64,000 nucleotides of DNA, taken from Methanolacinia petrolearia DSM 11571. Its GTDB lineage: Archaea > Halobacteriota > Methanomicrobia > Methanomicrobiales > Methanomicrobiaceae. This document shows, in pieces, positions 1 to 64,000 of this stretch. The DNA lies in the NCBI RefSeq assembly GCF_000147875.1, contig NC_014507.1, positions 1,612,001-1,676,000 of the forward strand, given 5' to 3'. Both the position numbers and the translations under genes were made by a program. How positions within the stretch are numbered: the first letter of the stretch is position 1; the number at the start of each line of letters is the position of its first letter. Under the pieces are notes generated by a model. The model had not been told where the DNA came from, searched no databases, and saw only the letters and a list, made by a program, of their open reading frames with translations.

Positions 1-2452
1 TGACGTAAACAGCAATCTGGTCCAAACTACTAATGCAATGGGATATGTTACGACTTTTACGTACGACCAGTACGGACAGGTGACAAATACACAGGATGCC
101 AACGGACATGCTACCACCAATAGTTATGACAATTATGGTAACCTGATTGCCCTTACCGATGCCGCCGGCAATACGGAAACATACTCTTATGATCTTGTGG
201 GACGTCAGGTTAGTGCAACCGATGCCAAAGGCAAGACCAGTACACTCATTTATGATGCACTCGACCGGCTTCTGAGTATTACCGATCCGCTAGGCCATAG
301 CACGGCTTACAGCTATGATGGTGTAGGAAACCGGATCAGCTGTACCGATGCCATGGGAAGAACGACATTTTACACTTATGATTCCCTCAACCTGCTCACA
401 CAGGTCACCGATCCACTGGGAGGGACAGCAAGTTACGCCTATGACACGGTGGAAAATCTCGTTTCCATGACCGACGCGAACGGCCACACGACCCAGTACT
501 CTTACGATCAGGTGAACCGCCTGACCGCCATTACCGATCCCCTTGGATATATCACAGGTTACAGCTACGACGCAGTCGGCAATAAGGTCAGTTCCACGGA
601 CAATAACGGGGATACGACCCATCTCACGTATGATTCGTTAGACCGAATCACAGGAATATCGTACCACGACCAGACATCGGCGAGTTACACCTATGACGCT
701 GTAGGCAACCGGCTGACGATGACCGACAGTTCCGGGACGACGAGTTACGCATATGACGGGCTTAACCGGCTGACAGGCGTTACAGGTTCAGGCGGTCAGT
801 TTGTACAATACGGTTATGACCCGGTCGGCAACAGGATCCAAACCACTTATCCCGATGGCCGGACGGTTTCGTACGGATATGATAATGTTAACAGGCTGAA
901 CGGCGTGACCGACTGGACTGGCAGCATTACCAGCTATGGCTACGATGCGAACAGTAACCTGGTGGACATGACTTATCCCAACGGGAGAGAGACGGAATAC
1001 ACGTATGATGACGCTAACAGGCTGACTAATATGATCAATACGGATGGAGAGGATGTAGTCTCGAGTCACGCGTATACGCTTGATGCAGTAGGGAACCACC
1101 TCCAGGTCACGGAAAGCGGGCTGAACGTTGCATTCGGGTTGAACGTTGCAACTACCACATACGAGTATGATGTACTGAACCGCCTGGACACGGTGACGTC
1201 CCCGGGTACAACGGTGACCTACACGTACGATTCCAGTGGAAACCGGCTGAGTATGGCCACAACTGCCGGGAACGTGAGGTCGACAGTTGCCTACACTTAT
1301 GATGCAGGTGACCGGCTGCTTAGTGCAGGGGGAACCACCTATACCTATGACAACAATGGCAACCGGATTCAGAAAAATGAACTAAACGGGACAACATTGT
1401 ACGGGTATGATGATGCCGGCAGACTGGCCGGCGTATCACTGCCGGGAGGTACCTCAGTTGAATTTGCATATGACGGAGACGGCAACCGTCTCAGCAAATC
1501 CGTCGACAGCGCCAATACGACATGGTATGTATGGGATGTCAATGGCGGCCTGCCGCAGGTTCTTACCGAAACGGACGGAGAGGGTACATCTCTTTCCCTC
1601 TATGGCCTGCAACGGATCTCCATGACCAATTCGTCGGGAGAACAGATCTATTACCAGTACGACGGACTGGGAAGCGTACGCGGTCTGAGCGACGGCAGCG
1701 GAAACACTGTTGCCGGGTATTCTTACGATGCCTTCGGCGAGCCGGATTTTATAACGGGTCAGGAGTATAACGATTTCCTTTTCACCGGGGAGCAGACGGA
1801 TTCCGAAACCGGATTGATCTATCTCAGGGCAAGGTATTATGATCCGGAAACCGGGCGGTTTATTTCAAAGGACCCGTTTACCGGGTTTGCTACCAACACC
1901 CAGAGTCTGAACAGGTACACGTACGTCCAGAATAATCCTGTCCGGTTTACCGATCCGAGCGGGAAAGTGCTCTGGTGGGTCCCGGGTGTTGCTGGCGCTG
2001 CTATTAATGATGCATGGTATATAGGAGAGGTGATCGGGACCTATGCGGCAACTGGTGAAAACACTTTTAGTTTGTGCACGTTAGCAGGTCGTACAGCAGG
2101 AGGATTTGCCGGTGGAACTATGGCCGCATACGCAGCGGGATCATTAAACCCCGTTGCTGCTGGTGCTGCATGGAGTGCAGCTGAGTATAGTGTTGATACT
2201 TATACACAAGGCATGCTTTCTTCAATAGGAGTTCCGGGAAGTACAGAAGAATTCTCTTGGGAAGGTCTTGCAGTTTCTACCGGGAGTGGTGCAATTTCAG
2301 GAGGATTTGGGAAGAAAATATTTTCTCCAAACGTGGGAAGAAATCCAAAATATTTAATCACGGCGTTGACCGGAAAACAAATGCAGAAGGAAATGCGAAA
2401 AAGTCGCTTTGGAAACATCGTTAATGCTGGCCTTGCAAATGGTGTAAAGTAA
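1..2452 (+). CDS. Rhs/YD-repeat protein, 3' part (5' end outside window)
   Basis: The reading frame is open from base 2, with no start at the edge, so the gene begins upstream of the window. About 600 residues consist of YD repeats (YDxxGN/YDxxNRL, 20-21 residue period), which in this family form a large beta-barrel shell. The Rhs core motif follows (GLIYLRARYYDPETGRF, then NRYTYVQNNPVRFTDPSG). After it comes a unique tail of about 160 residues, rich in Gly/Ala with a possible membrane-inserting stretch and ending in a basic segment. In Rhs and polymorphic-toxin proteins the region after the core is the exchangeable effector domain. I do not recognise this tail. The DNA from about 2040 onward looks more AT-rich than the repeat body. 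Toxin function is inferred from architecture only; a surface or adhesion role is the alternative. Confidence 0.9.
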   Translation, partial: DVNSNLVQTTNAMGYVTTFTYDQYGQVTNTQDANGHATTNSYDNYGNLIALTDAAGNTETYSYDLVGRQVSATDAKGKTSTLIYDALDRLLSITDPLGHSTAYSYDGVGNRISCTDAMGRTTFYTYDSLNLLTQVTDPLGGTASYAYDTVENLVSMTDANGHTTQYSYDQVNRLTAITDPLGYITGYSYDAVGNKVSSTDNNGDTTHLTYDSLDRITGISYHDQTSASYTYDAVGNRLTMTDSSGTTSYAYDGLNRLTGVTGSGGQFVQYGYDPVGNRIQTTYPDGRTVSYGYDNVNRLNGVTDWTGSITSYGYDANSNLVDMTYPNGRETEYTYDDANRLTNMINTDGEDVVSSHAYTLDAVGNHLQVTESGLNVAFGLNVATTTYEYDVLNRLDTVTSPGTTVTYTYDSSGNRLSMATTAGNVRSTVAYTYDAGDRLLSAGGTTYTYDNNGNRIQKNELNGTTLYGYDDAGRLAGVSLPGGTSVEFAYDGDGNRLSKSVDSANTTWYVWDVNGGLPQVLTETDGEGTSLSLYGLQRISMTNSSGEQIYYQYDGLGSVRGLSDGSGNTVAGYSYDAFGEPDFITGQEYNDFLFTGEQTDSETGLIYLRARYYDPETGRFISKDPFTGFATNTQSLNRYTYVQNNPVRFTDPSGKVLWWVPGVAGAAINDAWYIGEVIGTYAATGENTFSLCTLAGRTAGGFAGGTMAAYAAGSLNPVAAGAAWSAAEYSVDTYTQGMLSSIGVPGSTEEFSWEGLAVSTGSGAISGGFGKKIFSPNVGRNPKYLITALTGKQMQKEMRKSRFGNIVNAGLANGVK

Positions 2453-2523
2453 TCAGGTTATCGAACGAATCAAATGAAGAGGAACTAAAAACTCAGTATA
2501 ATTTTTATGAGGAGTTGCTGAAA

Positions 2524-3228
2524 ATGATTGAGAGAAAGGAAATATTACGCTATGTATTATTGATTATCTGCGTTTTCGTTCTTTTTGCTATTCCATGGGC
2601 ATCGATTATCGGCATACAAGACCCGGGCCTTATTGAAACAATCAGGTTATTTCAACGTATTGCGGGTGTGGGAATTTTAACGTATATTGTTATAACAATA
2701 ATTTATCAATTCTATCAAAAATCACTGACGCAGGAGATGAAGGAAGAAGAGATCAAGGAGGCTGATCAGGAAGAGACCCGACAATCGCTCTTCAAACCAA
2801 CGATCGGGGTATTAATCTTTTTTATGATATTTACATTCATTCCTGCATTTGATATCATCTATTCCCTGATAAAAAATGAAGTGGATTTTAATCATACTAG
2901 TTGCTCGTTTGTAGTGATTGCAATTTTTATCTTGTTGTGGTATCTAACGCCTGTTTTCATCTTTAAAGAGGATTCGGTGCAGATCAAATCATTCCTCTTT
3001 TACTTCTTTCATATTGACTGGAAAACAGAGATAAAATATGCGGATATTACTGCAGTTAAACCTGCTCCGAAGGGAAAAGTAAGTGAAGAATTCCGCAGGT
3101 ACAGGCTTGAAATATTTATGAATGGAAAAAAGAAGAAAAATGTCCTCACTTTATATAATAGCGATATAGTCGCCAAAATCTATTTGCGGTTCAAGGATAA
3201 ACTGGGGGACAAGGTAAAATTAAAATAA
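2524..3228 (+). CDS. Membrane protein with cytoplasmic PH-like tail, next to Rhs gene
   Basis: A 234-residue protein, started at ATG 2524 because GAGGAG lies 9 bases upstream; an in-frame TTG at 2515 abuts that site and is less likely. It has four hydrophobic helices: near residues 8-28, 38-58, 94-116 and about 125-148. A charged coil rich in Glu and Lys (EEEIKEADQEE) lies between helices 2 and 3. The last 80 residues are soluble, alternate beta-like strands and resemble a bacterial PH-type domain. The gene starts 71 bases after the Rhs stop on the same strand and is similarly AT-rich. That is the position expected of an immunity gene for the Rhs tail, but nothing in the sequence proves it. 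I do not recognise the family. Confidence 0.75.
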   Translation: MIERKEILRYVLLIICVFVLFAIPWASIIGIQDPGLIETIRLFQRIAGVGILTYIVITIIYQFYQKSLTQEMKEEEIKEADQEETRQSLFKPTIGVLIFFMIFTFIPAFDIIYSLIKNEVDFNHTSCSFVVIAIFILLWYLTPVFIFKEDSVQIKSFLFYFFHIDWKTEIKYADITAVKPAPKGKVSEEFRRYRLEIFMNGKKKKNVLTLYNSDIVAKIYLRFKDKLGDKVKLK

Positions 3229-3641
3229 TCTTTCATTTCTCCTTTCCGTCATTTCCAAATCAAGATTAGTTTATCGGATGAATGCAGCGAAAGTGTAGCT
3301 GGAAATGATTTTGAGATAAATGTAATTCTAAAAAATTTCATAAGTCCTGTGTTTCATACTTCTGATTATTTCCTGGACATCTATTATCGGTATATAAGAC
3401 CCGGTTTTACTCGTATGAATCAGAGTTATTATAAATAATTGTTAACGCACTCGACCTTTCCAATCAGTCCGCAATCACAGACAAGGCCTGGAGGATGCTA
3501 TAAGTTCGCCAAGAGGAATCGCTCCATACATAAACCGATGTCAGGAACAAGACTTGGATAAAATATTTTGTGGAAATAGTTTCACGAAGAGAATGCTCCG
3601 TACCTGCATTAAAGAAGCTACATTTTCCAGAGACCAAAACC
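3229..3641. other. Non-coding gap between convergent genes
   Basis: These 413 bases separate the convergent membrane-protein and dGTPase-like genes. A TATA-like string (ggtatataagacc) lies near 3390 but no supported gene follows it. Short reading frames here are AT-rich and carry no recognisable motif. Confidence 0.5.
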
Positions 3642-4835
3642 CTAACCAAAATCCCTGAACTTCCTCTCGGGAAGAACGATCTTCTTGAAGACAGACTCAA
3701 AATAGCTGTTCGTCATTCCGGCGATATAATCGCGGATGATCTCGGGAGGCTTCAGGCTCTCGATATAGCTTCTCTGGAATGCTTCCGAATCTATGAGATC
3801 GCTGTAGATCAAAGACGAACTGTTCTCCGATTCCAGGTCCAAAAGATAATGATCAAATACCGTATCAAACATCAGTTCGAGCTTGTAATCCTGCTCGTGA
3901 AGACGGTGGTTCTCATATATTTTTTTGTAATTGTATTTCTTCAGTTCAAGAACAAGGGAATAAACATCGTCCGAAAAAGCGATACAGTCCGTATCAATGC
4001 TCGTCTCGATAATATCCCTGCAGAAAGAATCGATTACGAGGCCGTTGATATCCCTATATGAGGCATTATTATTCATCAGCTTCCTGAGATCTTCCGGAAG
4101 ATCGTCCAGACTCTCGTCGATAAGCCCTACCTCGATTGCGTCCTGGAGATCTCTGCCGAGATATGCAATCGTATCTGCGAACCTGACGATGCAGCCCTCG
4201 AATGTCGCAGGGGAGGGATCGGACCCTGCCTCGGCGTCCGCCAGTTTTTTATCGAAATGTTCCCAGGAAAAATTCCGTTCAGGAGTGATGCAGCAGTCCG
4301 TCACCTCTCCGTTATGGCATAAAACCGAATCAAGGACCTGGAGGGTCAGGTCGCACTCTTCGAGTTTGTCGAGAAACCTTACGCTCTGGATATTGTGCTT
4401 GAAACCACCGATGCCATGTTTCCTGCAGAGAACGTCAAGATACTTCTCGCCCGTATGGCCGAAGGGAGTGTGTCCGATGTCGTGCCCGAGTGCCGACGCC
4501 TCGATCAGGTCCTCGTTGTAGCCGAGCGCCCTCCCGATCGTCCTTGCGATCTTCGAGACGAGCTGGACATGGATCGAACGGTGGGTGATATGCTCGTTGT
4601 CGATGAAATAGAAGACCTGTGTCTTGTCGATATATCTCGAATAGGCCTTTGAATGGATGATCCGGTCGATATCCCGGAAGAAAGGAGGACGAAGCCACGG
4701 GTCTTCGGGCTTTGAATTTTTTCTCCGTACCGCCTCGCTGTTGAGGCACGCACCCTTCGAATAACTACTGCCGACTGAAGCGCTCCGCTCCTTTATCCTC
4801 TTGATCGTCTCTTTGCTGAGCTGCACAATGATCAT
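3642..4835 (-). CDS. HD-domain dGTPase-like triphosphohydrolase
   Basis: A 397-residue protein of the deoxyguanosinetriphosphate triphosphohydrolase-like HD family, which hydrolyses dNTPs to nucleosides and triphosphate and so influences the dNTP pool. The HD metal-site motifs are clear: H85 in the HITHRSIHV segment, His-Asp at 118-119 in GHDIGHTPFGHTGE, and a later Asp in RFADTIAYLGRD. The family-typical N-terminal RDIDRIIHSKAYSR segment is present. Length is normal for the family. It ends in TAG at 3642. The gene stands alone, with AT-rich DNA upstream. The exact substrate cannot be read from the sequence. Confidence 0.88.
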   Translation of the reverse strand: MIIVQLSKETIKRIKERSASVGSSYSKGACLNSEAVRRKNSKPEDPWLRPPFFRDIDRIIHSKAYSRYIDKTQVFYFIDNEHITHRSIHVQLVSKIARTIGRALGYNEDLIEASALGHDIGHTPFGHTGEKYLDVLCRKHGIGGFKHNIQSVRFLDKLEECDLTLQVLDSVLCHNGEVTDCCITPERNFSWEHFDKKLADAEAGSDPSPATFEGCIVRFADTIAYLGRDLQDAIEVGLIDESLDDLPEDLRKLMNNNASYRDINGLVIDSFCRDIIETSIDTDCIAFSDDVYSLVLELKKYNYKKIYENHRLHEQDYKLELMFDTVFDHYLLDLESENSSSLIYSDLIDSEAFQRSYIESLKPPEIIRDYIAGMTNSYFESVFKKIVLPERKFRDFG

Positions 4836-4942
4836 TTTCGCCTGTATTGTTAAAAAAAGGATGTTTGGTTCGTTCAGGGAAACATAAAATATAATTGGTA
4901 AATTAATTCGAAAATTTCGATTTTCAAAAAAATATTTCAGGA

Positions 4943-6034
4943 TTAAAATTGTATGTCGATGATCTCCCCTGTATGTGCATCGATAATTCCGTAATGCATT
5001 CTCCCGTTAGGTGTAGTGTAAGGAAGCTCCCAGATCAATTTCAACGGACTTGTTACGTACCCGTCTTCTATGTCCATATAATAAGGCACATCAAGCCACT
5101 GGAGATTGGGATAATTATAGTACTGGTAACGCTGGCAGTATTCGACATCCACCTTACTTCCCCCGTTGTTCTCTTTCAGGCGTTCTTCGAGTATCTCCTT
5201 CGCCTCATCGATCGTAATATCCGGTTCCGGCGACAGTGTAGTGATATTGTATAAGGCTTCGGGGTCTCTCCTCGTATCAAAGTAATAATTGACGGTATCA
5301 AGCCTCATATCATAATTTATGCTGCTGTGATCTTCGAAGTAGACCACACCCTCGTAAGTGGTGCAGATATCCAGGTCAAGAAACAGGTCATCGTCATAAT
5401 CGTGTCTGGCTATATAGAACTCATCCTTGTGATCCTCATAATACTTTTCGCCGACCATCTTTCTGTAGAACTCGAGTGCGTGCTCTTCGGCTTCCTCAAC
5501 AGATATAATCGCTTCATCGTCATTATCTCCGCCCCACCCTTCCGGTCCGTAACGTCCGATCGTTTTCCTTTCGGGATCATATACGACAATGACAGTTCTC
5601 GGATCATTCTGGTCGTAATACTTGAAAATTGCTCTTCTTTCCTCCACTTTTGAGAGGTCGAGAACATCTGAAAATACAATAGCGGGCACGATATATCCGC
5701 TATAATATAAGCGTCCCCATGAGACATTATCAAGAGTATTTTCATCCAAATCAGGGAAAAGTCTTATAATTTCCTGCTTGGCCTCTTTCACAAGCGATTC
5801 CTTTTCTTCATCGCTGTAAGGAGGGAGAGGATTCTCGTCCTGGGGCCAGGGCACTTTTATGAAAGAATCTTCCGAAGAAAAAGTTACGAGAGGATTTTGT
5901 TCTCCCGTAGATAGAACAGCCTGCGCTTCCGTAATCCCTGTCTCACATGTATCAAAAGTGTATCCTGATACCGTTAAGACGGTAAGCATGAATACAAATA
6001 AAGCAACGAATTCGATCTTTTTTGATTTTTTCAT
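4943..6034 (-). CDS. Secreted PepSY-like protein, paralogue 1
   Basis: A 363-residue protein with an N-terminal signal or anchor sequence (Lys-rich start, hydrophobic residues about 9-25) and no lipobox Cys. The remainder is acidic and extracytoplasmic. After the signal it carries KVPWPQDENP and PYSDEEK, and at the C-terminus YGIIDAHTGEIIDIQF, a PepSY-like hairpin ending. An internal DITIDEAKEIL segment is the usual PepSY helix. It is a clear paralogue of the gene at 9475-10542, sharing the same blocks in the same order. PepSY domains are often linked to inhibition of peptidases or to lipoprotein handling; no such role is demonstrated here. Its upstream region carries the promoter element shared with three neighbouring units. 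Confidence 0.8.
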   Translation of the reverse strand: MKKSKKIEFVALFVFMLTVLTVSGYTFDTCETGITEAQAVLSTGEQNPLVTFSSEDSFIKVPWPQDENPLPPYSDEEKESLVKEAKQEIIRLFPDLDENTLDNVSWGRLYYSGYIVPAIVFSDVLDLSKVEERRAIFKYYDQNDPRTVIVVYDPERKTIGRYGPEGWGGDNDDEAIISVEEAEEHALEFYRKMVGEKYYEDHKDEFYIARHDYDDDLFLDLDICTTYEGVVYFEDHSSINYDMRLDTVNYYFDTRRDPEALYNITTLSPEPDITIDEAKEILEERLKENNGGSKVDVEYCQRYQYYNYPNLQWLDVPYYMDIEDGYVTSPLKLIWELPYTTPNGRMHYGIIDAHTGEIIDIQF

Positions 6035-6084
6035 TATAGTATCCTCCGGATCTTTGTTGACATTGTTTCAGGGTACTGTCTGTT

Positions 6085-6124
6085 TAATATTATATGTCAT
6101 TTCTATGACAGATTTCGAATTAAA
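6085..6124 (-). promoter_or_regulatory. Shared promoter/operator element, copy 1
   Basis: On the plus strand this reads TTAATATTATATGTCATTT then CTATGACAGATTTCGAAT. It aligns with three other elements at 9403-9450, 10588-10636 and 11274-11326. Read in the minus direction, a GACAAA-type half-site lies just before an AT-rich TATA-like block about 50-60 bases ahead of the gene at 4943-6034. This is the most diverged copy. Confidence 0.55.
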
Positions 6125-6322
6125 TAGCTCAAGGGTGGATAAGAATACCGGTGATCTAAAAGAAATGAACATCATATTTTCGGTCATGACTTTTAGAAGA
6201 TCTTCAGTTGGAGAATTTTAAATCAAAAAAATCAGTAATATTAATTATGTTTTTCTTTGTCATCCGGAAGTTCACATTGCCTCAAAATAATCCGTACCGG
6301 CGTATGCATTTTTCTTCCGGTC

Positions 6323-7306
6323 TCACCTCAGATCAGTCCTCATGAATCTCACATAGGCTATTCCAAAAAAGACAGCAGGATATGCAATCAGGAAAAGGAC
6401 ATAACCCCACATTGAAGCAAGCGTTTCTCCCACTGGAGGCAGAGTTCTGTCAAATTCCAAGGAACCACTATAATCTCTGCTGTGTTGAGGCCATGTTAAA
6501 ACCTTGGATAATTCCCAATAATCCATCCTAATAGAAATATATTCTACAAACTGCATTAACTCATCTTTATTTTTATTATAATCCACGGACATCTGGTACA
6601 ATTCGTTATTATCGAGGCTGTCAATGTATTGATATTCAGTAGAAGGGTCAGATCCCATAATAATCTCTGCCGTGTAGTTTCCGGCCGTATAAACTACACT
6701 CATAAAGAACAGCAATGCCAACAAAGAAAAAACGAGTGACATCCCGCTTGTCTTTGAAAACGTCGATATCATCAGGGACATTATGAATACTCCTGAGAGG
6801 AAGAGGACTGTAAACAGCCAAAACATGAATATATAGCTCAGTTCCGTTACCCCGGGGACGATTGAGTGGACAAGAAGTACTGCAAATGCCAGAACAAAGA
6901 CAATGGTTGTCGTAATTGCCAGTACGATTATGCCGCCCAGGGCCTTCCCGTTGATAACTTCATCCCTGTAAACGGGAACGGATAATATCGCCTTAATCGA
7001 ACCTGATTCACGTTCCTTAGTAATCAGATCGAAACCAAGCGCTACTGCAATAATCGGACCGAAGATTGAGCGACCTCCAATCGCACTCATGATTCCACCG
7101 AATATGTTGACGGTATAAGGCAGGTTGTAAATTGAAGAAGTACCGCTGCTGCAGCTTCTTATTCCCTCCAGATAAGTACCGGTTTCCTTAAGAAAAAATA
7201 TTCCACAGATTGTTAAAAGTAAAAACAGAAGACCGATAAAGCGAAAACTGGTTAAATGATCCTGTGCTTCCTTTATCGCAATGAGTCTGATCCTGTGTAA
7301 ATCCAT
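6323..7306 (-). CDS. ABC-2 type export permease, subunit B
   Basis: A 327-residue integral membrane protein of the ABC-2 (NatB/NosY-like) permease group. It begins with MDLHRIRLIAIKEAQDHL, matching the start of its partner at 7321-8337. Start ATG 7306 is preceded by GGAGGT; a GTG at 7324 overlapping the upstream stop lacks such a site. There is one helix near residues 20-38, a large external loop, the conserved ITKERESGSIKAILSVPVYRDEVINGKALGG block near residues 105-140, then four or five helices and another long external loop. It is the last gene of an ATPase-permease-permease operon. The substrate is unknown. Confidence 0.88.
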   Translation of the reverse strand: MDLHRIRLIAIKEAQDHLTSFRFIGLLFLLLTICGIFFLKETGTYLEGIRSCSSGTSSIYNLPYTVNIFGGIMSAIGGRSIFGPIIAVALGFDLITKERESGSIKAILSVPVYRDEVINGKALGGIIVLAITTTIVFVLAFAVLLVHSIVPGVTELSYIFMFWLFTVLFLSGVFIMSLMISTFSKTSGMSLVFSLLALLFFMSVVYTAGNYTAEIIMGSDPSTEYQYIDSLDNNELYQMSVDYNKNKDELMQFVEYISIRMDYWELSKVLTWPQHSRDYSGSLEFDRTLPPVGETLASMWGYVLFLIAYPAVFFGIAYVRFMRTDLR

Positions 7307-7320
7307 ATTATACCTCCTTT

Positions 7321-8337
7321 TCACCTGAGATCGGACTTCATAAATCTAACATAGGCGGTTCCAAAGAAAATTACCGGCCACATAATAAAAACAATAAGTT
7401 TTACCCATTGATCCTCTATTAAAGTCCAGAATGTAGGTTCTTCGATATCTTGTGCAAGTTCTTTGATGGAGTCAAAGTCCAGACCGTCTTTGTTGATTGC
7501 ATACCCTGAAGGCATCGTAATTGGAAGGGTTATCTGCTGGTATACATATCTTATTGAAAAAGTATTGAAAAAATCGCGAATTCCCATACTATTTCCATTG
7601 TATTCATCCATAGCCTCCTGATACGCAGCGTACTGGGCGGAAGAGGCCATGTCCGGGATATCCTCGGGAGGATTTCCAACCAACAAATAAGTTCCTAATT
7701 CACCTCCACCTGTGGGAATTATAAACAACATGATAAAAACAATTACAAGTGCCAGGATCAACGAACCGCTGCTTGTATTTGTTATCACTGAAGTCATTAA
7801 TGAAACTGTGAATGACGCGATCATGAAGAGGAGGGTTATCAGCCATATCAGGCCGATACCCAGTATCTCGTCTATATCCGGAACAATGCCCAGGATCAGC
7901 ATAACCGCGAAGATGATGATAAATCCGGCTATACTTATCGCATTCAGGGCCATTATACCCCCAATAGCCTTTCCGTTTATCAATTCATCCCTGTAAAGCG
8001 GCTGTGAAAGGATTGTCTTTATCGAACCTCTTTCTCTTTCACCTGAAATGAGATCAAAACCAAGTGCAAGTCCGATAACTATCCCGAGACCATCAACACC
8101 TATGGAACTCACAATATCCGAAAAAACACGCAATGCAGAAGGCTGAAATATTAAAAATTCACCGCTGGCCCCTCCACTTTTGTAGCTCTCAAGCGCATTA
8201 TTGTAGTCATCGACCCCGCTTGCCGTTTCAATAACGAGTACTATGCAGAATATGATCATTATCCAGAACAGCCTTTTGCTGAGGATATGATCGGTAAACT
8301 CTTTTTTTGATATTATCGCAAGCCTTGTTAGATCCAC
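7321..8337 (-). CDS. ABC-2 type export permease, subunit A
   Basis: A 338-residue ABC-2 permease, paralogous to the protein encoded just downstream; the two presumably form a heterodimer. It has an N-terminal helix, an external loop of about 60 residues, the family block SGERERGSIKTILSQPLYRDELINGKAIGG, four helices, a second large external loop and a final helix ending in AYVRFMKSDLR (compare AYVRFMRTDLR in the partner). The start is GTG 8337, only three bases after the ATPase stop, so translation is probably coupled. Paired homologous permeases with one ATPase fit an exporter for peptides, lipids or small toxic compounds, but the sequence does not identify the cargo. Confidence 0.9.
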   Translation of the reverse strand: MDLTRLAIISKKEFTDHILSKRLFWIMIIFCIVLVIETASGVDDYNNALESYKSGGASGEFLIFQPSALRVFSDIVSSIGVDGLGIVIGLALGFDLISGERERGSIKTILSQPLYRDELINGKAIGGIMALNAISIAGFIIIFAVMLILGIVPDIDEILGIGLIWLITLLFMIASFTVSLMTSVITNTSSGSLILALVIVFIMLFIIPTGGGELGTYLLVGNPPEDIPDMASSAQYAAYQEAMDEYNGNSMGIRDFFNTFSIRYVYQQITLPITMPSGYAINKDGLDFDSIKELAQDIEEPTFWTLIEDQWVKLIVFIMWPVIFFGTAYVRFMKSDLR

Positions 8338-8340
8338 TCC

Positions 8341-9264
8341 TTATTCCCTCCTGTAAACCTTAAGGAAGAGATCTTCAAGCCCAGGACGATCGAGATACAT
8401 CTCGGTTATTCCTGAGCAGTGATTCTTTAACTTCTCTGCAAGAATGGGACGTATATCCTTTTCGACCGAGATCTCAATACCATCTTTCGTCCTTTCAATC
8501 TCAAGAATGTCTGGATTTTTAATCGATTCGACCTCGGTATAAAGGTCCGGGTTTATGGATTTGATAACGATCTTCTGCCTTGTGCCACTCTGCCTGATGA
8601 GTTCGTCTTCGACCTCTTCGACAGATCCTTTTGCAACAAGTCTTCCCTGTGAGATTATTCCGAGTGTAGTGCACACTGCCCTAACCTCCGAGAGAATATG
8701 TGAACAAATGAGGACGGTCTTTCCTTCCTGTTCGAGCTCTTTTATAATCTCCCTGTACCTCAGCACCCCTTCCGGGTCCAGGTTCGCGGTCGGTTCGTCG
8801 AGGATCACTACTTTCGGGTCGTTTAAAAGTGCAAGCGCGAGCCCAAGTCTCTGGTTCATTCCTCTTGAATATTCGCCGACTTTCTGAGTGACCCCGTTCA
8901 GCCTGACGCTTTTTAAGAGTCTTTCGATTCTTTCTTCCCTTTCGTTTTTCTCAATCGGGTAGAATTTTCCGAGATAGTCGAGGTTCTCATATCCTGTCAG
9001 GTTCCGGTAAAAGCCGACATCCTCCGGGAGGTAGCCGAGAATTTCCTTCCCTTTAAGAGGATTTAAAGCGACGTTAACTCCGTCTATCGTGCATATGCCG
9101 GATGTAGGTTCGATCATCCCGGTGAGCATCAGGATGGTCGTACTCTTTCCTGCCCCGTTGGGGCCGAGGAAACCGAAGACTTCCCCGTCTCCGACTTCGA
9201 GATTCAGGTTGTCGACCGCGTTTTTTTCGTTATATTCTTTGGTAAGGTTTTCAGTTTTTATCAT
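8341..9264 (-). CDS. ABC exporter ATP-binding protein
   Basis: A 307-residue ABC-2 exporter ATPase. I chose ATG 9264, giving the family-typical start MIKTENLTKEYNEKNAV and preceded by TGGGGA; an upstream in-frame ATG at 9348 adds 28 residues without similarity to the fold. Walker A is GPNGAGKST at residues 34-42. The signature loop is SRGMNQR, and Walker B is VVILDEPTANLDP followed by the SH switch (LICSHIL). The C-terminal 90 residues form the regulatory domain usual in NatA/CcmA-like ATPases. It heads the operon with both permeases. The upstream region carries copy 2 of the shared promoter element. Confidence 0.93.
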   Translation of the reverse strand: MIKTENLTKEYNEKNAVDNLNLEVGDGEVFGFLGPNGAGKSTTILMLTGMIEPTSGICTIDGVNVALNPLKGKEILGYLPEDVGFYRNLTGYENLDYLGKFYPIEKNEREERIERLLKSVRLNGVTQKVGEYSRGMNQRLGLALALLNDPKVVILDEPTANLDPEGVLRYREIIKELEQEGKTVLICSHILSEVRAVCTTLGIISQGRLVAKGSVEEVEDELIRQSGTRQKIVIKSINPDLYTEVESIKNPDILEIERTKDGIEISVEKDIRPILAEKLKNHCSGITEMYLDRPGLEDLFLKVYRRE

Positions 9265-9402
9265 GTATTCCCCATTATTGACTGTATTTTGTTCTCCGGA
9301 GTACTTTGGGAAACCACAATGCTTTCCCTGGATTATTAAAACAGACATCTAATTTGGCTATTTATTACGTTCCTGACTCTGCCTGTTTAAAATTAATATA
9401 TA

Positions 9403-9450
9403 ATTTAATATTATATCCCATTTCTCGGACAAAATACGAATTGATTTATG
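9403..9450 (-). promoter_or_regulatory. Shared promoter/operator element, copy 2
   Basis: On the plus strand: TTATATCCCATTTCTCGGAC followed directly by AAAATACGAATTGATTTATG. The TCGGACAAA core and the following CGAA.TGATTT match copies 1, 3 and 4. Read in the minus direction, the GACAAA half-site lies upstream of an AT-rich TATA-like run (9390-9413), which precedes the ABC ATPase gene by about 130 bases. Confidence 0.65.
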
Positions 9451-9474
9451 GTTCACAAAAAAATTGTTTTTAGA

Positions 9475-10542
9475 TTATGACTGAATGTCGATAATTTCGC
9501 CGGTATGTGCATCAATAATACCATAATGTATACTTCCGTCTGCTGTTGTAAACGGGAGCTCCCAGATGAGTTTCAGTGGACTTGTTACATAACCGCCCTC
9601 TATGTCCATGTAATATGGTTCATCAAGCCACTGGAGATTGGGAAAATCGGAATACTGGTTACGCTGACAGTACTCGATCTCCACTTCATTGCCGCCGTTG
9701 TCATCTTTTAACTGTGCTTCAAGTATCTTTTTTGCTTCATCAATTGTGATATCGGGAGTTGGTGATAATGTAGTAATCTGAGACAGGACATCCGGATTAT
9801 TTTGTCGGTTAATATATTCATCGATATAATTATTGACTCCATCATACCTCATATCATATACCACCCAGGTATGATCATTAAAATATACTACTCCCTCATA
9901 AGTTGTAGCTATCTCTACGTAAAGGAAGACTGAATTCAGATCATCGAAATCTCTTATAGTAACAAAATCATATTTATGGAATTCATATTCATCACCCATT
10001 ACATCTTTATAGAACTCAATTGCACGTTCTTTCGCCTCATCGGTAGTAACTATCGCGGTATCATTATCATCGAAAGATGTTCTTGCTGATCCATATTTGG
10101 TAATTATATCTTGGCTTGAATCATATACTATCTCAACAGTTCTCTGCCCAATATCAGATGACTCTGAAACATTTGAAAAGACAATGGCAGGTACTCTATA
10201 ACCGGCGTAATGATGGCTTCCCCATACGTAGTCATTTAATGTATCTCCGCTCACATCCGGGAAAACTCTCATGATTTCCTCTTTTGCCTCCTCGATAAGT
10301 GACGTCTTCTCTTCATCACTGTAGGGAGGAACCGGGTTCTCGTCCTGGGGCCAGGGAACCTTTATCGTAGAAGCAGAAGAAGATTCAACAGTTGGAGTAG
10401 TCTGTTCTTCCGTTGGCTGAACCGTTGGTGTTTCTGTAACCGCTGTTTCTTTTGTGCCAAGAGTGCATCCGGAAATAAAAACAGCTGTTGCAATAAGTAC
10501 TGATAGCAGGATCAGTGAAATTAAATTTATTTTTTCAACCAT
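9475..10542 (-). CDS. PepSY-like lipoprotein, paralogue 2
   Basis: A 355-residue paralogue of the protein at 4943-6034. Its N-terminal hydrophobic stretch ends in a lipobox-like ISGC (Cys about residue 26), followed by a Thr/Pro/Glu-rich linker of about 30 residues, so it should be a membrane-anchored lipoprotein. The shared blocks KVPWPQDENP, PYSDEEK, DITIDEAKKIL and the ending YGIIDAHTGEIIDIQS are all present. The pair differ mainly at the N-terminus: this one has a lipobox, the other has not. The gene lies just upstream of the ABC operon on the same strand and has its own copy of the shared promoter element. Confidence 0.82.
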   Translation of the reverse strand: MVEKINLISLILLSVLIATAVFISGCTLGTKETAVTETPTVQPTEEQTTPTVESSSASTIKVPWPQDENPVPPYSDEEKTSLIEEAKEEIMRVFPDVSGDTLNDYVWGSHHYAGYRVPAIVFSNVSESSDIGQRTVEIVYDSSQDIITKYGSARTSFDDNDTAIVTTDEAKERAIEFYKDVMGDEYEFHKYDFVTIRDFDDLNSVFLYVEIATTYEGVVYFNDHTWVVYDMRYDGVNNYIDEYINRQNNPDVLSQITTLSPTPDITIDEAKKILEAQLKDDNGGNEVEIEYCQRNQYSDFPNLQWLDEPYYMDIEGGYVTSPLKLIWELPFTTADGSIHYGIIDAHTGEIIDIQS

Positions 10543-10587
10543 ATTATCACTTTGAATTCCAGCCGATGCTGTTTCAGAAGAATATCT

Positions 10588-10636
10588 AATTCAATAATAT
10601 ATGCCATTTCTCGGACAAAGTCCAAACTGATTTGAA
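10588..10636 (-). promoter_or_regulatory. Shared promoter/operator element, copy 3
   Basis: On the plus strand: AATAATATATGCCATTTCTC, then GGACAAAGTCCAAACTGATT. It is almost identical to copy 2 over ATTTCTCGGACAAA and lies about 45-95 bases upstream of the lipoprotein start at 10542. The AT-rich half (AATAATATAT) is placed as a TATA box for minus-strand transcription. Confidence 0.65.
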
Positions 10637-10733
10637 TTTATTGTTTCAGGATAATATATCCTGAAAAAAATGGTTTGATTTAAGAGTAATATACCTGACC
10701 CGGATGCCTCCGAATTTCAGATATGGATCTCAT

Positions 10734-11135
10734 TTAAGCATACAGAGTGGTCTTTACATTGCCGCTCTGTCCGGTTGAGCAGGTTAATTTTGTAGTTATA
10801 ACATGATCACGCTGCTGCTGTGTATCCTGGTAGGTCTTATATCCTGTACTGACCAACCATGTTCCAGATGCAGTTTCAGAAAATGGACCGAAAGAGATAC
10901 GCGTGTTTGATATTGTAAGTCTGACTGTAATCCAGTCTACATCACCAACTATACTCTCGGCCTTTCCAAGAGCCTGGAACTGATCAGAAGAACTGCTGAT
11001 CCAGTCTCCATCCGCGGTCACGTCATATGGCCCTATTGGTTGTGTATTAGCACTAACAGGCATCGCAAGAACAGCCCCTGCCGCAAGTATCATAAATACC
11101 AGCAGGGTCGCTTTTCCAAAGCTGATTTTTTTCAT
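10734..11135 (-). CDS. Small secreted protein
   Basis: A 133-residue protein with a clear signal peptide: MKKISFGK, a hydrophobic core at about 9-25, and AxA-type cleavage near residues 27-30 (MPVSANTQ). The mature part of about 104 residues is polar, rich in Ser/Thr/Gly and probably all-beta, with a single Cys near the end (LTCSTGQSG). No family is recognised. It belongs by position and promoter element to the ABC/PepSY island. It could be exported cargo, a binding protein or an envelope protein; the sequence does not decide. Confidence 0.75.
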   Translation of the reverse strand: MKKISFGKATLLVFMILAAGAVLAMPVSANTQPIGPYDVTADGDWISSSSDQFQALGKAESIVGDVDWITVRLTISNTRISFGPFSETASGTWLVSTGYKTYQDTQQQRDHVITTKLTCSTGQSGNVKTTLYA

Positions 11136-11273
11136 TTTTCTTACCTTCTTTTTTATTTTATTGAAGATAACGCTATATCGGGATCATGTCGAAATGCAGG
11201 GAATCAGGTCTGAAAGAGACTCCTTAAAACATCGGCTGGTCCTTCTTCGTAATCTTCATTCAGTCGTCTAATC

Positions 11274-11326
11274 TGGAGCTATATATCATTTATAAGACAA
11301 AATGCGAACTAATTCGTAGTTTGTCC
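11274..11326 (-). promoter_or_regulatory. Shared promoter/operator element, copy 4 (inverted repeat)
   Basis: Contains CTATATATCATTTATAAGAC and, overlapping it, an inverted repeat: GACAAAATGCGAA (11297-11309), spacer CTAA, TTCGTAGTTTGTC (11314-11326). The arms match at 11 of 13 positions. The left half-site and adjoining TATA-like string recur in copies 1-3. It precedes the small secreted protein gene by about 140 bases. The dyad symmetry suggests binding by a dimeric regulator. Confidence 0.65.
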
Positions 11327-11495
11327 TATTAATATCACGCTCTAAAAAAGTGCAGGATTTTTTCTTGATTTAGAAAAGATATTGTCTCGCTTTTTTTAAG
11401 AAAATTTAACGCTGAATATCAAGTTTGTATGAATATAACATACAAAATAAATATTTCTTTAGATGCAACTGCGCCAATTTGATTTATTGGAAGTG

Positions 11496-12173
11496 TCATT
11501 TTACACGGAATTCTGAATAAATATGTTTTTCAAAAAGGTTGTAAAAATCATCACTAATGTTATACATTGTAAACCAACCCTTGGTTTGAGATTCTATTAC
11601 ACCTTTTCCTTTAAGAAATCCAAGATGCTTGCTTGTCGTTGATTCCGAATATCCGGTATTTTCAGCAATTTTTTTATTATTGATCCTTGGGTTCTTATAG
11701 ACCTCTGTAATTATTCTTTTAAGAGTACCGTCACGCATAATTAAAAATAACTCTTTTTCCTCGTTTGAATAAGATGAATCCCCGATAAAGTAATGATGTT
11801 TCCCGCTCTCGCAGACTGAACAGACCGTTCCTTCTGATTCCATAATTTTAAGATGATATTCTAATGTGCCCTTTTTCAGATCGCCATCCCTTAAAATTTC
11901 ACTAAAATATATACCCGGATTCTCATCAATAAGCTTATAGATCTCGAACCTTATCTGATTTTCAAGTATATTTTTCCGGGTGACTGATCCAAAAATTATT
12001 GAAGGGAAAATGTTGAATCCCATAAAATTCCTGGATGTTGCGACAAGACCGGGCTGATCTTCGAGAATTTTCGAATAGCATGAGCTATAAAATATACCGA
12101 GAACAGTAATTGAAACAATTATCATCATAAAGATGATTTTTGCCCGGTTGATTTTTTTCATCTCTTTTTTCAC
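11496..12173 (-). CDS. Membrane-anchored double winged-helix regulator
   Basis: A 225-residue protein. A hydrophobic segment at about residues 12-30 anchors the N-terminus. Two winged-helix DNA-binding domains follow: residues about 70-135 (ILENQIRFEIYKLIDENPG, with a helix pair ending in LKKGTLEYHLKIMESEG) and about 145-215 (NNKKIAENTGYSESTTSKHL). A tandem-HTH layout with an N-terminal membrane anchor is common in methanogen ArsR-like regulators. It sits at the upstream end of the ABC/PepSY island on the same strand and is the obvious candidate to bind the shared promoter element, although its own upstream region lacks an evident copy. Signal and regulatory direction are unknown. Confidence 0.82.
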   Translation of the reverse strand: MKKEMKKINRAKIIFMMIIVSITVLGIFYSSCYSKILEDQPGLVATSRNFMGFNIFPSIIFGSVTRKNILENQIRFEIYKLIDENPGIYFSEILRDGDLKKGTLEYHLKIMESEGTVCSVCESGKHHYFIGDSSYSNEEKELFLIMRDGTLKRIITEVYKNPRINNKKIAENTGYSESTTSKHLGFLKGKGVIESQTKGWFTMYNISDDFYNLFEKHIYSEFRVK

Positions 12174-13156
12174 CTTTTTATCACGATCATGAAGAGATCG
12201 GATCTATTCTAATGAGCTTTGAATCCAGACTGACTCATGTTGACCATATGATCAGAAATCTACCAAAATCTACGAATTCCTGATTAAACACGCAATGTAT
12301 GCGTATTTTACTATTTATTCAGACACATGACTGTAGGGTAGGCCCTTTCATAGGACTCCATAACGCAGCCGGGAACATCTGTCAAATTTGATCCAATCAT
12401 GGCAGTGGATCTCTCCATCACAACTGAGGACTGTTTGTGCCCCCCACTGCCCACGAAGAAAACTTTAGTTCAATCTATTAAACGTGTTGTTGAACAATAG
12501 TCTACACATTTGTGAGAGATCTCGTTCAATGAGATGAAAAAAAAGGATTTCTATCCGGTACAATCCCACACGCAGAATCTATGAAATAAAATGCTTGAAA
12601 AAGACTCAGTGATCGCGGGAGACAAAGAGGGGGTCCAAAAACCTGCTGGTTATTTCTTCGTTTATAAAATTTTAAAAATCTATGAGCATGGTTGGGCGGA
12701 ATTATATTCTGAGAATATTATGGCGTGTAGGAAATTTAGAAAATATGCATTTTAAGAGGCCGCATTTTATACATGAGCCGGTAACGATCAAAATTAATAT
12801 ACGTTACAAAGTAGAGAATGTTTTAGCCTTGTTCAGTTTTGAGCAGGTCAACCCGAATGATTGATTCAGTTTGTACGGGCTCTCTTGAAGAACCCGGACT
12901 CTTGAAACTGTTGCTTTGGTTTTTTCATGAAACAGTACCTGGAACAACTGTTTCATTTCAACTTTCATAAATAACTGAATTAGCAAGTACTGCATTTACT
13001 GCAAAAATAATTTTTGATTGAATTAAAGTAAACAGGTTACTTACATGAATTTTCAGTCTAGCAGGGAATTTATTGAATAATTCTGTCAGGTCATAATGAC
13101 TTAGATTTCCAATCAAAAAAGATCCAAGTAAAATTCAAAAAAAAGATCGATGATAT
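12174..13156. other. Long non-coding region
   Basis: About 980 bases with no supported gene. Short frames at 12682-12864 (+) and 12804-12995 (-) have atypical composition and no recognisable motif. A small hairpin (ATCTC/GAGAT) lies near 12515-12540. A tract of C residues at 12441-12446 and scattered short repeats are the only other features. Decayed coding DNA is possible but I could not restore a protein. Confidence 0.4.
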
Positions 13157-13957
13157 TTATTGGATCTCTTCTTCCTGATCCTTAACGCCGCTCCAGAATT
13201 TCTTCTCCTTCCTCCAGACGACAACTTCGTAGAGCATCATAATCGCGAGGATCAGGCACCCGCCGAGGAAGAAAGCGATTATGAACAGGTGAACCACCGC
13301 CCCGTGATCTTCAGTCTCTACATCGACAGCGTTTGTTGTAGATTCGGGGATTGCATTATCAAACTCCTCTCCCCCCGAGATACCGGTAGCTGAAACATTT
13401 TCCTCCAGGCCTTTTGCCGCATATGTTTCCGCTGAGGTTGCCAGTGTCCGGTTATCTCCTTCGGAATACACCGTCTGGGTACCGGAAACCTCAGCAGGCG
13501 ACACCCCGGATGCATATGTCATCATGACATCATTAGACGACATCGTTCCCGACTCCTGCGGGAAGAAATTAAACGTCGGCGAGACAGCCACCATCGCAAG
13601 AGTCGCTATTAAGAGGATTGCAAAAACAGATGCATATTTCAGGAGCGTATCCTTGATATCTCCGCCGGAAGGGGCCACGATAACAAGCCTGTCGTTGACG
13701 CCGTAGACCTTGACCTCCCTCCCCTTTTCGCTGTATTTGATCTTTCTTACCTCGATCAGTTCGGCATCGAGAAGATTTTCTACATGGTACTTTACGGTAG
13801 TCATCGGCTGGTTCATCCTTTCGGAGATCTCCGAAAGAGTCAGGTCGCCCTCCTTTAAGGCGGAAAGGATAGCGGTGGCACTTTCGTTAGCCATCGCCTT
13901 GCCGATCTTTTTCGCCCTTTCATCGCCGGGCTCGAGAACCAAAACCCCTTCTGACAT
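13157..13957 (-). CDS. ArsR-like HTH protein with C-terminal membrane segments
   Basis: A 266-residue protein. Residues about 15-95 form a winged-helix domain (ANESATAILSALKEGDLTLS, helix pair MNQPMTTVKYHVENLLDAEL, then a wing). Residues about 107-125 are a membrane helix (YASVFAILLIATLAMVAV). A Ser/Thr/Glu-rich external loop of about 90 residues follows, then a second helix (FIIAFFLGGCLILAIMMLYEVVVW) and a short charged tail. DNA-binding and external parts on one chain suggest direct signalling from envelope to promoter. The gene ends a minus-strand set and its start lies 10 bases downstream of the alaS stop. Confidence 0.85.
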   Translation of the reverse strand: MSEGVLVLEPGDERAKKIGKAMANESATAILSALKEGDLTLSEISERMNQPMTTVKYHVENLLDAELIEVRKIKYSEKGREVKVYGVNDRLVIVAPSGGDIKDTLLKYASVFAILLIATLAMVAVSPTFNFFPQESGTMSSNDVMMTYASGVSPAEVSGTQTVYSEGDNRTLATSAETYAAKGLEENVSATGISGGEEFDNAIPESTTNAVDVETEDHGAVVHLFIIAFFLGGCLILAIMMLYEVVVWRKEKKFWSGVKDQEEEIQ

Positions 13958-13967
13958 TACCTTATTT

Positions 13968-16706
13968 TTATTTTAGTAATTCACTAATCATATTCTTTCC
14001 CTGCTGAAGAGCTTCGGACAGATTCTCCTTTTCCGTCCCGACACCCTGCGCAAGGCCCGGCTTTCCGCCGCCTTTTCCGCCGATCATACCGCAGACTTTT
14101 GTAACCAGGTCGGCGGCATTGATCCTTTCAGTTCCCGATGCGGCCACCACGTGAATCCTGTCCTCTCCGCCTGCAACAAGACCTACTCCGCCTTCGTTTG
14201 CAAACTTTGTGGCGATACTGACAAGCTCCTTCGGGGATGCATTCACCTCGTGGACCGCGACGGAGATCCCTCCGATCTCCTCGGACGAAAGGCCCTCCAG
14301 CCTGAGTTCGCCAAGCTCTTTGCCCAGCTTTTCGATCTCCTTCTTCTGATCCTTCCATTCGGAAAAGAACCTGTCGACAGACGAAGGCAGGTTCTCCCTC
14401 TGGACGCTGAGGGTCTGGCATGAAGAATCGAGCAGGCCTTCCATCTTCTCCATATATGCAATCGCGGAAAGACCCGCAGCAAACTCGACCCTCTCTATGC
14501 CGTCCTGGACATGCTCGACACGGATTATCTTGAGACAGCCGATCTCCCCGGTGCTCCTGCAGTGCGTTCCCGCACATGCCTGGACATCCCCTGAGACCTT
14601 CACGATACGGATCATCTTTCCGGGCGGAACACCTCCCTGGTAGAGATCGAAGCCGTACTTCTGCTCCGCAGTCGTCCGGTCCTCCCACTCGATGACGATC
14701 TTCTGGTTTTCGAGTATAATCCGGTTCGCCTCGATCTCTATCTTTTGGAGCTCTTCGGGAGTTATGTGCTTGAAGTGCCGGAGGTCGATCCTTGAACTTT
14801 CAAATCCTTTCTGTGCCCCGGCCTGGTGGATATGCGGGCCGAGTACATGTTTTGCCGCGTGGAGAAGGACATGCGTTGCGCTGTGATGGCGCATCATCGT
14901 CAGCCTGAAATTCTCGTCGATCACTCCCTTGACCTGAACTCCGCGTCTGATATCTCCGCCCTCGATCCTGTGAAGGATCACCTCGCCGAGTTTGAAGGTG
15001 TGAACAACCTTCACCATTGCGTTTTCGGAAAGAAGACGTCCGATATCCGCCGGCTGTCCTCCGCCCTCGGGGTAGAAGAGAGTCTGGTCGAGAATTACAT
15101 AATTATCAAACGCATCGATGACCATCGCATCGAACTCCGTATCGGCGACCTGCTCGTAATAGAGCCTCTTCGTCGGGGGAAGACCTTCGATGCGTTTCCT
15201 GAGCGCTGCGTAGGGATCTTCCTTTACCCCTTCGTCGTTCTCCGAATGCATGTCTGCAACTACAGAATAGAAATCGTCCGGGAGATCGACCTCGACGGAC
15301 TCCTCTGCGGCAATATCACGGACAATCTCCGGGGGAATACCGTGGGAGTCATACAATGTAATGAGTTCTTTAAGAGGGACAGGCTCCTTCTTTCCCCTGT
15401 ACGAACCGGCGATCTTCCTGACGATCCTGGCGCCCCTCTCCATCGTCTGTTCGTATTTTACAACTTCGTTCTCGATAATCTCGTTTATGACCGAGGGTTT
15501 CTGTTCAAAGGAGTCGGGGCCGATGATCTTCATCTGCTTTTCGATCAGTTCGTAAAGCGGGGTCTCAAGACCTATCTCGTTCATCATCCGCAGGGTTCTC
15601 CGGATTACGAGACGTGCAAGGTAACCCTCCTGCGCATTCGAAGGCACGATGCAGTCCCCGAGCATATAGGCAAGACAGCGGGTGTGATCGGTAATCGCGT
15701 AGACCCTCTCGACAGGGTCCATTAATGCCTGGAGCTTCTCGAATCCAACGCCGATCGTCTTTGCCACTTCTTTTCGCATTTTAATGAGGTTTGAACCCGA
15801 TATATCCATCTGACCTGCATATTTGGCATTCATCGCCAGTATCTTTGCAAGTTCGGAAGACTGGAGCAGATTTTCAAGGCCCGCGGAGATCATCAGGTCG
15901 TTGACCATCTCGGGGAAGACCGCATCATATATTGTAGGCGAACCTTTCGATGCCCATACAAATCTTTCGAGGCCGTAGCCCGTATCGACGATCCTGAGAT
16001 CCATCGGGTAATAAGGAACACCTTCGAGTTCGATCGGTGTTCTGCCGTTCGCCATCTTGCCGAGGCTCATGAAGACGAGAGTCGCAACCTCGAGTCCGCC
16101 GATCATCACTTCGACACTCGGGCCGGCATTTCCTCCGCCTATCCACGGGTGCTCCTTGTAGGTGACATCTTCAAGGTTGCCGCCGATCGATTCGATAAAA
16201 AGATCGCAGAGTTCTACTGTCCGGTCTTTCCAGTATATCTCATTCTTATCGGTATTGAAAGCGTGGTGGGCCATCATCTCGAAAGTCGTCAGGTGCCTGC
16301 CGGATCTCCCGACAGAGTCGAGATCGTTGAGCCTGATGCACGGCTGGGATATCGTCAGGGGATTTGCAGGCGGAGGAACGACACCGCTTGTTACAAAAGG
16401 CTGGAAGTCGGCGATGGATGCGATTGTAAGATAGATGTCGTCCCTCCATCTTGCCGCGACAGGATATCTGCTTATTCTCTGGTGACCCTGTTTTTCAAAA
16501 AATGACAGGTATGCTTCCCTCATCTCATCCAGCGAATGAGGTTTGAACACGGGATTTCCAATGAAACTGTACGGCGCACAGGAGGCGTCTCCGCAGACTT
16601 CCCTGTTGGCATCTCTTGTCCAGAAAGCAGCACCGCATTTTTTACAAATTTTACGTTTAAGGCCATTGGATTTAAAATATTCAAGTTGATACTCTTCTTC
16701 GAGCAT
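13968..16706 (-). CDS. alaS: Alanyl-tRNA synthetase, archaeal type
   Basis: A 912-residue protein charging tRNA-Ala. It has the archaeal N-terminal extension with a Cys-rich zinc-type segment (CKKCGAAFWTRD...CGDASC), absent from most bacterial enzymes. Class II motifs follow (RYPVAARWRDDIYLTIASI; QPCIRLNDLD as motif 2). The editing domain carries HHSATHVLL and CAGTHCRSTGEIG, the two halves of the HxxxH/CxxxH zinc site. The C-terminal DHHA1-like part has the glycine-rich GGKGGGKPGLAQG motif. Length is normal for archaea. The start follows from homology of the N-terminal region. Confidence 0.97.
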   Translation of the reverse strand: MLEEEYQLEYFKSNGLKRKICKKCGAAFWTRDANREVCGDASCAPYSFIGNPVFKPHSLDEMREAYLSFFEKQGHQRISRYPVAARWRDDIYLTIASIADFQPFVTSGVVPPPANPLTISQPCIRLNDLDSVGRSGRHLTTFEMMAHHAFNTDKNEIYWKDRTVELCDLFIESIGGNLEDVTYKEHPWIGGGNAGPSVEVMIGGLEVATLVFMSLGKMANGRTPIELEGVPYYPMDLRIVDTGYGLERFVWASKGSPTIYDAVFPEMVNDLMISAGLENLLQSSELAKILAMNAKYAGQMDISGSNLIKMRKEVAKTIGVGFEKLQALMDPVERVYAITDHTRCLAYMLGDCIVPSNAQEGYLARLVIRRTLRMMNEIGLETPLYELIEKQMKIIGPDSFEQKPSVINEIIENEVVKYEQTMERGARIVRKIAGSYRGKKEPVPLKELITLYDSHGIPPEIVRDIAAEESVEVDLPDDFYSVVADMHSENDEGVKEDPYAALRKRIEGLPPTKRLYYEQVADTEFDAMVIDAFDNYVILDQTLFYPEGGGQPADIGRLLSENAMVKVVHTFKLGEVILHRIEGGDIRRGVQVKGVIDENFRLTMMRHHSATHVLLHAAKHVLGPHIHQAGAQKGFESSRIDLRHFKHITPEELQKIEIEANRIILENQKIVIEWEDRTTAEQKYGFDLYQGGVPPGKMIRIVKVSGDVQACAGTHCRSTGEIGCLKIIRVEHVQDGIERVEFAAGLSAIAYMEKMEGLLDSSCQTLSVQRENLPSSVDRFFSEWKDQKKEIEKLGKELGELRLEGLSSEEIGGISVAVHEVNASPKELVSIATKFANEGGVGLVAGGEDRIHVVAASGTERINAADLVTKVCGMIGGKGGGKPGLAQGVGTEKENLSEALQQGKNMISELLK

Positions 16707-16736
16707 AGAAAACCACGCTTAACTCCTTAATTATTC

Positions 16737-17096
16737 TCAAGAAATGTTATTATTACTATCTGTTTCAGTATCCCCACCATTTTTTCCGGCGACAGACCAC
16801 CGATCCTGATACCACTCATTAATTTCGTCGTAACCACCAGTTAACCTTGCGATCCTGACCGCCAGGATATGCCAGCACATTATTCCCCTGAAACAAAAAT
16901 CATTGCAGGCGCAGAAATCGTCATCAACGACATAGGTATCCGATGTTCCATCGACCACAAAAAAATCCAGGTACTTATGGATCTTTCCGTCCTGGACTGC
17001 GTCAAGGGCCTTCCTCCCCTTCTGCGGATATTTTTTAAGAATCGACTCTATGGTCTCTTCCAGCAGTATTTCTTCGGGGGAGAAGCGTCCTTGCAT
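16737..17096 (-). CDS. Small SWIM zinc-finger protein
   Basis: About 119 residues from ATG 17096, which has GGTGA five bases upstream; an alternative GTG at 17117 overlaps the Nif3 stop as GTGA but lacks a ribosome-binding site. The C-terminal half carries a SWIM zinc finger, CxC followed by CxH (CACNDFCFRGIMCWHILAV). The first half is helical and charged. SWIM domains bind DNA or proteins and usually sit in larger proteins such as SWI2/SNF2 ATPases or Sws1; a stand-alone copy is a known archaeal type of unknown role. It is translationally linked to the Nif3 gene. Confidence 0.8.
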   Translation of the reverse strand: MQGRFSPEEILLEETIESILKKYPQKGRKALDAVQDGKIHKYLDFFVVDGTSDTYVVDDDFCACNDFCFRGIMCWHILAVRIARLTGGYDEINEWYQDRWSVAGKNGGDTETDSNNNIS

Positions 17097-17113
17097 TGCA
17101 GTCACCATTATGG

Positions 17114-17827
17114 TCACGGAATTACCGATATTCTCGGCTCGTCGGGGATATATGTCCAGCCCATTCTCCCGGCGAGCCGTTTCATGCCGGGAGACTCGAG
17201 TGCATAATGGGTGGACTCCATCAGCCCCAGTTCCGGCGGGGAATCTATCAGAATATTATGCTTCAGTTCGGCCGAGAGGAAGGCGTCGGCACCGAGCTCA
17301 TATGCACATTCGATAAGCTCGGCGTCAAAACCGCTTCCCCCGACGACCGCCAGGCGTTCGATCTTTTCAGGGCAGTTGTAGAGCCTCAGCCCTCCGCCCA
17401 GGATTCCGGAGATCTCCGCAGGAGTCAGGGAGCAGTCGCCCACGAGGCCGAGAGGCATCTTCTCTGTCGCCGACAGACCCAGGATCTCAGCAAGGGCATC
17501 GTTGATGCCCCCTTCGGCATGATCGAAATTCGTGTGCATCGCGTAGATATTCAGGCCTGAGGAGAGGGCTCTTCCAAGTATGAACGCATCCTTCCCTGCG
17601 ATCCTGGCCAGGGGATACCAGATCGGGGGGTGGTGAACCACAAGAGCGTCGGCATCACATAACACAGCCTGCGATACCGTGTGTCCTGTCGCGTCAAGGG
17701 AGCATGCAACTGATTCGATATCCTCCTTTCCCTCTACTATCAGGCCGATCCTTCCCTCGTCGAACTCCTCCGCAAGCTCTGGAGGAGCAATCTCTTCTAG
17801 AATCGATATAAACCGGCCGGTGTTCAT
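17114..17827 (-). CDS. Nif3-like dinuclear metal-centre protein
   Basis: A 237-residue member of the Nif3/YbgI (GTP cyclohydrolase I type 2) family. The metal-ligand motif VVHHPPIW is near residue 65, the following MHTNFDHAEGG segment contributes His/Asp, and a C-terminal MESTHYALE segment supplies the last ligands. Members form hexamers with a dinuclear metal site. The biochemical role is unsettled. It is first of a two-gene unit with the SWIM protein and divergent from the DUF39 gene at 17922. Confidence 0.9.
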   Translation of the reverse strand: MNTGRFISILEEIAPPELAEEFDEGRIGLIVEGKEDIESVACSLDATGHTVSQAVLCDADALVVHHPPIWYPLARIAGKDAFILGRALSSGLNIYAMHTNFDHAEGGINDALAEILGLSATEKMPLGLVGDCSLTPAEISGILGGGLRLYNCPEKIERLAVVGGSGFDAELIECAYELGADAFLSAELKHNILIDSPPELGLMESTHYALESPGMKRLAGRMGWTYIPDEPRISVIP

Positions 17828-17883
17828 ACAGATTATTGGGCCGCTAATCTTGAATATCTTTCTTTATTACCAATAGTAATAAT

Positions 17884-17921
17884 AGAAGCTCTTATATATT
17901 CTCAAAAAAGAATACATTAAT
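17884..17921 (+). promoter_or_regulatory. TATA-type promoter of the homocysteine genes
   Basis: The string CTTATATATTCTC at 17890-17902, 20-32 bases before ATG 17922, fits an archaeal TATA box. No ribosome-binding site precedes the ATG, so the transcript may have a very short leader or none. Confidence 0.5.
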
Positions 17922-19430
17922 ATGGAAAAGTCCATTGAAGAGATCAACCGGAGAATACTGGAAGGCAGTGCCCATATAGTAACGGCCGAGGAGATGCCGG
18001 GCATTGTCGACGAACTGGGGGAGGAAGGAGCATTAAAAGAAGTTGATGTCGTAACCACCGGTACATTCGGGGCAATGTGCTCTTCAGGGGCTTTCTTCAA
18101 CTTCGGCCATTCCGACCCGCCGATAAGGATGGAGCGGGCATGGATGAACGATGTCGAACTCTACTCCGGCCTTGCGGCAGTCGACGCGTACCTCGGTGCG
18201 ACGCAGGAATCCGAGACGCAGGGAAGTGCGTATGGCGGAGCTCATGTTATAGAGGATCTCATATCAGGGAAATCCGTAGAACTCCGTGCATCTTCGAAAG
18301 GCACGGACTGCTACCCGAGAAAGACACTTTCGACAGATCTGCTGCTCCACGATCTCAACGAAGCGATAATGTGCAACCCCAGAAACGCGTACCAGAGGTA
18401 TGCGGCCGCGACGAACTCCACCGAGAATACCCTGAATACATACATGGGAACGCTTCTTCCCGAGCACGGAAACGTAAGCTACTCGGGAGCGGGACTCCTT
18501 TCGCCCCTGATCAATGACCCAAAGCTGAAGATGATCGGAAGCGGGGTCCCGATATTTCTCTGCGGAGCAAAGGGAATGATCGTCGGGCAGGGAACTCAGT
18601 CCTCGCCCGGCACGCTCTTCGCAACCCTGATGACGACCGGAGACCTCAAGGAGATGTCCCCCAAGTACCTGCGGGCGGCTACATTCAAAAATTACGGGGT
18701 CTCGTGCTACATAGGTCTGGGTGTGCCGATCCCGGTGACCGACACCGAGATCGTGAGGAACACGGCGGTGCGGGATGAGGATATTACGACCAGTATCGTA
18801 GATTACGGTGTCCCGAGCAGGAACAGGCCGACAATAAAGACTGTAAGCTACGCGGAGCTGAAAAGCGGCAGCGTCGAGATCAACGGCGAGGAGATCAAAA
18901 CCTCATCGCTCTCTTCGTTCAAGAAGGCACGCGAGATCGCAGGAGAGCTGAAGAGGTGGATCTCCTCCGGCCAGATGACGATGGTGCTTCCGACAAGGCC
19001 CTCGGATGCATCGCGGACAGTCAAACCGATGAAAGAGTCGAAACGGACCCCACGGGTTATGGAGATCATGGAGCGCAACATCACATGCATCTCAGAGGAC
19101 GCCGATATCAAAACCGCAGCGAAGAAGCTCCTCCGGGGCGAGACGAACCATCTTCCCGTCCTGAACAAGGAGAACAAGGTCGTCGGAATCGTTACGACAT
19201 ACGATGTCTCGAAGGCGATCATAAAAGAGAATGTCAATGACAGCGTCTCGATGGTGATGTCGAGGAGCGTAATCACGACGACTCCCGAAGAGGCAGTCGA
19301 TATCGCGGCGATGAAACTCGAGAGGAACAACATCAGCGCCCTGCCGGTTATTGATCCCGAAGGAAAACTTCTCGGGATTCTTACCGGAACGGATCTCGGA
19401 AAACTGCTCGGGAGGAGGTGGTACAAATGA
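17922..19430 (+). CDS. L-aspartate semialdehyde sulfurtransferase (DUF39) with CBS pair
   Basis: A 502-residue protein. Residues 1-360 are the DUF39 (COG1900) domain and residues about 380-500 are two CBS motifs (MEIMERNITCISEDADIKTA; VMSRSVITTTPEEAVDIAA). In methanogens this domain, with the NIL-ferredoxin encoded next, converts aspartate semialdehyde and sulfide to homocysteine (MA1821/MA1822 pair of Methanosarcina acetivorans). Conserved Cys residues lie in GAMCSSGAFF (about 54) and KGTDCYPRK (about 131). The CBS pair probably senses an adenosyl ligand. The stop overlaps the next start as ATGA, so expression is coupled. Confidence 0.93.
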   Translation: MEKSIEEINRRILEGSAHIVTAEEMPGIVDELGEEGALKEVDVVTTGTFGAMCSSGAFFNFGHSDPPIRMERAWMNDVELYSGLAAVDAYLGATQESETQGSAYGGAHVIEDLISGKSVELRASSKGTDCYPRKTLSTDLLLHDLNEAIMCNPRNAYQRYAAATNSTENTLNTYMGTLLPEHGNVSYSGAGLLSPLINDPKLKMIGSGVPIFLCGAKGMIVGQGTQSSPGTLFATLMTTGDLKEMSPKYLRAATFKNYGVSCYIGLGVPIPVTDTEIVRNTAVRDEDITTSIVDYGVPSRNRPTIKTVSYAELKSGSVEINGEEIKTSSLSSFKKAREIAGELKRWISSGQMTMVLPTRPSDASRTVKPMKESKRTPRVMEIMERNITCISEDADIKTAAKKLLRGETNHLPVLNKENKVVGIVTTYDVSKAIIKENVNDSVSMVMSRSVITTTPEEAVDIAAMKLERNNISALPVIDPEGKLLGILTGTDLGKLLGRRWYK

Positions 19431-19813
19431 AACTCCTTGTCAGGTTCCATAAAAGACGCGGCCAGGAGCCGATTATCGCGAGGACTGTCCTCGACACCGG
19501 CGTCCTGATAAACGTGGAGAGGGCCTACATCGAATCCATGGACGGCGAGGTCCTGATAGATGTCCCCAACGACAAGGCGAAGCTTGTATGCGAGAGGCTG
19601 AAGGCGTTCGGGGCCGAAGTAGAAAGGCTCGAAGAATCGGTGAGGCGCAAAGAGGAGGAATGCATCGACTGCGGGGAGTGCATCAGTATCTGCCCGCAGG
19701 GCGTCTTCTCCTTCGACAAGGACTGGAACATCACGATGAAGCAGGAGAACTGCGTTCTCTGCGGAAAATGCGTGGAGTCGTGCCCGCATTCGGCGCTCTC
19801 CATCCACCAGTAG
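19427..19813 (+). CDS. NIL-domain ferredoxin of the homocysteine pathway
   Basis: A 128-residue partner of the preceding sulfurtransferase. I chose ATG 19427 because GGAGGAGGT lies seven bases upstream inside the previous gene. Residues 1-75 form a NIL domain (ligand-binding, often found in methionine transporters). Residues about 75-128 carry two 4Fe-4S motifs, CIDCGECISICPQG and CVLCGKCVESCPHS. It presumably donates electrons or handles sulfur during homocysteine synthesis, as shown for the Methanosarcina homologue. The order DUF39, NIL-ferredoxin, COG2122 here unites three genes linked to sulfide assimilation. Confidence 0.93.
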   Translation: MKLLVRFHKRRGQEPIIARTVLDTGVLINVERAYIESMDGEVLIDVPNDKAKLVCERLKAFGAEVERLEESVRRKEEECIDCGECISICPQGVFSFDKDWNITMKQENCVLCGKCVESCPHSALSIHQ

Positions 19814-19816
19814 GAT

Positions 19817-20521
19817 ATGCTCAGGGAACTGTTCAGGTATAAAACCACATTCGCCACGATACTTGCCGACGATGCGAAGTTCTTCGAACCGGCAAAGGAG
19901 GCGATGATCGATGCGAGACTTGAGATCGAATCAGAGATCTCGGTAAACCCCCTTTTTTTATCCAGCCTTGTCCCGGTCGAAAAAGAGACCGAATCCGTAC
20001 ACGTGGAGAGGATGGTCAGTGCAGCAAAGAAAGCCGGAACGGGCCCGATGGCTGCGGTCGCCGGAACGATTGCATGGGCGGGAGTGGAAGCGATGAAAGA
20101 AAACGGAGCCAAGGCGGCGGTTATAGACAACGGCGGGGACATCGCCCTGTTCTCGGATAAGGAGATCAGGATCGGACTGTACGCAGGGAATTCTTCGATG
20201 AGCAAAAAATCGGCATTTATCATTCCGCCCGGAAAAGAGATCTACGGAGTATGCACGTCATCGGCAACCGTAGGGCCTTCGATCTCGTTCGGAGTCGCCG
20301 ATTCTGTCACCGTATTCTCAGCCGACGTCTCCCTTGCCGATGCATGGGCGACGATGATCTGCAACGACCTGAGATCGCCGATCTCTGAATATCCCATGAA
20401 TATCGATGAGATGGGGGTAGACGGTGTATTCGCAACGTTCGGAAAAGAGAGTGCCGGGTGGGGTATTCTGCCTGAGATCAGGGCGGCGATAGTTGACACC
20501 GGCCTGATAACTTCGGGCTGA
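19817..20521 (+). CDS. UPF0280/COG2122 ApbE-like protein
   Basis: A 234-residue protein of the UPF0280 (COG2122) family, related in fold to the flavin transferase ApbE. Conserved blocks include GTGPMAAVAGTIAWAGVEA, the DNGGDIAL motif, and GVCTSSATVGPS(I)SFG. The Methanosarcina homologue MA1715 is reported to aid sulfide assimilation and homocysteine synthesis, which fits its position three bases after the NIL-ferredoxin gene. The start ATG 19817 lies just after the upstream stop. The enzymatic reaction is not established. Confidence 0.9.
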   Translation: MLRELFRYKTTFATILADDAKFFEPAKEAMIDARLEIESEISVNPLFLSSLVPVEKETESVHVERMVSAAKKAGTGPMAAVAGTIAWAGVEAMKENGAKAAVIDNGGDIALFSDKEIRIGLYAGNSSMSKKSAFIIPPGKEIYGVCTSSATVGPSISFGVADSVTVFSADVSLADAWATMICNDLRSPISEYPMNIDEMGVDGVFATFGKESAGWGILPEIRAAIVDTGLITSG

Positions 20522-20523
20522 AC

Positions 20524-20919
20524 CTACCACTCAAGGGAATTTGCATATTCTACTGCTTTGGTGTACGCCTTTCTGCCCGAAAACTTCCTCAGTATCTTCT
20601 CCCCGTCGGAAACATAGATGATCCCGTTATTATCCTCGATAATAAACCAGAGTTCGAAGATATCGAAATTTTCTATAAAGACTCCTTTTTCGAGCGACGA
20701 GGCGGGCTGGAGCATGAGGCGGTCGATAACGATCTCCGAGGGGTCCATCCTGAAATAATAATAGAACACCTGGAACGCATGCAGGAAATCGGATACCAGG
20801 AGCTCATTTTTGACTTCATCGTCGAGATCATCGATAATCGACGACAGCCTGTCATAATTGTCTTCGGCAATATCAAGTATCTGATCGGCAAGTTCGGCAA
20901 GTTCGATGCTGTCGGTCAT
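20524..20919 (-). CDS. Hypothetical protein, acidic
   Basis: A 131-residue acidic protein (many Asp/Glu/Ile/Leu). The first 45 residues are probably helical (ELADQILDIAEDNYDRLSSI); the rest mixes helix and strand, with FYYYFRMDPSEIVIDRL and IIYVSDGEKILRKFSGRKAY. No membrane segment, Cys or known motif is visible. It converges on the UPF0280 gene, with two bases between stops. The steady coding character over 131 codons makes a real gene likely. I do not recognise a family. Confidence 0.7.
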   Translation of the reverse strand: MTDSIELAELADQILDIAEDNYDRLSSIIDDLDDEVKNELLVSDFLHAFQVFYYYFRMDPSEIVIDRLMLQPASSLEKGVFIENFDIFELWFIIEDNNGIIYVSDGEKILRKFSGRKAYTKAVEYANSLEW

Positions 20920-21025
20920 AACTATTCTTTCTATTCTAATCCTCCCTGATTCATCCTATTTAGAATATGCAATAATAAAAATACCTGAATGATGACGGAT
21001 GGCTATGGCCGGCAGATGCATCGCC
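20920..21025. other. Spacer left of repeat copy A
   Basis: Contains the upstream region of the 131-residue protein gene and an inverted repeat GCCGGC at 21008-21013 and 21022-21027 that leads into repeat copy A. Nothing else is recognisable. Confidence 0.4.
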
Positions 21026-21307
21026 GGCAACCCCCCGCCGCGGGTCGCTCCGCAGACCCGCGGATCGGCCCCGACCTCGGGGCCTCTCCTTTGCGATAAC
21101 CGCTCAGGGGATAGCGAGTATCCCCTGAGCGGAGAGATGCGGGATATTCCTAGCGTGTTTTACTGCAGAGAAAATTCATAAAAAAAACAAATTCAACAGC
21201 CCGGGGGACCCTTGCCGGTCCCTTGGGCGTGCCGTGAATGGCTATCTTAAGGCAAGGCCCCTGGGCAGGGGCCGTCCGGCGGCCCGGCCGCCGGTGCCGG
21301 GGTCGCC
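21026..21307 (+). repeat. Structured 282-bp non-coding element, copy A
   Basis: Ends are GGCAACCCC (21026-21034) and GGGGTCGCC (21299-21307), an imperfect terminal inverted repeat. Inside are six hairpins: H1 CCGCGGGTC/GACCCGCGG (21038-21063), H2 GGCCCCGA/TCGGGGCC, H3 a perfect 14-bp stem CCGCTCAGGGGATA/TATCCCCTGAGCGG (21100-21132), H4 GGGGGACC/GGTCCCTT with G-T pairs, H5 GGCCCC/GGGGCC and H6 CCGGCGGC/GCCGCCGG. Unpaired blocks AGCGTGT, TTCAACAG and GGCAAGGCCCC are also conserved. Copies B (51858-52138) and C (55602-55884) match in length, order and sequence. No reading frame is conserved. It could be a non-autonomous mobile element or a structured RNA. Confidence 0.88.
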
Positions 21308-21375
21308 TAAAGGACCCGGATTTTATAGCAAAGCGTATCATTTATCAGATTTAAGATAGCAGTTACTCATCAGCG

Positions 21376-22203
21376 ATGTTCCAGGTATTCCTGATACTGT
21401 CATTAGTCCTGTTTGTCCTCTTCCTGGTCCCCTCGAAGTACAGGAGATATTTCGCCGCGGGAGGCTGGTCTTTCCTCGGGATCTTCTTCGTCCTCTTCTC
21501 TTTCGGCCACGTGGCGGAGAACGAATTCATCTACCCTGTGGCAGCGGTGCTCTCACTTCCGTTGTTTATTATAACGATCGCTGCATCTTATTCCGGGAAC
21601 AGAACGGCATTCCGGATAACGACGGTGGCTGCGGTGGCGTTCATTGTTTATTCAGTAATCGCACCCAACCAGGCGATATCGGAATGGCTGATCAGGATGC
21701 AGGTGGACAACACGATCCTCGCTCTCGCCATGATCGGGCATCCTGCCGCGGCTCCTTCATGGGACTGTATCCTGAGCAACGGCTACGGGATTATAATCAC
21801 ATTCTCGTGTACGCCCATCGTCGGGACGGCGGTGATGCTCGGAATGGCAACAGGTATCGATGCAAACCTGAAACAGAAGATCGCGGCTGCCGGGTTCGTG
21901 ATCCTCTCGCTGGCCGCCCTCAATATCGCGAGGCTCGTATTCGTAGTCAAGGCGTACTCGGAGCAGTGGTTCCCTTATTTCACTGACTTTGCATCGGGCG
22001 GATTTCCTGGACACGAGAGCTTCTTCTGGGCGCACAACGTCATAGGCAGGATCAGCTTCACTTTCCTTGCGATAATCCTTGTCGGGTGGGGACTGACGTA
22101 TTTCATCCCGGATTTGAGGAAATTTTACCGCGAGATTCTCTACTTTTACTATAACGGGTTGAAAAAGATCTCCTCTTGCCGGTTTGACATGAAAGATATT
22201 TGA
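21376..22203 (+). CDS. artA: Archaeosortase A
   Basis: A 275-residue polytopic membrane protein with seven or eight helices. The catalytic residues of the exosortase/archaeosortase superfamily are visible: C145 in FSCTPIVG, R186 in NIARLVFV and R225 in HNVIGRISF. Their spacings (41 and 39) match those I recall for Haloferax ArtA (Cys173, Arg214, Arg253). The enzyme cleaves near the C-terminal PGF-CTERM tripartite signal of surface proteins and couples them to a lipid. No PGF-CTERM substrate is seen in this window. A TATA-like TTTTATAGC lies near 21321. The last codons overlap the next gene. Confidence 0.9.
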   Translation: MFQVFLILSLVLFVLFLVPSKYRRYFAAGGWSFLGIFFVLFSFGHVAENEFIYPVAAVLSLPLFIITIAASYSGNRTAFRITTVAAVAFIVYSVIAPNQAISEWLIRMQVDNTILALAMIGHPAAAPSWDCILSNGYGIIITFSCTPIVGTAVMLGMATGIDANLKQKIAAAGFVILSLAALNIARLVFVVKAYSEQWFPYFTDFASGGFPGHESFFWAHNVIGRISFTFLAIILVGWGLTYFIPDLRKFYREILYFYYNGLKKISSCRFDMKDI

Positions 22204-22580
22204 CCCCAGATCCGAACTCCCTGAACTTCCGGGGATTTTATAGAGCAATTAAGATAATTATATCCCGCTCTCCGCAAAATAAGTACTGCGTGCGTCAGGA
22301 AGATATCGACTGGAAAATATACCATATTGTCGTCGACGAAAACAGCGTTTCCGCAGACGATATTTTATCCAAAACCGGTTTTGACAGGGAAACAGTAACG
22401 GGATCCCTGAAAAGGCTCGAGTTGAGCAGCCTTATAGAATATGACGGCGAAACGGCAAGGATACTCTCTCTTCACGAGATGCTCCTGAAATGCAGTATAA
22501 AGAATGCCGCGGCGGATCCCGAGAGTCCCATAATTATAGAGAACGGCGTTATCAAAGAGAACCCGAATTACAAGAGATAA
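22200..22580 (+). CDS. Small winged-helix protein
   Basis: Up to 126 residues from a TTG at 22200 that overlaps the artA stop (TTGA). The start is uncertain: no strong ribosome-binding site is present and the next in-frame GTG lies about 30 codons on. Residues about 45-85 look like a winged helix ([34 protein letters not shown]). It is followed nine bases later by the trm56 gene. Its target is unknown; co-expression with artA and Trm56 is suggested only by the spacing. Confidence 0.75.
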
Positions 22581-22588
22581 GGTGCCGA

Positions 22589-23113
22589 ATGACAGAAAAA
22601 GTATGTGTCCTCCGTCTCGGCCACAGGCCGGAGAGGGACAGGCGAGTTACAACCCATGTCGGACTTACAGCCCGTGCACTTGGTGCCGAAGGTATGTACC
22701 TGGCATCCGAAGACAAGAATATAAAACAGTCCATCGATGACGTTGCCGAAAGGTGGGGAGGAAATTTCTTCGTCGAAACGGGAGTCGGGTGGAAGAAATG
22801 TGTCAACGACTGGAAGGCCGACGGAGGCGTGGTCGTCCACCTAACGATGTACGGCGTTCCGATGACATCAGCCATCGAAGAGATCAAAAAACATGAAAAG
22901 GTTCTGGTGGTCGTCGGAGCGGAGAAGGTTCCGGCGGACATCTACAACATGACAGATTACAATGTCTCAGTTACGACCCAGCCGCATTCAGAGATCTCAA
23001 GCCTTGCTCTTTTTCTCGATCATCTCTCCGACGGCAAAAACCTCAATCTCGAATTTCCGGATGCAGATCTAAAGATAGACCCCTGCGAGAGAGGGAAGAG
23101 GTTCAAGGATTGA
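22589..23113 (+). CDS. tRNA (cytidine-56 2'-O)-methyltransferase
   Basis: A 174-residue member of the archaeal Trm56 (aTrm56) family, a SPOUT-class enzyme that 2'-O-methylates C56 in the T-loop of tRNA using S-adenosylmethionine. The N-terminus [20 protein letters not shown] and the knot-forming segments VVVHLTMYG and [13 protein letters not shown] are characteristic. ATG 22589 follows AAGGTG closely. The stop overlaps the next start (TTGA). Length is typical. Confidence 0.92.
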
Positions 23114-24195
23114 AGGGGCGTGTTCTTGTCGCGGGGTTTGCAACACGGCATGTTGCCTGCTCTGCGAAAAATGCCGGATACGAGGTCCATGCGATAGATG
23201 CGTTCTGCGATCAGGATCTGCAGTGGAATACGAAATCCTGCACTATCTTCGAGGATCTCGAATCGCTTCCCGGGCAGATAGAAGAGATCTGCAAAGAGAT
23301 CGATCCCGATTATCTCGTGGTAACGTCGGGTGCAGAGGAGATCTCTGTCTCGAAGAAGATATCCGGAAGCTGTAAGGATAAAGCAGGGATCTTTACAGAC
23401 AAACGGAAGATACAGGATTTCTTCCGGGAGAACTCGATCAGGGTTCCTGCGATCCTTTCCGACGGAAGCTACCCCACCATGCTCAAACCCTGCAAAGGAG
23501 CGGGCGGCTGGAGAAATACTGTCGTAGAATCCCCGGAGGAGGAAAACAACTTCTGTGAGATGTGGCCGGAGACACCATATATCCGCCAGGAGGTCGTAAA
23601 AGGAATCCCGTGCAGCGTATCGTGCATCGCATCCGGCGGAAGGGCGAAGGCGATCGCCGCAAATCTCCAGTATCTCAGGGGAGGCGACGGTGAGCGGGCC
23701 TACGGTTTCGCAGGCGCCGCGACTCCTTTTACGAACGAAAAGGCCGGTGAACTCATGAAAGAGGCCGAAAGGATCGCATCTTTATCGGGCTGCACCGGCT
23801 CGATAGGCATCGACTTCATCCTCTCGGACGACGGGATCTACGCAATCGAGGTCAACCCGCGTTTCCAGGCGACGCTTGATATCATCGAGATGTCGACAGG
23901 TTTCAACATATTTGAAGCGCACATAAACGCCTGCAAAGGAATAATCCCCGGATCTTTGCCCAAAGCAAAAAAGGTGATCGCAAGGAGGATCATATTCGCG
24001 GATCGCGATCTGATCGTTAAGGACGACCTGAAGAAATACTACCCGTACGTAGCAGATATTCCCCGTAAAAACAGCCAAATAGAAGAAGGCGGAGCGATAA
24101 TCAGTGTTTACGGAGAAGGGGACACTCTTGCAGGTGCCGAATCGTCACTGGATAAAACTATTAAAGAAATTGGCAGATATATAAGCAGATGGTAG
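23110..24195 (+). CDS. ATP-grasp carboligase-like enzyme
   Basis: A 361-residue ATP-grasp protein of the COG2232-like group. The N-terminus is a Rossmann-like preATP-grasp domain ([20 protein letters not shown]). The ATP-binding part includes [15 protein letters not shown] (lysine and glycine loop), [15 protein letters not shown], and metal ligands in [20 protein letters not shown]. These enzymes join a carboxylate to an amine or thiol using ATP. A MfnD-type role (glutamate-tyramine ligation in methanofuran synthesis) is one possibility that I cannot confirm. TTG 23110 overlaps the trm56 stop; the end overlaps the tfe start. Confidence 0.85.
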
Positions 24196-24710
24196 CTGTA
24201 GAAGATGCACTTAAAAACGATGCGGTAAGAGCCTATCTCTTTCGCCTCGTCGGGGAAGAGGGGCTTGATTTAATCGATAAATTTCCTTTGGAGGGTGAAT
24301 ACAGCGACGAGGATCTTGCCGAGAGAACGGGGATCAACTTAAACAGCGTCAGGCATACCCTTTACACTCTCTACGGAAAGCGTCTGGCCGAATACCGCCG
24401 TATAAAGAATGCCGAGACAGGCTGGCTCACCTATCTCTGGGTCATGAAGTTCGAAAACCTCGACGCAACTCTCTCCGAAGAGATGGATGACATTCTTGAG
24501 ATTCTCAAGGCGAGAGAGGATTACGAACTCCTGAACGACTTCTATATCTGCAACAAATGCGGCCTGAGATATACGTTCGACGAGGCGATGGCGAGGGACT
24601 TCATATGCATCAACTGCGATGAGAAGATGGACCATTTCGACAACGATCTCCTTGCCGAAGCTCTGAAGCGGCGTGTCGACGCCATAAAGGAAAACCTGGG
24701 GAAAGTGTGA
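24189..24710 (+). CDS. tfe: Transcription factor E (TFE alpha)
   Basis: A 173-residue archaeal TFE, related to the large subunit of eukaryotic TFIIE. The N-terminal extended winged helix (YSDEDLAERTGINLNSVRHT, then LYTLYGKRLAEYRR) helps melt promoter DNA. The C-terminal zinc ribbon has four cysteines in YICNKCGLRYTF and DFICINCDEKM. Length is usual. The start overlaps the previous stop and the end overlaps the next GTG start, placing it in a compact run of housekeeping genes. Confidence 0.95.
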   Translation: MVAVEDALKNDAVRAYLFRLVGEEGLDLIDKFPLEGEYSDEDLAERTGINLNSVRHTLYTLYGKRLAEYRRIKNAETGWLTYLWVMKFENLDATLSEEMDDILEILKAREDYELLNDFYICNKCGLRYTFDEAMARDFICINCDEKMDHFDNDLLAEALKRRVDAIKENLGKV

Positions 24711-25198
24711 AGATATCAGATATAGATCCAATAACTCTTTTAAAAAAATCAGGCTGTCCTGATAACGTCATCGAACACTGTATTTCAGTACGGGATCTTG
24801 CGGTGGTCTTCGCCCGAAATGCACCGGTGGACAGGGAACTTGTAGAAAAGGGAGCGCTTCTTCACGACATCGGACGCTGCCGGACGCATTCGATTGCTCA
24901 CGGTCAGGCGGGTGCAGAGATCTGCAGGGATTACGGGCTCCCGGAAGAGATCTGCCGCATCGTCGAGACGCATATAGGTGCAGGACTAACCGCAGAAGAA
25001 TGCCGCGAGGAAGGGCTCAAACCCATCGATTGCGTTCCGAAAACCCTTGAGGAGAAGATCGTTGCGCATGCCGACAACCTGATCAAGGGCACAAAAGAGA
25101 TTACAATCGATGAAAGACTTCGTCTTTCGGCAAACCTGTCTGAGGCTGCCAGGAAGAGAATGAAGGACCTCTCGGACGAGATCGAGAAGTACAGGTAA
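24707..25198 (+). CDS. HD-domain phosphohydrolase, small archaeal type
   Basis: A 163-residue HD-domain protein of the TIGR00295-like archaeal group. Metal ligands are visible: His in CISVRDLAV context, His-Asp in GALLHDIGRCRTHS, two histidines in the IAHGQAGAEI and VETHIGAG segments, and Asp in VAHADNLIKG. GTG 24707 overlaps the tfe stop. The family acts on phosphate esters of unknown identity. It is the last gene of the plus-strand run, converging on the ACT regulator with one base between stops. Confidence 0.88.
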   Translation: MKISDIDPITLLKKSGCPDNVIEHCISVRDLAVVFARNAPVDRELVEKGALLHDIGRCRTHSIAHGQAGAEICRDYGLPEEICRIVETHIGAGLTAEECREEGLKPIDCVPKTLEEKIVAHADNLIKGTKEITIDERLRLSANLSEAARKRMKDLSDEIEKYR

Positions 25199-25199
25199 T

Positions 25200-25700
25200 T
25201 CAGATTACTATTTTTCTGACCTGAGGGAGCGACCTGAGCTCTTCATATACGGTCGCGGGAAGGTTGGACTCAAGTATTACTACGAGTTTCGGGTCCTCGG
25301 ACAGCACGGGATCGGTTACGAATATCTGTCTTATCGAGAGGTTGTGATCGGTTATCACCTTGACGGCCGCACCGACGATTCCTTTCTGGGCGGCGTCCTT
25401 CGGGTATATCGTGATGACGGCAAGACCGAGTGCATCCGCAACCTGCGTCAGGTCAGGCGTCACACGCAGGTTGAGAAATATATCCCTGATCTCCTTAAGG
25501 CTTAGTATCCTTTTTGCGGTTGCGTCGATTACCCTCCGGTCGGTTCCGATCTTCTTCGCAATGTGTGTCGCAGGGATCTCGATCCCGTTGCAGACTATGC
25601 GCCCCTTCTCGTTTATTCCCAGTCCATTCTCCAAAAAATACTTGACTACCATCGTCTGAGACGGCGAATCGGCAAATTCACGGAGAATTTGAGTCCACAT
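25200..25700 (-). CDS. ACT-domain regulator of amino acid metabolism (COG2150-like)
   Basis: A 166-residue protein. The N-terminal 80 residues carry a helix-turn-helix (PATHIAKKIGTDRRVIDATAKRIL), and the C-terminal half is an ACT domain (AVITIYPKDAAQKGIVGAAVKVITDHNLSIRQIFV). ACT domains bind amino acids, so this is probably an amino-acid-responsive regulator as annotated for archaeal COG2150 proteins. The target is unknown. The upstream stretch 25700-25859 holds AT-rich promoter-like DNA before the tRNA gene. Confidence 0.87.
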   Translation of the reverse strand: MWTQILREFADSPSQTMVVKYFLENGLGINEKGRIVCNGIEIPATHIAKKIGTDRRVIDATAKRILSLKEIRDIFLNLRVTPDLTQVADALGLAVITIYPKDAAQKGIVGAAVKVITDHNLSIRQIFVTDPVLSEDPKLVVILESNLPATVYEELRSLPQVRKIVI

Positions 25701-25859
25701 GAATAATCATATCCATCTTTGTATGTAAATATACATCGGTTTGAGGAAATGCAGGATACTTTAAATACCGGATCTCTTTTAAAATCAAAAACAGCCAAAA
25801 TCCTGACATCAAAATCGTAAGTTATTTTATCTTGGAAGTCCTTTTTATTAAGGTCACAG

Positions 25860-25944
25860 GCGAGGGTTGCCAAGCCAGGTCAAAGGCGCTAGGTTGAGGG
25901 CCTAGTCACGTAGGTGTTCGAGGGTTCGAATCCCTTCCCTCGCA
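25860..25944 (+). tRNA. tRNA-Leu (GAG)
   Basis: An 85-nt tRNA with acceptor arms GCGAGGG and CCCTCGC plus discriminator A. The D-arm region is TTGCCAAGCC..AGGTCAAAGGCG, the anticodon arm CTAGG-TTGAGGG-CCTAG gives anticodon GAG, there is a long variable arm typical of leucine tRNAs, and the T-arm is AGGGTTCGAATCCCT. CCA is not encoded (TTT follows). GAG reads CUC and CUU. Confidence 0.96.
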
Positions 25945-26243
25945 TTTTTGATTTTAAAGTTTATTATAATTTTAATCTGACTTTTTTCTAAAAAGCTTAA
26001 TTATTATTTCATGAGATCCATAAAGTGCAAAACTTTGCGAAATTGCGAGAAATCTGCAAGTACTTCCGGGGGCTAAAAGGACCGACTCAAGATCGATTCT
26101 CACAGAAGTGTAATGGAGGAGATGATTAAAATCTACGTTCCCTACATGGTCCTGGCAAGCCCTCAATGAACGAGGGCAAAGCGATAAATATGATGGCAAA
26201 AAACCTGACGACATTAAACCACTGGAAAAAGTGGGGATGTACA

Positions 26244-26699
26244 ATGAGCATAACCAACGAAAGCCTGATAGCCCCCTGTGGCATGAATTGCAGTTTGTGC
26301 GTTGCTTATCAATCACAGAAATATGACCTGAGAAAAAAGGGTTTTCAAAGGCAATATTGCACCGGCTGTCTCCCCCGGGGCAAAAACTGTCTACACATGG
26401 GCGGTAAATGCGAGCTTATGAGAGATGGGCGAGTCCGATTTTGCTTTCAGTGCGTGGATTTCCCCTGCAAGCACCTTAAAGCACTGGATAAGCGATACAG
26501 CAGCAAATACCACATGAGTATGATTGAAAATCTAAAATATATTCAGGAACATGGTATTTCAGCCTTTCTTGAGGAGCAGGAAAAGAAATGGAGATGCGAA
26601 AAGTGCGGCGGGGAAATATGCTGCCACAATGGCCTCTGCCTCGCCTGTGATTTGGAGTTTTGGCGCAAGAACAGAAAATACCGTTGGGGAGAGCAATAA
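26244..26699 (+). CDS. DUF3795 cysteine-rich protein
   Basis: A 151-residue protein with the DUF3795 N-terminus (APCGMNCSLCVAYQ) and many cysteines: CTGCLPRGKNC, FCFQCVDFPCKHL, and a zinc-ribbon-like pair CEKCGG/CCHNGLCLAC. ATG 26244 was chosen because GGGGATG lies upstream and similarity starts there; longer in-frame starts exist from 26166. These proteins probably bind zinc or an iron-sulfur cluster. No function is known. The gene stands alone after the tRNA. Confidence 0.85.
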   Translation: MSITNESLIAPCGMNCSLCVAYQSQKYDLRKKGFQRQYCTGCLPRGKNCLHMGGKCELMRDGRVRFCFQCVDFPCKHLKALDKRYSSKYHMSMIENLKYIQEHGISAFLEEQEKKWRCEKCGGEICCHNGLCLACDLEFWRKNRKYRWGEQ

Positions 26700-26988
26700 A
26701 TAAGTGACAGAATATTTATCTCTACATTGCCCGGAGCCTTTTGAGTCCGTCCAGACAGTTTTTAAATAAAAATCTTCCGCTTTTTTTCGGACACCCTGGC
26801 CATTGATACGAACAATTATAGATTTGGCTTGCAATTAATCATTGAATACAGGAATGAGAGAGAATCCGAGTGTTTAAGCAGGGAAAATAAAATCGAGTTA
26901 ATCCATATACTCCTCGCCTCCTCAACAGAATAAAGAACGGGCAAGCAGTACTTGTTCCCACTGTACGCTATCTCCTTTACCAACCCCT
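26700..26988. other. Non-coding gap between convergent genes
   Basis: About 290 bases between the DUF3795 gene and the hydrolase stop. A TTTTTAAATAAAAAT tract at about 26758-26772 could serve as a terminator. No gene is supported. Confidence 0.4.
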
Positions 26989-28368
26989 TTATCCCTTCAT
27001 CCCCATTTTCTCATCGAGCCAGTCGAACTTGGAGGCAAAAGACTGCCCGAACGCCCCGAGTTGGCAGTGCGACCCGGCACCGTACTCGTCTGAGAATATT
27101 ATGAGTTCACGTTCGCAGGTTAGGTGGTCGTAGAGTTCTTCTGCCTGCTCCGCGTCCGGGTCGAAGTGATCGGCCGCACCTGCAGTGACCAGCGTGGGGC
27201 AACTAATATTCTCGGCGATTCCGGCGAGTGAGAAATCCATCCATTTCGCCCAGAACTGTGCCGGTGTGCTGACATTGAAGACGAACATACCGTTCTCGTT
27301 CAGCCAGCGGGTTCCGGTGTCGTTATCCATGGCTTCCAGGATGGCTTCGTTGAACTCGACCGGATCCGTCTGCAACCATTCTTTCAGGTCCTCTTCCGTC
27401 ATGTTCGCAGCCTCTCCACCGCCTTCCTGCAGGTTTCGCAGGAGATTCTCTCCGACGTCGTAAGTGCCTCCGTCGGCGATCAGCGCCGTGATCCGGGGAT
27501 CATATGCGGCACCGCGGGGAGCGAGGTAGCCCCCGAGAGAAATACCCCAGAGTGCAATCCGGTCTTTGTCGACGTCGGAACGGTTCAACGCATAATCCAC
27601 AACAGGTTCGATAACATTCTCCCAGTCGGCACGGAACGGGATATGCTGAACCCGTATAACTTCTCCCTGGCCCGGCCCTTCGAATGTCAGGACGTTGTAC
27701 CCGCGTTTTATTCCTTCCATCGCGTATGGATGAAGCTCTTCCTGGCAGCCGTCAAAGCCGGTCTGGATGATTAGGAGCGGCCGTGGTGCGCCGGAATCAT
27801 CGACCATGTAAAAGTATCCCGGCAGCGTCGTATTCTCATACGGAATCTCGACAATCTCGTAAGGGACGTCGTCGAGCGCTAGTGCATCGCGAAACGCTTC
27901 CCGGCTCTTTTCCCAGGTCTCCACGATGCGGGGATCGGTGGAGTTGCCATGCAGGAAGAACTCTGCCGTGCGATAATAGGTTGCAGCCCTGTAGTATGCC
28001 TCCATTGCGGTAACATTGTGACCTGCTGCCAAGCTCTCGTCACCCGCATTTCTGATGGCGTCCGCGGTCTTCTTCCATTCACTGTACCAGCTCTCAAAGT
28101 CTCCTTCGTCGATCCGGGATGCGGTGGCAAGGCACTCCCCGATATCTGCCTCTCCCGAATACGTGGCGCCAAGTGTACGCCGGAGCTCGAAAGCAAATTC
28201 CGGGTCGGCAAATATGAGCGAAGAGGAATTAGCGGCAGATTCGTTGGCTTCAGTTATGGCATTTGAATCCTGCGATTGCTGGGCCGGGCCGGTACAGCCT
28301 GCAGAAATTGTAAAAACAATTGTTATCAGAACGGCGATCGCGATTAGATCAGCTCTCCCGGGTTTCAT
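26989..28368 (-). CDS. Secreted alpha/beta hydrolase lipoprotein
   Basis: A 459-residue protein from ATG 28368 (MKPGRADLIAIAV), giving a signal with lipobox SAGC at about residue 25; the frame is open further upstream but without similarity. A helical stretch of about 150 residues precedes an alpha/beta hydrolase domain with nucleophile elbow WGISLGGYLAPR, acid AGAADHFDPDAEQ and base GAGSHCQLGAF. The arrangement resembles FrsA/DUF1100-like and 2,6-dihydroxypseudooxynicotine-type hydrolases, with a helical cap before the core. It should be anchored outside the cell. The substrate is unknown. A broken gene lies immediately upstream on the other strand. Confidence 0.88.
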   Translation of the reverse strand: MKPGRADLIAIAVLITIVFTISAGCTGPAQQSQDSNAITEANESAANSSSLIFADPEFAFELRRTLGATYSGEADIGECLATASRIDEGDFESWYSEWKKTADAIRNAGDESLAAGHNVTAMEAYYRAATYYRTAEFFLHGNSTDPRIVETWEKSREAFRDALALDDVPYEIVEIPYENTTLPGYFYMVDDSGAPRPLLIIQTGFDGCQEELHPYAMEGIKRGYNVLTFEGPGQGEVIRVQHIPFRADWENVIEPVVDYALNRSDVDKDRIALWGISLGGYLAPRGAAYDPRITALIADGGTYDVGENLLRNLQEGGGEAANMTEEDLKEWLQTDPVEFNEAILEAMDNDTGTRWLNENGMFVFNVSTPAQFWAKWMDFSLAGIAENISCPTLVTAGAADHFDPDAEQAEELYDHLTCERELIIFSDEYGAGSHCQLGAFGQSFASKFDWLDEKMGMKG

Positions 28369-28441
28369 AGTGGACTTTGGAATGATAGAATAACAATGAT
28401 GATAAGAGTTACGAAAATTCAACAGAGAATAACTATGACCT

Positions 28442-28699
28442 CCGGTTTTCATCGGATCAACAGACATGAAGTTCGGAGAGTTGACTTCAAGAAAGGCTAA
28501 ACTGATCAGGAGAGAACCTTTCGGAGCGGTGGACATCGAGGACGATCTCTGCTCCATAATTTAGTCCCTTGAAAGTGCCGTAATTATCGCATGCAACTCG
28601 GAACCCAAATTCAACCTGGAAGAGGCGTATTTCAATCTGGATTTCATTATGCCAGGGGAGAGAAAGATCAACCTGATAATAAATCAGAAAAAACGGTGA
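28442..28699 (+). pseudogene. Broken small gene with in-frame amber codon
   Basis: From 28442 the frame reads PVFIGSTDMKFGELTSRKAK and on to DIEDDLCSII, then TAG at 28562-28564. It continues in the same frame as SLESAVIIACNSEPKFNLEE, then AYFNLDFIMPGERKINLII, ending at TGA 28697. The second part is strongly protein-like, so the TAG appears to interrupt a gene of about 77 codons from ATG 28466. No family is recognised. An untruncated homologue would show whether this is a decayed gene or a fragment. Confidence 0.5.
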
Positions 28700-29257
28700 A
28701 ATGGATGAACAATCTGAAGGTCAATTTTGGGCTGATATAAACAAACCGGACTTTAGATTTCCCTAACTTTTTTGACAAGAATTCCGTGTTTCAAGTGACC
28801 GCACCTGAATCATACCGGCAACTTTGAATTCTAAAATGCAGGCCATAACACCAGGATTTTCCATGGATCTGCCGACAGATAATTCAGGGCAGGATCATAA
28901 GAGAAAATTTTTATTAATATAGTAACACATGAATGACAATACTAAACTGTAAGAAATATAATTTCCATCTTTGAAGTTTTTAGGAAATAGATATCCAAAA
29001 ATTTACAATAAAAAGGTTATTTTAATTCTTAGATTTATATATTCAGTGTTTGATCATATTTATTGAATATTATTATTTGAATAATATTTATTTTGATCAT
29101 ATTTATATATAATCATCCATAATTATTTTTTAGCGGTTTTCAGTAACACCAGCCGCTTGTTAACTGCCCGTAAAAGCGGTAATATTTCATCTCGTATCAT
29201 TGGAGAAAATATGAAAATCGCTGCTGTTTCAACGAGAAACAAATCTTAGGTGATACT
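28700..29257. promoter_or_regulatory. Upstream region of the first MCP-CheW pair
   Basis: AT-rich leader. At 29030-29041 there is a TATA-like TTAGATTTATAT. From 29049 to 29107 two direct copies of TTTGATCATATTTAT flank an inverted repeat AATATTATT/AATAATATT. The whole block recurs before the second MCP gene at 31915-32010. A GC-containing segment (AGCGGTTTTCAGTAA) near 29134 also recurs. A possible 12-codon ORF (ATG 29211) sits just before the MCP start. The block may be a binding region for a dimeric regulator. Confidence 0.6.
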
Positions 29258-31153
29258 ATGTCCATCGAAACTATCCAGAACGTTCTTGAAAACTATGTAA
29301 ATGGAAATAAAAATGCAGAAATTGATACAAATTTACTTGATCCGGAATCGTTTCGTCTTGGTGAGATGATAAACCAGATTATCAGAGAAAAAAATGAAAG
29401 CGATGACCAGGCAAATTTCTTTTATGATACCATAATGAAGATTCCTGTCCCTATGGCCCTTATGGATCCAAGCCTCAATATCATCGATGTAAACGAAGAT
29501 CTTGTTGAAATCTCAGGCACATCAAAAGAAAGATTCTGCAAACTGGACCTCCAGAACTTCTACAGGGAGTTCAAAATCGAACTTATCGAGGGAAATGGCG
29601 TAAAAAAAGCTCTCGAAACAAAATCCAGGGTAGCGGGTATATTTTACATGACCTTTAAAGGCGATGTGAAAACAATTGAAACCCATACAATCCCGTTGCT
29701 TGACGAATACGGAAAAATCAGGAATTTCAACCTTGTATTCATTGACGTCACCGAATCTGCAAGGACAATTGATTACATCGAAGCCGGGGTCTCAAACGTG
29801 GCGCACGATCTCAACTGCATCGCAGACGGGAGGCTGGAGGAACTCAGGCTTGAAGTAGGAGAAGCTGATGAATACACCAGGGAAGTCAGGAAACAGTTCC
29901 TTGAAATGACATCCTACGTTAAACTCGTAAATGAAACATTGCACAGCCTTGTGGCCGACATCCACAAACTCGTCGATGCAGGAAATGACGGAAGACTTGA
30001 ATTCAGGGCCGAAAGCAGTGGTTACAAAGGCGCATATATCGGGCTCATTGAAGGTACCAACGATCTCCTGAAATCCGTTGCGGTACCGGTCAACGAGGCG
30101 ATGAATATCTGCAATCACTACGCGGATGCGGATTTTACAGCCAGATTCTCGGATGACATAAAGGTAAAGGGCGACTTCCTGAAATTCAAAGAATCATTGA
30201 ACAATATCGGAATCAACGTATCCGAAACCCTCAGTGCCACAAGCAGGGTTACAGGCCAGGTAGCTTCCAATTCGACTGAAGTCGTCAAAGGAACAAATGA
30301 AGTCGCAAAAGCGGCTGAAGGAGTCGCCAATACGAGCCAGAAGACCGCCGACCTCACAAAGGAGCTTAATGCAAGCATCGAAAACATCAACAGCCAGATC
30401 TCAGATTTATCCGCCTCAAACGAAGAGATCGCAAGCACCTCGCAGGAAGTATTCAATGCCGCAAACCACGTCGTCGAGATCGGAAAAGAGGCTCAGAACC
30501 TCGGCAAAGATGCAAACAAAAAGATGGAAAATGTCGAGAAGATCGCAAGCGAGAGCGTAAACGAGATCCATGAGCTGACCGAAAAGATAAAGGAAGTCAG
30601 CAATGTAGTCAAACTGATAAACGATATTACCAGCCAGATAAATCTCCTCGCACTTAATGCGGCGATCGAAGCCGCACGCGCCGGAGAGCACGGACGAGGA
30701 TTCGCGGTCGTTGCAGGTGAGGTCAAAAATCTCGCAGCGGAGGCAAGGGCCGCAACGGGTTCTATAGAGAGCGTCGTATCAGCTGTACAATCAAGCAGTG
30801 AAAAAACCGCTTCAGCGATTACATCGGCCAACCAGGAAATTGTAAACGGAGTAGATAGCGTAACAAAAGCAATCGAGGCCCTGAATACGATTATCACCAA
30901 CGCGGGGCAGGTATCTAACGACATAGGCGAAATAACAAAAGCTATAGAAGATCAGGCCAAAATATCCAATAATGTAGTCCAATCCGTAGAAGAAGGGACT
31001 GCAAAGACGAAAGAAGTCCAGAAAGAATCCGAAGAGCTTGCTGCACTTGCAGAAGAGGCCAGTGCATCGGTCGAGGAGATCGGAAGTGCGATACAGGAAG
31101 TAAATGCACTCATCAAAAACCTCGAAGAGGCTAACTCGAAATTCAAATATTAA
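29258..31153 (+). CDS. Cytoplasmic methyl-accepting chemotaxis protein, copy 1
   Basis: A 631-residue chemoreceptor without membrane helices, so it acts in the cytoplasm. Residues about 45-165 are a PAS domain ([20 protein letters not shown]), which may bind a ligand or cofactor. A HAMP-like coil spans residues about 175-330, and the signalling domain runs from about 335 to the end. The hairpin tip that contacts CheA/CheW is near residues 460-490 ([20 protein letters not shown]). A CheW gene follows after 11 bases. The pair is duplicated at 32158-34544. ATG 29258 is preceded by AGGTGAT. Confidence 0.95.
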
Positions 31154-31164
31154 AGGGAGATAAC

Positions 31165-31644
31165 ATGGCTGAAATGAAGGATGTTGTACAGTTTGAAATC
31201 GGCGGGGTTCAGTACGCCCTGGATATAAACATCGCACGTGAAATTGTTGAAATGATGCCGATAACACCGGTACCAAGAGCGCCCGAGCATATTGCAGGAA
31301 TCATAAATCTCAGGGGAGAGATCACCAATATACTGAATCTTAACTACCTTATGGGCCTTCCGCCGGGAAAGGAAGTAGAAAACAGAAAAATTATAGTTCT
31401 GGTTTCCGAAGCGGCAAATGGATCGAATGTCGGCCTGATCGTCGATGATGTCCAGAGTGTCCTTCAGGTATCAGAGGAGGACATAGACCAGATGGATGAA
31501 GCGATGTCCAGGGAGGCATATGTTAAAGGTATAATCAAGATTGGAAAAGAAAACAGCGAGAATAAAAATCTCGTCATATGGATTGACATTGCAAAGATAC
31601 TCTCCGATACACTCAGAGAATCTGATGTTGCAGTTGCCGTATGA
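31165..31644 (+). CDS. cheW: CheW coupling protein, copy 1
   Basis: A 159-residue CheW that bridges chemoreceptors and the CheA kinase. Motifs include VQFEIGGVQYALDINIAREI, the PRAPEHIAGIINLRGEI core and GLIVDDVQSVLQVSEED. It starts 11 bases after the MCP stop with AGGGAGAT as ribosome-binding site. The sequence is nearly identical to copy 2 at 34065-34544 apart from the last 30 residues and scattered changes. Confidence 0.95.
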   Translation: MAEMKDVVQFEIGGVQYALDINIAREIVEMMPITPVPRAPEHIAGIINLRGEITNILNLNYLMGLPPGKEVENRKIIVLVSEAANGSNVGLIVDDVQSVLQVSEEDIDQMDEAMSREAYVKGIIKIGKENSENKNLVIWIDIAKILSDTLRESDVAVAV

Positions 31645-32157
31645 TCGCCATATAACACGAGAGGACTAACCCCAATATACAGATGACATAAAATACCTGC
31701 CCTTTTTTTTGATTTCACAGCGGATTTTTGATATTCAGGAGATGAAGTCTTTTAATGCATAATAAAGAAGATAACGACGGCCAGGATGCAAATTAATAAG
31801 ATATAACTGATTAAGGGAATCATCGGGCTGACAGGAATAGATCAAATGTGAAATAATATTTCTCAAATGATACTTTTGAGAAACATAAATACCATTTTTT
31901 ACAATAAAAATGCTATTTTAATTCTTAGATTTATATAATCAATATTTGATCATATTTATTGAATATTATTATTAGAATATTATTTATTTTGATCATATTT
32001 ATATATCATTATTCATAATTATTTTTTAGCGGCTTTCAGTAAACATAGACTGCTTGTTAATTATCTCCAGTGTTTGCGATATTGACAGCTAAGGCTATGG
32101 AAAAATCATTGAAAACCCGCGGTGATCTCAACCAAAAGAAAAATTTCAGGTGATACC
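31645..32157. promoter_or_regulatory. Upstream region of the second MCP-CheW pair
   Basis: Between 31915 and 32050 the sequence repeats the upstream region of the first MCP gene: TTAATTCTTAGATTTATATA, two TTTGATCATATTTAT copies (from about 31945 and 31988) around an AATATTATTATTAGAATATT segment, then AGCGGCTTTCAGTAA. The duplication therefore included the promoter. The first 270 bases hold no recognisable feature. Confidence 0.6.
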
Positions 32158-34053
32158 ATGTCCATCGAATCAATTCAAACCGTTCTTGAAAACTATGTAA
32201 ACGGAAATAAAAATGCAAAAATCGACACAAAATTACTCGAATCAGGATCAGTTCGTCTTGGAGAGTTGATTAACAGAATTATCGAAGAAAAAAATGAGAG
32301 AAACGAATGGGCGGATTTTCTTTACGATGCACTCATGAAAGTTCCGGTCGCGATGGCTCTCATGGATAAGGACCTCAATATTAAAGACGCAAACGATGAT
32401 CTTGTTGAATTATCCGGTACTTCAAAGGAGAAATTCTGCAGAATGGATCTGCGGGACTTTTATAACGAGTTCAAACTCGAACTCATTGAAGGAAAAAGTG
32501 CAAAAGACGCCGTCGAACTTAAATCCAGGGTCTCCGGGAAATTTCATATGACTTTTAAAGGGGATGTGAAAACAATAGATGTTCTAAGTATCCCTTTATT
32601 TGACAAAAACGGAAAGATCAAAAATATCAACGTCGTCCTCATTGACACCACCGAATCGGCAAAGATGATAGACTACATTAAAGACGAAGTATCAAACGTC
32701 GCCCACGACCTCAACTGCATCGCCGAAGGAAAGCCTGAAGAGATCAGGCTTGAAGTAGGAGACGGCGACGCATACATGAGAGAAGTAAGGGAACAGTTCC
32801 TTGAAATAAACTCCTCTGTCAAGCTTGTCAATGAAACGCTTCTTACAATAGTTACCGATATCCAGAAACTTGTTGAAGCGGGAAATGACGGAAGACTTGA
32901 ATTCAGGGTCGACAGCAACAGGTACAATGGTGCATACATCGAACTGATGGAAGGCACGAACGATCTCCTGAAATCCGTTGCAGTTCCGGTCAACGAGGCG
33001 ATGAATATATGCAATAATTATGCAAAAGCAGATTTTACAGCCAGATTCTCGGATGAAATAAAAGTGAAGGGCGACTTTCTTAAATTCAAAGAGGCACTGA
33101 ACAATATCGGAATCAACGTCTCAGAGAGCCTCAGTGCCACAAGCAGGGTCACGGATCAGGTAGCCGTTAATTCAGGAGAAGTCGCAAAAGGAACCGACGA
33201 GGTTGCAAAAGCTGCCGAAGGTGTTGCAAATACAAGCCAGAAGACCGCCGACCTTACAAAAGAGCTTCATGCAAGCATCGAAAACATCAACAGCCAGATT
33301 GCAGGCTTATCGGCCTCAAACGAAGAGATCGCAAGCACCTCGCAGGAAGTATTCAATGCCGCAAACCATGTCGTTGCGATAGGAAAAGAGGCACAGGACT
33401 TAGGTAAGGATGCCAACAAAAAGATGGAAAACGTCGAAAAGATCGCAAGCCAGAGTGTCAGTGAAATTCACGACCTTACCGAAAAGATAAAGGAAGTCAG
33501 CAATGTAGTCAAACTGATAAACGATATTACCAGCCAGATCAATCTCTTAGCCCTCAATGCGGCAATCGAAGCCGCACGCGCCGGGGAGCACGGCCGGGGA
33601 TTCGCGGTCGTTGCCGGAGAAGTCAAAAATCTCGCGGCGGAAGCCAGGACTGCAACGGATTCGATCGAAAGCGTAGTATCCGCCGTCCAGTCGGGAAGTG
33701 AAAAAACCGCTTCCGCGATTACGTCGGCCAACCAGGAGATCCTGAACGGCGTCGAAAGCGTAACAAAGACGATCGAGGCCCTGAACACAATTATCACCAA
33801 CGCAGGGCAGGTATCCAACGACATTGGTGAAATAACGAAAGCCATAGAAGATCAGGCCAAAATATCCAATAACATAGTCCATTCCGTAGAAGAAGGGACT
33901 GCAAAGACAAAAGAAGTCCAAAAAGAATCCGAAGAGCTTGCTGCGTTGGCAGAAGAGGCCAGCGCATCGGTCGAGGAGATCGGAAGTGCAATACAGGAAG
34001 TAAATGCACTCATCAAAAACCTCGAAGATGCTAATTCGAAATTCAAATATTAA
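32158..34053 (+). CDS. Cytoplasmic methyl-accepting chemotaxis protein, copy 2
   Basis: A 631-residue paralogue of the receptor at 29258-31153 with the same layout: PAS at about 45-165, HAMP-like coil, signalling domain with tip [23 protein letters not shown] 32158 was chosen because AGGTGATACC precedes it and it aligns with copy 1. The signalling domain is almost unchanged between copies; most differences lie in the PAS and coil, which suggests different input with the same output. A CheW gene follows after 11 bases. Confidence 0.95.
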
Positions 34054-34064
34054 AGAGAGATACT

Positions 34065-34544
34065 ATGGCCGAAATGAAGGATATCGTGCAGTTTGAAATC
34101 GGCGGAGTCCAGTACGCCCTGGACATCAACATCGCACGCGAAATAGTTGAAATGATGCCGATAACCCCGGTACCGAGAGCGCCCGAGCATATTGCAGGAA
34201 TAATAAATCTCAGGGGAGAGATTACCAATATCCTGAATCTTAACTATCTTATGGGCCTTCCGGCGGGAGAGGAAGTGGAGAACAGAAAAATAATCGTTCT
34301 TGTCCCTGAAGCGGCAGACGGCTCCAATGTCGGCCTGATCGTCGACGACGTCCAGAGCGTCCTCCAGGTATCGGAAGAGGACATAGACCAGATGGACGAA
34401 GCGATGTCCAGGGAGGCATATGTTAAAGGTATAATCAAGATAGGAAAAGACAGCAGTGAAAATAAAGACCTGATAATCTGGATCGACATTGCAAAGATAC
34501 TCGCCGACACACTCAAAGAACCGGATGGTGCAGTTGCAGTATGA
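34065..34544 (+). CDS. cheW: CheW coupling protein, copy 2
   Basis: A 159-residue CheW, near-identical to copy 1 (same core PRAPEHIAGIINLRGEI and GLIVDDVQSVLQVSEED). It starts 11 bases after MCP copy 2 with AGAGAGAT upstream. Silent changes between the copies outnumber amino-acid changes, so both copies appear to be under purifying selection. Confidence 0.95.
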   Translation: MAEMKDIVQFEIGGVQYALDINIAREIVEMMPITPVPRAPEHIAGIINLRGEITNILNLNYLMGLPAGEEVENRKIIVLVPEAADGSNVGLIVDDVQSVLQVSEEDIDQMDEAMSREAYVKGIIKIGKDSSENKDLIIWIDIAKILADTLKEPDGAVAV

Positions 34545-34800
34545 TCATCTCATATAAATAATAAATAAAATTCAATGGGGTTTCAAACGAAATAAAAGGG
34601 AATAATAATGCCATTTTTGATTCTGCGGGGGATCAAAAATATCCTTACGGGAGAAAGGAGCAAAAGACCTGAAAGAATAAAATATCTGAAGGGAATGAAT
34701 GCATTCCTGATAATAAAAGCCCTTTTTATAATATTTTCCAATACGGTTCCACACTTCCGCCTCCAGGTTCGTCCCCGGTACCGGATGTATAAACTTCAAT

Positions 34801-35160
34801 CTACTTTCCGGACCTGAGCCACTCCCACGCCTCGTCAATTCTGTCTTCTTTGAAGAATTTCATGTAGATGTGCGAGATAAAGGCATAGGATTTGAAAAGC
34901 CAGCTCATAAACTCGTCCCATTTTTCATCAAAGACAACCGCAGTCTCGTTTACAGCCGCGATTTTAGGCCAGTTGATGAAATCGTCCCATGCTGCATGGG
35001 CGGTCCGGCCTTCAAAATTCTCCGTCTTAAACATTATGTTGATCCTTTCATGCTCTTCCAGGGCCTTTTCCAGGACAGGAATAAGTGTCTTCCTGTAATC
35101 TTCATCCGTCAGTTTTCCCCGGATCAAAAACCCCGTATTCTTCCCGGAACTCTCAGGCAT
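34801..35160 (-). CDS. SpoIIAA/STAS-like protein
   Basis: A 119-residue protein of the SpoIIAA-like (STAS-fold) group: GFLIRGKLTDEDYRKTLIPVL, a middle strand RINIMFKTENFEG, and the C-terminal AVVFDEKWDEFMSWLFKSYA...VRFF-type ending (here IYMKFFKEDRIDEAWEWL). Bacterial relatives bind lipophilic ligands; the role in archaea is unknown. It is divergent from the HTH-PAS gene and separated from it by about 120 bases. Confidence 0.82.
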   Translation of the reverse strand: MPESSGKNTGFLIRGKLTDEDYRKTLIPVLEKALEEHERINIMFKTENFEGRTAHAAWDDFINWPKIAAVNETAVVFDEKWDEFMSWLFKSYAFISHIYMKFFKEDRIDEAWEWLRSGK

Positions 35161-35283
35161 TATAGTTATAATAATCCGCGATTAATGCAGGCGGAATCTA
35201 TTATACATTGGAAGAACCGGAAAGATTCACGATATGAAGACATTAGCGGTAACTTAACATCAGGTGCTGCATACTACTTACAT

Positions 35284-37437
35284 ATGAGCGAAAGAGAAGA
35301 CCGTTATGCAACGATCAGGGAGTTCTTACAGGAAAAATACCCTGAAGCGGTTTCGATCTCCACGATATCAAGGCAACTCAATATGAACCGGGGGTCGGTT
35401 GCCAAATATCTCGAAGTCCTCCAGTCTCACGGCAACGTGATCATGAAACCATATGGGAAATCAAAATTATATTCCATTGCCCAGAACGTGGCATTCGACG
35501 ATCTCTTCGACTATATTTCCGATGCAATCGTAATTCTCGATGCAGACCTGCATATCCTGATGGTCAATAAAAGCTTCATCGAGACCTTCAATATAAGATC
35601 CGGGAAAAAGATCATAGGAAATGAATTATCCAGGATCAACCTGGCTCTTTTAGACAATCCAACGGTCCTTGAGAACATCGACAGGATACTCAATTCACGT
35701 GTCTTTATCAACGAGATGCTGCTCATCGAAAGGGGAACGGACAGGATCTTTCTTACCGAATTCGTATCCACGGTAATCCCGTCCATCTCATTTACCGGAA
35801 AACCGGGCATCATGATTAGCCTCCGTGACATTACAACATGGAAGAAGACCGAGGAGGCGCTGAAGAGCAGCGAACAGAAGATCCGCACCCTCTTCGAAGA
35901 AGTGCCGAGCGGAATCATTCTCTTCCGGGAGGACGGGACCATCCTGAACGCAAACAGGGCGTCGCTCGACATCCTCGGGCTCACGAGATTCACCGACCTC
36001 GAAGAATTCAAGCTCCATGACATCATGTGCTCGAGGGAGATAATCCAGAACCTGATCAGGCAGGGGGAGATCGCCGAACTGACTCTTTCATGCAACTTCG
36101 ACAGGCTGAAGTCGCATACCCTGACATCGACAAAAAAATCCGGCATTGCATATTTCCAGATCGTCTTTGCACCTGTCACGGATAAAACAGGCAAATCATC
36201 CAGCGAATTCTTTATTCTCTTCCTCGATATCACCGCCAAAAAGATCGCCGAGAAGCAGCTGAAAGAGCGCTACCAGGGGATCGTGAACAACCTGCCGGGC
36301 ATAGTATACCAGTTCTACGCACGCGATTCGGGAGAATGGGGGGTTTATTATGTCAACGAACGTACTCAGGAGATCTACGGGGTTCCGACCGAACCGCTGA
36401 AGAACTGGTTTGACAGGTACGGGGAATGCATCGCACCGGAGGACCAGGAACGCTGGTTCGATTCGATCCACGATGTGATAAAAAGGGTAGCACCATGGGA
36501 GTTTGAAGGAAGGTTCATCAAACCGTCGGGGGAGGAGATGTACATCCGTGGGATCTCACAACCGGTTCGCCTGAAGCACGAGACGGTATGGAACGGAATA
36601 TTCTTAGACATTACCGACAGGAGGATGGCCGAGGAGGCATTGCGCATGAGTGAAGAGCGACTCAGGGGTATTACAAGCAACCTGCCGGGCATAGTATACC
36701 AGTTCTATGCACGAAATCCAAGAGAATGGGGTACCTACTATGTAGACGAACGCTCCACCGAAGTCTACGGCATACCCCCGGACCCGGTTGATACCTGGAT
36801 CCTGCGCTACGGTGATTACATCGCTCCCGAGGACCAGGAAAGATGGCTCAACTCGATCCAGGACGTGATCGAGACGGTTAAAAAATGGGAGTTCGAAGGA
36901 AGGTTCATCAGACCGGACGGGGAGGAGATGTATATCAGGGTGCTGTCGCAGCCGGTCAGGCTCAGAAACGAGACTGTATGGAACGGTATCATTCTCGATA
37001 TTACGGACCGCAGAAAGGCTGAAGAGGCACTGCGGCGGACCGAACTGAAAGAGGCAAGGTATCACTCGTTCTTCGAGAACACCTGCAACGGCGTATTGAT
37101 CTATGAACCGCTGGAAAACGGTGATCACATCATTAAAGACGTCAACAAGATGACCGCATCGCTCCTGCGGATGGACAAAGAAGACATTGTAGGAAAGAGA
37201 CTTTTTGAAGAGTTCCCTGACCTGCCCGACCCGTATGTAAGGGATCTGCTTCATCGTGTCCTGATTACTGAAAAACCCGAGTTCGTCGCACCGCTGAAGT
37301 ACAGGAACCGCGAAGAGTTCCCCTGGATCTCCCATTATGTGTTCAAACTTCCTTCCGGTGAGATTGCATCGTTTATGATAGATGTGACCGATGTCGTGAA
37401 GGACGACGCGAAGCCCGCAAAACGGAAAGCAAAGTGA
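35284..37437 (+). CDS. HTH regulator with five PAS domains
   Basis: A 717-residue protein from ATG 35284; an earlier ATG at 35185 cannot be excluded as neither has a strong ribosome-binding site. Residues 1-65 are a winged helix (VSISTISRQLNMNRGSVAKYLEVLQSHG). Five PAS units follow: about 66-190, 200-315, 330-450, 460-575 and 585-710. Units 3 and 4 are internal duplicates, both starting with NLPGIVYQFYAR and containing WNGI(F/I)LDITDRR. No histidine kinase, cyclase or receiver domain is present. This suggests a one-component regulator in which PAS sensing acts directly on DNA binding. Confidence 0.88.
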   Translation: MSEREDRYATIREFLQEKYPEAVSISTISRQLNMNRGSVAKYLEVLQSHGNVIMKPYGKSKLYSIAQNVAFDDLFDYISDAIVILDADLHILMVNKSFIETFNIRSGKKIIGNELSRINLALLDNPTVLENIDRILNSRVFINEMLLIERGTDRIFLTEFVSTVIPSISFTGKPGIMISLRDITTWKKTEEALKSSEQKIRTLFEEVPSGIILFREDGTILNANRASLDILGLTRFTDLEEFKLHDIMCSREIIQNLIRQGEIAELTLSCNFDRLKSHTLTSTKKSGIAYFQIVFAPVTDKTGKSSSEFFILFLDITAKKIAEKQLKERYQGIVNNLPGIVYQFYARDSGEWGVYYVNERTQEIYGVPTEPLKNWFDRYGECIAPEDQERWFDSIHDVIKRVAPWEFEGRFIKPSGEEMYIRGISQPVRLKHETVWNGIFLDITDRRMAEEALRMSEERLRGITSNLPGIVYQFYARNPREWGTYYVDERSTEVYGIPPDPVDTWILRYGDYIAPEDQERWLNSIQDVIETVKKWEFEGRFIRPDGEEMYIRVLSQPVRLRNETVWNGIILDITDRRKAEEALRRTELKEARYHSFFENTCNGVLIYEPLENGDHIIKDVNKMTASLLRMDKEDIVGKRLFEEFPDLPDPYVRDLLHRVLITEKPEFVAPLKYRNREEFPWISHYVFKLPSGEIASFMIDVTDVVKDDAKPAKRKAK

Positions 37438-37933
37438 GAACAGCAACACGATAACCGGCATAATTTCAGCAGACCATCAACTCCTTTTTTGCGCCATTGT
37501 ATACAAAACCTGTATTTCACATATGATTGCATAGTTATTGGCGAGCAATAGAATGCTGCTTCACGCACCGATTATCATCTTTAATCGGATAATCTGGCAA
37601 CTATGGCCGGTTAAGCTGATGTAATATACCTCTAATTAGTGACATCCAAAAGTCCCGCCCAATGGCGAGCAATAAAAAATAGCTTTATTTTTAACCTGAA
37701 GAAATTACAGAATGTGGATAAGAGTCCACGAAAACCGGAAGCAGACTAAAGCATGGGCGAGGCAGCCTGATTCACACTAGCGAGGTGACACAGCTTACGA
37801 AAGGTATCTCCTCATAACACGTGAACACAGCTGAACACGCCGATCAATATATGATCAGAAATGTTATTCAATATTTTGGTCGCCGGTTCCGCCTTCCATG
37901 CATTGCCTCTTTTCCGGAAAGGAGGTATTAAAG
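37438..37933. other. Non-coding region upstream of adf
   Basis: Contains a hairpin CCGATTA-TCATCT-TTAATCGG at 37568-37588, two copies of TGGCGAGCAATA about 120 bases apart (about 37541 and 37662), and a palindrome GATCAATATATGATC near 37842-37856 that may include the adf TATA box. GGAGGT at 37921 is the adf ribosome-binding site. No gene is supported. Confidence 0.5.
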
Positions 37934-38926
37934 ATGGACACAAAAGTTGGTTATTTCGCATCGATCGAGCAGTACAAGCCGATGGATGCACTTGAACAGT
38001 CAGTACGTGCAGAAAAAGTCGGATTCGATTCCATCTGGGTCGACGACCACTTCCACCCCTGGTACCACGACGACGCACAGTCGGGCCAGGCATGGGCATG
38101 GATGGGTGCAACTCTCCAGGCGACCAAGAAGGTATTTGTCTCGACATGCATCACATGCCCCATTCTCAGGTACAATCCCGGTGTCGTTGCACAGACCTTC
38201 GCCACACTCCGCCAGATGTACCCGAAGCGTGTCGGTATCGCGGTAGGAGCGGGAGAGGCATTGAACGAAGTTCCGGTCACCGGACAGTGGCCCAGCGTTC
38301 CGGAAAGGCAGGAGATGACGGTCGAGGCAATCGAGGTCATGAGAAAACTCTGGGAGAGCGATAAACCCGTCACCTTCAAGGGCAAGTACTACAACCTTGA
38401 AAAGGCGTTCATGTACACCAAGCCCGACGACGAAGTCCCGCTTTACTTCAGCGGAATGGGACCCAAGGGTGCAAAACTCGCAGGAAAGTACGGCGACCAC
38501 CTGATGACGGTCTCCGCCGACACCGATACGCTCAGGAACATGACGATCCCGAAGTTCGAAGAGGGTGCAAAGGAAGCAGGCAAGGACCCGAAGAAGATGG
38601 AGAAGGCCATGCTGATCTGGTACTCCGTCGATCCCGACTTCGAGAAGGCCGTAGAAGGAAACAGGTTCTGGGCAGGATGCCTTGTCCCGTCTATGTTCAA
38701 GTACCGTGTCAGCGACCCGCCGGAAGTTCAGGCACATGCAAACCTCGTACACACAGATACGATAAAGAAGAACTTCCTCTGTGCTACCGATGCCGAAGGT
38801 CTGATCAAGGAGATCGAGAGGTTCAAGGAAGCAGGTATAAATCACTTCTGCCTTGGAAATTCGAGCCCGAACGTCAACTACGGTATCGACATCTTCAAGG
38901 AAGTTATTCCGGCAGTAAGAGACTGA
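37934..38926 (+). CDS. adf: F420-dependent secondary alcohol dehydrogenase
   Basis: A 330-residue luciferase-like (TIM-barrel) F420 oxidoreductase. It matches Adf of Methanoculleus thermophilus in length and in long blocks I recognise, such as YFASIEQYKPMDALEQ, FDSIWVDDHFHPWYHD and INHFCLGNSSPNVNYGIDIF. Adf oxidises secondary alcohols such as 2-propanol to ketones while reducing F420, providing electrons for methanogenesis. The ATG at 37934 has GGAGGT seven bases upstream. Other F420-dependent relatives (Mer, Fgd) are less similar. A cupin gene follows after 46 bases. Confidence 0.92.
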   Translation: MDTKVGYFASIEQYKPMDALEQSVRAEKVGFDSIWVDDHFHPWYHDDAQSGQAWAWMGATLQATKKVFVSTCITCPILRYNPGVVAQTFATLRQMYPKRVGIAVGAGEALNEVPVTGQWPSVPERQEMTVEAIEVMRKLWESDKPVTFKGKYYNLEKAFMYTKPDDEVPLYFSGMGPKGAKLAGKYGDHLMTVSADTDTLRNMTIPKFEEGAKEAGKDPKKMEKAMLIWYSVDPDFEKAVEGNRFWAGCLVPSMFKYRVSDPPEVQAHANLVHTDTIKKNFLCATDAEGLIKEIERFKEAGINHFCLGNSSPNVNYGIDIFKEVIPAVRD

Positions 38927-38972
38927 ATCAATCCACTTCATTCTTTTCAGCCTTAAGAACAGGAGGATAGAA

Positions 38973-39365
38973 ATGTACCATAAAAACAACAAAGACGCGT
39001 TTGATAAAGGGGTTGTTTTCTTCTCCGATATCGAGATAGAAAGCGACAAGAAGGAATGGTACGAGCACCCGGCATGCAAAGGGGTATTTCTCAAGGATCT
39101 CGTAACAGGCAAGGATACGGACGGCAGATTCAGCTATCACCTTGTCCGTGTACAGAAAAACTGCGAGGTCATGGATCATGATCATGAAACCCAGTGGGAG
39201 TTCAACAGGGTAATCGGCGGGAAAGGAGTCTTCTTAATGGGAGACAAAGAGATCGTTCTCGCCCCCGGGCAGACCTTCGTCACACCGCCGAAGATCCATC
39301 ATACCGTAAGTGCATATGACGACGAATTATCGCTCCTTGCGGTATTCATTCCGGCACTGGCATGA
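38973..39365 (+). CDS. Cupin-domain protein
   Basis: A 130-residue single-domain cupin. The two motifs are visible: VMDHDHETQWEFNRVIGGKG and GQTFVTPPKIHHTVSA, with histidines placed to bind a metal. AGGAGGAT precedes the ATG. It lies 46 bases behind adf on the same strand and may share its transcript. The substrate is unknown. Confidence 0.85.
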   Translation: MYHKNNKDAFDKGVVFFSDIEIESDKKEWYEHPACKGVFLKDLVTGKDTDGRFSYHLVRVQKNCEVMDHDHETQWEFNRVIGGKGVFLMGDKEIVLAPGQTFVTPPKIHHTVSAYDDELSLLAVFIPALA

Positions 39366-39572
39366 TTGCAGCACACAAATTCCCTCTCGCTTCATCCCGG
39401 ACAAAATTCCACCAATCATTTTTTTTCTCCGGGAACCGACACTGACACCACTTTGAAAAAAATTTATGAAATAACGGATCATCCACACTTCTTTTTTATT
39501 CTAAACTGATTATTGCGGCGTATGTTTGCCTGAAAAAAATGAAATGCTTGATTATTAGATCCTTTTAAAGAT

Positions 39573-40712
39573 CTAATCTGTTGTAATCCTCTCAAATCCT
39601 CCCGATTGCTTTGTAATTGTGGAATATGCTCCTTTGCCGTTGAATTCTTTCATAATTTCATCGGAAACTGCAATTACATCCACATCACTGAAACGATCGG
39701 GGTACAATACTGAACCGACATAATAACTGTCTGCAAAGACGAGTTCATGGTTTAGGCCATATCCGGGATAGGGGAGTACTCCGTAGACTTCTCCTTCATC
39801 AACGGCCTTAACAGTGTCATAAAGGCCGGATGAAAGTTCATCCTTTATCAGTACAATGTTTGATACATCTGCAAAGATTACTGACGGGTCCCAGCCGATA
39901 ATCTGCTCTTTGCTGATCTCAACCGTATTTGAGGCTGACTCTACTCCTGAAGCGACATTATCGGAATTTGTCCAGACAAACGGCGGGTACTTGATCTGTG
40001 TCGAGGCAAGACCGAAGGCACCCTGCTTTGACAGACCGCCTACATAAACAGGCACTATTTCATCCTCTGATATGCCGTCCGTTCTCTCTTCCAGGTCGGT
40101 TACAAGGCTTTTAATATAGGATTTCAGTTCTACCGCCCTTTCTTCCTTATCGATTATTTTTGCGATCAGGTCAAGTGATTGATAGAGATCGTTGTTGTCG
40201 TCCATATAATCTATAAAACCTATTCTTCCCACTCCCGGTTCAATTACGACAACCGGGATTCCGGTTTTTGCCTGGAGTTCGTCGGCGGTTGCAACATCAA
40301 AATAGGATGCAACAATAAGATCGGGTGATACTTTGACAATCTCTTCCAGGTAAGGAGTACCTGCACCGCCTGCGTCAACTATTGGAAGTTCCTTCAGCTC
40401 AGGATGTGCAGCAAGGTAGGGATATTTTGAAAAAGATTTGTTTTCAGTTTCGCTTATTCCCTTGATGAGATCAATTGCATCGAGGTATGAGAATACTCTT
40501 GTACTTCCCTGTGCGATTGGAACAACTGAGTTTATCTGCTTCGGAACCTCAACTTCACGGCCAATCATATCTGTAACGGTAATTGTGTTTACAGAGGTTG
40601 ATTGTTCTTCCGGAGACTGAATAGTCTGATTTTGGGATGTACATCCACAAATTAATGTAGCAGAAATTATTACCATAACCAGAAACAGCAACAATTTGGT
40701 GTTAACATTCAT
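39573..40712 (-). CDS. ABC transporter solute-binding lipoprotein (BtuF/FhuD type)
   Basis: A 379-residue protein from ATG 40712 (an ATG six codons upstream is also possible). Its signal ends in lipobox LICGC at about residue 23, followed by a Gln/Ser/Thr linker. The class III binding fold is shown by VTDMIGREVEVPKQINSVVP at the N-terminal domain start and IVKVSPDLIVASYFD. Members carry corrinoids, iron-siderophores, tungstate-like or other metal complexes. No permease or ATPase gene is adjacent. Its place between adf and fdhBA gives no firm clue to the ligand. Confidence 0.88.
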   Translation of the reverse strand: MNVNTKLLLFLVMVIISATLICGCTSQNQTIQSPEEQSTSVNTITVTDMIGREVEVPKQINSVVPIAQGSTRVFSYLDAIDLIKGISETENKSFSKYPYLAAHPELKELPIVDAGGAGTPYLEEIVKVSPDLIVASYFDVATADELQAKTGIPVVVIEPGVGRIGFIDYMDDNNDLYQSLDLIAKIIDKEERAVELKSYIKSLVTDLEERTDGISEDEIVPVYVGGLSKQGAFGLASTQIKYPPFVWTNSDNVASGVESASNTVEISKEQIIGWDPSVIFADVSNIVLIKDELSSGLYDTVKAVDEGEVYGVLPYPGYGLNHELVFADSYYVGSVLYPDRFSDVDVIAVSDEIMKEFNGKGAYSTITKQSGGFERITTD

Positions 40713-40849
40713 TATTTTAATTCTACTCATCCATTTTAATATTTTTTGAATTAGAATTGATCCTGATTTTGAGCATGTCTTAATAGGATCAGGGTAATCG
40801 AATAGAAATGAAATTTCAACATGCCAATACGGGCAGAATGAAACCCGAA

Positions 40850-41074
40850 GGATACTTCCCCCTTTGCAGGGCAGGCGAAAACCGGAAATGCCCGGAAACT
40901 CCTTTTGAAGATGCCGGCAAGCATTCGGACAACTGATCTCCCCCAGTCCTCTGCTATCTGCCGCTTTACAATCATTTCCCCTATATCCCAATAAAGTCCG
41001 ACCAGCTCTTCATTAACAGCTCCAAGTTCACGGTATTGTACATCCCTCTGCCGGTCTTTCAACACGACAAACAA
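40850..41074 (-). pseudogene. DUF1016/YhcG-type nuclease remnant
   Basis: Read on the minus strand from 41074 the frame gives VQYRELGAVNEELVGLYWDI, then GEMIVKRQIAEDWGRSVVRM, the N-terminal domain of DUF1016 (YhcG, PDDEXK-type) proteins. Near 40925 similarity continues in another frame (HLQKEFPGISGF, the usual next motif). The rest of the gene, including the nuclease domain, is absent. It is a frameshifted, truncated relic of a gene usually linked to mobile or defence regions. Confidence 0.72.
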
Positions 41075-41424
41075 ATTGCCATAGTCCCAGGGTAAAAAAA
41101 GACAAACATTTGTATTTAATATTTATTTTCCATTCAAACTTGAATTCAGTTATCGGTCATCGTAGTTTTGTAAGAACATCTATTCTTTATTTCTCTGATA
41201 AAAGACTCTTGATCATCCAATTCAGGAATTTTTATGCTAAGAATAGCTGAATGGTCTCTATTTGCCATCGAAAATGGGGAACAATCGAAGACCATCCGGC
41301 TGCCCACCGGATTCCTGTCCGATCGATCATTCCACCGTTGTTGTAGAGAGATTTCATATGAGGCCCAAGCACTTATTTCCACTATCCGGCGAACCGGGGA
41401 AATGAAAAAAATGAAGGGCCGGAT
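41075..41424. other. Non-coding stretch before fdhB stop
   Basis: Short frames on both strands (41146-41382 minus; 41234-41424 plus) have no recognisable motif. Some of it may be further decayed DNA of the DUF1016 relic. Nothing else is supported. Confidence 0.35.
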
Positions 41425-42681
41425 TTATTTCAGGCAACCCTTCGCCTGGCCGAAGATGTTGAAGATCTGGTCGTCACCAGTATCGTTCAGGCGCTTTCTC
41501 TCCGCCGGCTCCTCAACGAGAGCTAGCACAGGAAGGTCAAGATTGACACCAGGTTCGTAACCGAACATCTCCTGCATCTCAAGCTGGATTGCGTGCATGA
41601 AGAGGGAATTAGGGATGTCCATTGCACAGCGTTCCTCGCACTGGCCGCAGTTGATGCATGAATCCGCAATATGCGAGTACCGGATCAGGTGGAACATGAA
41701 AGGAGGCGGGATCTGTCCCCTCGGCACAAGGTACGGTTTCTTGGTGCTGCACTCTTTGCAATAACAGATCGGACACGCCTCGATGCACTGGTAGCACTTG
41801 ATGCACTTCGAGGTCTCATCCATCAGGAATTTAAGACGCTCCGTACCTTCTCCAAGTTTGCTGAACTGTTTCTCCCTGCACTTGTCCGCAAGCTTGAGCA
41901 TAGCGCCTTCGACCTTATCGCGTATAGCGAGACCCTTCGGGTCTGGTGCGGATGTCGAAATTGCACCCGCTTTCTCCGCCCCGGATACGAGATTTGCACC
42001 CTTCTCGCTGCATATCTCGATGAATGTCGCTTTACCGGCTTTATCACCGATGACACCCCAGTTCCCGCACGCGATATCGCACTGCCGCGGGATCTTCGTC
42101 TTGCAGCGCTGGCAGTTTGCACGCCTGCCAAATCCTTCCTCTTCTAGTTCATCTATGGAGATACCTTTCTCTCCGCCTTCGTACTCGATGATAAACTGTC
42201 CCTTGTCGATCTCTTCCTTTATAACGGAACCAGGATCGACACCGTACTTCTCAGTTATCATCCTTCTGGCGGTCATGGGACTCACTGTCCCGCCGCAGTT
42301 AAGACCGATCATTATAAAGTTGTCAAGACTCACCTGGTTCCTCTTGGCCAGTTCATACATCGCCTTTGCGTCACATCCCTTGAGAGTGACGGCAATCTTC
42401 ATGTCGCGACCGCCGTTGAAGTCCTCTTTGAAGATCTTTGGCAACAGCAGGGTCCCGCAATGAAGAGAACCCGCACACTCTACAATCTTTTCGGGATCTG
42501 TAACAAGAGTGGGGACAGCATCATACAGGTCCTGCCCCTTCTTCACTGCAAGTACGGCATCGACAAGTTTGTTTTCGAGAGCGTATTTCAGCAGTGCCGT
42601 AACGGCACCTCCGCACTCTCCTCTCTTCAGAATGTCCGCATCTCCGGCCCATGCATATACCATATCGCCTTTAGTCGTCAT
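41425..42681 (-). CDS. fdhB: F420-dependent formate dehydrogenase, beta subunit
   Basis: A 418-residue FdhB/FrhB-type flavoprotein that passes electrons from FdhA to coenzyme F420. Early motif GECGGAVTALLKYAL belongs to the F420/FAD domain. Two 4Fe-4S motifs occur in the C-terminal half: CIKCYQCIEACPICYC and CINCGQCEERCAMDIP. A middle Cys cluster (CQRCKTKIPRQCDIACG) is also typical. The start lies three bases after the fdhA stop, so the two are co-translated. Length matches methanogen FdhB. Confidence 0.95.
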   Translation of the reverse strand: MTTKGDMVYAWAGDADILKRGECGGAVTALLKYALENKLVDAVLAVKKGQDLYDAVPTLVTDPEKIVECAGSLHCGTLLLPKIFKEDFNGGRDMKIAVTLKGCDAKAMYELAKRNQVSLDNFIMIGLNCGGTVSPMTARRMITEKYGVDPGSVIKEEIDKGQFIIEYEGGEKGISIDELEEEGFGRRANCQRCKTKIPRQCDIACGNWGVIGDKAGKATFIEICSEKGANLVSGAEKAGAISTSAPDPKGLAIRDKVEGAMLKLADKCREKQFSKLGEGTERLKFLMDETSKCIKCYQCIEACPICYCKECSTKKPYLVPRGQIPPPFMFHLIRYSHIADSCINCGQCEERCAMDIPNSLFMHAIQLEMQEMFGYEPGVNLDLPVLALVEEPAERKRLNDTGDDQIFNIFGQAKGCLK

Positions 42682-42684
42682 ATC

Positions 42685-44751
42685 TCAGGCCTCCTCAATA
42701 GTTTCAATCTTCACGGCACATGCCTTGAACTCTGGGATCTTTGCAAGCGGGTCAAGAGCATTGTTCGTCAGCCTGTTGGCTGCACATTCCACGAAATGGA
42801 ATGGCATGAACATGACGCCCTTCTTGATGTCCTCCATCACCTTCGCGGCAACCGTGATCTCGCCCCTCCGGGATACCACCTTTACCATCTCACCGTTCCT
42901 GACACCAAGCTCCTTTGCATCCTCTTCGTTTATCTCGACCCAGCCTGTCTTTACCTCGTCATCAAGAGCCTTCGAGCGCCGTGTCATAGAACCGGTATGA
43001 TAATGCCAGATTATACGGCCGGTCGTGAAGCGGTACGGATATTCCTCGTCGGGAACCTCCGCCGGCGCTTTCCATTCGATTGCGTGAAATACTCCAAGTC
43101 CGTCGGGTGTTGCAAATTTTTCCGTATGAAGAATCGGAGTCCCGGGATGATCCACTGTCGGGCATGGCCAGTGAAGTGCCTCGGGGGTTCCGATCCTTTC
43201 ATAGTTCATGCCGTGGTAGGACGGGGTGAGTTCGGCGATCTCGTTGAAGACATCTTCCGGGGACGTGTACGGGAACTGGTCGGCATAGCCCATCACTGCA
43301 CTGAGCTCTGAGATAATTCTCCAGTCTTCCTTCGCCTCTCCCGGCGGTTCCTGCGCCTTCCTCCAGCGCTGGACACGTCGTTCGGTATTTGTCTGGCATC
43401 CGTCCTTCTCGGCGAAGCATGTCGCGGGGAGCACGACGTGTGCGTACTCGCAGGTCTCGGTAAAGAAAATATCCTGGACCACCAGGAAATCCAGGTTCTG
43501 GATCGCCTCCTCGACGTGGTTTAAGTCAGGTTCTGAGAGCAGCGGGTTTTCTCCCATAAGGTACATCGCCTTCAGCCTGCCCGGGTCGTCATGAAGGACA
43601 TTGAACATGGTGGTGATCTCAAAGCCGTTCTTAGGCTCTGCGATCCCGTCGGGAAATCCCCATGCGTCCTCGAACTTCTTGCGGACAGGACCGTCGACTA
43701 CTTTCTGGTATCCCGTGAATACATTCGGGAGCGCACCCATGTCGCAGGAACCTTGCACGTTGTTCTGGCCACGCAGAGCATTGACGCCGCCGCCGGGGAT
43801 GCCGATATTGCCCGTAAGCATCAGCAGATTCGCGGTGGACTTGACATTGTCGACGCCGACCGTGTGCTGGGTGAGACCCATAGAATAGAGAACCGTCGCC
43901 GACTCTGCCTTACCGAACCATTCGGCAGCGGTCCTGAGAGATTCTGCAGGAACGCCGACCAGTTCTCCGACGACCTCAGGAGTGTATCTTTCGAGAAGCA
44001 CTATTTTTTTGAGTTCTTCGTAATCCTTCGTCCTCTTCTCGATAAAATCCTTGTCTTCCCAGCCGTTTCTTATGATCTCCCCCATCATGCAGTTAAGAAT
44101 CGCGACGTCGCCGCCGCTGTAAAACTGCATATACAGATCTGACTGCCGGGCCGTCGGCGTAAACCTCGGGTCTGCATAGATGAACTTTGCTCCGGCAGCC
44201 TTCGCCTTCATAATCTGGCGCCCGATTAAAGGATGCTGCTCGAATGTGTTGCTGCCGAGACAGAATATGCACTTCGACTCGGATATATCAGGAATCGAAT
44301 TCGTCATCGCTCCCGAGCCGAATGAAGCGGCAAGGCCGACCACGGTGGAAGCATGGCACAGACGGGCGCAGTGATCTATATGACGCGTTTTAAGGACACC
44401 CCGTGCAAATTTCATCAGGGCATAATTATCCTCGTTGGAACAGCGTGCAGACGAGAGCACGGCACACTCCTCGGGTTGGTATTTTTTAAAATTTTCCGCG
44501 ATTATACTGTAGGCTTCATCCCACGTTGTCTCAACATATTTTCCGTCTTTTCTGACGAGCGGCTTCTTCAGGCGATCCTTGTGATTGATAAACTGCCATG
44601 CATATGTTCCCTTCGGACAGACCTTCCCTTCGTTGATAGGGGAGCGATAATACGGTGCTGTCCCGGTTACTTTTCCGTCCCTGACCGCCAGGTTAAACGT
44701 ACAACCGGTACCGCAATACGGACATGTTGTCTGGACATACTTGAAATCCAC
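42685..44751 (-). CDS. fdhA: F420-dependent formate dehydrogenase, alpha subunit
   Basis: A 688-residue molybdopterin (Mo or W) oxidoreductase that oxidises formate to CO2. The N-terminal 4Fe-4S ligands are C10, C13, C17 and C45. The active-site metal ligand is C132 in ARLCHASTV, encoded by TGC, so this is the cysteine and not the selenocysteine form. The C-terminal molybdopterin-guanine-dinucleotide domain is present (RFTTGRIIWHYHTGSMTRRS). It is the first gene of fdhAB. Minus-strand TATA-like TTAATATATAG lies near 44868-44880. FdhAB supplies reduced F420 and may join a heterodisulfide reductase complex. Confidence 0.96.
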   Translation of the reverse strand: MDFKYVQTTCPYCGTGCTFNLAVRDGKVTGTAPYYRSPINEGKVCPKGTYAWQFINHKDRLKKPLVRKDGKYVETTWDEAYSIIAENFKKYQPEECAVLSSARCSNEDNYALMKFARGVLKTRHIDHCARLCHASTVVGLAASFGSGAMTNSIPDISESKCIFCLGSNTFEQHPLIGRQIMKAKAAGAKFIYADPRFTPTARQSDLYMQFYSGGDVAILNCMMGEIIRNGWEDKDFIEKRTKDYEELKKIVLLERYTPEVVGELVGVPAESLRTAAEWFGKAESATVLYSMGLTQHTVGVDNVKSTANLLMLTGNIGIPGGGVNALRGQNNVQGSCDMGALPNVFTGYQKVVDGPVRKKFEDAWGFPDGIAEPKNGFEITTMFNVLHDDPGRLKAMYLMGENPLLSEPDLNHVEEAIQNLDFLVVQDIFFTETCEYAHVVLPATCFAEKDGCQTNTERRVQRWRKAQEPPGEAKEDWRIISELSAVMGYADQFPYTSPEDVFNEIAELTPSYHGMNYERIGTPEALHWPCPTVDHPGTPILHTEKFATPDGLGVFHAIEWKAPAEVPDEEYPYRFTTGRIIWHYHTGSMTRRSKALDDEVKTGWVEINEEDAKELGVRNGEMVKVVSRRGEITVAAKVMEDIKKGVMFMPFHFVECAANRLTNNALDPLAKIPEFKACAVKIETIEEA

Positions 44752-45320
44752 TAATTCACCTCTGATGCAATTTCTAAAAATCGCTAATTAAACGAATTAC
44801 ATTACTATTGATTAATGTTGGGTGTGTAAAACGAACCTCGGTCAATCAATTGTAATTTATAATTGCTATATATTAATTAAACGCTGTAAACTGCATAGCA
44901 ATTCGGTTGGGCAAAACTGATGCGCGGATTCGGGCAGCCATTTCCGCCCTGGTTTTCAGTGTGTTTCATATCGAAATAATTTGAGTGCATACCATCTTTT
45001 TCCGTCGTTTTGCCCTGATCTCAATAATTGTTGGTGACGATAATTTATTACAACTCGGATTCTGACCGCGAAGAATCACTCAGATCAGATACAATAAGTT
45101 TAGTTAACATATACAAAAAATATGTTGTTATGATTTATCTGATGTGGCGACACCCACCCATTTTTAATCAATTTAGTGATCAATTCTGCGCTTCACCTAT
45201 TCCAAAACCTGAAATGAGCTAAACACATTAACAAATATTTATTAATTATTTCAATAAATCAAACTATATTCATTAATAATCATTACGATGATACACTCAA
45301 TATTCATCAAAATAATCAGT
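44752..45320. other. Divergent regulatory region between fdhA and fwd operon
   Basis: AT-rich DNA with no supported gene. Candidate minus-strand promoter for fdhA at 44868-44880. Several repeated ATTAAT/TTAATAAT strings occur at 45225-45290. A frame at 45028-45222 has no coding character. Confidence 0.4.
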
Positions 45321-45609
45321 AATTATAAATAGACACTTCCCAGATTTAAAGTTGTTAAGATGAATACACGGGATTGCCATATGTACAGGCAACATGACCT
45401 TACTTTGGTACAGGCCACCCATAAAACCTGTTTGTAAAGGATAGCAAAGCGGTTAGTACACCTCTTGCTATTGTTCTCCGGTTAATAAAGACAGGGCCTG
45501 GCCTAAAAATTACCCGCGTATGGCAGTTTGAAAAAAACGTTCATGTAAATAAACCACGCCTGAAAACTCTGCCGGAAAAAGAACGGCAAATTTGAAGAGG
45601 CGATAAGAA
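45321..45609 (+). promoter_or_regulatory. fwd promoter and possibly structured leader
   Basis: AATTATAAATAG at 45322-45333 fits a TATA box; transcription would start near 45355, leaving about 250 bases before the leader ORF and 330 before fwdD. The leader can form TTGCC/GGCAA (45374-45392), a nested structure with CCTGT/ACAGG (45427-45495) enclosing ATAGCAA/TTGCTAT (45441-45471), and TGCCG/CGGCA just before the ORF. This is predicted by eye. A regulatory role such as metal or cofactor sensing is only inferred. Confidence 0.5.
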
Positions 45610-45693
45610 ATGAAACCCTATGATCTGATTTCCGGGAAATTTAAGGCTATAGGCCGGATGAATATTCCCTCAAACGAGAGGTGTTGTTATTGA
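45610..45693 (+). CDS. 27-codon leader ORF coupled to fwdD
   Basis: ATG 45610 is preceded by GAAGAGGCG at good spacing. It encodes MKPYDLISGKFKAIGRMNIP followed by SNERCCY and TGA at 45691-45693. The stop overlaps the TTG start of fwdD (TTGA), and the fwdD ribosome-binding site lies inside the ORF. The adjacent cysteines at the end are notable. It may be an attenuator-like leader peptide or a small accessory protein. Confidence 0.5.
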   Translation: MKPYDLISGKFKAIGRMNIPSNERCCY

Positions 45694-46094
45694 CCGAAAA
45701 AATTGAACTAAACCTGATTACGGGCCGGACAATCCAGCAGGGCGTATCGATGGAAGGGGGAAAAGAGAAATCCGACTACCGGGACGCCTGCGGAATCCTG
45801 GAACTCGATCCGGTTGATCTGAAGAAGCTGGGGTTGTGGGAAGGCAGCCCCGTGCGTGTTACCAGTTCATACGGCTCGGTTGTTGTAAAAGTAGTCAAAA
45901 CGAAACAGGGCCCTCACCCCGGCCTCGGCTGGATCCCGATGGGACCTTGGGCAAACCGCCTGACCGATCCGAATACCTACTCAATGGGAATGCCCACCTT
46001 CAAAGGTATTCCTGTCGTAGTCGAATCCGCACCAAACGAAAAAGTCCTTCTCTCCCTTGAGGTTATTGAGCAGGGCCTCCTGGAGGATGATTAA
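45690..46094 (+). CDS. fwdD: Formylmethanofuran dehydrogenase subunit D
   Basis: A 134-residue subunit holding the molybdopterin-dinucleotide-binding beta-barrel domain (LNLITGRTIQQGVSMEGGKE; LGWIPMGPWANRLTDPNTYS). With FwdB it binds the pterin cofactor. I take TTG 45690 as start because GAGAGGTG precedes it by six bases; GTG 45681 would lie within that site. It heads the fwdDBAC operon and is translationally coupled to the leader ORF. Confidence 0.92.
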   Translation: MTEKIELNLITGRTIQQGVSMEGGKEKSDYRDACGILELDPVDLKKLGLWEGSPVRVTSSYGSVVVKVVKTKQGPHPGLGWIPMGPWANRLTDPNTYSMGMPTFKGIPVVVESAPNEKVLLSLEVIEQGLLEDD

Positions 46095-46096
46095 AC

Positions 46097-47416
46097 ATGC
46101 CGGTCAGAGTTACAGATGTAGTGTGCCCATTCTGCGGAACATTGTGCGACGATCTCGAATGCGATATCAGCGACGACGGCAAGAAGATCCTCGAGATCTA
46201 CAATGCATGCGCAATCGGTGCCGAGAAATTCATGCACTCCCAGTCCGATGACCGTCTTGTCCTCCCGAGGATGAGGCAGGAGGACGGGACCTGGAAGAAT
46301 GTCTCATATGAGGAGGCCGTAGAATATACCGCGCAAATGCTTTCAAATGCCGTAAAACCGCTTATGTACGGCTGGAGCTCAACCAACTGCGAAGCCCAGA
46401 GTATGGGTTCGAAGGTCGGAGAGCTCTGCGGTGCCCAGATGGATAATACGGCGACAGTCTGCCACGGATCTACTCTGATCGCAATCCAGGATGCCGGTGT
46501 TCCCACCTGCACTCTCGGAGAGATCAAGAACCGTGCGGATTTCATAATATTCTGGGGCTGCAATCCCGCCCACGCCCACCCGCGCCATATGTCACGCTAT
46601 TCGATCTTTCCACGCGGGTTCTTTACCGGAAAAGGGCACAAGGGAAGGACTTTCGTAGTAGTAGACCCCCGTCATACAGATACGGCGAGTCTTACGGATT
46701 ACCACCTCCCTGTAGAGCAGGGGCGGGATTACGAACTTTTAAGCGCACTACGTGTCGTTTTCCACGGCGAAGGCGACAGACTCCCTGAAGTTGTTGCAGG
46801 AATTCCAAAGGAGACCATAATCGAAGTCGGAGAAAAGATGAAGGCGGCCAGGTTCGGCTGCATATTCTTCGGCATGGGTGTGACCCAGTCGATCTCGAAG
46901 AACCACAACATCGACATGGCGATCAATGTCACACGCGACCTCAATGAATTTTCGAAATGGTCCATCATGCCGATGCGGGGCCACTACAACGTCACCGGCT
47001 CCGGAGAGGTGTGGGGATGGCAGTACGGCTATCCTTTCTGTATTGATCTTTCGAGAGGTTATGCACGCTATAATCCGGGCGAGTCCTCGTCCAACGATCT
47101 TATCGAGAGAGGCGAACTCGATGCGGTCTTCGTTCTCGGCAGCGATCCCGGCGCCCACTTCCCGTTCAGTGCCGTAAAGAAGATGAACAAACTGCCGTGC
47201 GTATGCGTAGACCCGCATATCACGCCGACGACCGTAGTCGCGGATCTCCACGTGCCTGTGGCATTTGTCGGTGTGGAAGTCGGAGGGTGTGCATACCGCA
47301 TGGACAGCGTTCCGATCGAGACGCACAAGGTCGTAGATCCGCCTGAAGGTGTTCTTACCGACGAGGAGTTCTTAGAAAAGGTCTACGAACGGATGAAAGA
47401 GATCAAGGGAGTGTGA
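46097..47416 (+). CDS. fwdB: Formylmethanofuran dehydrogenase subunit B
   Basis: A 439-residue catalytic Mo/W-pterin subunit that reduces CO2 to formate within the Fwd complex. The 4Fe-4S ligands are C10, C13, C17 and C38. The metal-ligand cysteine is C122 in TATVCHGST, so this is the Cys form. GRGHYNVTGSGE-type block near the middle (PMRGHYNVTGSG) contacts the cofactor. It starts two bases after fwdD and ends four before fwdA. Whether it uses tungsten or molybdenum cannot be told from sequence alone. Confidence 0.96.
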   Translation: MPVRVTDVVCPFCGTLCDDLECDISDDGKKILEIYNACAIGAEKFMHSQSDDRLVLPRMRQEDGTWKNVSYEEAVEYTAQMLSNAVKPLMYGWSSTNCEAQSMGSKVGELCGAQMDNTATVCHGSTLIAIQDAGVPTCTLGEIKNRADFIIFWGCNPAHAHPRHMSRYSIFPRGFFTGKGHKGRTFVVVDPRHTDTASLTDYHLPVEQGRDYELLSALRVVFHGEGDRLPEVVAGIPKETIIEVGEKMKAARFGCIFFGMGVTQSISKNHNIDMAINVTRDLNEFSKWSIMPMRGHYNVTGSGEVWGWQYGYPFCIDLSRGYARYNPGESSSNDLIERGELDAVFVLGSDPGAHFPFSAVKKMNKLPCVCVDPHITPTTVVADLHVPVAFVGVEVGGCAYRMDSVPIETHKVVDPPEGVLTDEEFLEKVYERMKEIKGV

Positions 47417-47420
47417 CCTG

Positions 47421-49139
47421 ATGGAATACATAGTCAAAAACGGTTTCGTCGTCGATCCTGTTCTCGGGGCAGACTGCGAAAAGATGGACATTGCGGTAAG
47501 GGACGGCAAAATCGTCGATGATGCCGGCCCGAACGCAAAGGTTATCGACGCGTCCGGAATGCTCGTCATGGCAGGCGGCGTGGATATCCATTCGCACAGT
47601 GCCGGCCCGAAGGTAAATGTGGGGCGGAACCTTCGTCCCGAGGACAAGGGAAATCATCCTGAGTTTACAAGGCCACGGTCAGGCGTTAAGAAGATGGAGG
47701 CAGGTTTTTCAGTACCTACCGCCTACTCGTCCGGCTACATATTTTCAAGGATGGGCTACGGTTTTGCGACCGAGGCCGCGATGCCCCCGCTCTATGCCAA
47801 GCACACCCATGAAGAGATGAGGGATACGCCGATCATCGACGAGGCGGCACTTCCGGTCTTCGGCAACAACTGGTTCGTCCTCGATTACCTGAAGAACCAC
47901 GAGATCGATAATACGGCAAGCTATATCGCATGGCTCCTGCGTGTGACAAAGGGATACGGCATAAAATGCGTAAATCCCGGCGGAACAGAGGCATGGGCAT
48001 GGGGAATGAACTGCATAACGCCGAAAGATCCCGTTCCTTTCTTCGATATCACGCCCGAAGAGATTATAAAAGGTCTTATCGAAGCGAACGAATACCTGAA
48101 ACTTCCCCACTCGATGCATCTTCACTCGAACTCGCTCGGGGAACCGGGCAATTACCAGATTACGATAGATTCGCTGAAATGCGCAGAAGGCATAAAACCA
48201 GCAGGCGATTTCAATCGTGACCAGGTCCTTCACCATACACATCTCCAGTTCCACTGTTACGGCGGGGATTCCTACTCGTCAAAGAGTTTCGAGTCGAGAT
48301 CGAGGGAAGTAATGGACTACATCAACAGCGTAGACAACATCACGTTCGATATAGGCCAGATAACACTGGACGAGACCACGACGATGACAGCCGATGGTCC
48401 GTTCGAATACCACCTCTCGCACATGAACCACCTGAAGTGGGTCAACAAGGATGTCGAGCTTGAGACAGCCGCAGGTGTAGTTCCGTTTATCTACAACCCG
48501 AATTCGTTCATCGGGGTCGCCCAGTGGGCTATCGGTCTTGAACTGGGTCTCCTTGCAAAGGACCCGATGAAGTGCTATGTTACGACGGATGCACCGAACG
48601 CCGGCCCGGTCCACCGCTACCCGCGTGTGATCAAATGGCTCATGAGCTCGAAGGCCCGCGACGATATCCTCGATGCATGCAAGTACGGCGAAAGCGTCCG
48701 CTCGCAGTGCTATATCGGCGAACTCTCGGACAGGGAGCTCACTCTTATGGATATCGCAAAGATGACCCGTACAGGTTCTGCAAAGGCGCTCGGTCTGTCA
48801 CACATGTTCGGATCTCTTAAGCCGGGCATGGAGGGCGACGTCTCGGTCTACCCGATCAACCCGGTGGAAGATCTCGGCGACCCTGACAAGATCGAGTACG
48901 CATTCGGAAATGCGAAGTACTTCATAAAGAGCGGCGAGCTGATAATCGACAACGGCGAGTTTGTCAGCAACGGAAACAAGCGGACATTCTGGGTGAGCCA
49001 CCCGATGCAGCTGACGGATCAGGTTGAACGCGACATATCCGAGCGTTTCAAGAAGTACTATACGGTCACGAGGAACAACTACGGGGTAAAGGAGCACCAC
49101 TACGTCCCGAACCCGTACGTGATCGAGGTAGGAGCCTGA
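47421..49139 (+). CDS. fwdA: Formylmethanofuran dehydrogenase subunit A
   Basis: A 572-residue amidohydrolase-fold subunit that condenses formate, passed through a tunnel from FwdB, with methanofuran. Zinc ligands are seen in DIHSHS (H57, H59), with further His residues in SMHLHSN and HHTHLQFHCYG and the Asp in TTDAPNAGP. Length and gene order match known fwdA. It is shared by both FwdDB pairs in this locus, because no second fwdA is present here. Confidence 0.96.
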   Translation: MEYIVKNGFVVDPVLGADCEKMDIAVRDGKIVDDAGPNAKVIDASGMLVMAGGVDIHSHSAGPKVNVGRNLRPEDKGNHPEFTRPRSGVKKMEAGFSVPTAYSSGYIFSRMGYGFATEAAMPPLYAKHTHEEMRDTPIIDEAALPVFGNNWFVLDYLKNHEIDNTASYIAWLLRVTKGYGIKCVNPGGTEAWAWGMNCITPKDPVPFFDITPEEIIKGLIEANEYLKLPHSMHLHSNSLGEPGNYQITIDSLKCAEGIKPAGDFNRDQVLHHTHLQFHCYGGDSYSSKSFESRSREVMDYINSVDNITFDIGQITLDETTTMTADGPFEYHLSHMNHLKWVNKDVELETAAGVVPFIYNPNSFIGVAQWAIGLELGLLAKDPMKCYVTTDAPNAGPVHRYPRVIKWLMSSKARDDILDACKYGESVRSQCYIGELSDRELTLMDIAKMTRTGSAKALGLSHMFGSLKPGMEGDVSVYPINPVEDLGDPDKIEYAFGNAKYFIKSGELIIDNGEFVSNGNKRTFWVSHPMQLTDQVERDISERFKKYYTVTRNNYGVKEHHYVPNPYVIEVGA

Positions 49140-49155
49140 AAAGAGGTGATTTGTG

Positions 49156-49959
49156 ATGAATACTGTTCAGGTAACAATGATAAAGGACCCGAAGCTCTAT
49201 ATCGAGGCCGAAAATATCGTTCCCGATATTTTTGCAGGCAAGACTCCCGAAGAGATCAGGGAGCTTCCGATATACGAGGGCAACCGGACTTATAAGCTCG
49301 GCGAGTATTTCGAGGTCACGGGCAAACCCGGTGAGACTGCAGCAGATACAAAGATCGAGGTCAGGGGCGAAAGTCTCGGCCGTGTGAAATGGATCGGCAG
49401 CAGGATGACGAGCGGAGAGGTGATTATCTTCGGGGATTCGGATATGTACACCGGGGCCTTCATGGAGGGCGGAAGGATCGAGGTTAAAGGAAATGTCGGT
49501 CACTTTACCGCTCTCGGCATGAAGAACGGGGAGATGATAATCGAAGGTAATGCCGGCAACTATCTCGGTGCCGCGTACCGCGGCGACTGGCGCGGCATGA
49601 TGGACGGCGTTATTCGTGTCGGCGGGAATGCAGGCTCGGATCTTGCAACGTATATGCGTGGAGGCGAGGTGGTGATCGGCGGAAATGTCGATGTCCACGT
49701 CGGCAACCACCAGGAAGGCGGCAGGATCGTTATAAAAGGAAATGCGAAGAGCAAGGTCGGCGGCCAGATGGTCCTGGGAGACATCTTCGTATTCGGAACG
49801 ATTGATCTGATGATGCCTGGATTTGCATATACCGAAGATGCCGAACTTGAGGTCGACGGAGCGAAAGAGACCTTTAAGGTCTATGAAGGAGACCTCGGGG
49901 AACGCCACCCGAAGAAGGGTGGAAAGACCATCTACGGGCACCTGTACGTAAAGGCCTGA
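49156..49959 (+). CDS. fwdC: Formylmethanofuran dehydrogenase subunit C
   Basis: A 267-residue subunit with the right-handed beta-helix formed by repeated GxxGxxxG-type turns (GNVGHFTALGMKNGEMIIEG, later GNAGSDLATYMRGGEVVIGG), like the C-terminal domain of glutamate synthase. It scaffolds the complex. ATG 49156 was chosen because AGAGGTGAT precedes it. Last gene of the first fwd block; 81 bases separate it from the second fwdD. Confidence 0.95.
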   Translation: MNTVQVTMIKDPKLYIEAENIVPDIFAGKTPEEIRELPIYEGNRTYKLGEYFEVTGKPGETAADTKIEVRGESLGRVKWIGSRMTSGEVIIFGDSDMYTGAFMEGGRIEVKGNVGHFTALGMKNGEMIIEGNAGNYLGAAYRGDWRGMMDGVIRVGGNAGSDLATYMRGGEVVIGGNVDVHVGNHQEGGRIVIKGNAKSKVGGQMVLGDIFVFGTIDLMMPGFAYTEDAELEVDGAKETFKVYEGDLGERHPKKGGKTIYGHLYVKA

Positions 49960-50040
49960 TTTTTGTAAATTTTGGATCTTGCGGAGATCATATAAATGAT
50001 TTCCGGGATCTCTTTTCCGGACCTGCCCGGGAGTAATTTT

Positions 50041-50424
50041 ATGAAGTACATAATGCTGACCGGAAGATCGATTAAGCAGGGTGAGAGCATAGAACAAAAA
50101 CTCTCGCAAAATTACAGCCGGATCACTTCGACATGTTTCATGAATCTTCTCGACATGGTTAACCTCGAAATAGAAGACGGGGAGAACATCAGGGCGATCT
50201 CGGATATCGGAGCTGTGGTTTTTCATGTCGCCGGGGATGAGGGACTGAAATCCGGGACGGTATTCATTCCGTACGGACCATACTGCAATATGCTGATCTC
50301 CGAGCTTACACATGGATCGGGAATGCCTGATTTCAAATCGTGTGAGATCGAAATCGAGCGTACAGACGAGAATGTTTTATCCGTAATCGATCTCCTCTCC
50401 GAAGCCGGAGGTAAGGAATTATGA
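50041..50424 (+). CDS. Formylmethanofuran dehydrogenase subunit D, second copy
   Basis: A 127-residue FwdD/FmdD-like protein (YIMLTGRSIKQGESIEQKLS; TVFIPYGPYCNMLISELTHG). ATG 50041 has GGGAG eight bases upstream. It differs strongly from the first fwdD, so it belongs to a distinct isoform and is not a recent duplicate. The stop overlaps the next start as ATGA. The pair of D and B genes without A and C suggests the second isoform shares the first block's FwdA and FwdC. Confidence 0.9.
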   Translation: MKYIMLTGRSIKQGESIEQKLSQNYSRITSTCFMNLLDMVNLEIEDGENIRAISDIGAVVFHVAGDEGLKSGTVFIPYGPYCNMLISELTHGSGMPDFKSCEIEIERTDENVLSVIDLLSEAGGKEL

Positions 50425-51701
50425 AAACTACTGCGAATGCGACATGCCCCTTTTGCGGATGCCTCTGCGACGACCTCTCGGTCACTATCGAAGATAACAG
50501 GATTATCGCCGTCGACAACGGCTGTGCCCTTGCCAATGCAAAGTTTTTCGATGATAAAAGGCTCCAGCACCCGGTGATCCGTGAAAACAACCGGTTGAGA
50601 GAGTCATCATACGAGGAAGCAATAAAGATTTCAGCGGATCTGCTGAAAAATGCCGACAGACCTCTCTTCTTCGGCTGGAGCGGAACACAGGTCGAAGCAC
50701 AGTGCGCCGGGGTAAATCTTTGCGAAGTCCTCGGGGGAGTTATCGACAATACTTCTTCGATATGCCACGGGCCGTCCATTCTTGCGATACAGGAGGTAGG
50801 ACACCCCGGCTGTACGCTCGGGCAGGTGAAGAACAGGGCCGACCTCGTAATTTACTGGGGCTGCAATCCGTCGGAATCGCACCCGAGACATTTAAGCAAA
50901 TATACAACTTATGCATCGGGTTTTTTCGTGAAAAACGCCCACAGGGAGAGAAAACTGATCGTAGTGGATGTGAGAAAGACCGAATCGGCGGATCTCGCAG
51001 ACGAATTCGTACAGATTAATCCCGGCGGGGACTATGCCGTTTTGTCCGCACTCAGGGCGATAGTCCGCGGCAGATCGGATTTCATCCCGGAAACCGTTTC
51101 CGGAGTTCCGAAAGCCCAGCTAATAAGAATTGTCGATATCTGCAAAGATGCAAAATTCGGGGCAATTTTCTTCGGGCTCGGGCTGACGATGTCAGAAAAC
51201 AAATATAAAAACGTCCGGAATGCGATCGAACTGACGCGTGAACTCTCGCGGCACACCAAATTTACGATAACTCCCATGAGAGGACACTGGAATGTCTATG
51301 GTGCAAATGAAGCGTTTACATGGCTGACAGGGTATCCTTATGCCGTCGATTTTGCACGGGGAACCGCCTATTATAATCCCGGCGAGACGAGTGCCGTCGA
51401 TATTCTTGCAAGAAGGGAATGCGACGTCATGTTTGTCATCGGGAGCGATCCGGGTGCTCATCTCCCGAGAAAGTGCCTGGAATATATGTCGAAGATTCCC
51501 GTCATCCTGGTAGATCCGCACATAAACTGCACATCCGTCTTCGCCGACGTCCAGATTCCCGTGGCGATTGCAGGAATCGAGACGAGCGGGACCGCCTATC
51601 GTATGGACGGAGTTCCTCTTATGACGAAAAAACTGATTGAGACTGATTTTCCTACTGATACGGAGATAATAAACAGGATTCACGAAATTGTTGTGGGCTG
51701 A
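50421..51701 (+). CDS. Formylmethanofuran dehydrogenase subunit B, second copy
   Basis: A 426-residue FwdB/FmdB paralogue. The 4Fe-4S ligands are C9, C12, C16 and C35, and the metal-ligand cysteine is C115 in SSICHGPS. PMRGHWNVYGANE corresponds to PMRGHYNVTGSGE of the first copy. Extensive divergence across the whole length fits separate W- and Mo-isoenzymes, as in other methanogens with fwd and fmd sets; which is which cannot be decided here. Confidence 0.93.
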   Translation: MKTTANATCPFCGCLCDDLSVTIEDNRIIAVDNGCALANAKFFDDKRLQHPVIRENNRLRESSYEEAIKISADLLKNADRPLFFGWSGTQVEAQCAGVNLCEVLGGVIDNTSSICHGPSILAIQEVGHPGCTLGQVKNRADLVIYWGCNPSESHPRHLSKYTTYASGFFVKNAHRERKLIVVDVRKTESADLADEFVQINPGGDYAVLSALRAIVRGRSDFIPETVSGVPKAQLIRIVDICKDAKFGAIFFGLGLTMSENKYKNVRNAIELTRELSRHTKFTITPMRGHWNVYGANEAFTWLTGYPYAVDFARGTAYYNPGETSAVDILARRECDVMFVIGSDPGAHLPRKCLEYMSKIPVILVDPHINCTSVFADVQIPVAIAGIETSGTAYRMDGVPLMTKKLIETDFPTDTEIINRIHEIVVG

Positions 51702-51857
51702 TTATCTCTCCATCAGGCGCATCGTTGACAACCACTCGCCGCGGGCCTGCCAGATAATTTTTTTACAACGCTTTCATTAATTTCCACTGCAATTCTGAAA
51801 TTCAGTAGAGAATAAAATATTTTAAAATAAGGTTTTGTTGTCTGCATCTCTTTCTTC

Positions 51858-52138
51858 GGCAACCCCTCGCCGCGTGCCACTCCGCTGGCCCGCGGATCGG
51901 CCCCGACCTCGGGGCCTCTCTATCATGATAAGCCACTCAGGGGATAGACGAGTATCCCCAGAGCGGCGAAACGCGGTAAATCCATAGCGTGTAAAAAGGA
52001 CGTCGCAAATCAATCTTACTTCAACAGCTTAGGGGACCCTCGCTGGTCCCCTGAGCGTGCAATGAGAGAACTATCTTAAGGCAAGGCCCCGAGGCCGGGG
52101 CCGTCCGGCGGTCTTTGGCCGCCGGTGCCGGGGTTGCC
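51858..52138 (+). repeat. Structured non-coding element, copy B
   Basis: 281 bases with perfect terminal inverted repeats GGCAACCCC (51858-51866) and GGGGTTGCC (52130-52138). The hairpins follow copy A in order: H1 CCGCGTGCC/GGCCCGCGG with one mismatch, H2 GGCCCCGA/TCGGGGCC, H3 with a GGGGATA/TATCCCC core, H4 GGGGACC/GGTCCCC, H5 GGCCCC/GGGGCC, H6 CCGGCGG/CCGCCGG. The left flank 51834-51857 (ending TCTTTCTTC) is shared with copy C. It lies between the second fwdB and the moeA genes. The surrounding gap 51702-52162 holds nothing else. Confidence 0.88.
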
Positions 52139-52162
52139 AAAATAAATTATGAAATAAAAAAA

Positions 52163-54016
52163 TCAAACATATCTCAGAACGCCGGTATATTCCGTGATAT
52201 AACCCCCGATCCCTTTAAGAATGTCCTTAAAGGCCTGGGAGCGGATGGCGTCGCAGACGATCTTCGTTCTCTCGTCTTCGAGTGTTTTGGCATACATCGC
52301 AAGTTCGTACTTCTCGGTCGCGACAGGCACGAACTTCAGGCCATGTATGTTTGCAGCACTCAGGGTGCACATCCCCGCCTCGGCATCGCCGTTCTTTATC
52401 GCGAGCGCTACATCGAGATGGGTGTTCATCTCGCGTTCGTATCCGCTGATCTTCGAACTGTCCATTCCCTTTTGCCCGAGCATGTAGTCGAGAAGGACCC
52501 GTGTTCCCGATCCCCTCTGGCGGTTGACATACGTATGCTCCTCAAGTTCCTCGAACCTGATCCCGTCCTTCGAGGCGATCCCCTGCTGCCTGTCGGCTAC
52601 GCAGATGAGAACCAGATCTTCGCCCGGCAGATATTTTCTCAGGTATTGCGTGTTGTAGTCGCCATCGGGGGAGAGGAGATGGGTTGGTGCGGCGTGGCAC
52701 ATGTGCCTCTTCAGTGCAAGAATTCCTCCCATGCTCCCGACATGGCAGGAGTACACGTTTGTCCCTTTTACTGCCGCCATATCGGCAACGTAATCCAGGC
52801 AGGGGTCGTGGCTTCCGGTGATCAGGAACGCACTGTCGATCAGGTGTTTATCTGCAAGAAGAGTGATCTCCGATCTTTCGCCTGTTTCGATCCCTTCGGA
52901 CCGGGAAGAAATCTTCATATATGCGTTCGCCCGGACGGCGCTCATCTGGACGCCCGCTCCCCTCGACTGGGGAACCGCGACGTACCTCCCGTCGATATCC
53001 GCAGCCGAGAGAAGGACGAACTCTTCGGTCCCCGACGGGGAAGGTAATGCCTGTGCAATTTCGGCGTTTAATGTCACCGCCTCGGGGGGGTGCAGGCCGT
53101 AATATCCGAGAAGCGGCCATACCAGTTCCCTCATTATTGTCCACGAGGCAAGGGGGTAACCGGGGAGACCAATCACCGGTTTATCACCGATCTTCCCGAT
53201 AATTGCAGGTTTTGCAGGTTTGATCGATATCCCGTGAACGAGAACTTCGCCGAGCTTCGAGATCACCTGGGCGGTAAAGTCCTTTGTCCCGGCGGAAGAG
53301 CCTGCGGATACAAGGAGAAAGTCGTTTTCACGGATTCCGGTTTCAATGGCGTCCATTATATTCTCGCTGTCGTCCCTGACGATCCCGTATCTCTTACAGT
53401 CGGCACCGGCCTCCCGGAGCATCGCCGCCGCCATATGCGAGTTGCTCTCTATTGCGCATCCTGCCTTCAGCGGTTCGCCGCACCCGGTCAGTTCAGATCC
53501 CGTTGGAATGATTCCCGCCCTTACTTCGATAGTTTCTACTTCCTCCAGACCATAGGCGACAAGTGCCCCGATGTCTGCCGGCCTGATCCTGTGAAGCGAA
53601 GGAAGTATCATCTCGTACTCCCCGATATCCTCCCCGGCCGGCCGGACATTCTGCCATTTTGCAGCGGCTTTGCGTATTACATATCCGTCCTTTTCCTCCC
53701 TCACATCCTCGATCATGATTACCGCATCATAACCGGGAGGAACAATATTTCCGGTGTTAATCCGTACTGAATCGGTGATCTTCACCGGTCTCTGTTCCGA
53801 TGCACCCCTGGTGTCCGCAGTCTTTACGGCTATGCCGTCCATTGCGCTGAGGTGCGTCATAGGGATCGAGTACCTGGAGAATATCGGTCCGGCAGTGACT
53901 CTGCCAAGAGAACTGGTAACCGGAACTGTTTTTGTCCGGGGTTTGAGCTCGAACTCTTCCCTGATTATCTTCTTTGCATCTTCGAGGGACGTCAGGTCGA
54001 GATATCTTTTTACCAT
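52163..54016 (-). CDS. MoeA-type protein fused to substrate-binding-like domain
   Basis: A 617-residue protein. Residues 1-400 are MoeA, which inserts molybdate or tungstate into adenylylated molybdopterin: DGIAVKTADTRG, GIIPTGSELT, SAGSSAGTKDF, VIGLPGYPLAS. Residues about 410-617 resemble a periplasmic binding-protein fold used in LysR/ModE-like sensing (HLIDSAFLITGSHDPCLDYV, ADRQQGIASKDG, GDAEAGMCTLSAANIHGLKF). This fusion is known in archaea and bacteria. It follows the other moeA and its start lies within the 3' end of that frame. Confidence 0.92.
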   Translation of the reverse strand: MVKRYLDLTSLEDAKKIIREEFELKPRTKTVPVTSSLGRVTAGPIFSRYSIPMTHLSAMDGIAVKTADTRGASEQRPVKITDSVRINTGNIVPPGYDAVIMIEDVREEKDGYVIRKAAAKWQNVRPAGEDIGEYEMILPSLHRIRPADIGALVAYGLEEVETIEVRAGIIPTGSELTGCGEPLKAGCAIESNSHMAAAMLREAGADCKRYGIVRDDSENIMDAIETGIRENDFLLVSAGSSAGTKDFTAQVISKLGEVLVHGISIKPAKPAIIGKIGDKPVIGLPGYPLASWTIMRELVWPLLGYYGLHPPEAVTLNAEIAQALPSPSGTEEFVLLSAADIDGRYVAVPQSRGAGVQMSAVRANAYMKISSRSEGIETGERSEITLLADKHLIDSAFLITGSHDPCLDYVADMAAVKGTNVYSCHVGSMGGILALKRHMCHAAPTHLLSPDGDYNTQYLRKYLPGEDLVLICVADRQQGIASKDGIRFEELEEHTYVNRQRGSGTRVLLDYMLGQKGMDSSKISGYEREMNTHLDVALAIKNGDAEAGMCTLSAANIHGLKFVPVATEKYELAMYAKTLEDERTKIVCDAIRSQAFKDILKGIGGYITEYTGVLRYV

Positions 54017-55214
54017 ACATCACTTCCACGGTCTCGCCTTCCTCGAGGCCTTCCAGACTTTCCGGGACAATGACTATTCCGAAGCTATTTTTCAGGGTGT
54101 TGATGAGGCTGGACTTTCCGAACAGAGGTATCGCCTGGTCCTCGTTCAGGATCACCCGGACATAATCCTCTCTTCCTATTGAGGATGGTATGTTCTCGGA
54201 AAGCCGGGCGGTTTTTATCATCCGCATTGGTATTGTTCCCTGCATTCCCCATAGCATGTCATCGACGAGGGCCATGAGTATGATAAAAGCAGAAGAGGGA
54301 TGGCCCGGAAGGCCGATCACCGGTTTGCCGCATATGGTGCCAATAATTGTGGGCTTGCCCGGTGCGATTGCGATTCCGTGGACTATTACCTCCCCGAGTT
54401 CGTTTATAACCGATACCGTGAGATCGTTTTCGTCCTTCGAGCTTCCGCCCGATATAAGTATGGCGTCGCATTCTTCAGAGGCCTTTTTTACGGTCTCCAA
54501 AAGGATCTCCCTGTCATCCCTGACGATCCCGTATTTCCGGGGTATACAGTTGGATTTTATAAGGAACGATTCGCAAAGCGAGGAGTTTATATCACGGATC
54601 TGTGCCGCTCCCGGTATAACGGATACCGGAACGAGTTCGTTTCCTGTTGAGATTATACCGACTACAGGCCGCCTTGAGGCCTGAATATTTTCAATGCCGA
54701 GTGCGGCAAGAACCCCGCAGTCCTGGGGCCGTAAAACTGTACCTGCACATAGTGCTGTCTCGCCTTCCCTGAAGTCCTCCCCTTTCAGGACAATATTTTC
54801 CCCGTTTGCAAGAGGTTTTTGGACGAGAACTTCGTCCCCGAGAAACTCACAGTACTCGACCATTGCAACTGCATCGCAGTTTTCCGGAATGGCGGCCCCG
54901 GTGGGAACATACATGCATTCTCCGTGAAAGAGCGGGGAACACGGGGGCTGTCCCATCTCGATCCTCCCCTTATATTCCATTATTGCCGGGATCGATTCGC
55001 CTGCACCTGTGGTGTCGTCAGAAAGTAATGCATAACCGTCTACCGTGGATTTTGAAAAGCCGGGGACGTTTATACCGGAGATGACGTCTTCATAAAGAAC
55101 CCTCCCTACACTCTCTTCGAGGGAGACGGTTTCTCCTCCGGTGTCCGGAGTTATCTCCTTTAATATCTGTTTTACATCCCTTACGGCCCGGATCTCCATG
55201 AATTTTTTCATCAT
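53757..55214 (-). CDS. moeA: Molybdopterin molybdenumtransferase MoeA, with unusual tail
   Basis: From ATG 55214 this frame encodes 485 residues. Residues 1-395 are standard MoeA: STVDGYALLSDDTTG, GIISTGNELVPV, ISGGSSKDENDLTV, VIGLPGHPSSAF. The normal end of the family is reached at EGETVEVMYGKK, at the start codon of the next gene (54016). The frame then runs a further 260 bases over that gene in another frame, producing a tail with no similarity. Either the true stop was lost by a small indel or substitution near 54010-54030, or the tail is real. Upstream 55215-55330 is AT-rich. Confidence 0.85.
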   Translation of the reverse strand: MMKKFMEIRAVRDVKQILKEITPDTGGETVSLEESVGRVLYEDVISGINVPGFSKSTVDGYALLSDDTTGAGESIPAIMEYKGRIEMGQPPCSPLFHGECMYVPTGAAIPENCDAVAMVEYCEFLGDEVLVQKPLANGENIVLKGEDFREGETALCAGTVLRPQDCGVLAALGIENIQASRRPVVGIISTGNELVPVSVIPGAAQIRDINSSLCESFLIKSNCIPRKYGIVRDDREILLETVKKASEECDAILISGGSSKDENDLTVSVINELGEVIVHGIAIAPGKPTIIGTICGKPVIGLPGHPSSAFIILMALVDDMLWGMQGTIPMRMIKTARLSENIPSSIGREDYVRVILNEDQAIPLFGKSSLINTLKNSFGIVIVPESLEGLEEGETVEVMYGKKISRPDVPRRCKEDNQGRVRAQTPDKNSSGYQFSWQSHCRTDILQVLDPYDAPQRNGRHSRKDCGHQGCIGTETGEDHRFSTD

Positions 55215-55458
55215 ACTAACATATCCGCCGGTTAAATGCCTGTTCACCGGTTCTTTCAGGTTCATGAAGTTCTTCTGGAAATTCAAAGACCGGTCTGATG
55301 ACTTTAACGCTGTTAATTAATCAATATGTCTTAATTCGGATAACAATATAACTATTTAAACTGAATTTAGATTATCCGAATCCACACAAAGATCATTTTC
55401 CCATCCCGGCAAATACCTTTTGACTTTAATTTCTTTTTTATTGTGTGTACGGATTATT
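55215..55458. other. AT-rich gap upstream of moeA
   Basis: Contains probable minus-strand promoter sequence (TTATATTGTTATCC on the minus strand, near 55340-55353) and no gene. Confidence 0.4.
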
Positions 55459-55512
55459 GCTCATGCGACCCCGGAGACCGGCGAGGGTCCCCCAGGCTGT
55501 TGAATTTGGTTT
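55459..55512 (-). repeat. Fragment of the structured element (copy D)
   Basis: Read on the minus strand, ATTCAACAGCCTGGGGGACC followed by CTCGCCGGTCTCCGGGGTCGC matches the H4 hairpin module and flanking TTCAACAG block of copies A-C. The rest of the element is missing. It lies 90 bases before copy C in the same orientation. Confidence 0.7.
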
Positions 55513-55601
55513 TGTTTGGAAATCCTGATCGAGACCTTTTAAATCCCCTACCTAAATTCCAATAAACTCTTTGGCACTTTGCTATCTACATATCTTTCTT
55601 C

Positions 55602-55884
55602 GGCAACCCCGGCACCGGCGGTCAAAGACCGCCGGACGGCCCCTGCCCAGGGGCCTTGCCCTGAGATTATTTTCTCATTGCACGCCCGGGGACCGACAAG
55701 GGTCCCCGGACTGTTGAAGTTAGATTTTTTCTCCGGTATTCAATTCCGGACACGCTTTGAATTCACCGCGTCCCGCCACGCAGGGGATACTCGTCTATCC
55801 CCGGAGTGGCCTATCACAATAGAGAGGCCCCGGGGTCGGGGCCGATCCGCGAGCCTGCTGTGCGGCTCGCGGCGAGGGGTTGCC
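55602..55884 (-). repeat. Structured non-coding element, copy C
   Basis: 283 bases in opposite orientation to copies A and B, with perfect terminal repeats GGCAACCCC (55602-55610) and GGGGTTGCC (55876-55884). In element orientation H1 is CCGCGAGCC/GGCTCGCGG, which compared with copy A shows paired changes that keep the stem. H3 (GGGGATA/TATCCCC core), H4, H5 and H6 (CCGGCGGTC/GACCGCCGG) are present. The 24 bases to its left match the left flank of copy B although the core is inverted. Confidence 0.88.
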
Positions 55885-55983
55885 AAAAATAGTGAAACTT
55901 GCCTTTAGGCCCACAAAGATTAGCGAAGAGCCTGGATTATTATGGCCATTAATCCAACAGCAGTATTGATGAATCCGTATGTC
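55885..55983. other. Short spacer after copy C
   Basis: No gene or recognisable site. It holds the downstream side of the zinc-ribbon protein gene. Confidence 0.3.
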
Positions 55984-56553
55984 TTAATAAAGACCCTTCA
56001 GTTTGTGCGGATCAAAACCCATAGCGACTAAAGCCTCGTCGCCGGACATGGGAGCACCGGCCTTATTAATGACTTTAATGCCGAGATTCATAATAGAAAA
56101 AGGAAGATTCAGTCCGAACATATCCACACATCGTTCTTCATGATATTGCATATTAACGTAGTTTCTGACAGTGCCCCTGTCGACGACGACATTCATCTTT
56201 TTCAGGACGCCGGAGACCCGGTTGAAAGGCATCGAACTGCCAAGGCTTACGCAGAGGTCCACAACAGGTATGCCCATTCTTGTCCCGGGATAGAACGGTT
56301 CGTAGGCATATGAGAGCCTCCCGCACTCATGGCAGAAAAATCTCTTGACAGCTACATCGATATAGTAAGGTTTTCCTTCGGACAGGACACAGGCGAAATG
56401 CTTCTTTTTAAAATCGTACCCGCGAATCTTACCCTTGCAATAAGGACACTTGTCAAGATTTTCAAATCGTATTCCCTCCATTCCCCATAGTGCAGCATTA
56501 ACAATTTCTGAAACTACCGGTGAAATCGAAGGGTCTCCTCTCATATTTACCAT
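55984..56553 (-). CDS. Zinc-ribbon protein with HTH, transposase-like
   Basis: A 189-residue protein. Two CxxC pairs form a zinc ribbon: CPYCKGKIRG at about residue 36 and FFCHECGRLSYAYEP at about 73. A helical part follows with VVDLCVSLGSSMPFNRVSGVLKKMNVVVDRGTVRNYVN, resembling the helix-turn-helix after the zinc ribbon of ISL3-like transposases. No catalytic DDE domain follows. It could be a domesticated transposase N-terminus or an independent regulator. The frame is intact. A TATA-like AAATATATAG lies directly before the start. Confidence 0.72.
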   Translation of the reverse strand: MVNMRGDPSISPVVSEIVNAALWGMEGIRFENLDKCPYCKGKIRGYDFKKKHFACVLSEGKPYYIDVAVKRFFCHECGRLSYAYEPFYPGTRMGIPVVDLCVSLGSSMPFNRVSGVLKKMNVVVDRGTVRNYVNMQYHEERCVDMFGLNLPFSIMNLGIKVINKAGAPMSGDEALVAMGFDPHKLKGLY

Positions 56554-56813
56554 CTATATATTTGATCTTCCGACCCGGGCTCCTTCCCTGCCATGATTAT
56601 TCTGAACCATATATCAGATTAAACCTTTTATGTTTACCTGAATATATTCCCGGAGCTCATTTTATAATCTTGCCCTCAGAAGTCATGCCGATGACCGACA
56701 GAGTCGGACCAAATCTCCCCGGCGGGATAATCGGAATTAGATTATCCGTATAATATGCTAATAAACACGATTCAGTCTTTTTTCAAAAGAATTTTTAGTA
56801 GTCAGGTAATTTT

Positions 56814-57527
56814 TTACCATATCCCGGGGATAAGGCGATATCTGACTTTATTTGAATATTCCAGGTATCCATTAAGCTCACGGAAAAGCGTATCATCTTC
56901 CCTTTTTGTTCTCACAACAAAGAGTGCCGCCGTTATCAGGGCAGGAAGCAAGGCATAGAGAGATCCAAGTACCAGAGGTTGTGTGATAACGATCAGAAAA
57001 AATCCAAGGTAACCGGGATGACGGACAAAACGGTAGGGGCCGGTTGTGACGGTACGGTGACCCTTTTCGTCCTGGATACGGACAACGAGCGAAAAGAACC
57101 GGTTTGTAAGCATTGCCCACGAAAAGATAACATAACCAAGTATGAAGATGCCAAGGGCCACAGCCTGGACGGAAATCGGGATCTGCCCGGTCCACCCAAA
57201 CCGCATGTCAAGTCCTGCGACCAGAAGCGGCAGAAGACCAAAAAGATTCATTACCCTGACCATTCGCATATCCCAGTCCTTCGCCCCTGCCTGTTTATTC
57301 ATACGTTCCACGATCAGATCGGGGCTACAGAACAAAGTGACAAGAACGGTAGCAGCACCTACTGCGATGAGAATCACCCATGCCATCGGCCATTTAAGAG
57401 TCCCCGACGATAGGAAAAGGATAATCCCCATAATAATCACGGAGAACATTCCGGAGATGAGACCTTTCACCCGCAGGTTGCGTTCGTCCTCATGGGACAT
57501 GTTCTCAGTGATCCCGGTCCGGTTCAT
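56814..57527 (-). CDS. Isoprenylcysteine carboxyl methyltransferase-like membrane protein
   Basis: A 237-residue membrane protein with five or six helices and the ICMT/PEMT signature in the C-terminal half: GPYRFVRHPGYLGFFL followed by the ELNGYLEYSNKVRYRLIPGIW ending. These enzymes use S-adenosylmethionine to methylate lipids or membrane-bound substrates. ATG 57527 overlaps the stop of the upstream amidohydrolase frame as ATGA. The substrate is unknown. Confidence 0.86.
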   Translation of the reverse strand: MNRTGITENMSHEDERNLRVKGLISGMFSVIIMGIILFLSSGTLKWPMAWVILIAVGAATVLVTLFCSPDLIVERMNKQAGAKDWDMRMVRVMNLFGLLPLLVAGLDMRFGWTGQIPISVQAVALGIFILGYVIFSWAMLTNRFFSLVVRIQDEKGHRTVTTGPYRFVRHPGYLGFFLIVITQPLVLGSLYALLPALITAALFVVRTKREDDTLFRELNGYLEYSNKVRYRLIPGIW

Positions 57528-59124
57528 GCGGACTCTTCCGCTTTTTTGTGCCGGTACACGATCCTGCCGTCCTTCCATGTTTCATCGACTACCGGAGGAT
57601 TGCGGGGATCGAGCTCTCCCTCGAGTATTACGAGATCCGCGACGAGCCCTTTCTTCAGCATCCCGCGTTCGTTCTCCTGCCCTCCGGCATGGGCACCCCC
57701 GGCCGTATACATCCAAAGCCATGTTTCGAAAGGCAGCACCTGATCCGGGAATACGGTATTCCCGTCCCCGTTGCTCATTGTCGATCCCATCACGGCCCCC
57801 CGGATCGGGTCCCGTGCATCAATAAACCCGCCGGGATCGTCGCTGGATGCGGCAACATGAACGCCGGCACGAAAGAGGTCGGCATAGGCCAGCCACCGTG
57901 CATTCTCTACCGGAGCCCGAGCGTAACTACCTGCCCGCATGAGAAACTGGGGCTGGATGCAGGCGCACCCTCCCATGTCGGCAAGACGTTGGATCTGGGA
58001 TTCCGAAGGGTTACGTGCTCCAGGCGGGGTCGCATTTCAAAACCGGCAGGAGCAGATTCTGCGGCTTTTTCAAACGCATCCAGAACCGCATCCGTGGTGA
58101 CGTTCCCAAAAGAATGGACACAAACCCGGAAACCGCGTCGTGTTGCATCAAGCAGAATGTCAGCGAAGTCGTCACGGTAACTGCCGCTCTGTATGTTCCT
58201 GCCCTGAATTGTCATGGCAAACGCCACCGTTTCCTGCGTTGCCCCGTCGGCAAAGACTTTGACCGGGCCTATGCGGAGATGTTGATCGCCGATGCCTGTT
58301 GCGGGCCCTTCAAGCCATGCTCCCGGATGGTTGTCGAGAAGCGTTGCGCCGTGGGGCATCATAAGCACAGAGACCGGCAGTTCCCCCTCATCATGAAGAA
58401 GGTGATACGCCGCTGCTGCGGCAGGAGTGACACCCGGATCGTGGATTGCAGTCACACCGAACGGGAGAAGTTCTTCTGCCCGTGCCCGGATGAGATCTGC
58501 ATGTTCGCGGGTGGCGGCCTTCATGGTCAGACCATATACAGGGGCCTGCGCATTCTCGATCAGAACGCCGGTTGGCACCCCGTCGGCCTCCCGCATAATG
58601 ATCCCGCATCGTGGATCGGGTGTCGACCTGTCGATGCCTGCAATTTCCAGCGCCCGGCTGTTCGCGACACTCATGTGAAAAGTGGCCTGGATTACTAGTA
58701 TCGGACGAGAGGAGCTGATTTCGTCAAGATCCTCCCGTGACAAGGGAATCCCGCCGGATCGTGCATCCAGCCACCCGAAACCGACAATCCAGCCGTCTCC
58801 GGGATTTTTTTCTGCGTGTTTTGCTATTGCATCCAGGAGATCTTCCTTTGTTACAATGTCGAACAGGTTTGCCCATCCGGGGAAGAAACAGCTGAATGAT
58901 GATAAATGATTATGTGAATCGATAAATGCGGGCAGGAGGGTCCGGTCGCCCAGATCGATTATTTCTGCATCGGGGAACTGTTTCGCAATCCCTGCATCGC
59001 CGACGTCTATTATGAGGTCGTCTTTAATTACAACTGCACCTGCATGATCCTGTTCGGGGTCCATTGTGAGGATCCGCCCGCCGGTGAATACCGTTATTTT
59101 TCCGTTCTTTGTTGATATAGTCAT
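57524..59124 (-). pseudogene. Amidohydrolase (YtcJ-like), frameshifted
   Basis: From ATG 59124 (GAGG upstream) the protein has the metal-dependent amidohydrolase opening (GGRILTMDPEQDHAGAVVI; LPAFIDSHNHLSSF) and continues to LEHVTLRNP. At 57997-57999 a CCC run on the minus strand appears one base short. The next frame resumes as IQRLADMGGCACIQPQFLMR and continues through SDDPGG to VYRHKKAEESA, ending 57524. The two parts together make a normal protein of about 534 residues. A sequencing error would make it intact; otherwise it is a recent pseudogene. It is divergent from the TetR gene. Confidence 0.82.
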
Positions 59125-59240
59125 ATTTGCCTCAGAGTTGTCAGTTACAGCAACCGCAGGAACACCGGATACCACCAGAATTTATTCCGCAAGACTGCCG
59201 TACTTCAACAATTCTATTTTTCTACCAATAATTAATTAAA

Positions 59241-59256
59241 GTTACTTACTAGTAAC
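59241..59256. promoter_or_regulatory. Palindromic operator candidate between amidohydrolase and tetR
   Basis: GTTACT-TACT-AGTAAC is a perfect 6-bp inverted repeat in the 197-base divergent spacer, 65 bases ahead of the TetR start. Its symmetry and position fit autoregulation by the TetR protein and control of the divergent unit. AT-rich TAATTAATTAAAG directly precedes it. Confidence 0.5.
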
Positions 59257-59321
59257 ATTTGTGCTTGTGTAGTTATACTATTATAGAATTGCTACCCATT
59301 TTCATGGAAGAGGTGATGATG

Positions 59322-59978
59322 ATGCCAAAGATAGTACCGGAATATAAAGAAGAGGCAAAACGGAGAATTGTCGAAGCCGGGCTTGAAGTCATGTATGACA
59401 AGGGATACTGCAAGACTACAATGGATGATATCGCGAAACGTCTCGATGTAACCAAGCCGGCTCTCTACCGCTATTTTAAGAATAAAGATGAACTGATCAT
59501 CGAGAGCGCAAAGATCCTTCAGGAGCAGTACCGCAGGATTAATACGCCCAGGGGTCCGGATATTTGCCCGGTAGAGGTATGGATCGAGACCTTTGACCAG
59601 ATGCTGTCGCCCAATCTCAACGAACATGCGCTACTCTTCGAAATATTCGCGATGACCGTACGTGAACCTGTGCTCAGGGAGTTTTCCGTAGAACGCATGA
59701 AACAGGGTATCGAGTATCCGGCGCAAGCCATCGCAAAAAGGCAGGAAAAGGGCCAGGTTACTGAAATGACCGATCCACGCACCCTTGCGATCGCTTTTGT
59801 TGCACTGTTCAACGGTATGCGGGTGATGTACCTCCTCGGTGTCGAACGGGACGAACTTCGTTCCAGGTGGATCGAGATCATTAAAGCCCTCTTTAAAGTC
59901 CGGACAGAGTGCCACGTGGATTGTCCGAAATACGAGGTGTGCCATATTACTGCGGTTCAGAATAATATTGAGAAATAG
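59322..59978 (+). CDS. TetR-family transcriptional regulator
   Basis: A 218-residue protein from the ATG at 59322; ATGs at 59316 and 59319 are equally near the ribosome-binding site AGAGGTGAT. The N-terminal TetR HTH is clear (MDDIAKRLDVTKPALYRYFKNKDELI). The C-terminal part is a helical ligand domain with a Cys-containing tail (HVDCPKYEVCHIT). It probably represses the divergent amidohydrolase-ICMT unit or the flavoprotein behind it. Confidence 0.9.
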   Translation: MPKIVPEYKEEAKRRIVEAGLEVMYDKGYCKTTMDDIAKRLDVTKPALYRYFKNKDELIIESAKILQEQYRRINTPRGPDICPVEVWIETFDQMLSPNLNEHALLFEIFAMTVREPVLREFSVERMKQGIEYPAQAIAKRQEKGQVTEMTDPRTLAIAFVALFNGMRVMYLLGVERDELRSRWIEIIKALFKVRTECHVDCPKYEVCHITAVQNNIEK

Positions 59979-60121
59979 AAATTGATCTTAAAGAATTGCC
60001 CCGGTTATCGAAGCATGGAGTGTAGGATTTTCCGAACGAAGATGCACTTTTTCGTAAGGTTATGCAAACATTGAATCAGAAAAAATGAAGATACCTTGAT
60101 CTAAAAGAAAAATGATGCAGC

Positions 60122-60913
60122 ATGACTGAAGAAGAACCGTTGAATATCCTCGTTATTATGGGAAGCCCGCGGAAGGGGAATACCTATCGTGCATGCGAAG
60201 AGCTCCGGGAAAAGATGCAGAGGTACCGTGCGGTTGATTTCGAATACCTCTGGCTTAAGGATGCGGATCTCCAGCCATGCAGGGGATGCCTTTCGTGCTT
60301 TTCAAAGGGCGAGGAAAAATGTCCGATTCATGACGAAGCCTTAGCAATACGGGATAAACTGACGGGAGCCGATGCCGTGATCTTCGCCTCGCCGGTTTAC
60401 GGCCTGAATGTAACAGGGCTTATGAAAACCTTTGTCGACAGGTTCAGCTACTTCTTCCACAGGCCGCGATTCTTCGATAAGAAAGCATTTCTGCTTACTA
60501 CCACCGGTTTTCTTGGGCACAAAGATGTCCTGAAGTACATGGAGATGTTCACAGGAATCTGGGGATTTGATATTGCAGGGAAAGCTGCGATTATTACCGA
60601 AGGCGACGACCACGAAATTCTGAAAAAGAAGAGCGACGTCATACTAGAAAATGCCGCAAAGAAATTCTCTTCCTCACTGAACAGCAGTAAGAGAAAAAGG
60701 CCGGGGCTCATGAATGTCATTATCTTCCACGGGCAGAAGGGTGCAATGTCGCAGGTCGTGGACGAATCGCCATATGACTACCAGTACTGGAATGAAAAGG
60801 GATGGCTTTCTCCCGGGACGCATTACTTCACGTACGTTTCGGTTAATCCGGTCTATGTGATGATCGGGATTATTGTTGAGAAGATTGCCAGAAAAAGGAT
60901 GAAGACAAATTGA
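60122..60913 (+). CDS. Flavodoxin-like NAD(P)H oxidoreductase with Cys cluster
   Basis: A 263-residue flavin reductase-like protein. The flavodoxin-fold start ILVIMGSPRKGNTYRACEEL binds FMN phosphate. A compact cysteine motif CRGCLSCFSKGEEKC resembles that of iron-sulfur flavoproteins (Isf), followed by DAVIFASPVYGLNVTGLMK. The C-terminal 90 residues are an extension with a hydrophobic segment. It follows the TetR gene on the same strand at 143 bases. The electron partner is unknown. Confidence 0.85.
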   Translation: MTEEEPLNILVIMGSPRKGNTYRACEELREKMQRYRAVDFEYLWLKDADLQPCRGCLSCFSKGEEKCPIHDEALAIRDKLTGADAVIFASPVYGLNVTGLMKTFVDRFSYFFHRPRFFDKKAFLLTTTGFLGHKDVLKYMEMFTGIWGFDIAGKAAIITEGDDHEILKKKSDVILENAAKKFSSSLNSSKRKRPGLMNVIIFHGQKGAMSQVVDESPYDYQYWNEKGWLSPGTHYFTYVSVNPVYVMIGIIVEKIARKRMKTN

Positions 60914-60936
60914 GGAGATAAGAAAACGATCAACTC

Positions 60937-61707
60937 TTATCTCTTACAGTTTTTTTTACCGTTGAAAACATACATCGTGACGCTGTAGAAAAAATTACCT
61001 TCGGAGATCGTTTCTTCAAGATCTTTTTGGAATGAAGCAAGGTCTTCTCCGCTGATCAATCCCTCTTCCGCCATTGTCTCGAAATCTTTAATCCTGTCGT
61101 ACCCGTATAGTCCGGGAGTATAACTATCGTTGACGAGAACGAACGGAATGACTTCGCCGGAAAAATATTCATGATTCCTGAAAAGCCCCGCCATCCTCCT
61201 TCCCATCCAGCCGTCGCTCACATTCATCCATCCCTGGGTCCAGTCGCTGAAGGCGGCGACCATCTTCCGGATGAGTTGTTTGTCTGTACCGTTGATGACC
61301 TGCGTATCCCAGTCGATGTGGCTGAAGACGACCTGACCGCCGGGCTTCAAAACCCTGCATACCTCCGAAAGGAGAGCGTTCTTATCTTTAATGCACTCAA
61401 GGAGGTTGCAGGACCAGACGACATCAAAACTTTCGTCTTCAAAAGGCAGACCGGATTCAATGTCTTTGTGGATAAATGAAAATCTCGGATCACTACATGT
61501 TTTTTCACGGGCCTTTTCAATTGGCTTAAAAGCAGAATCTATTCCGGTTAGTTTTACATCTGCACCGCATCTCTGCCCCAGGCTGAAAAGATCGTTACCG
61601 TAACCGCAGCCAAGATCGAGAACCGATGATGCATGATCCAGGCTGACAAGCGAATACATCTGCTCCCTGATTTTTTTGACATCCGGGCCCATTATTATCT
61701 CCGGCAT
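60937..61707 (-). CDS. SAM-dependent class I methyltransferase
   Basis: A 256-residue methyltransferase. Motif I is VLDLGCGYGNDLFSLGQ, the acidic loop TGIDSAFKP, and later motifs FDVVWSCNLLECIKD and VLKPGGQVVFSHIDWD. The family covers UbiE/COQ5-like and arsenite or small-molecule methyltransferases; the substrate is not evident. It converges on the flavoprotein gene and has AT-rich DNA upstream. Confidence 0.88.
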   Translation of the reverse strand: MPEIIMGPDVKKIREQMYSLVSLDHASSVLDLGCGYGNDLFSLGQRCGADVKLTGIDSAFKPIEKAREKTCSDPRFSFIHKDIESGLPFEDESFDVVWSCNLLECIKDKNALLSEVCRVLKPGGQVVFSHIDWDTQVINGTDKQLIRKMVAAFSDWTQGWMNVSDGWMGRRMAGLFRNHEYFSGEVIPFVLVNDSYTPGLYGYDRIKDFETMAEEGLISGEDLASFQKDLEETISEGNFFYSVTMYVFNGKKNCKR

Positions 61708-62021
61708 TTTTCTACCTTTTTTTAATATATGGTGCTTTTTTCTTATTATATCATGATTCTAAAAAGTTGAAGGTTGATTTGGGTATTGAAAGATCCACAA
61801 CCCTTCGGTTGGCAACCCTTGCGCCAGTTTCGCTTCGCGAACACGGCCCTGACCCCAGGGCTTTGCGCCGGCGATATTGCTGCCCTCGCGGGCAGCTCTC
61901 AGGTGAATATTAAGAGCCGGAGGGATGCTTGTTCATCCCAAAGGCGACTTATCGCGATAGACAGAGGATACTGAAAGGAGGAGATCGCATACCCTTAAAA
62001 AAATCCGGGACGACATCCCGG
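61708..62021. repeat. Gap with divergent structured element (E)
   Basis: From 61811 the sequence begins TTGGCAACCCTTGCGCC and then shows hairpins in the order of copies A-C: GTTTCGC/GCGAAC (61827-61842) and GCCCT-GACCCC-AGGGC (61846-61861), followed by GCTGCC/GGGCAGC (61879-61896) and GGGATG/CATCCC (61922-61939). Sequence identity with A-C is low beyond the first part, so it is a distant relative or a chance similarity. No gene is supported. Confidence 0.4.
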
Positions 62022-64000
62022 TTATCCTGGTAGACCCTCCGGCCTAAACCTATCCATAACCGATATCACGGCAGGCATCACCACTATTGCACCGATGAGT
62101 GAGAAGCCCACTGTAATCACCGTCACAAGTCCAAAGTTCTGGATTATCGGCGATGTCGAAAGCAGAAGAGCGGAAAATCCGAAAACGGTAGTCATTCCAG
62201 AAACGGTTATCGCAGTTCCGATCTTCTGGATTGCGGTCTGTATTGCAGAATACAGATCATTTCCTTTATCTCTCTCTTCTTCATATCTCTCCATAATGAG
62301 AATTGTGTACTCGGAAGCGACTCCTATTGTCATTGCCCCGAGAGTGGCAGTCAGAAGCGAGTAATTCAGTCCAAGGGAGTACATGATAAGACCGTTCCAC
62401 CCGACAATCATTAAAATCGGAATGACGGGTGATATGGCTGTGAATCTCCGGTATACTGCGATCAGGAATATGGATATAAGAATCAGGCCAAAGTAGGTCA
62501 TCGGATTTTTAGTATCGCTAATCCCGTTTATTAGATCTACAAACATCACAAGTTTACCTGTATATGTTATATCCATTCCGGGGTGCAGGACGTACCAGTC
62601 AAGATCATCCTCCATATTGGATATCAGTTTCTGAGTTTCCGGAATTGTCAGGTCTTCCAGTGAAAATTCGATAACAGCCTCTGTGTTCCCGTTTACGTAG
62701 CTGTCGACTATGTTCCCGGGAAGACTCTTCCAGATCTTTTCAAGGGTCTCTTTATCCTCCGGGAGAACTCCACCGTTGTATAGTTTGATGTACGTCACGA
62801 TACTTTTCACACCGGTCAGCTCGGTATGTTTCGAGAGAGCATATTCCCCGAAATTATCCATGTATTTTAACGTGTTGTAGTCTTTAATCGAATCCGCTTT
62901 TACATACGCTGTAATTGTGTTTGTGGACCCCATCACACTTGTGAGTTTATTCATCGAAACCATTGCAGGCATGTCCTGATCGACCATCATGTCCTCGTCG
63001 GTATCGATTATAACTTTTGAATCAAGTTGTATTCCGATTATTGCGAGCATTATTAGAATAAGCAGAACAGGTACAGGATTTTTCGCGATTTTTAACGCAA
63101 ACCTCCCGAGCAGATTATCATATTTTTCCATTATCGAAATCTTATTCCCGTTCTGTGCCGGGGAATCGAAACCGTCTGCCCCATTATAGTCATATTTAGG
63201 CCTGTATTTTACAATTTTTGCAAATACCGGTACGATTATCATTGCACATAGATAACAGCAGACGATTCCGACAATACATATCGTTCCAAAATCTGATATC
63301 ATCGGAGACGGAGCAAGCAGTGACAGAGCAACAAAACCAAGAGCCGTTGCAATCATCGCTTTAAGTATGGAAGGCCCCGAGCTTGTGATTGTGATCCATA
63401 TGGCTTTCTGAATTGAAGAGTGACGGACCTCCTCATCAAACCTCGACTGGAACTGTATGGCATAGTCTATACCTATGCCTATCAGAACCGGGAATGCGGC
63501 AACGACGACCATGCTTATCTGTATCCCGGTCAGTCCCATAACTCCGAAAGTAAGAATAATCCCGCAGAATACGACCAATACGGGAAGCATCCTGTACCTG
63601 ACATGTCCGAACATCAGTGCCATAGCAACGACCATAAGGATCATCGCCAGAGTTATGAGGTTCGTCATATTCTTCTGAATATCTTCTTTCATCTCCACGG
63701 CAAAAGCGAGTGTTCCGGTTTCGGTTATGGAAATACCGGGAGGCGGAGAAGAGATCCTGATAGCCGTATGAATATTATTTACAATATTTTCTTCCGAACT
63801 CTCGGGATAACCTGTTTCAAGAGGGATCGATACGAGCGTCATCATCTTTGACGGAAGAATTGAGTCGATGTAATCCCCGTAGCTGTAGGAGAGATAATCG
63901 ATGTAATTGTTGATCTCTGCCTGGGACTGCGGAATTTCCCCTCCGCTTACCAGTTTTAACAGATCGGGCAGTCCGGTGACGCTGCTGATATACCTTTCGT
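62022..64000 (-). CDS. RND-superfamily (MmpL/HAE3-like) exporter, start outside window
   Basis: The frame is open from the right window edge to the stop at 62022, so the N-terminus lies beyond. At least 659 residues are present. There are two sets of membrane helices, each with the sterol-sensing-like block: PVLIGIGIDYAIQFQSRFDEE in the first and MTIGVASEYTILIMERYEEE in the second. A large external loop lies between them (DTDEDMMVDQDMPAM onward). The D-Y/E-Y acidic positions in these blocks belong to the proton relay. Archaeal HAE3-type RND proteins may export lipids or hydrophobic compounds. Confidence 0.93.
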   Translation of the reverse strand, partial: ERYISSVTGLPDLLKLVSGGEIPQSQAEINNYIDYLSYSYGDYIDSILPSKMMTLVSIPLETGYPESSEENIVNNIHTAIRISSPPPGISITETGTLAFAVEMKEDIQKNMTNLITLAMILMVVAMALMFGHVRYRMLPVLVVFCGIILTFGVMGLTGIQISMVVVAAFPVLIGIGIDYAIQFQSRFDEEVRHSSIQKAIWITITSSGPSILKAMIATALGFVALSLLAPSPMISDFGTICIVGIVCCYLCAMIIVPVFAKIVKYRPKYDYNGADGFDSPAQNGNKISIMEKYDNLLGRFALKIAKNPVPVLLILIMLAIIGIQLDSKVIIDTDEDMMVDQDMPAMVSMNKLTSVMGSTNTITAYVKADSIKDYNTLKYMDNFGEYALSKHTELTGVKSIVTYIKLYNGGVLPEDKETLEKIWKSLPGNIVDSYVNGNTEAVIEFSLEDLTIPETQKLISNMEDDLDWYVLHPGMDITYTGKLVMFVDLINGISDTKNPMTYFGLILISIFLIAVYRRFTAISPVIPILMIVGWNGLIMYSLGLNYSLLTATLGAMTIGVASEYTILIMERYEEERDKGNDLYSAIQTAIQKIGTAITVSGMTTVFGFSALLLSTSPIIQNFGLVTVITVGFSLIGAIVVMPAVISVMDRFRPEGLPG

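Follow-up and report, generated by a model that had tools for sequence, protein, structure and literature searches.

Paired hairpin units with opposite strand preferences in the interior of an ISL3-type MITE of Methanolacinia

The interiors of prokaryotic MITEs are commonly regarded as passive filler. In the telomere overhangs of linear Streptomyces replicons, the outward 3'-ended strand carries a series of hairpins at both ends; this likeness is a lead only, and the repeats considered here occur in many copies inside a chromosome, no linear replicon being known in this case. REP elements are reported to lie chiefly between convergent and unidirectional genes and have frequent G-T pairs, which was taken to indicate transcription (PMC3733652). 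Their paired form, the BIME or REPIN, shares with the elements described below two inverted hairpin modules, an intergenic and dispersed distribution, enrichment between convergent genes and G-T pairs in the stems (PMC3733652). On the other hand, the present elements are archaeal, their units consist of three hairpins and are ~110 bases long rather than 20-40 bp, and they are bounded by transposon ends.

The analysed stretch of DNA (the window) comprises 64,000 nucleotides of the Methanolacinia petrolearia DSM 11571 chromosome (G000, 2,843,290 bp; NC_014507.1, positions 1,612,001 to 1,676,000). A preliminary description, made from the sequence alone, had reported in it three copies, A, B and C, of a six-hairpin non-coding element. 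The copies, their coordinates and their hairpins were confirmed; the orientation of C, about which nothing had been said, is that of the minus strand (55884 to 55602). The core of the element matches its own reverse complement. It is composed of two inverted homologous units of ~110 bases each, with three hairpins per unit, flanking an AT-rich centre, and the outward end of each unit is GGGGTTGCC. The layout in the window is as follows, with the hairpins of copy A taken from the pair analysis.

21026..21307, plus strand: copy A, core (left unit, AT-rich centre, right unit); the position is also occupied in the sister species (G001)
21026..21132, minus strand: copy A, left unit (H1-H3); the functional strand is probably minus, outward to 21026
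21038..21063, no strand assigned: copy A, hairpin H1
21067..21084, no strand assigned: copy A, hairpin H2
21100..21132, no strand assigned: copy A, hairpin H3
21193..21307, plus strand: copy A, right unit (H4-H6); the functional strand is probably plus, outward to 21307
21199..21228, no strand assigned: copy A, hairpin H4
21256..21273, no strand assigned: copy A, hairpin H5
21276..21294, no strand assigned: copy A, hairpin H6
51858..52138, plus strand: copy B, core, with convergent genes on either side (stops at 51701 and 52163)
51858..51967, minus strand: copy B, left unit
52021..52138, plus strand: copy B, right unit
55573..55932, minus strand: copy C, entire MITE between ISL3-type terminal repeats, 360 bp
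55907..55932, minus strand: copy C, left terminal repeat GGCTCTTCGCTAATCTTTGTGGGCCT
55573..55598, minus strand: copy C, right terminal repeat, degraded, with outer bases ...TAGCAAAGTGCC
55602..55884, minus strand: copy C, core (left unit 55775-55884, right unit 55602-55717)
55469..55524, minus strand: extra right-unit copy beside C, a fragment

The homology of the units is retained in the family consensus, where the reversed left unit and the right unit are alike at 83 of 111 positions, and a profile of the right half picks up left halves on the opposite strand.

The hairpins were earlier ascribed to selection for a single-stranded fold, with a covariance analysis named as the test. The 46 full-length copies, drawn from two species, show changes on both sides in 24 of the 79 pairs, well above the number expected by chance (9.4±2.0 in shuffles, mean and sd), and none of the 500 shuffles reached 24. 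The paired cells make up 94.1% in these copies, compared to 38-48% in slid versions. The double changes described in H1 (CCGCGGGTC/GACCCGCGG versus CCGCGAGCC/GGCTCGCGG) and the G-C to A-T difference in H3 are present in the sequence. When the halves are considered separately (60 left and 66 right copies), covariation measures exceed the shuffles in each; the number of further pair types in the 60 left halves is not above the shuffles. Two candidate pairings were dropped: the closing stem P0 shows no covariation, and in the pairing of a loop with a linker (CCTTGCC with GGCAAGG) the loop varies while its partner is unchanged, as judged by inspection.

The two halves differ in the strand on which they tolerate wobble pairs. 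Parsimony on the Watson-Crick pairs, read on the plus strand, gives 45 changes to G·U and 15 to A·C in the right half, and 19 to G·U and 54 to A·C in the left half, so that on the minus strand the ratio of G·U to A·C in the left half is 54:19; these event counts are approximate, since the copies exchange sequence. Matching mutation classes in unpaired columns have no bias (65:75 on the right, 58:67 on the left). Tree-free sign tests by column go in opposite directions, 19 versus 4 on the right (p=0.003) and 5 versus 18 on the left (p=0.011). The predicted folding energy is better on the plus strand in 59 of 66 right halves and on the minus strand in ~47 of 60 left halves, and at one pair of the right half G·U is dominant (52/66). 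The opposite preferences imply that the ability to fold is preserved on the outward-running strand of each unit, which is the plus strand in the right unit and the minus strand in the left one. Thus the hairpins are maintained by compensatory change in a strand-specific manner, and selection for a single-stranded fold is backed both by the covariation, in the whole core and in its halves, and by the strand preference. By the same token, the molecule of six hairpins closed by its ends, as initially imagined, is not what is conserved: its halves are kept on opposite strands, and the ends GGCAACCCC/GGGGTTGCC, proposed as the closing stem, have mismatches at two positions in 17 and 19 of 45 sequences.

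Nor does the element terminate at GGCAACCCC/GGGGTTGCC. Beyond the core, sequence conservation extends on the left side as far as GGCTCTTCGCTAATCTGTGTGGGTA and on the right side as far as GGCTCTTCGCTGTTTCATGTGGGTAA in reversed reading, and the mobile element is bounded by terminal repeats GGCTCTTCGCT..., both of which were found in 21 copies at a distance of 345-539 bp. In related genomes, autonomous elements of the ISL3 type (PF01610) have the ends GGCTCTTCGCTAAATCCTGTGGGTGAT and GGCTCCTCGCTGTTTTATGTGGGTAA. Insertion sequences of this type with matching terminal repeats occur in the genomes G007, G012 and G208; compared to the PF01610-bearing elements of G007, the right end of the MITE is identical at 24 of 26 bases and the left end is close. 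Among the 21 elements, three have perfect 8-bp target duplications and four have 7/8, and the 8-bp flanks match on average at 4.86 of 8 positions, versus 3.19±0.32 under shuffled pairing. An empty site for the copy at 997.6 kb was found in a third Methanolacinia species (G002), with the flanks adjacent and an 8-base overlap in the search coordinates. An open reading frame crosses the core in one of 42 classified loci. On sequence comparison, these features identify the element as an ISL3-type MITE, the core being its interior. They bear out the suggestion of a non-autonomous mobile element, for which many dispersed copies and empty sites in relatives had been named as the check: there are ~50 copies and one empty site, in addition to the terminal inverted repeats and target duplications. 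The accompanying idea that the transposase reads the hairpins finds no support, because the autonomous relatives have matching terminal repeats and the one that was examined, about 1.35 kb with a gene of 411 aa, has no room for hairpins.

The element thus resembles ISL3-family MITEs in its GGCTCTTCGCT... repeats, 8-bp AT-rich target duplications, lack of a gene, high copy number and autonomous relatives with matching ends in the same archaeal family. It differs from them in its conserved and covarying interior, made up of two inverted units with three hairpins each, in the lack of an ISL3 transposase (PF01610) in the host, as well as in G001 and G002, and in the IS481-type left end of some copies. 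The latter have TATCCCGAAATAATTTGACA... on the left, as in an IS481-like insertion sequence of G014 (C1:245013-245983, L223, ~0.97 kb); the ends of the G014 element correspond to this second end type of the family, and its transposase was recognized at E=2e-58, which is under the curated cut-off. In G009, a member of another genus than Methanolacinia, both ends of the copies are nearly identical to those of the G014 element, the right one at 31 of 33 bases. These copies are similar to IS481-type MITEs in having both IS481-type ends with a core resembling the left unit, but they are few, degraded and devoid of the right unit. Since some copies have ISL3-type and others IS481-type ends, the core is carried by two types of transposon ends.

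The M. petrolearia genome contains at least 52 core copies at 43 loci, of which 36 have both halves, 11 the right half only and 5 the left half only, and G001 contains at least 52 core copies at 45 loci. The search of the order with covariance models, suggested earlier, was run on 232 genomes with models of the halves. It did recover dispersed copies, but nearly all of them in two species: matches were found in three genomes, those of both Methanolacinia species and, weakly, G009. The genome of G002, which is 84% complete, has no copies. Exact patterns had no matches in viral contigs and in a collection of species genomes that may omit records near the genome of the window. An essential function is not likely for elements restricted to two species with weak traces in a third.

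Many loci, A, B and C included, are common to M. petrolearia and G001. The core is inverted between the species at locus B, whose G001 counterpart (C43:91653-91905) has the core in the opposite orientation relative to window positions 51858-52138, and at two other loci. At 18 shared pairs the mean identity is 0.897 for cores and 0.930 for flanks, compared to 0.867 for random copies, and in only 4 of these 18 cases is a core most similar to its ortholog. Such small excess over random copies points to strong exchange between copies. The positions of the elements are old, and their contents are swapped among copies.

Like REPs, the elements are intergenic and lie mostly between convergent or unidirectional genes. 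As assigned by a simple purpose-made caller of coding potential, the flanking genes are convergent at 20, co-directional at 18 and divergent at 4 of the 42 classified loci of M. petrolearia; the respective numbers in G001 are 20, 16 and 7. Convergent loci prevail over divergent ones when tested against equality (p=0.0015 and p=0.019, respectively), although these are not independent observations, as many loci are common to both species, and the convergent excess is not significant when compared to gaps of >150 bp in the window (p=0.06). The enrichment may only reflect the loss of insertions into promoter regions. Co-directional loci have no bias in the orientation of the element relative to the genes (8:10), as expected of a mirror-symmetric device.

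One explanation, which we consider about evenly balanced between acceptance and rejection, is a bidirectional hairpin pair similar to a BIME or REPIN, acting in RNA near the 3' ends of genes and spread by MITE ends. The units would be active in single-stranded form, with RNA as the most likely molecule. With transcription from either direction, the last unit met would be the well-folding one, and would endow the transcripts of the flanking, often convergent, genes with a structured 3' region, by analogy with the proposal made for paired REP elements (BIMEs). The elements would have been spread by transposases of the ISL3 type that these genomes no longer contain, with later shuffling of cores through recombination between copies. 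No U-run terminator was found downstream of the units, and no clear TATA box is seen by eye in the AT-rich centre. More tentatively, and with some doubt, the elements may be described as a family of hairpin pairs selected in RNA in both directions of transcription, residing on ISL3 and IS481 ends and similar to REPINs without a RAYT. Membership in the RAYT-linked REPs or BIMEs proper was rejected: the Y1/RAYT transposase (PF01797) is absent from the host genome, the palindromes differ in size, and neither the GTAG nor the CGTC tag stands out in the consensus on inspection. An IS200/IS605-type single-stranded DNA element was also rejected, as there is no Y1 transposase and yet terminal inverted repeats are present.

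A serious rival, even if we consider it rather unlikely, assigns the hairpins to single-stranded DNA in the life of the element itself: transferred strands or resected 3' tails, outward and 3'-ended, would fold and thus protect the ends or guide transposition or repair. It accounts for the fact that the favoured strand of each half runs outward 5' to 3', a symmetry expected of transposon ends, and the units are close to the terminal repeats; yet no such hairpins accompany the terminal repeats of the examined autonomous ISL3-type relative, and a unit resides also inside the IS481-ended elements of G009. Folding energies for DNA give the same strand preference, whereas the pair dominated by G·U (52/66) fits RNA better than DNA.

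Paired changes in short hairpins can arise by template switching, with no need for selection. An ordinary MITE with functionless hairpins, whose apparent compensation comes from template switching, slippage and gene conversion, would agree with the strong exchange between copies (cores at shared loci 0.897 versus 0.867 for random ones; ortholog best in 4/18). This seems improbable to us. Template switching works on double-stranded templates and is blind to wobble; by itself it gives no reason for a strand on which G·U is preferred to A·C, and the opposite preferences of the halves, missing from unpaired columns, are not to be expected from it. Finally, a single structured non-coding RNA gene of ~280 nt, transcribed from a promoter of its own (TATAAAA, located ~25 bases upstream of GGCAACCCC), is very improbable, as the TATA-like sequence, although suitably spaced in many of the copies, is located on the inner side of the ISL3-type terminal repeat, at its edge, is missing with other left ends (A and B included) and degraded in C, while no plus-strand fold is conserved in the left half, the closing stem has no covariation, and matches occur in only 3 of the 232 genomes of the order.

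The view that no described family matches holds for the core, as far as Rfam is concerned, but not for the ends, which place the element among ISL3-type MITEs. In the window, Rfam 15 at the gathering score yields only a tRNA, and nothing convincing is found for the core at E<=10. A literature search produced no description of archaeal ISL3 MITEs or of repeats in this species. Here the interior of a MITE bears a measurable signature of strand-specific selection in two mirror-image halves, in ~50 copies mostly downstream of genes. This makes it possible to test directly if 3' RNA structure is provided by small mobile repeats in archaea. The comparison of G·U with A·C changes can be transferred to other repeat families, where it would indicate whether selection acts on folding and on which strand.

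Several minor observations concern individual loci. To the right of the window, at 1680-1696 kb (L045), there are tandem clusters of up to 5 copies in a row with a spacing of ~320-350 bp, which have a partial counterpart on contig C39 of G001. The copies at 522054, 765792 and 1570142 (L031, L033 and L040) contain in the core centre an insertion of ~50-65 bp that includes GTTTCATG palindromes and may represent a small nested element. Copy C adjoins a gene encoding a protein of 189 aa (window 55984-56553, minus strand) that starts with a zinc-ribbon-like CxxC..CxxC pattern and has no Pfam match. At window positions 55460-55573 there is a repeated module GGGATCTAAAGG..CCTGATCCGGATTTTCATGTCAAA, with further copies at 538054, 1689878 and 1727847; it occurs after some right ends, or in place of the left half before the right half.
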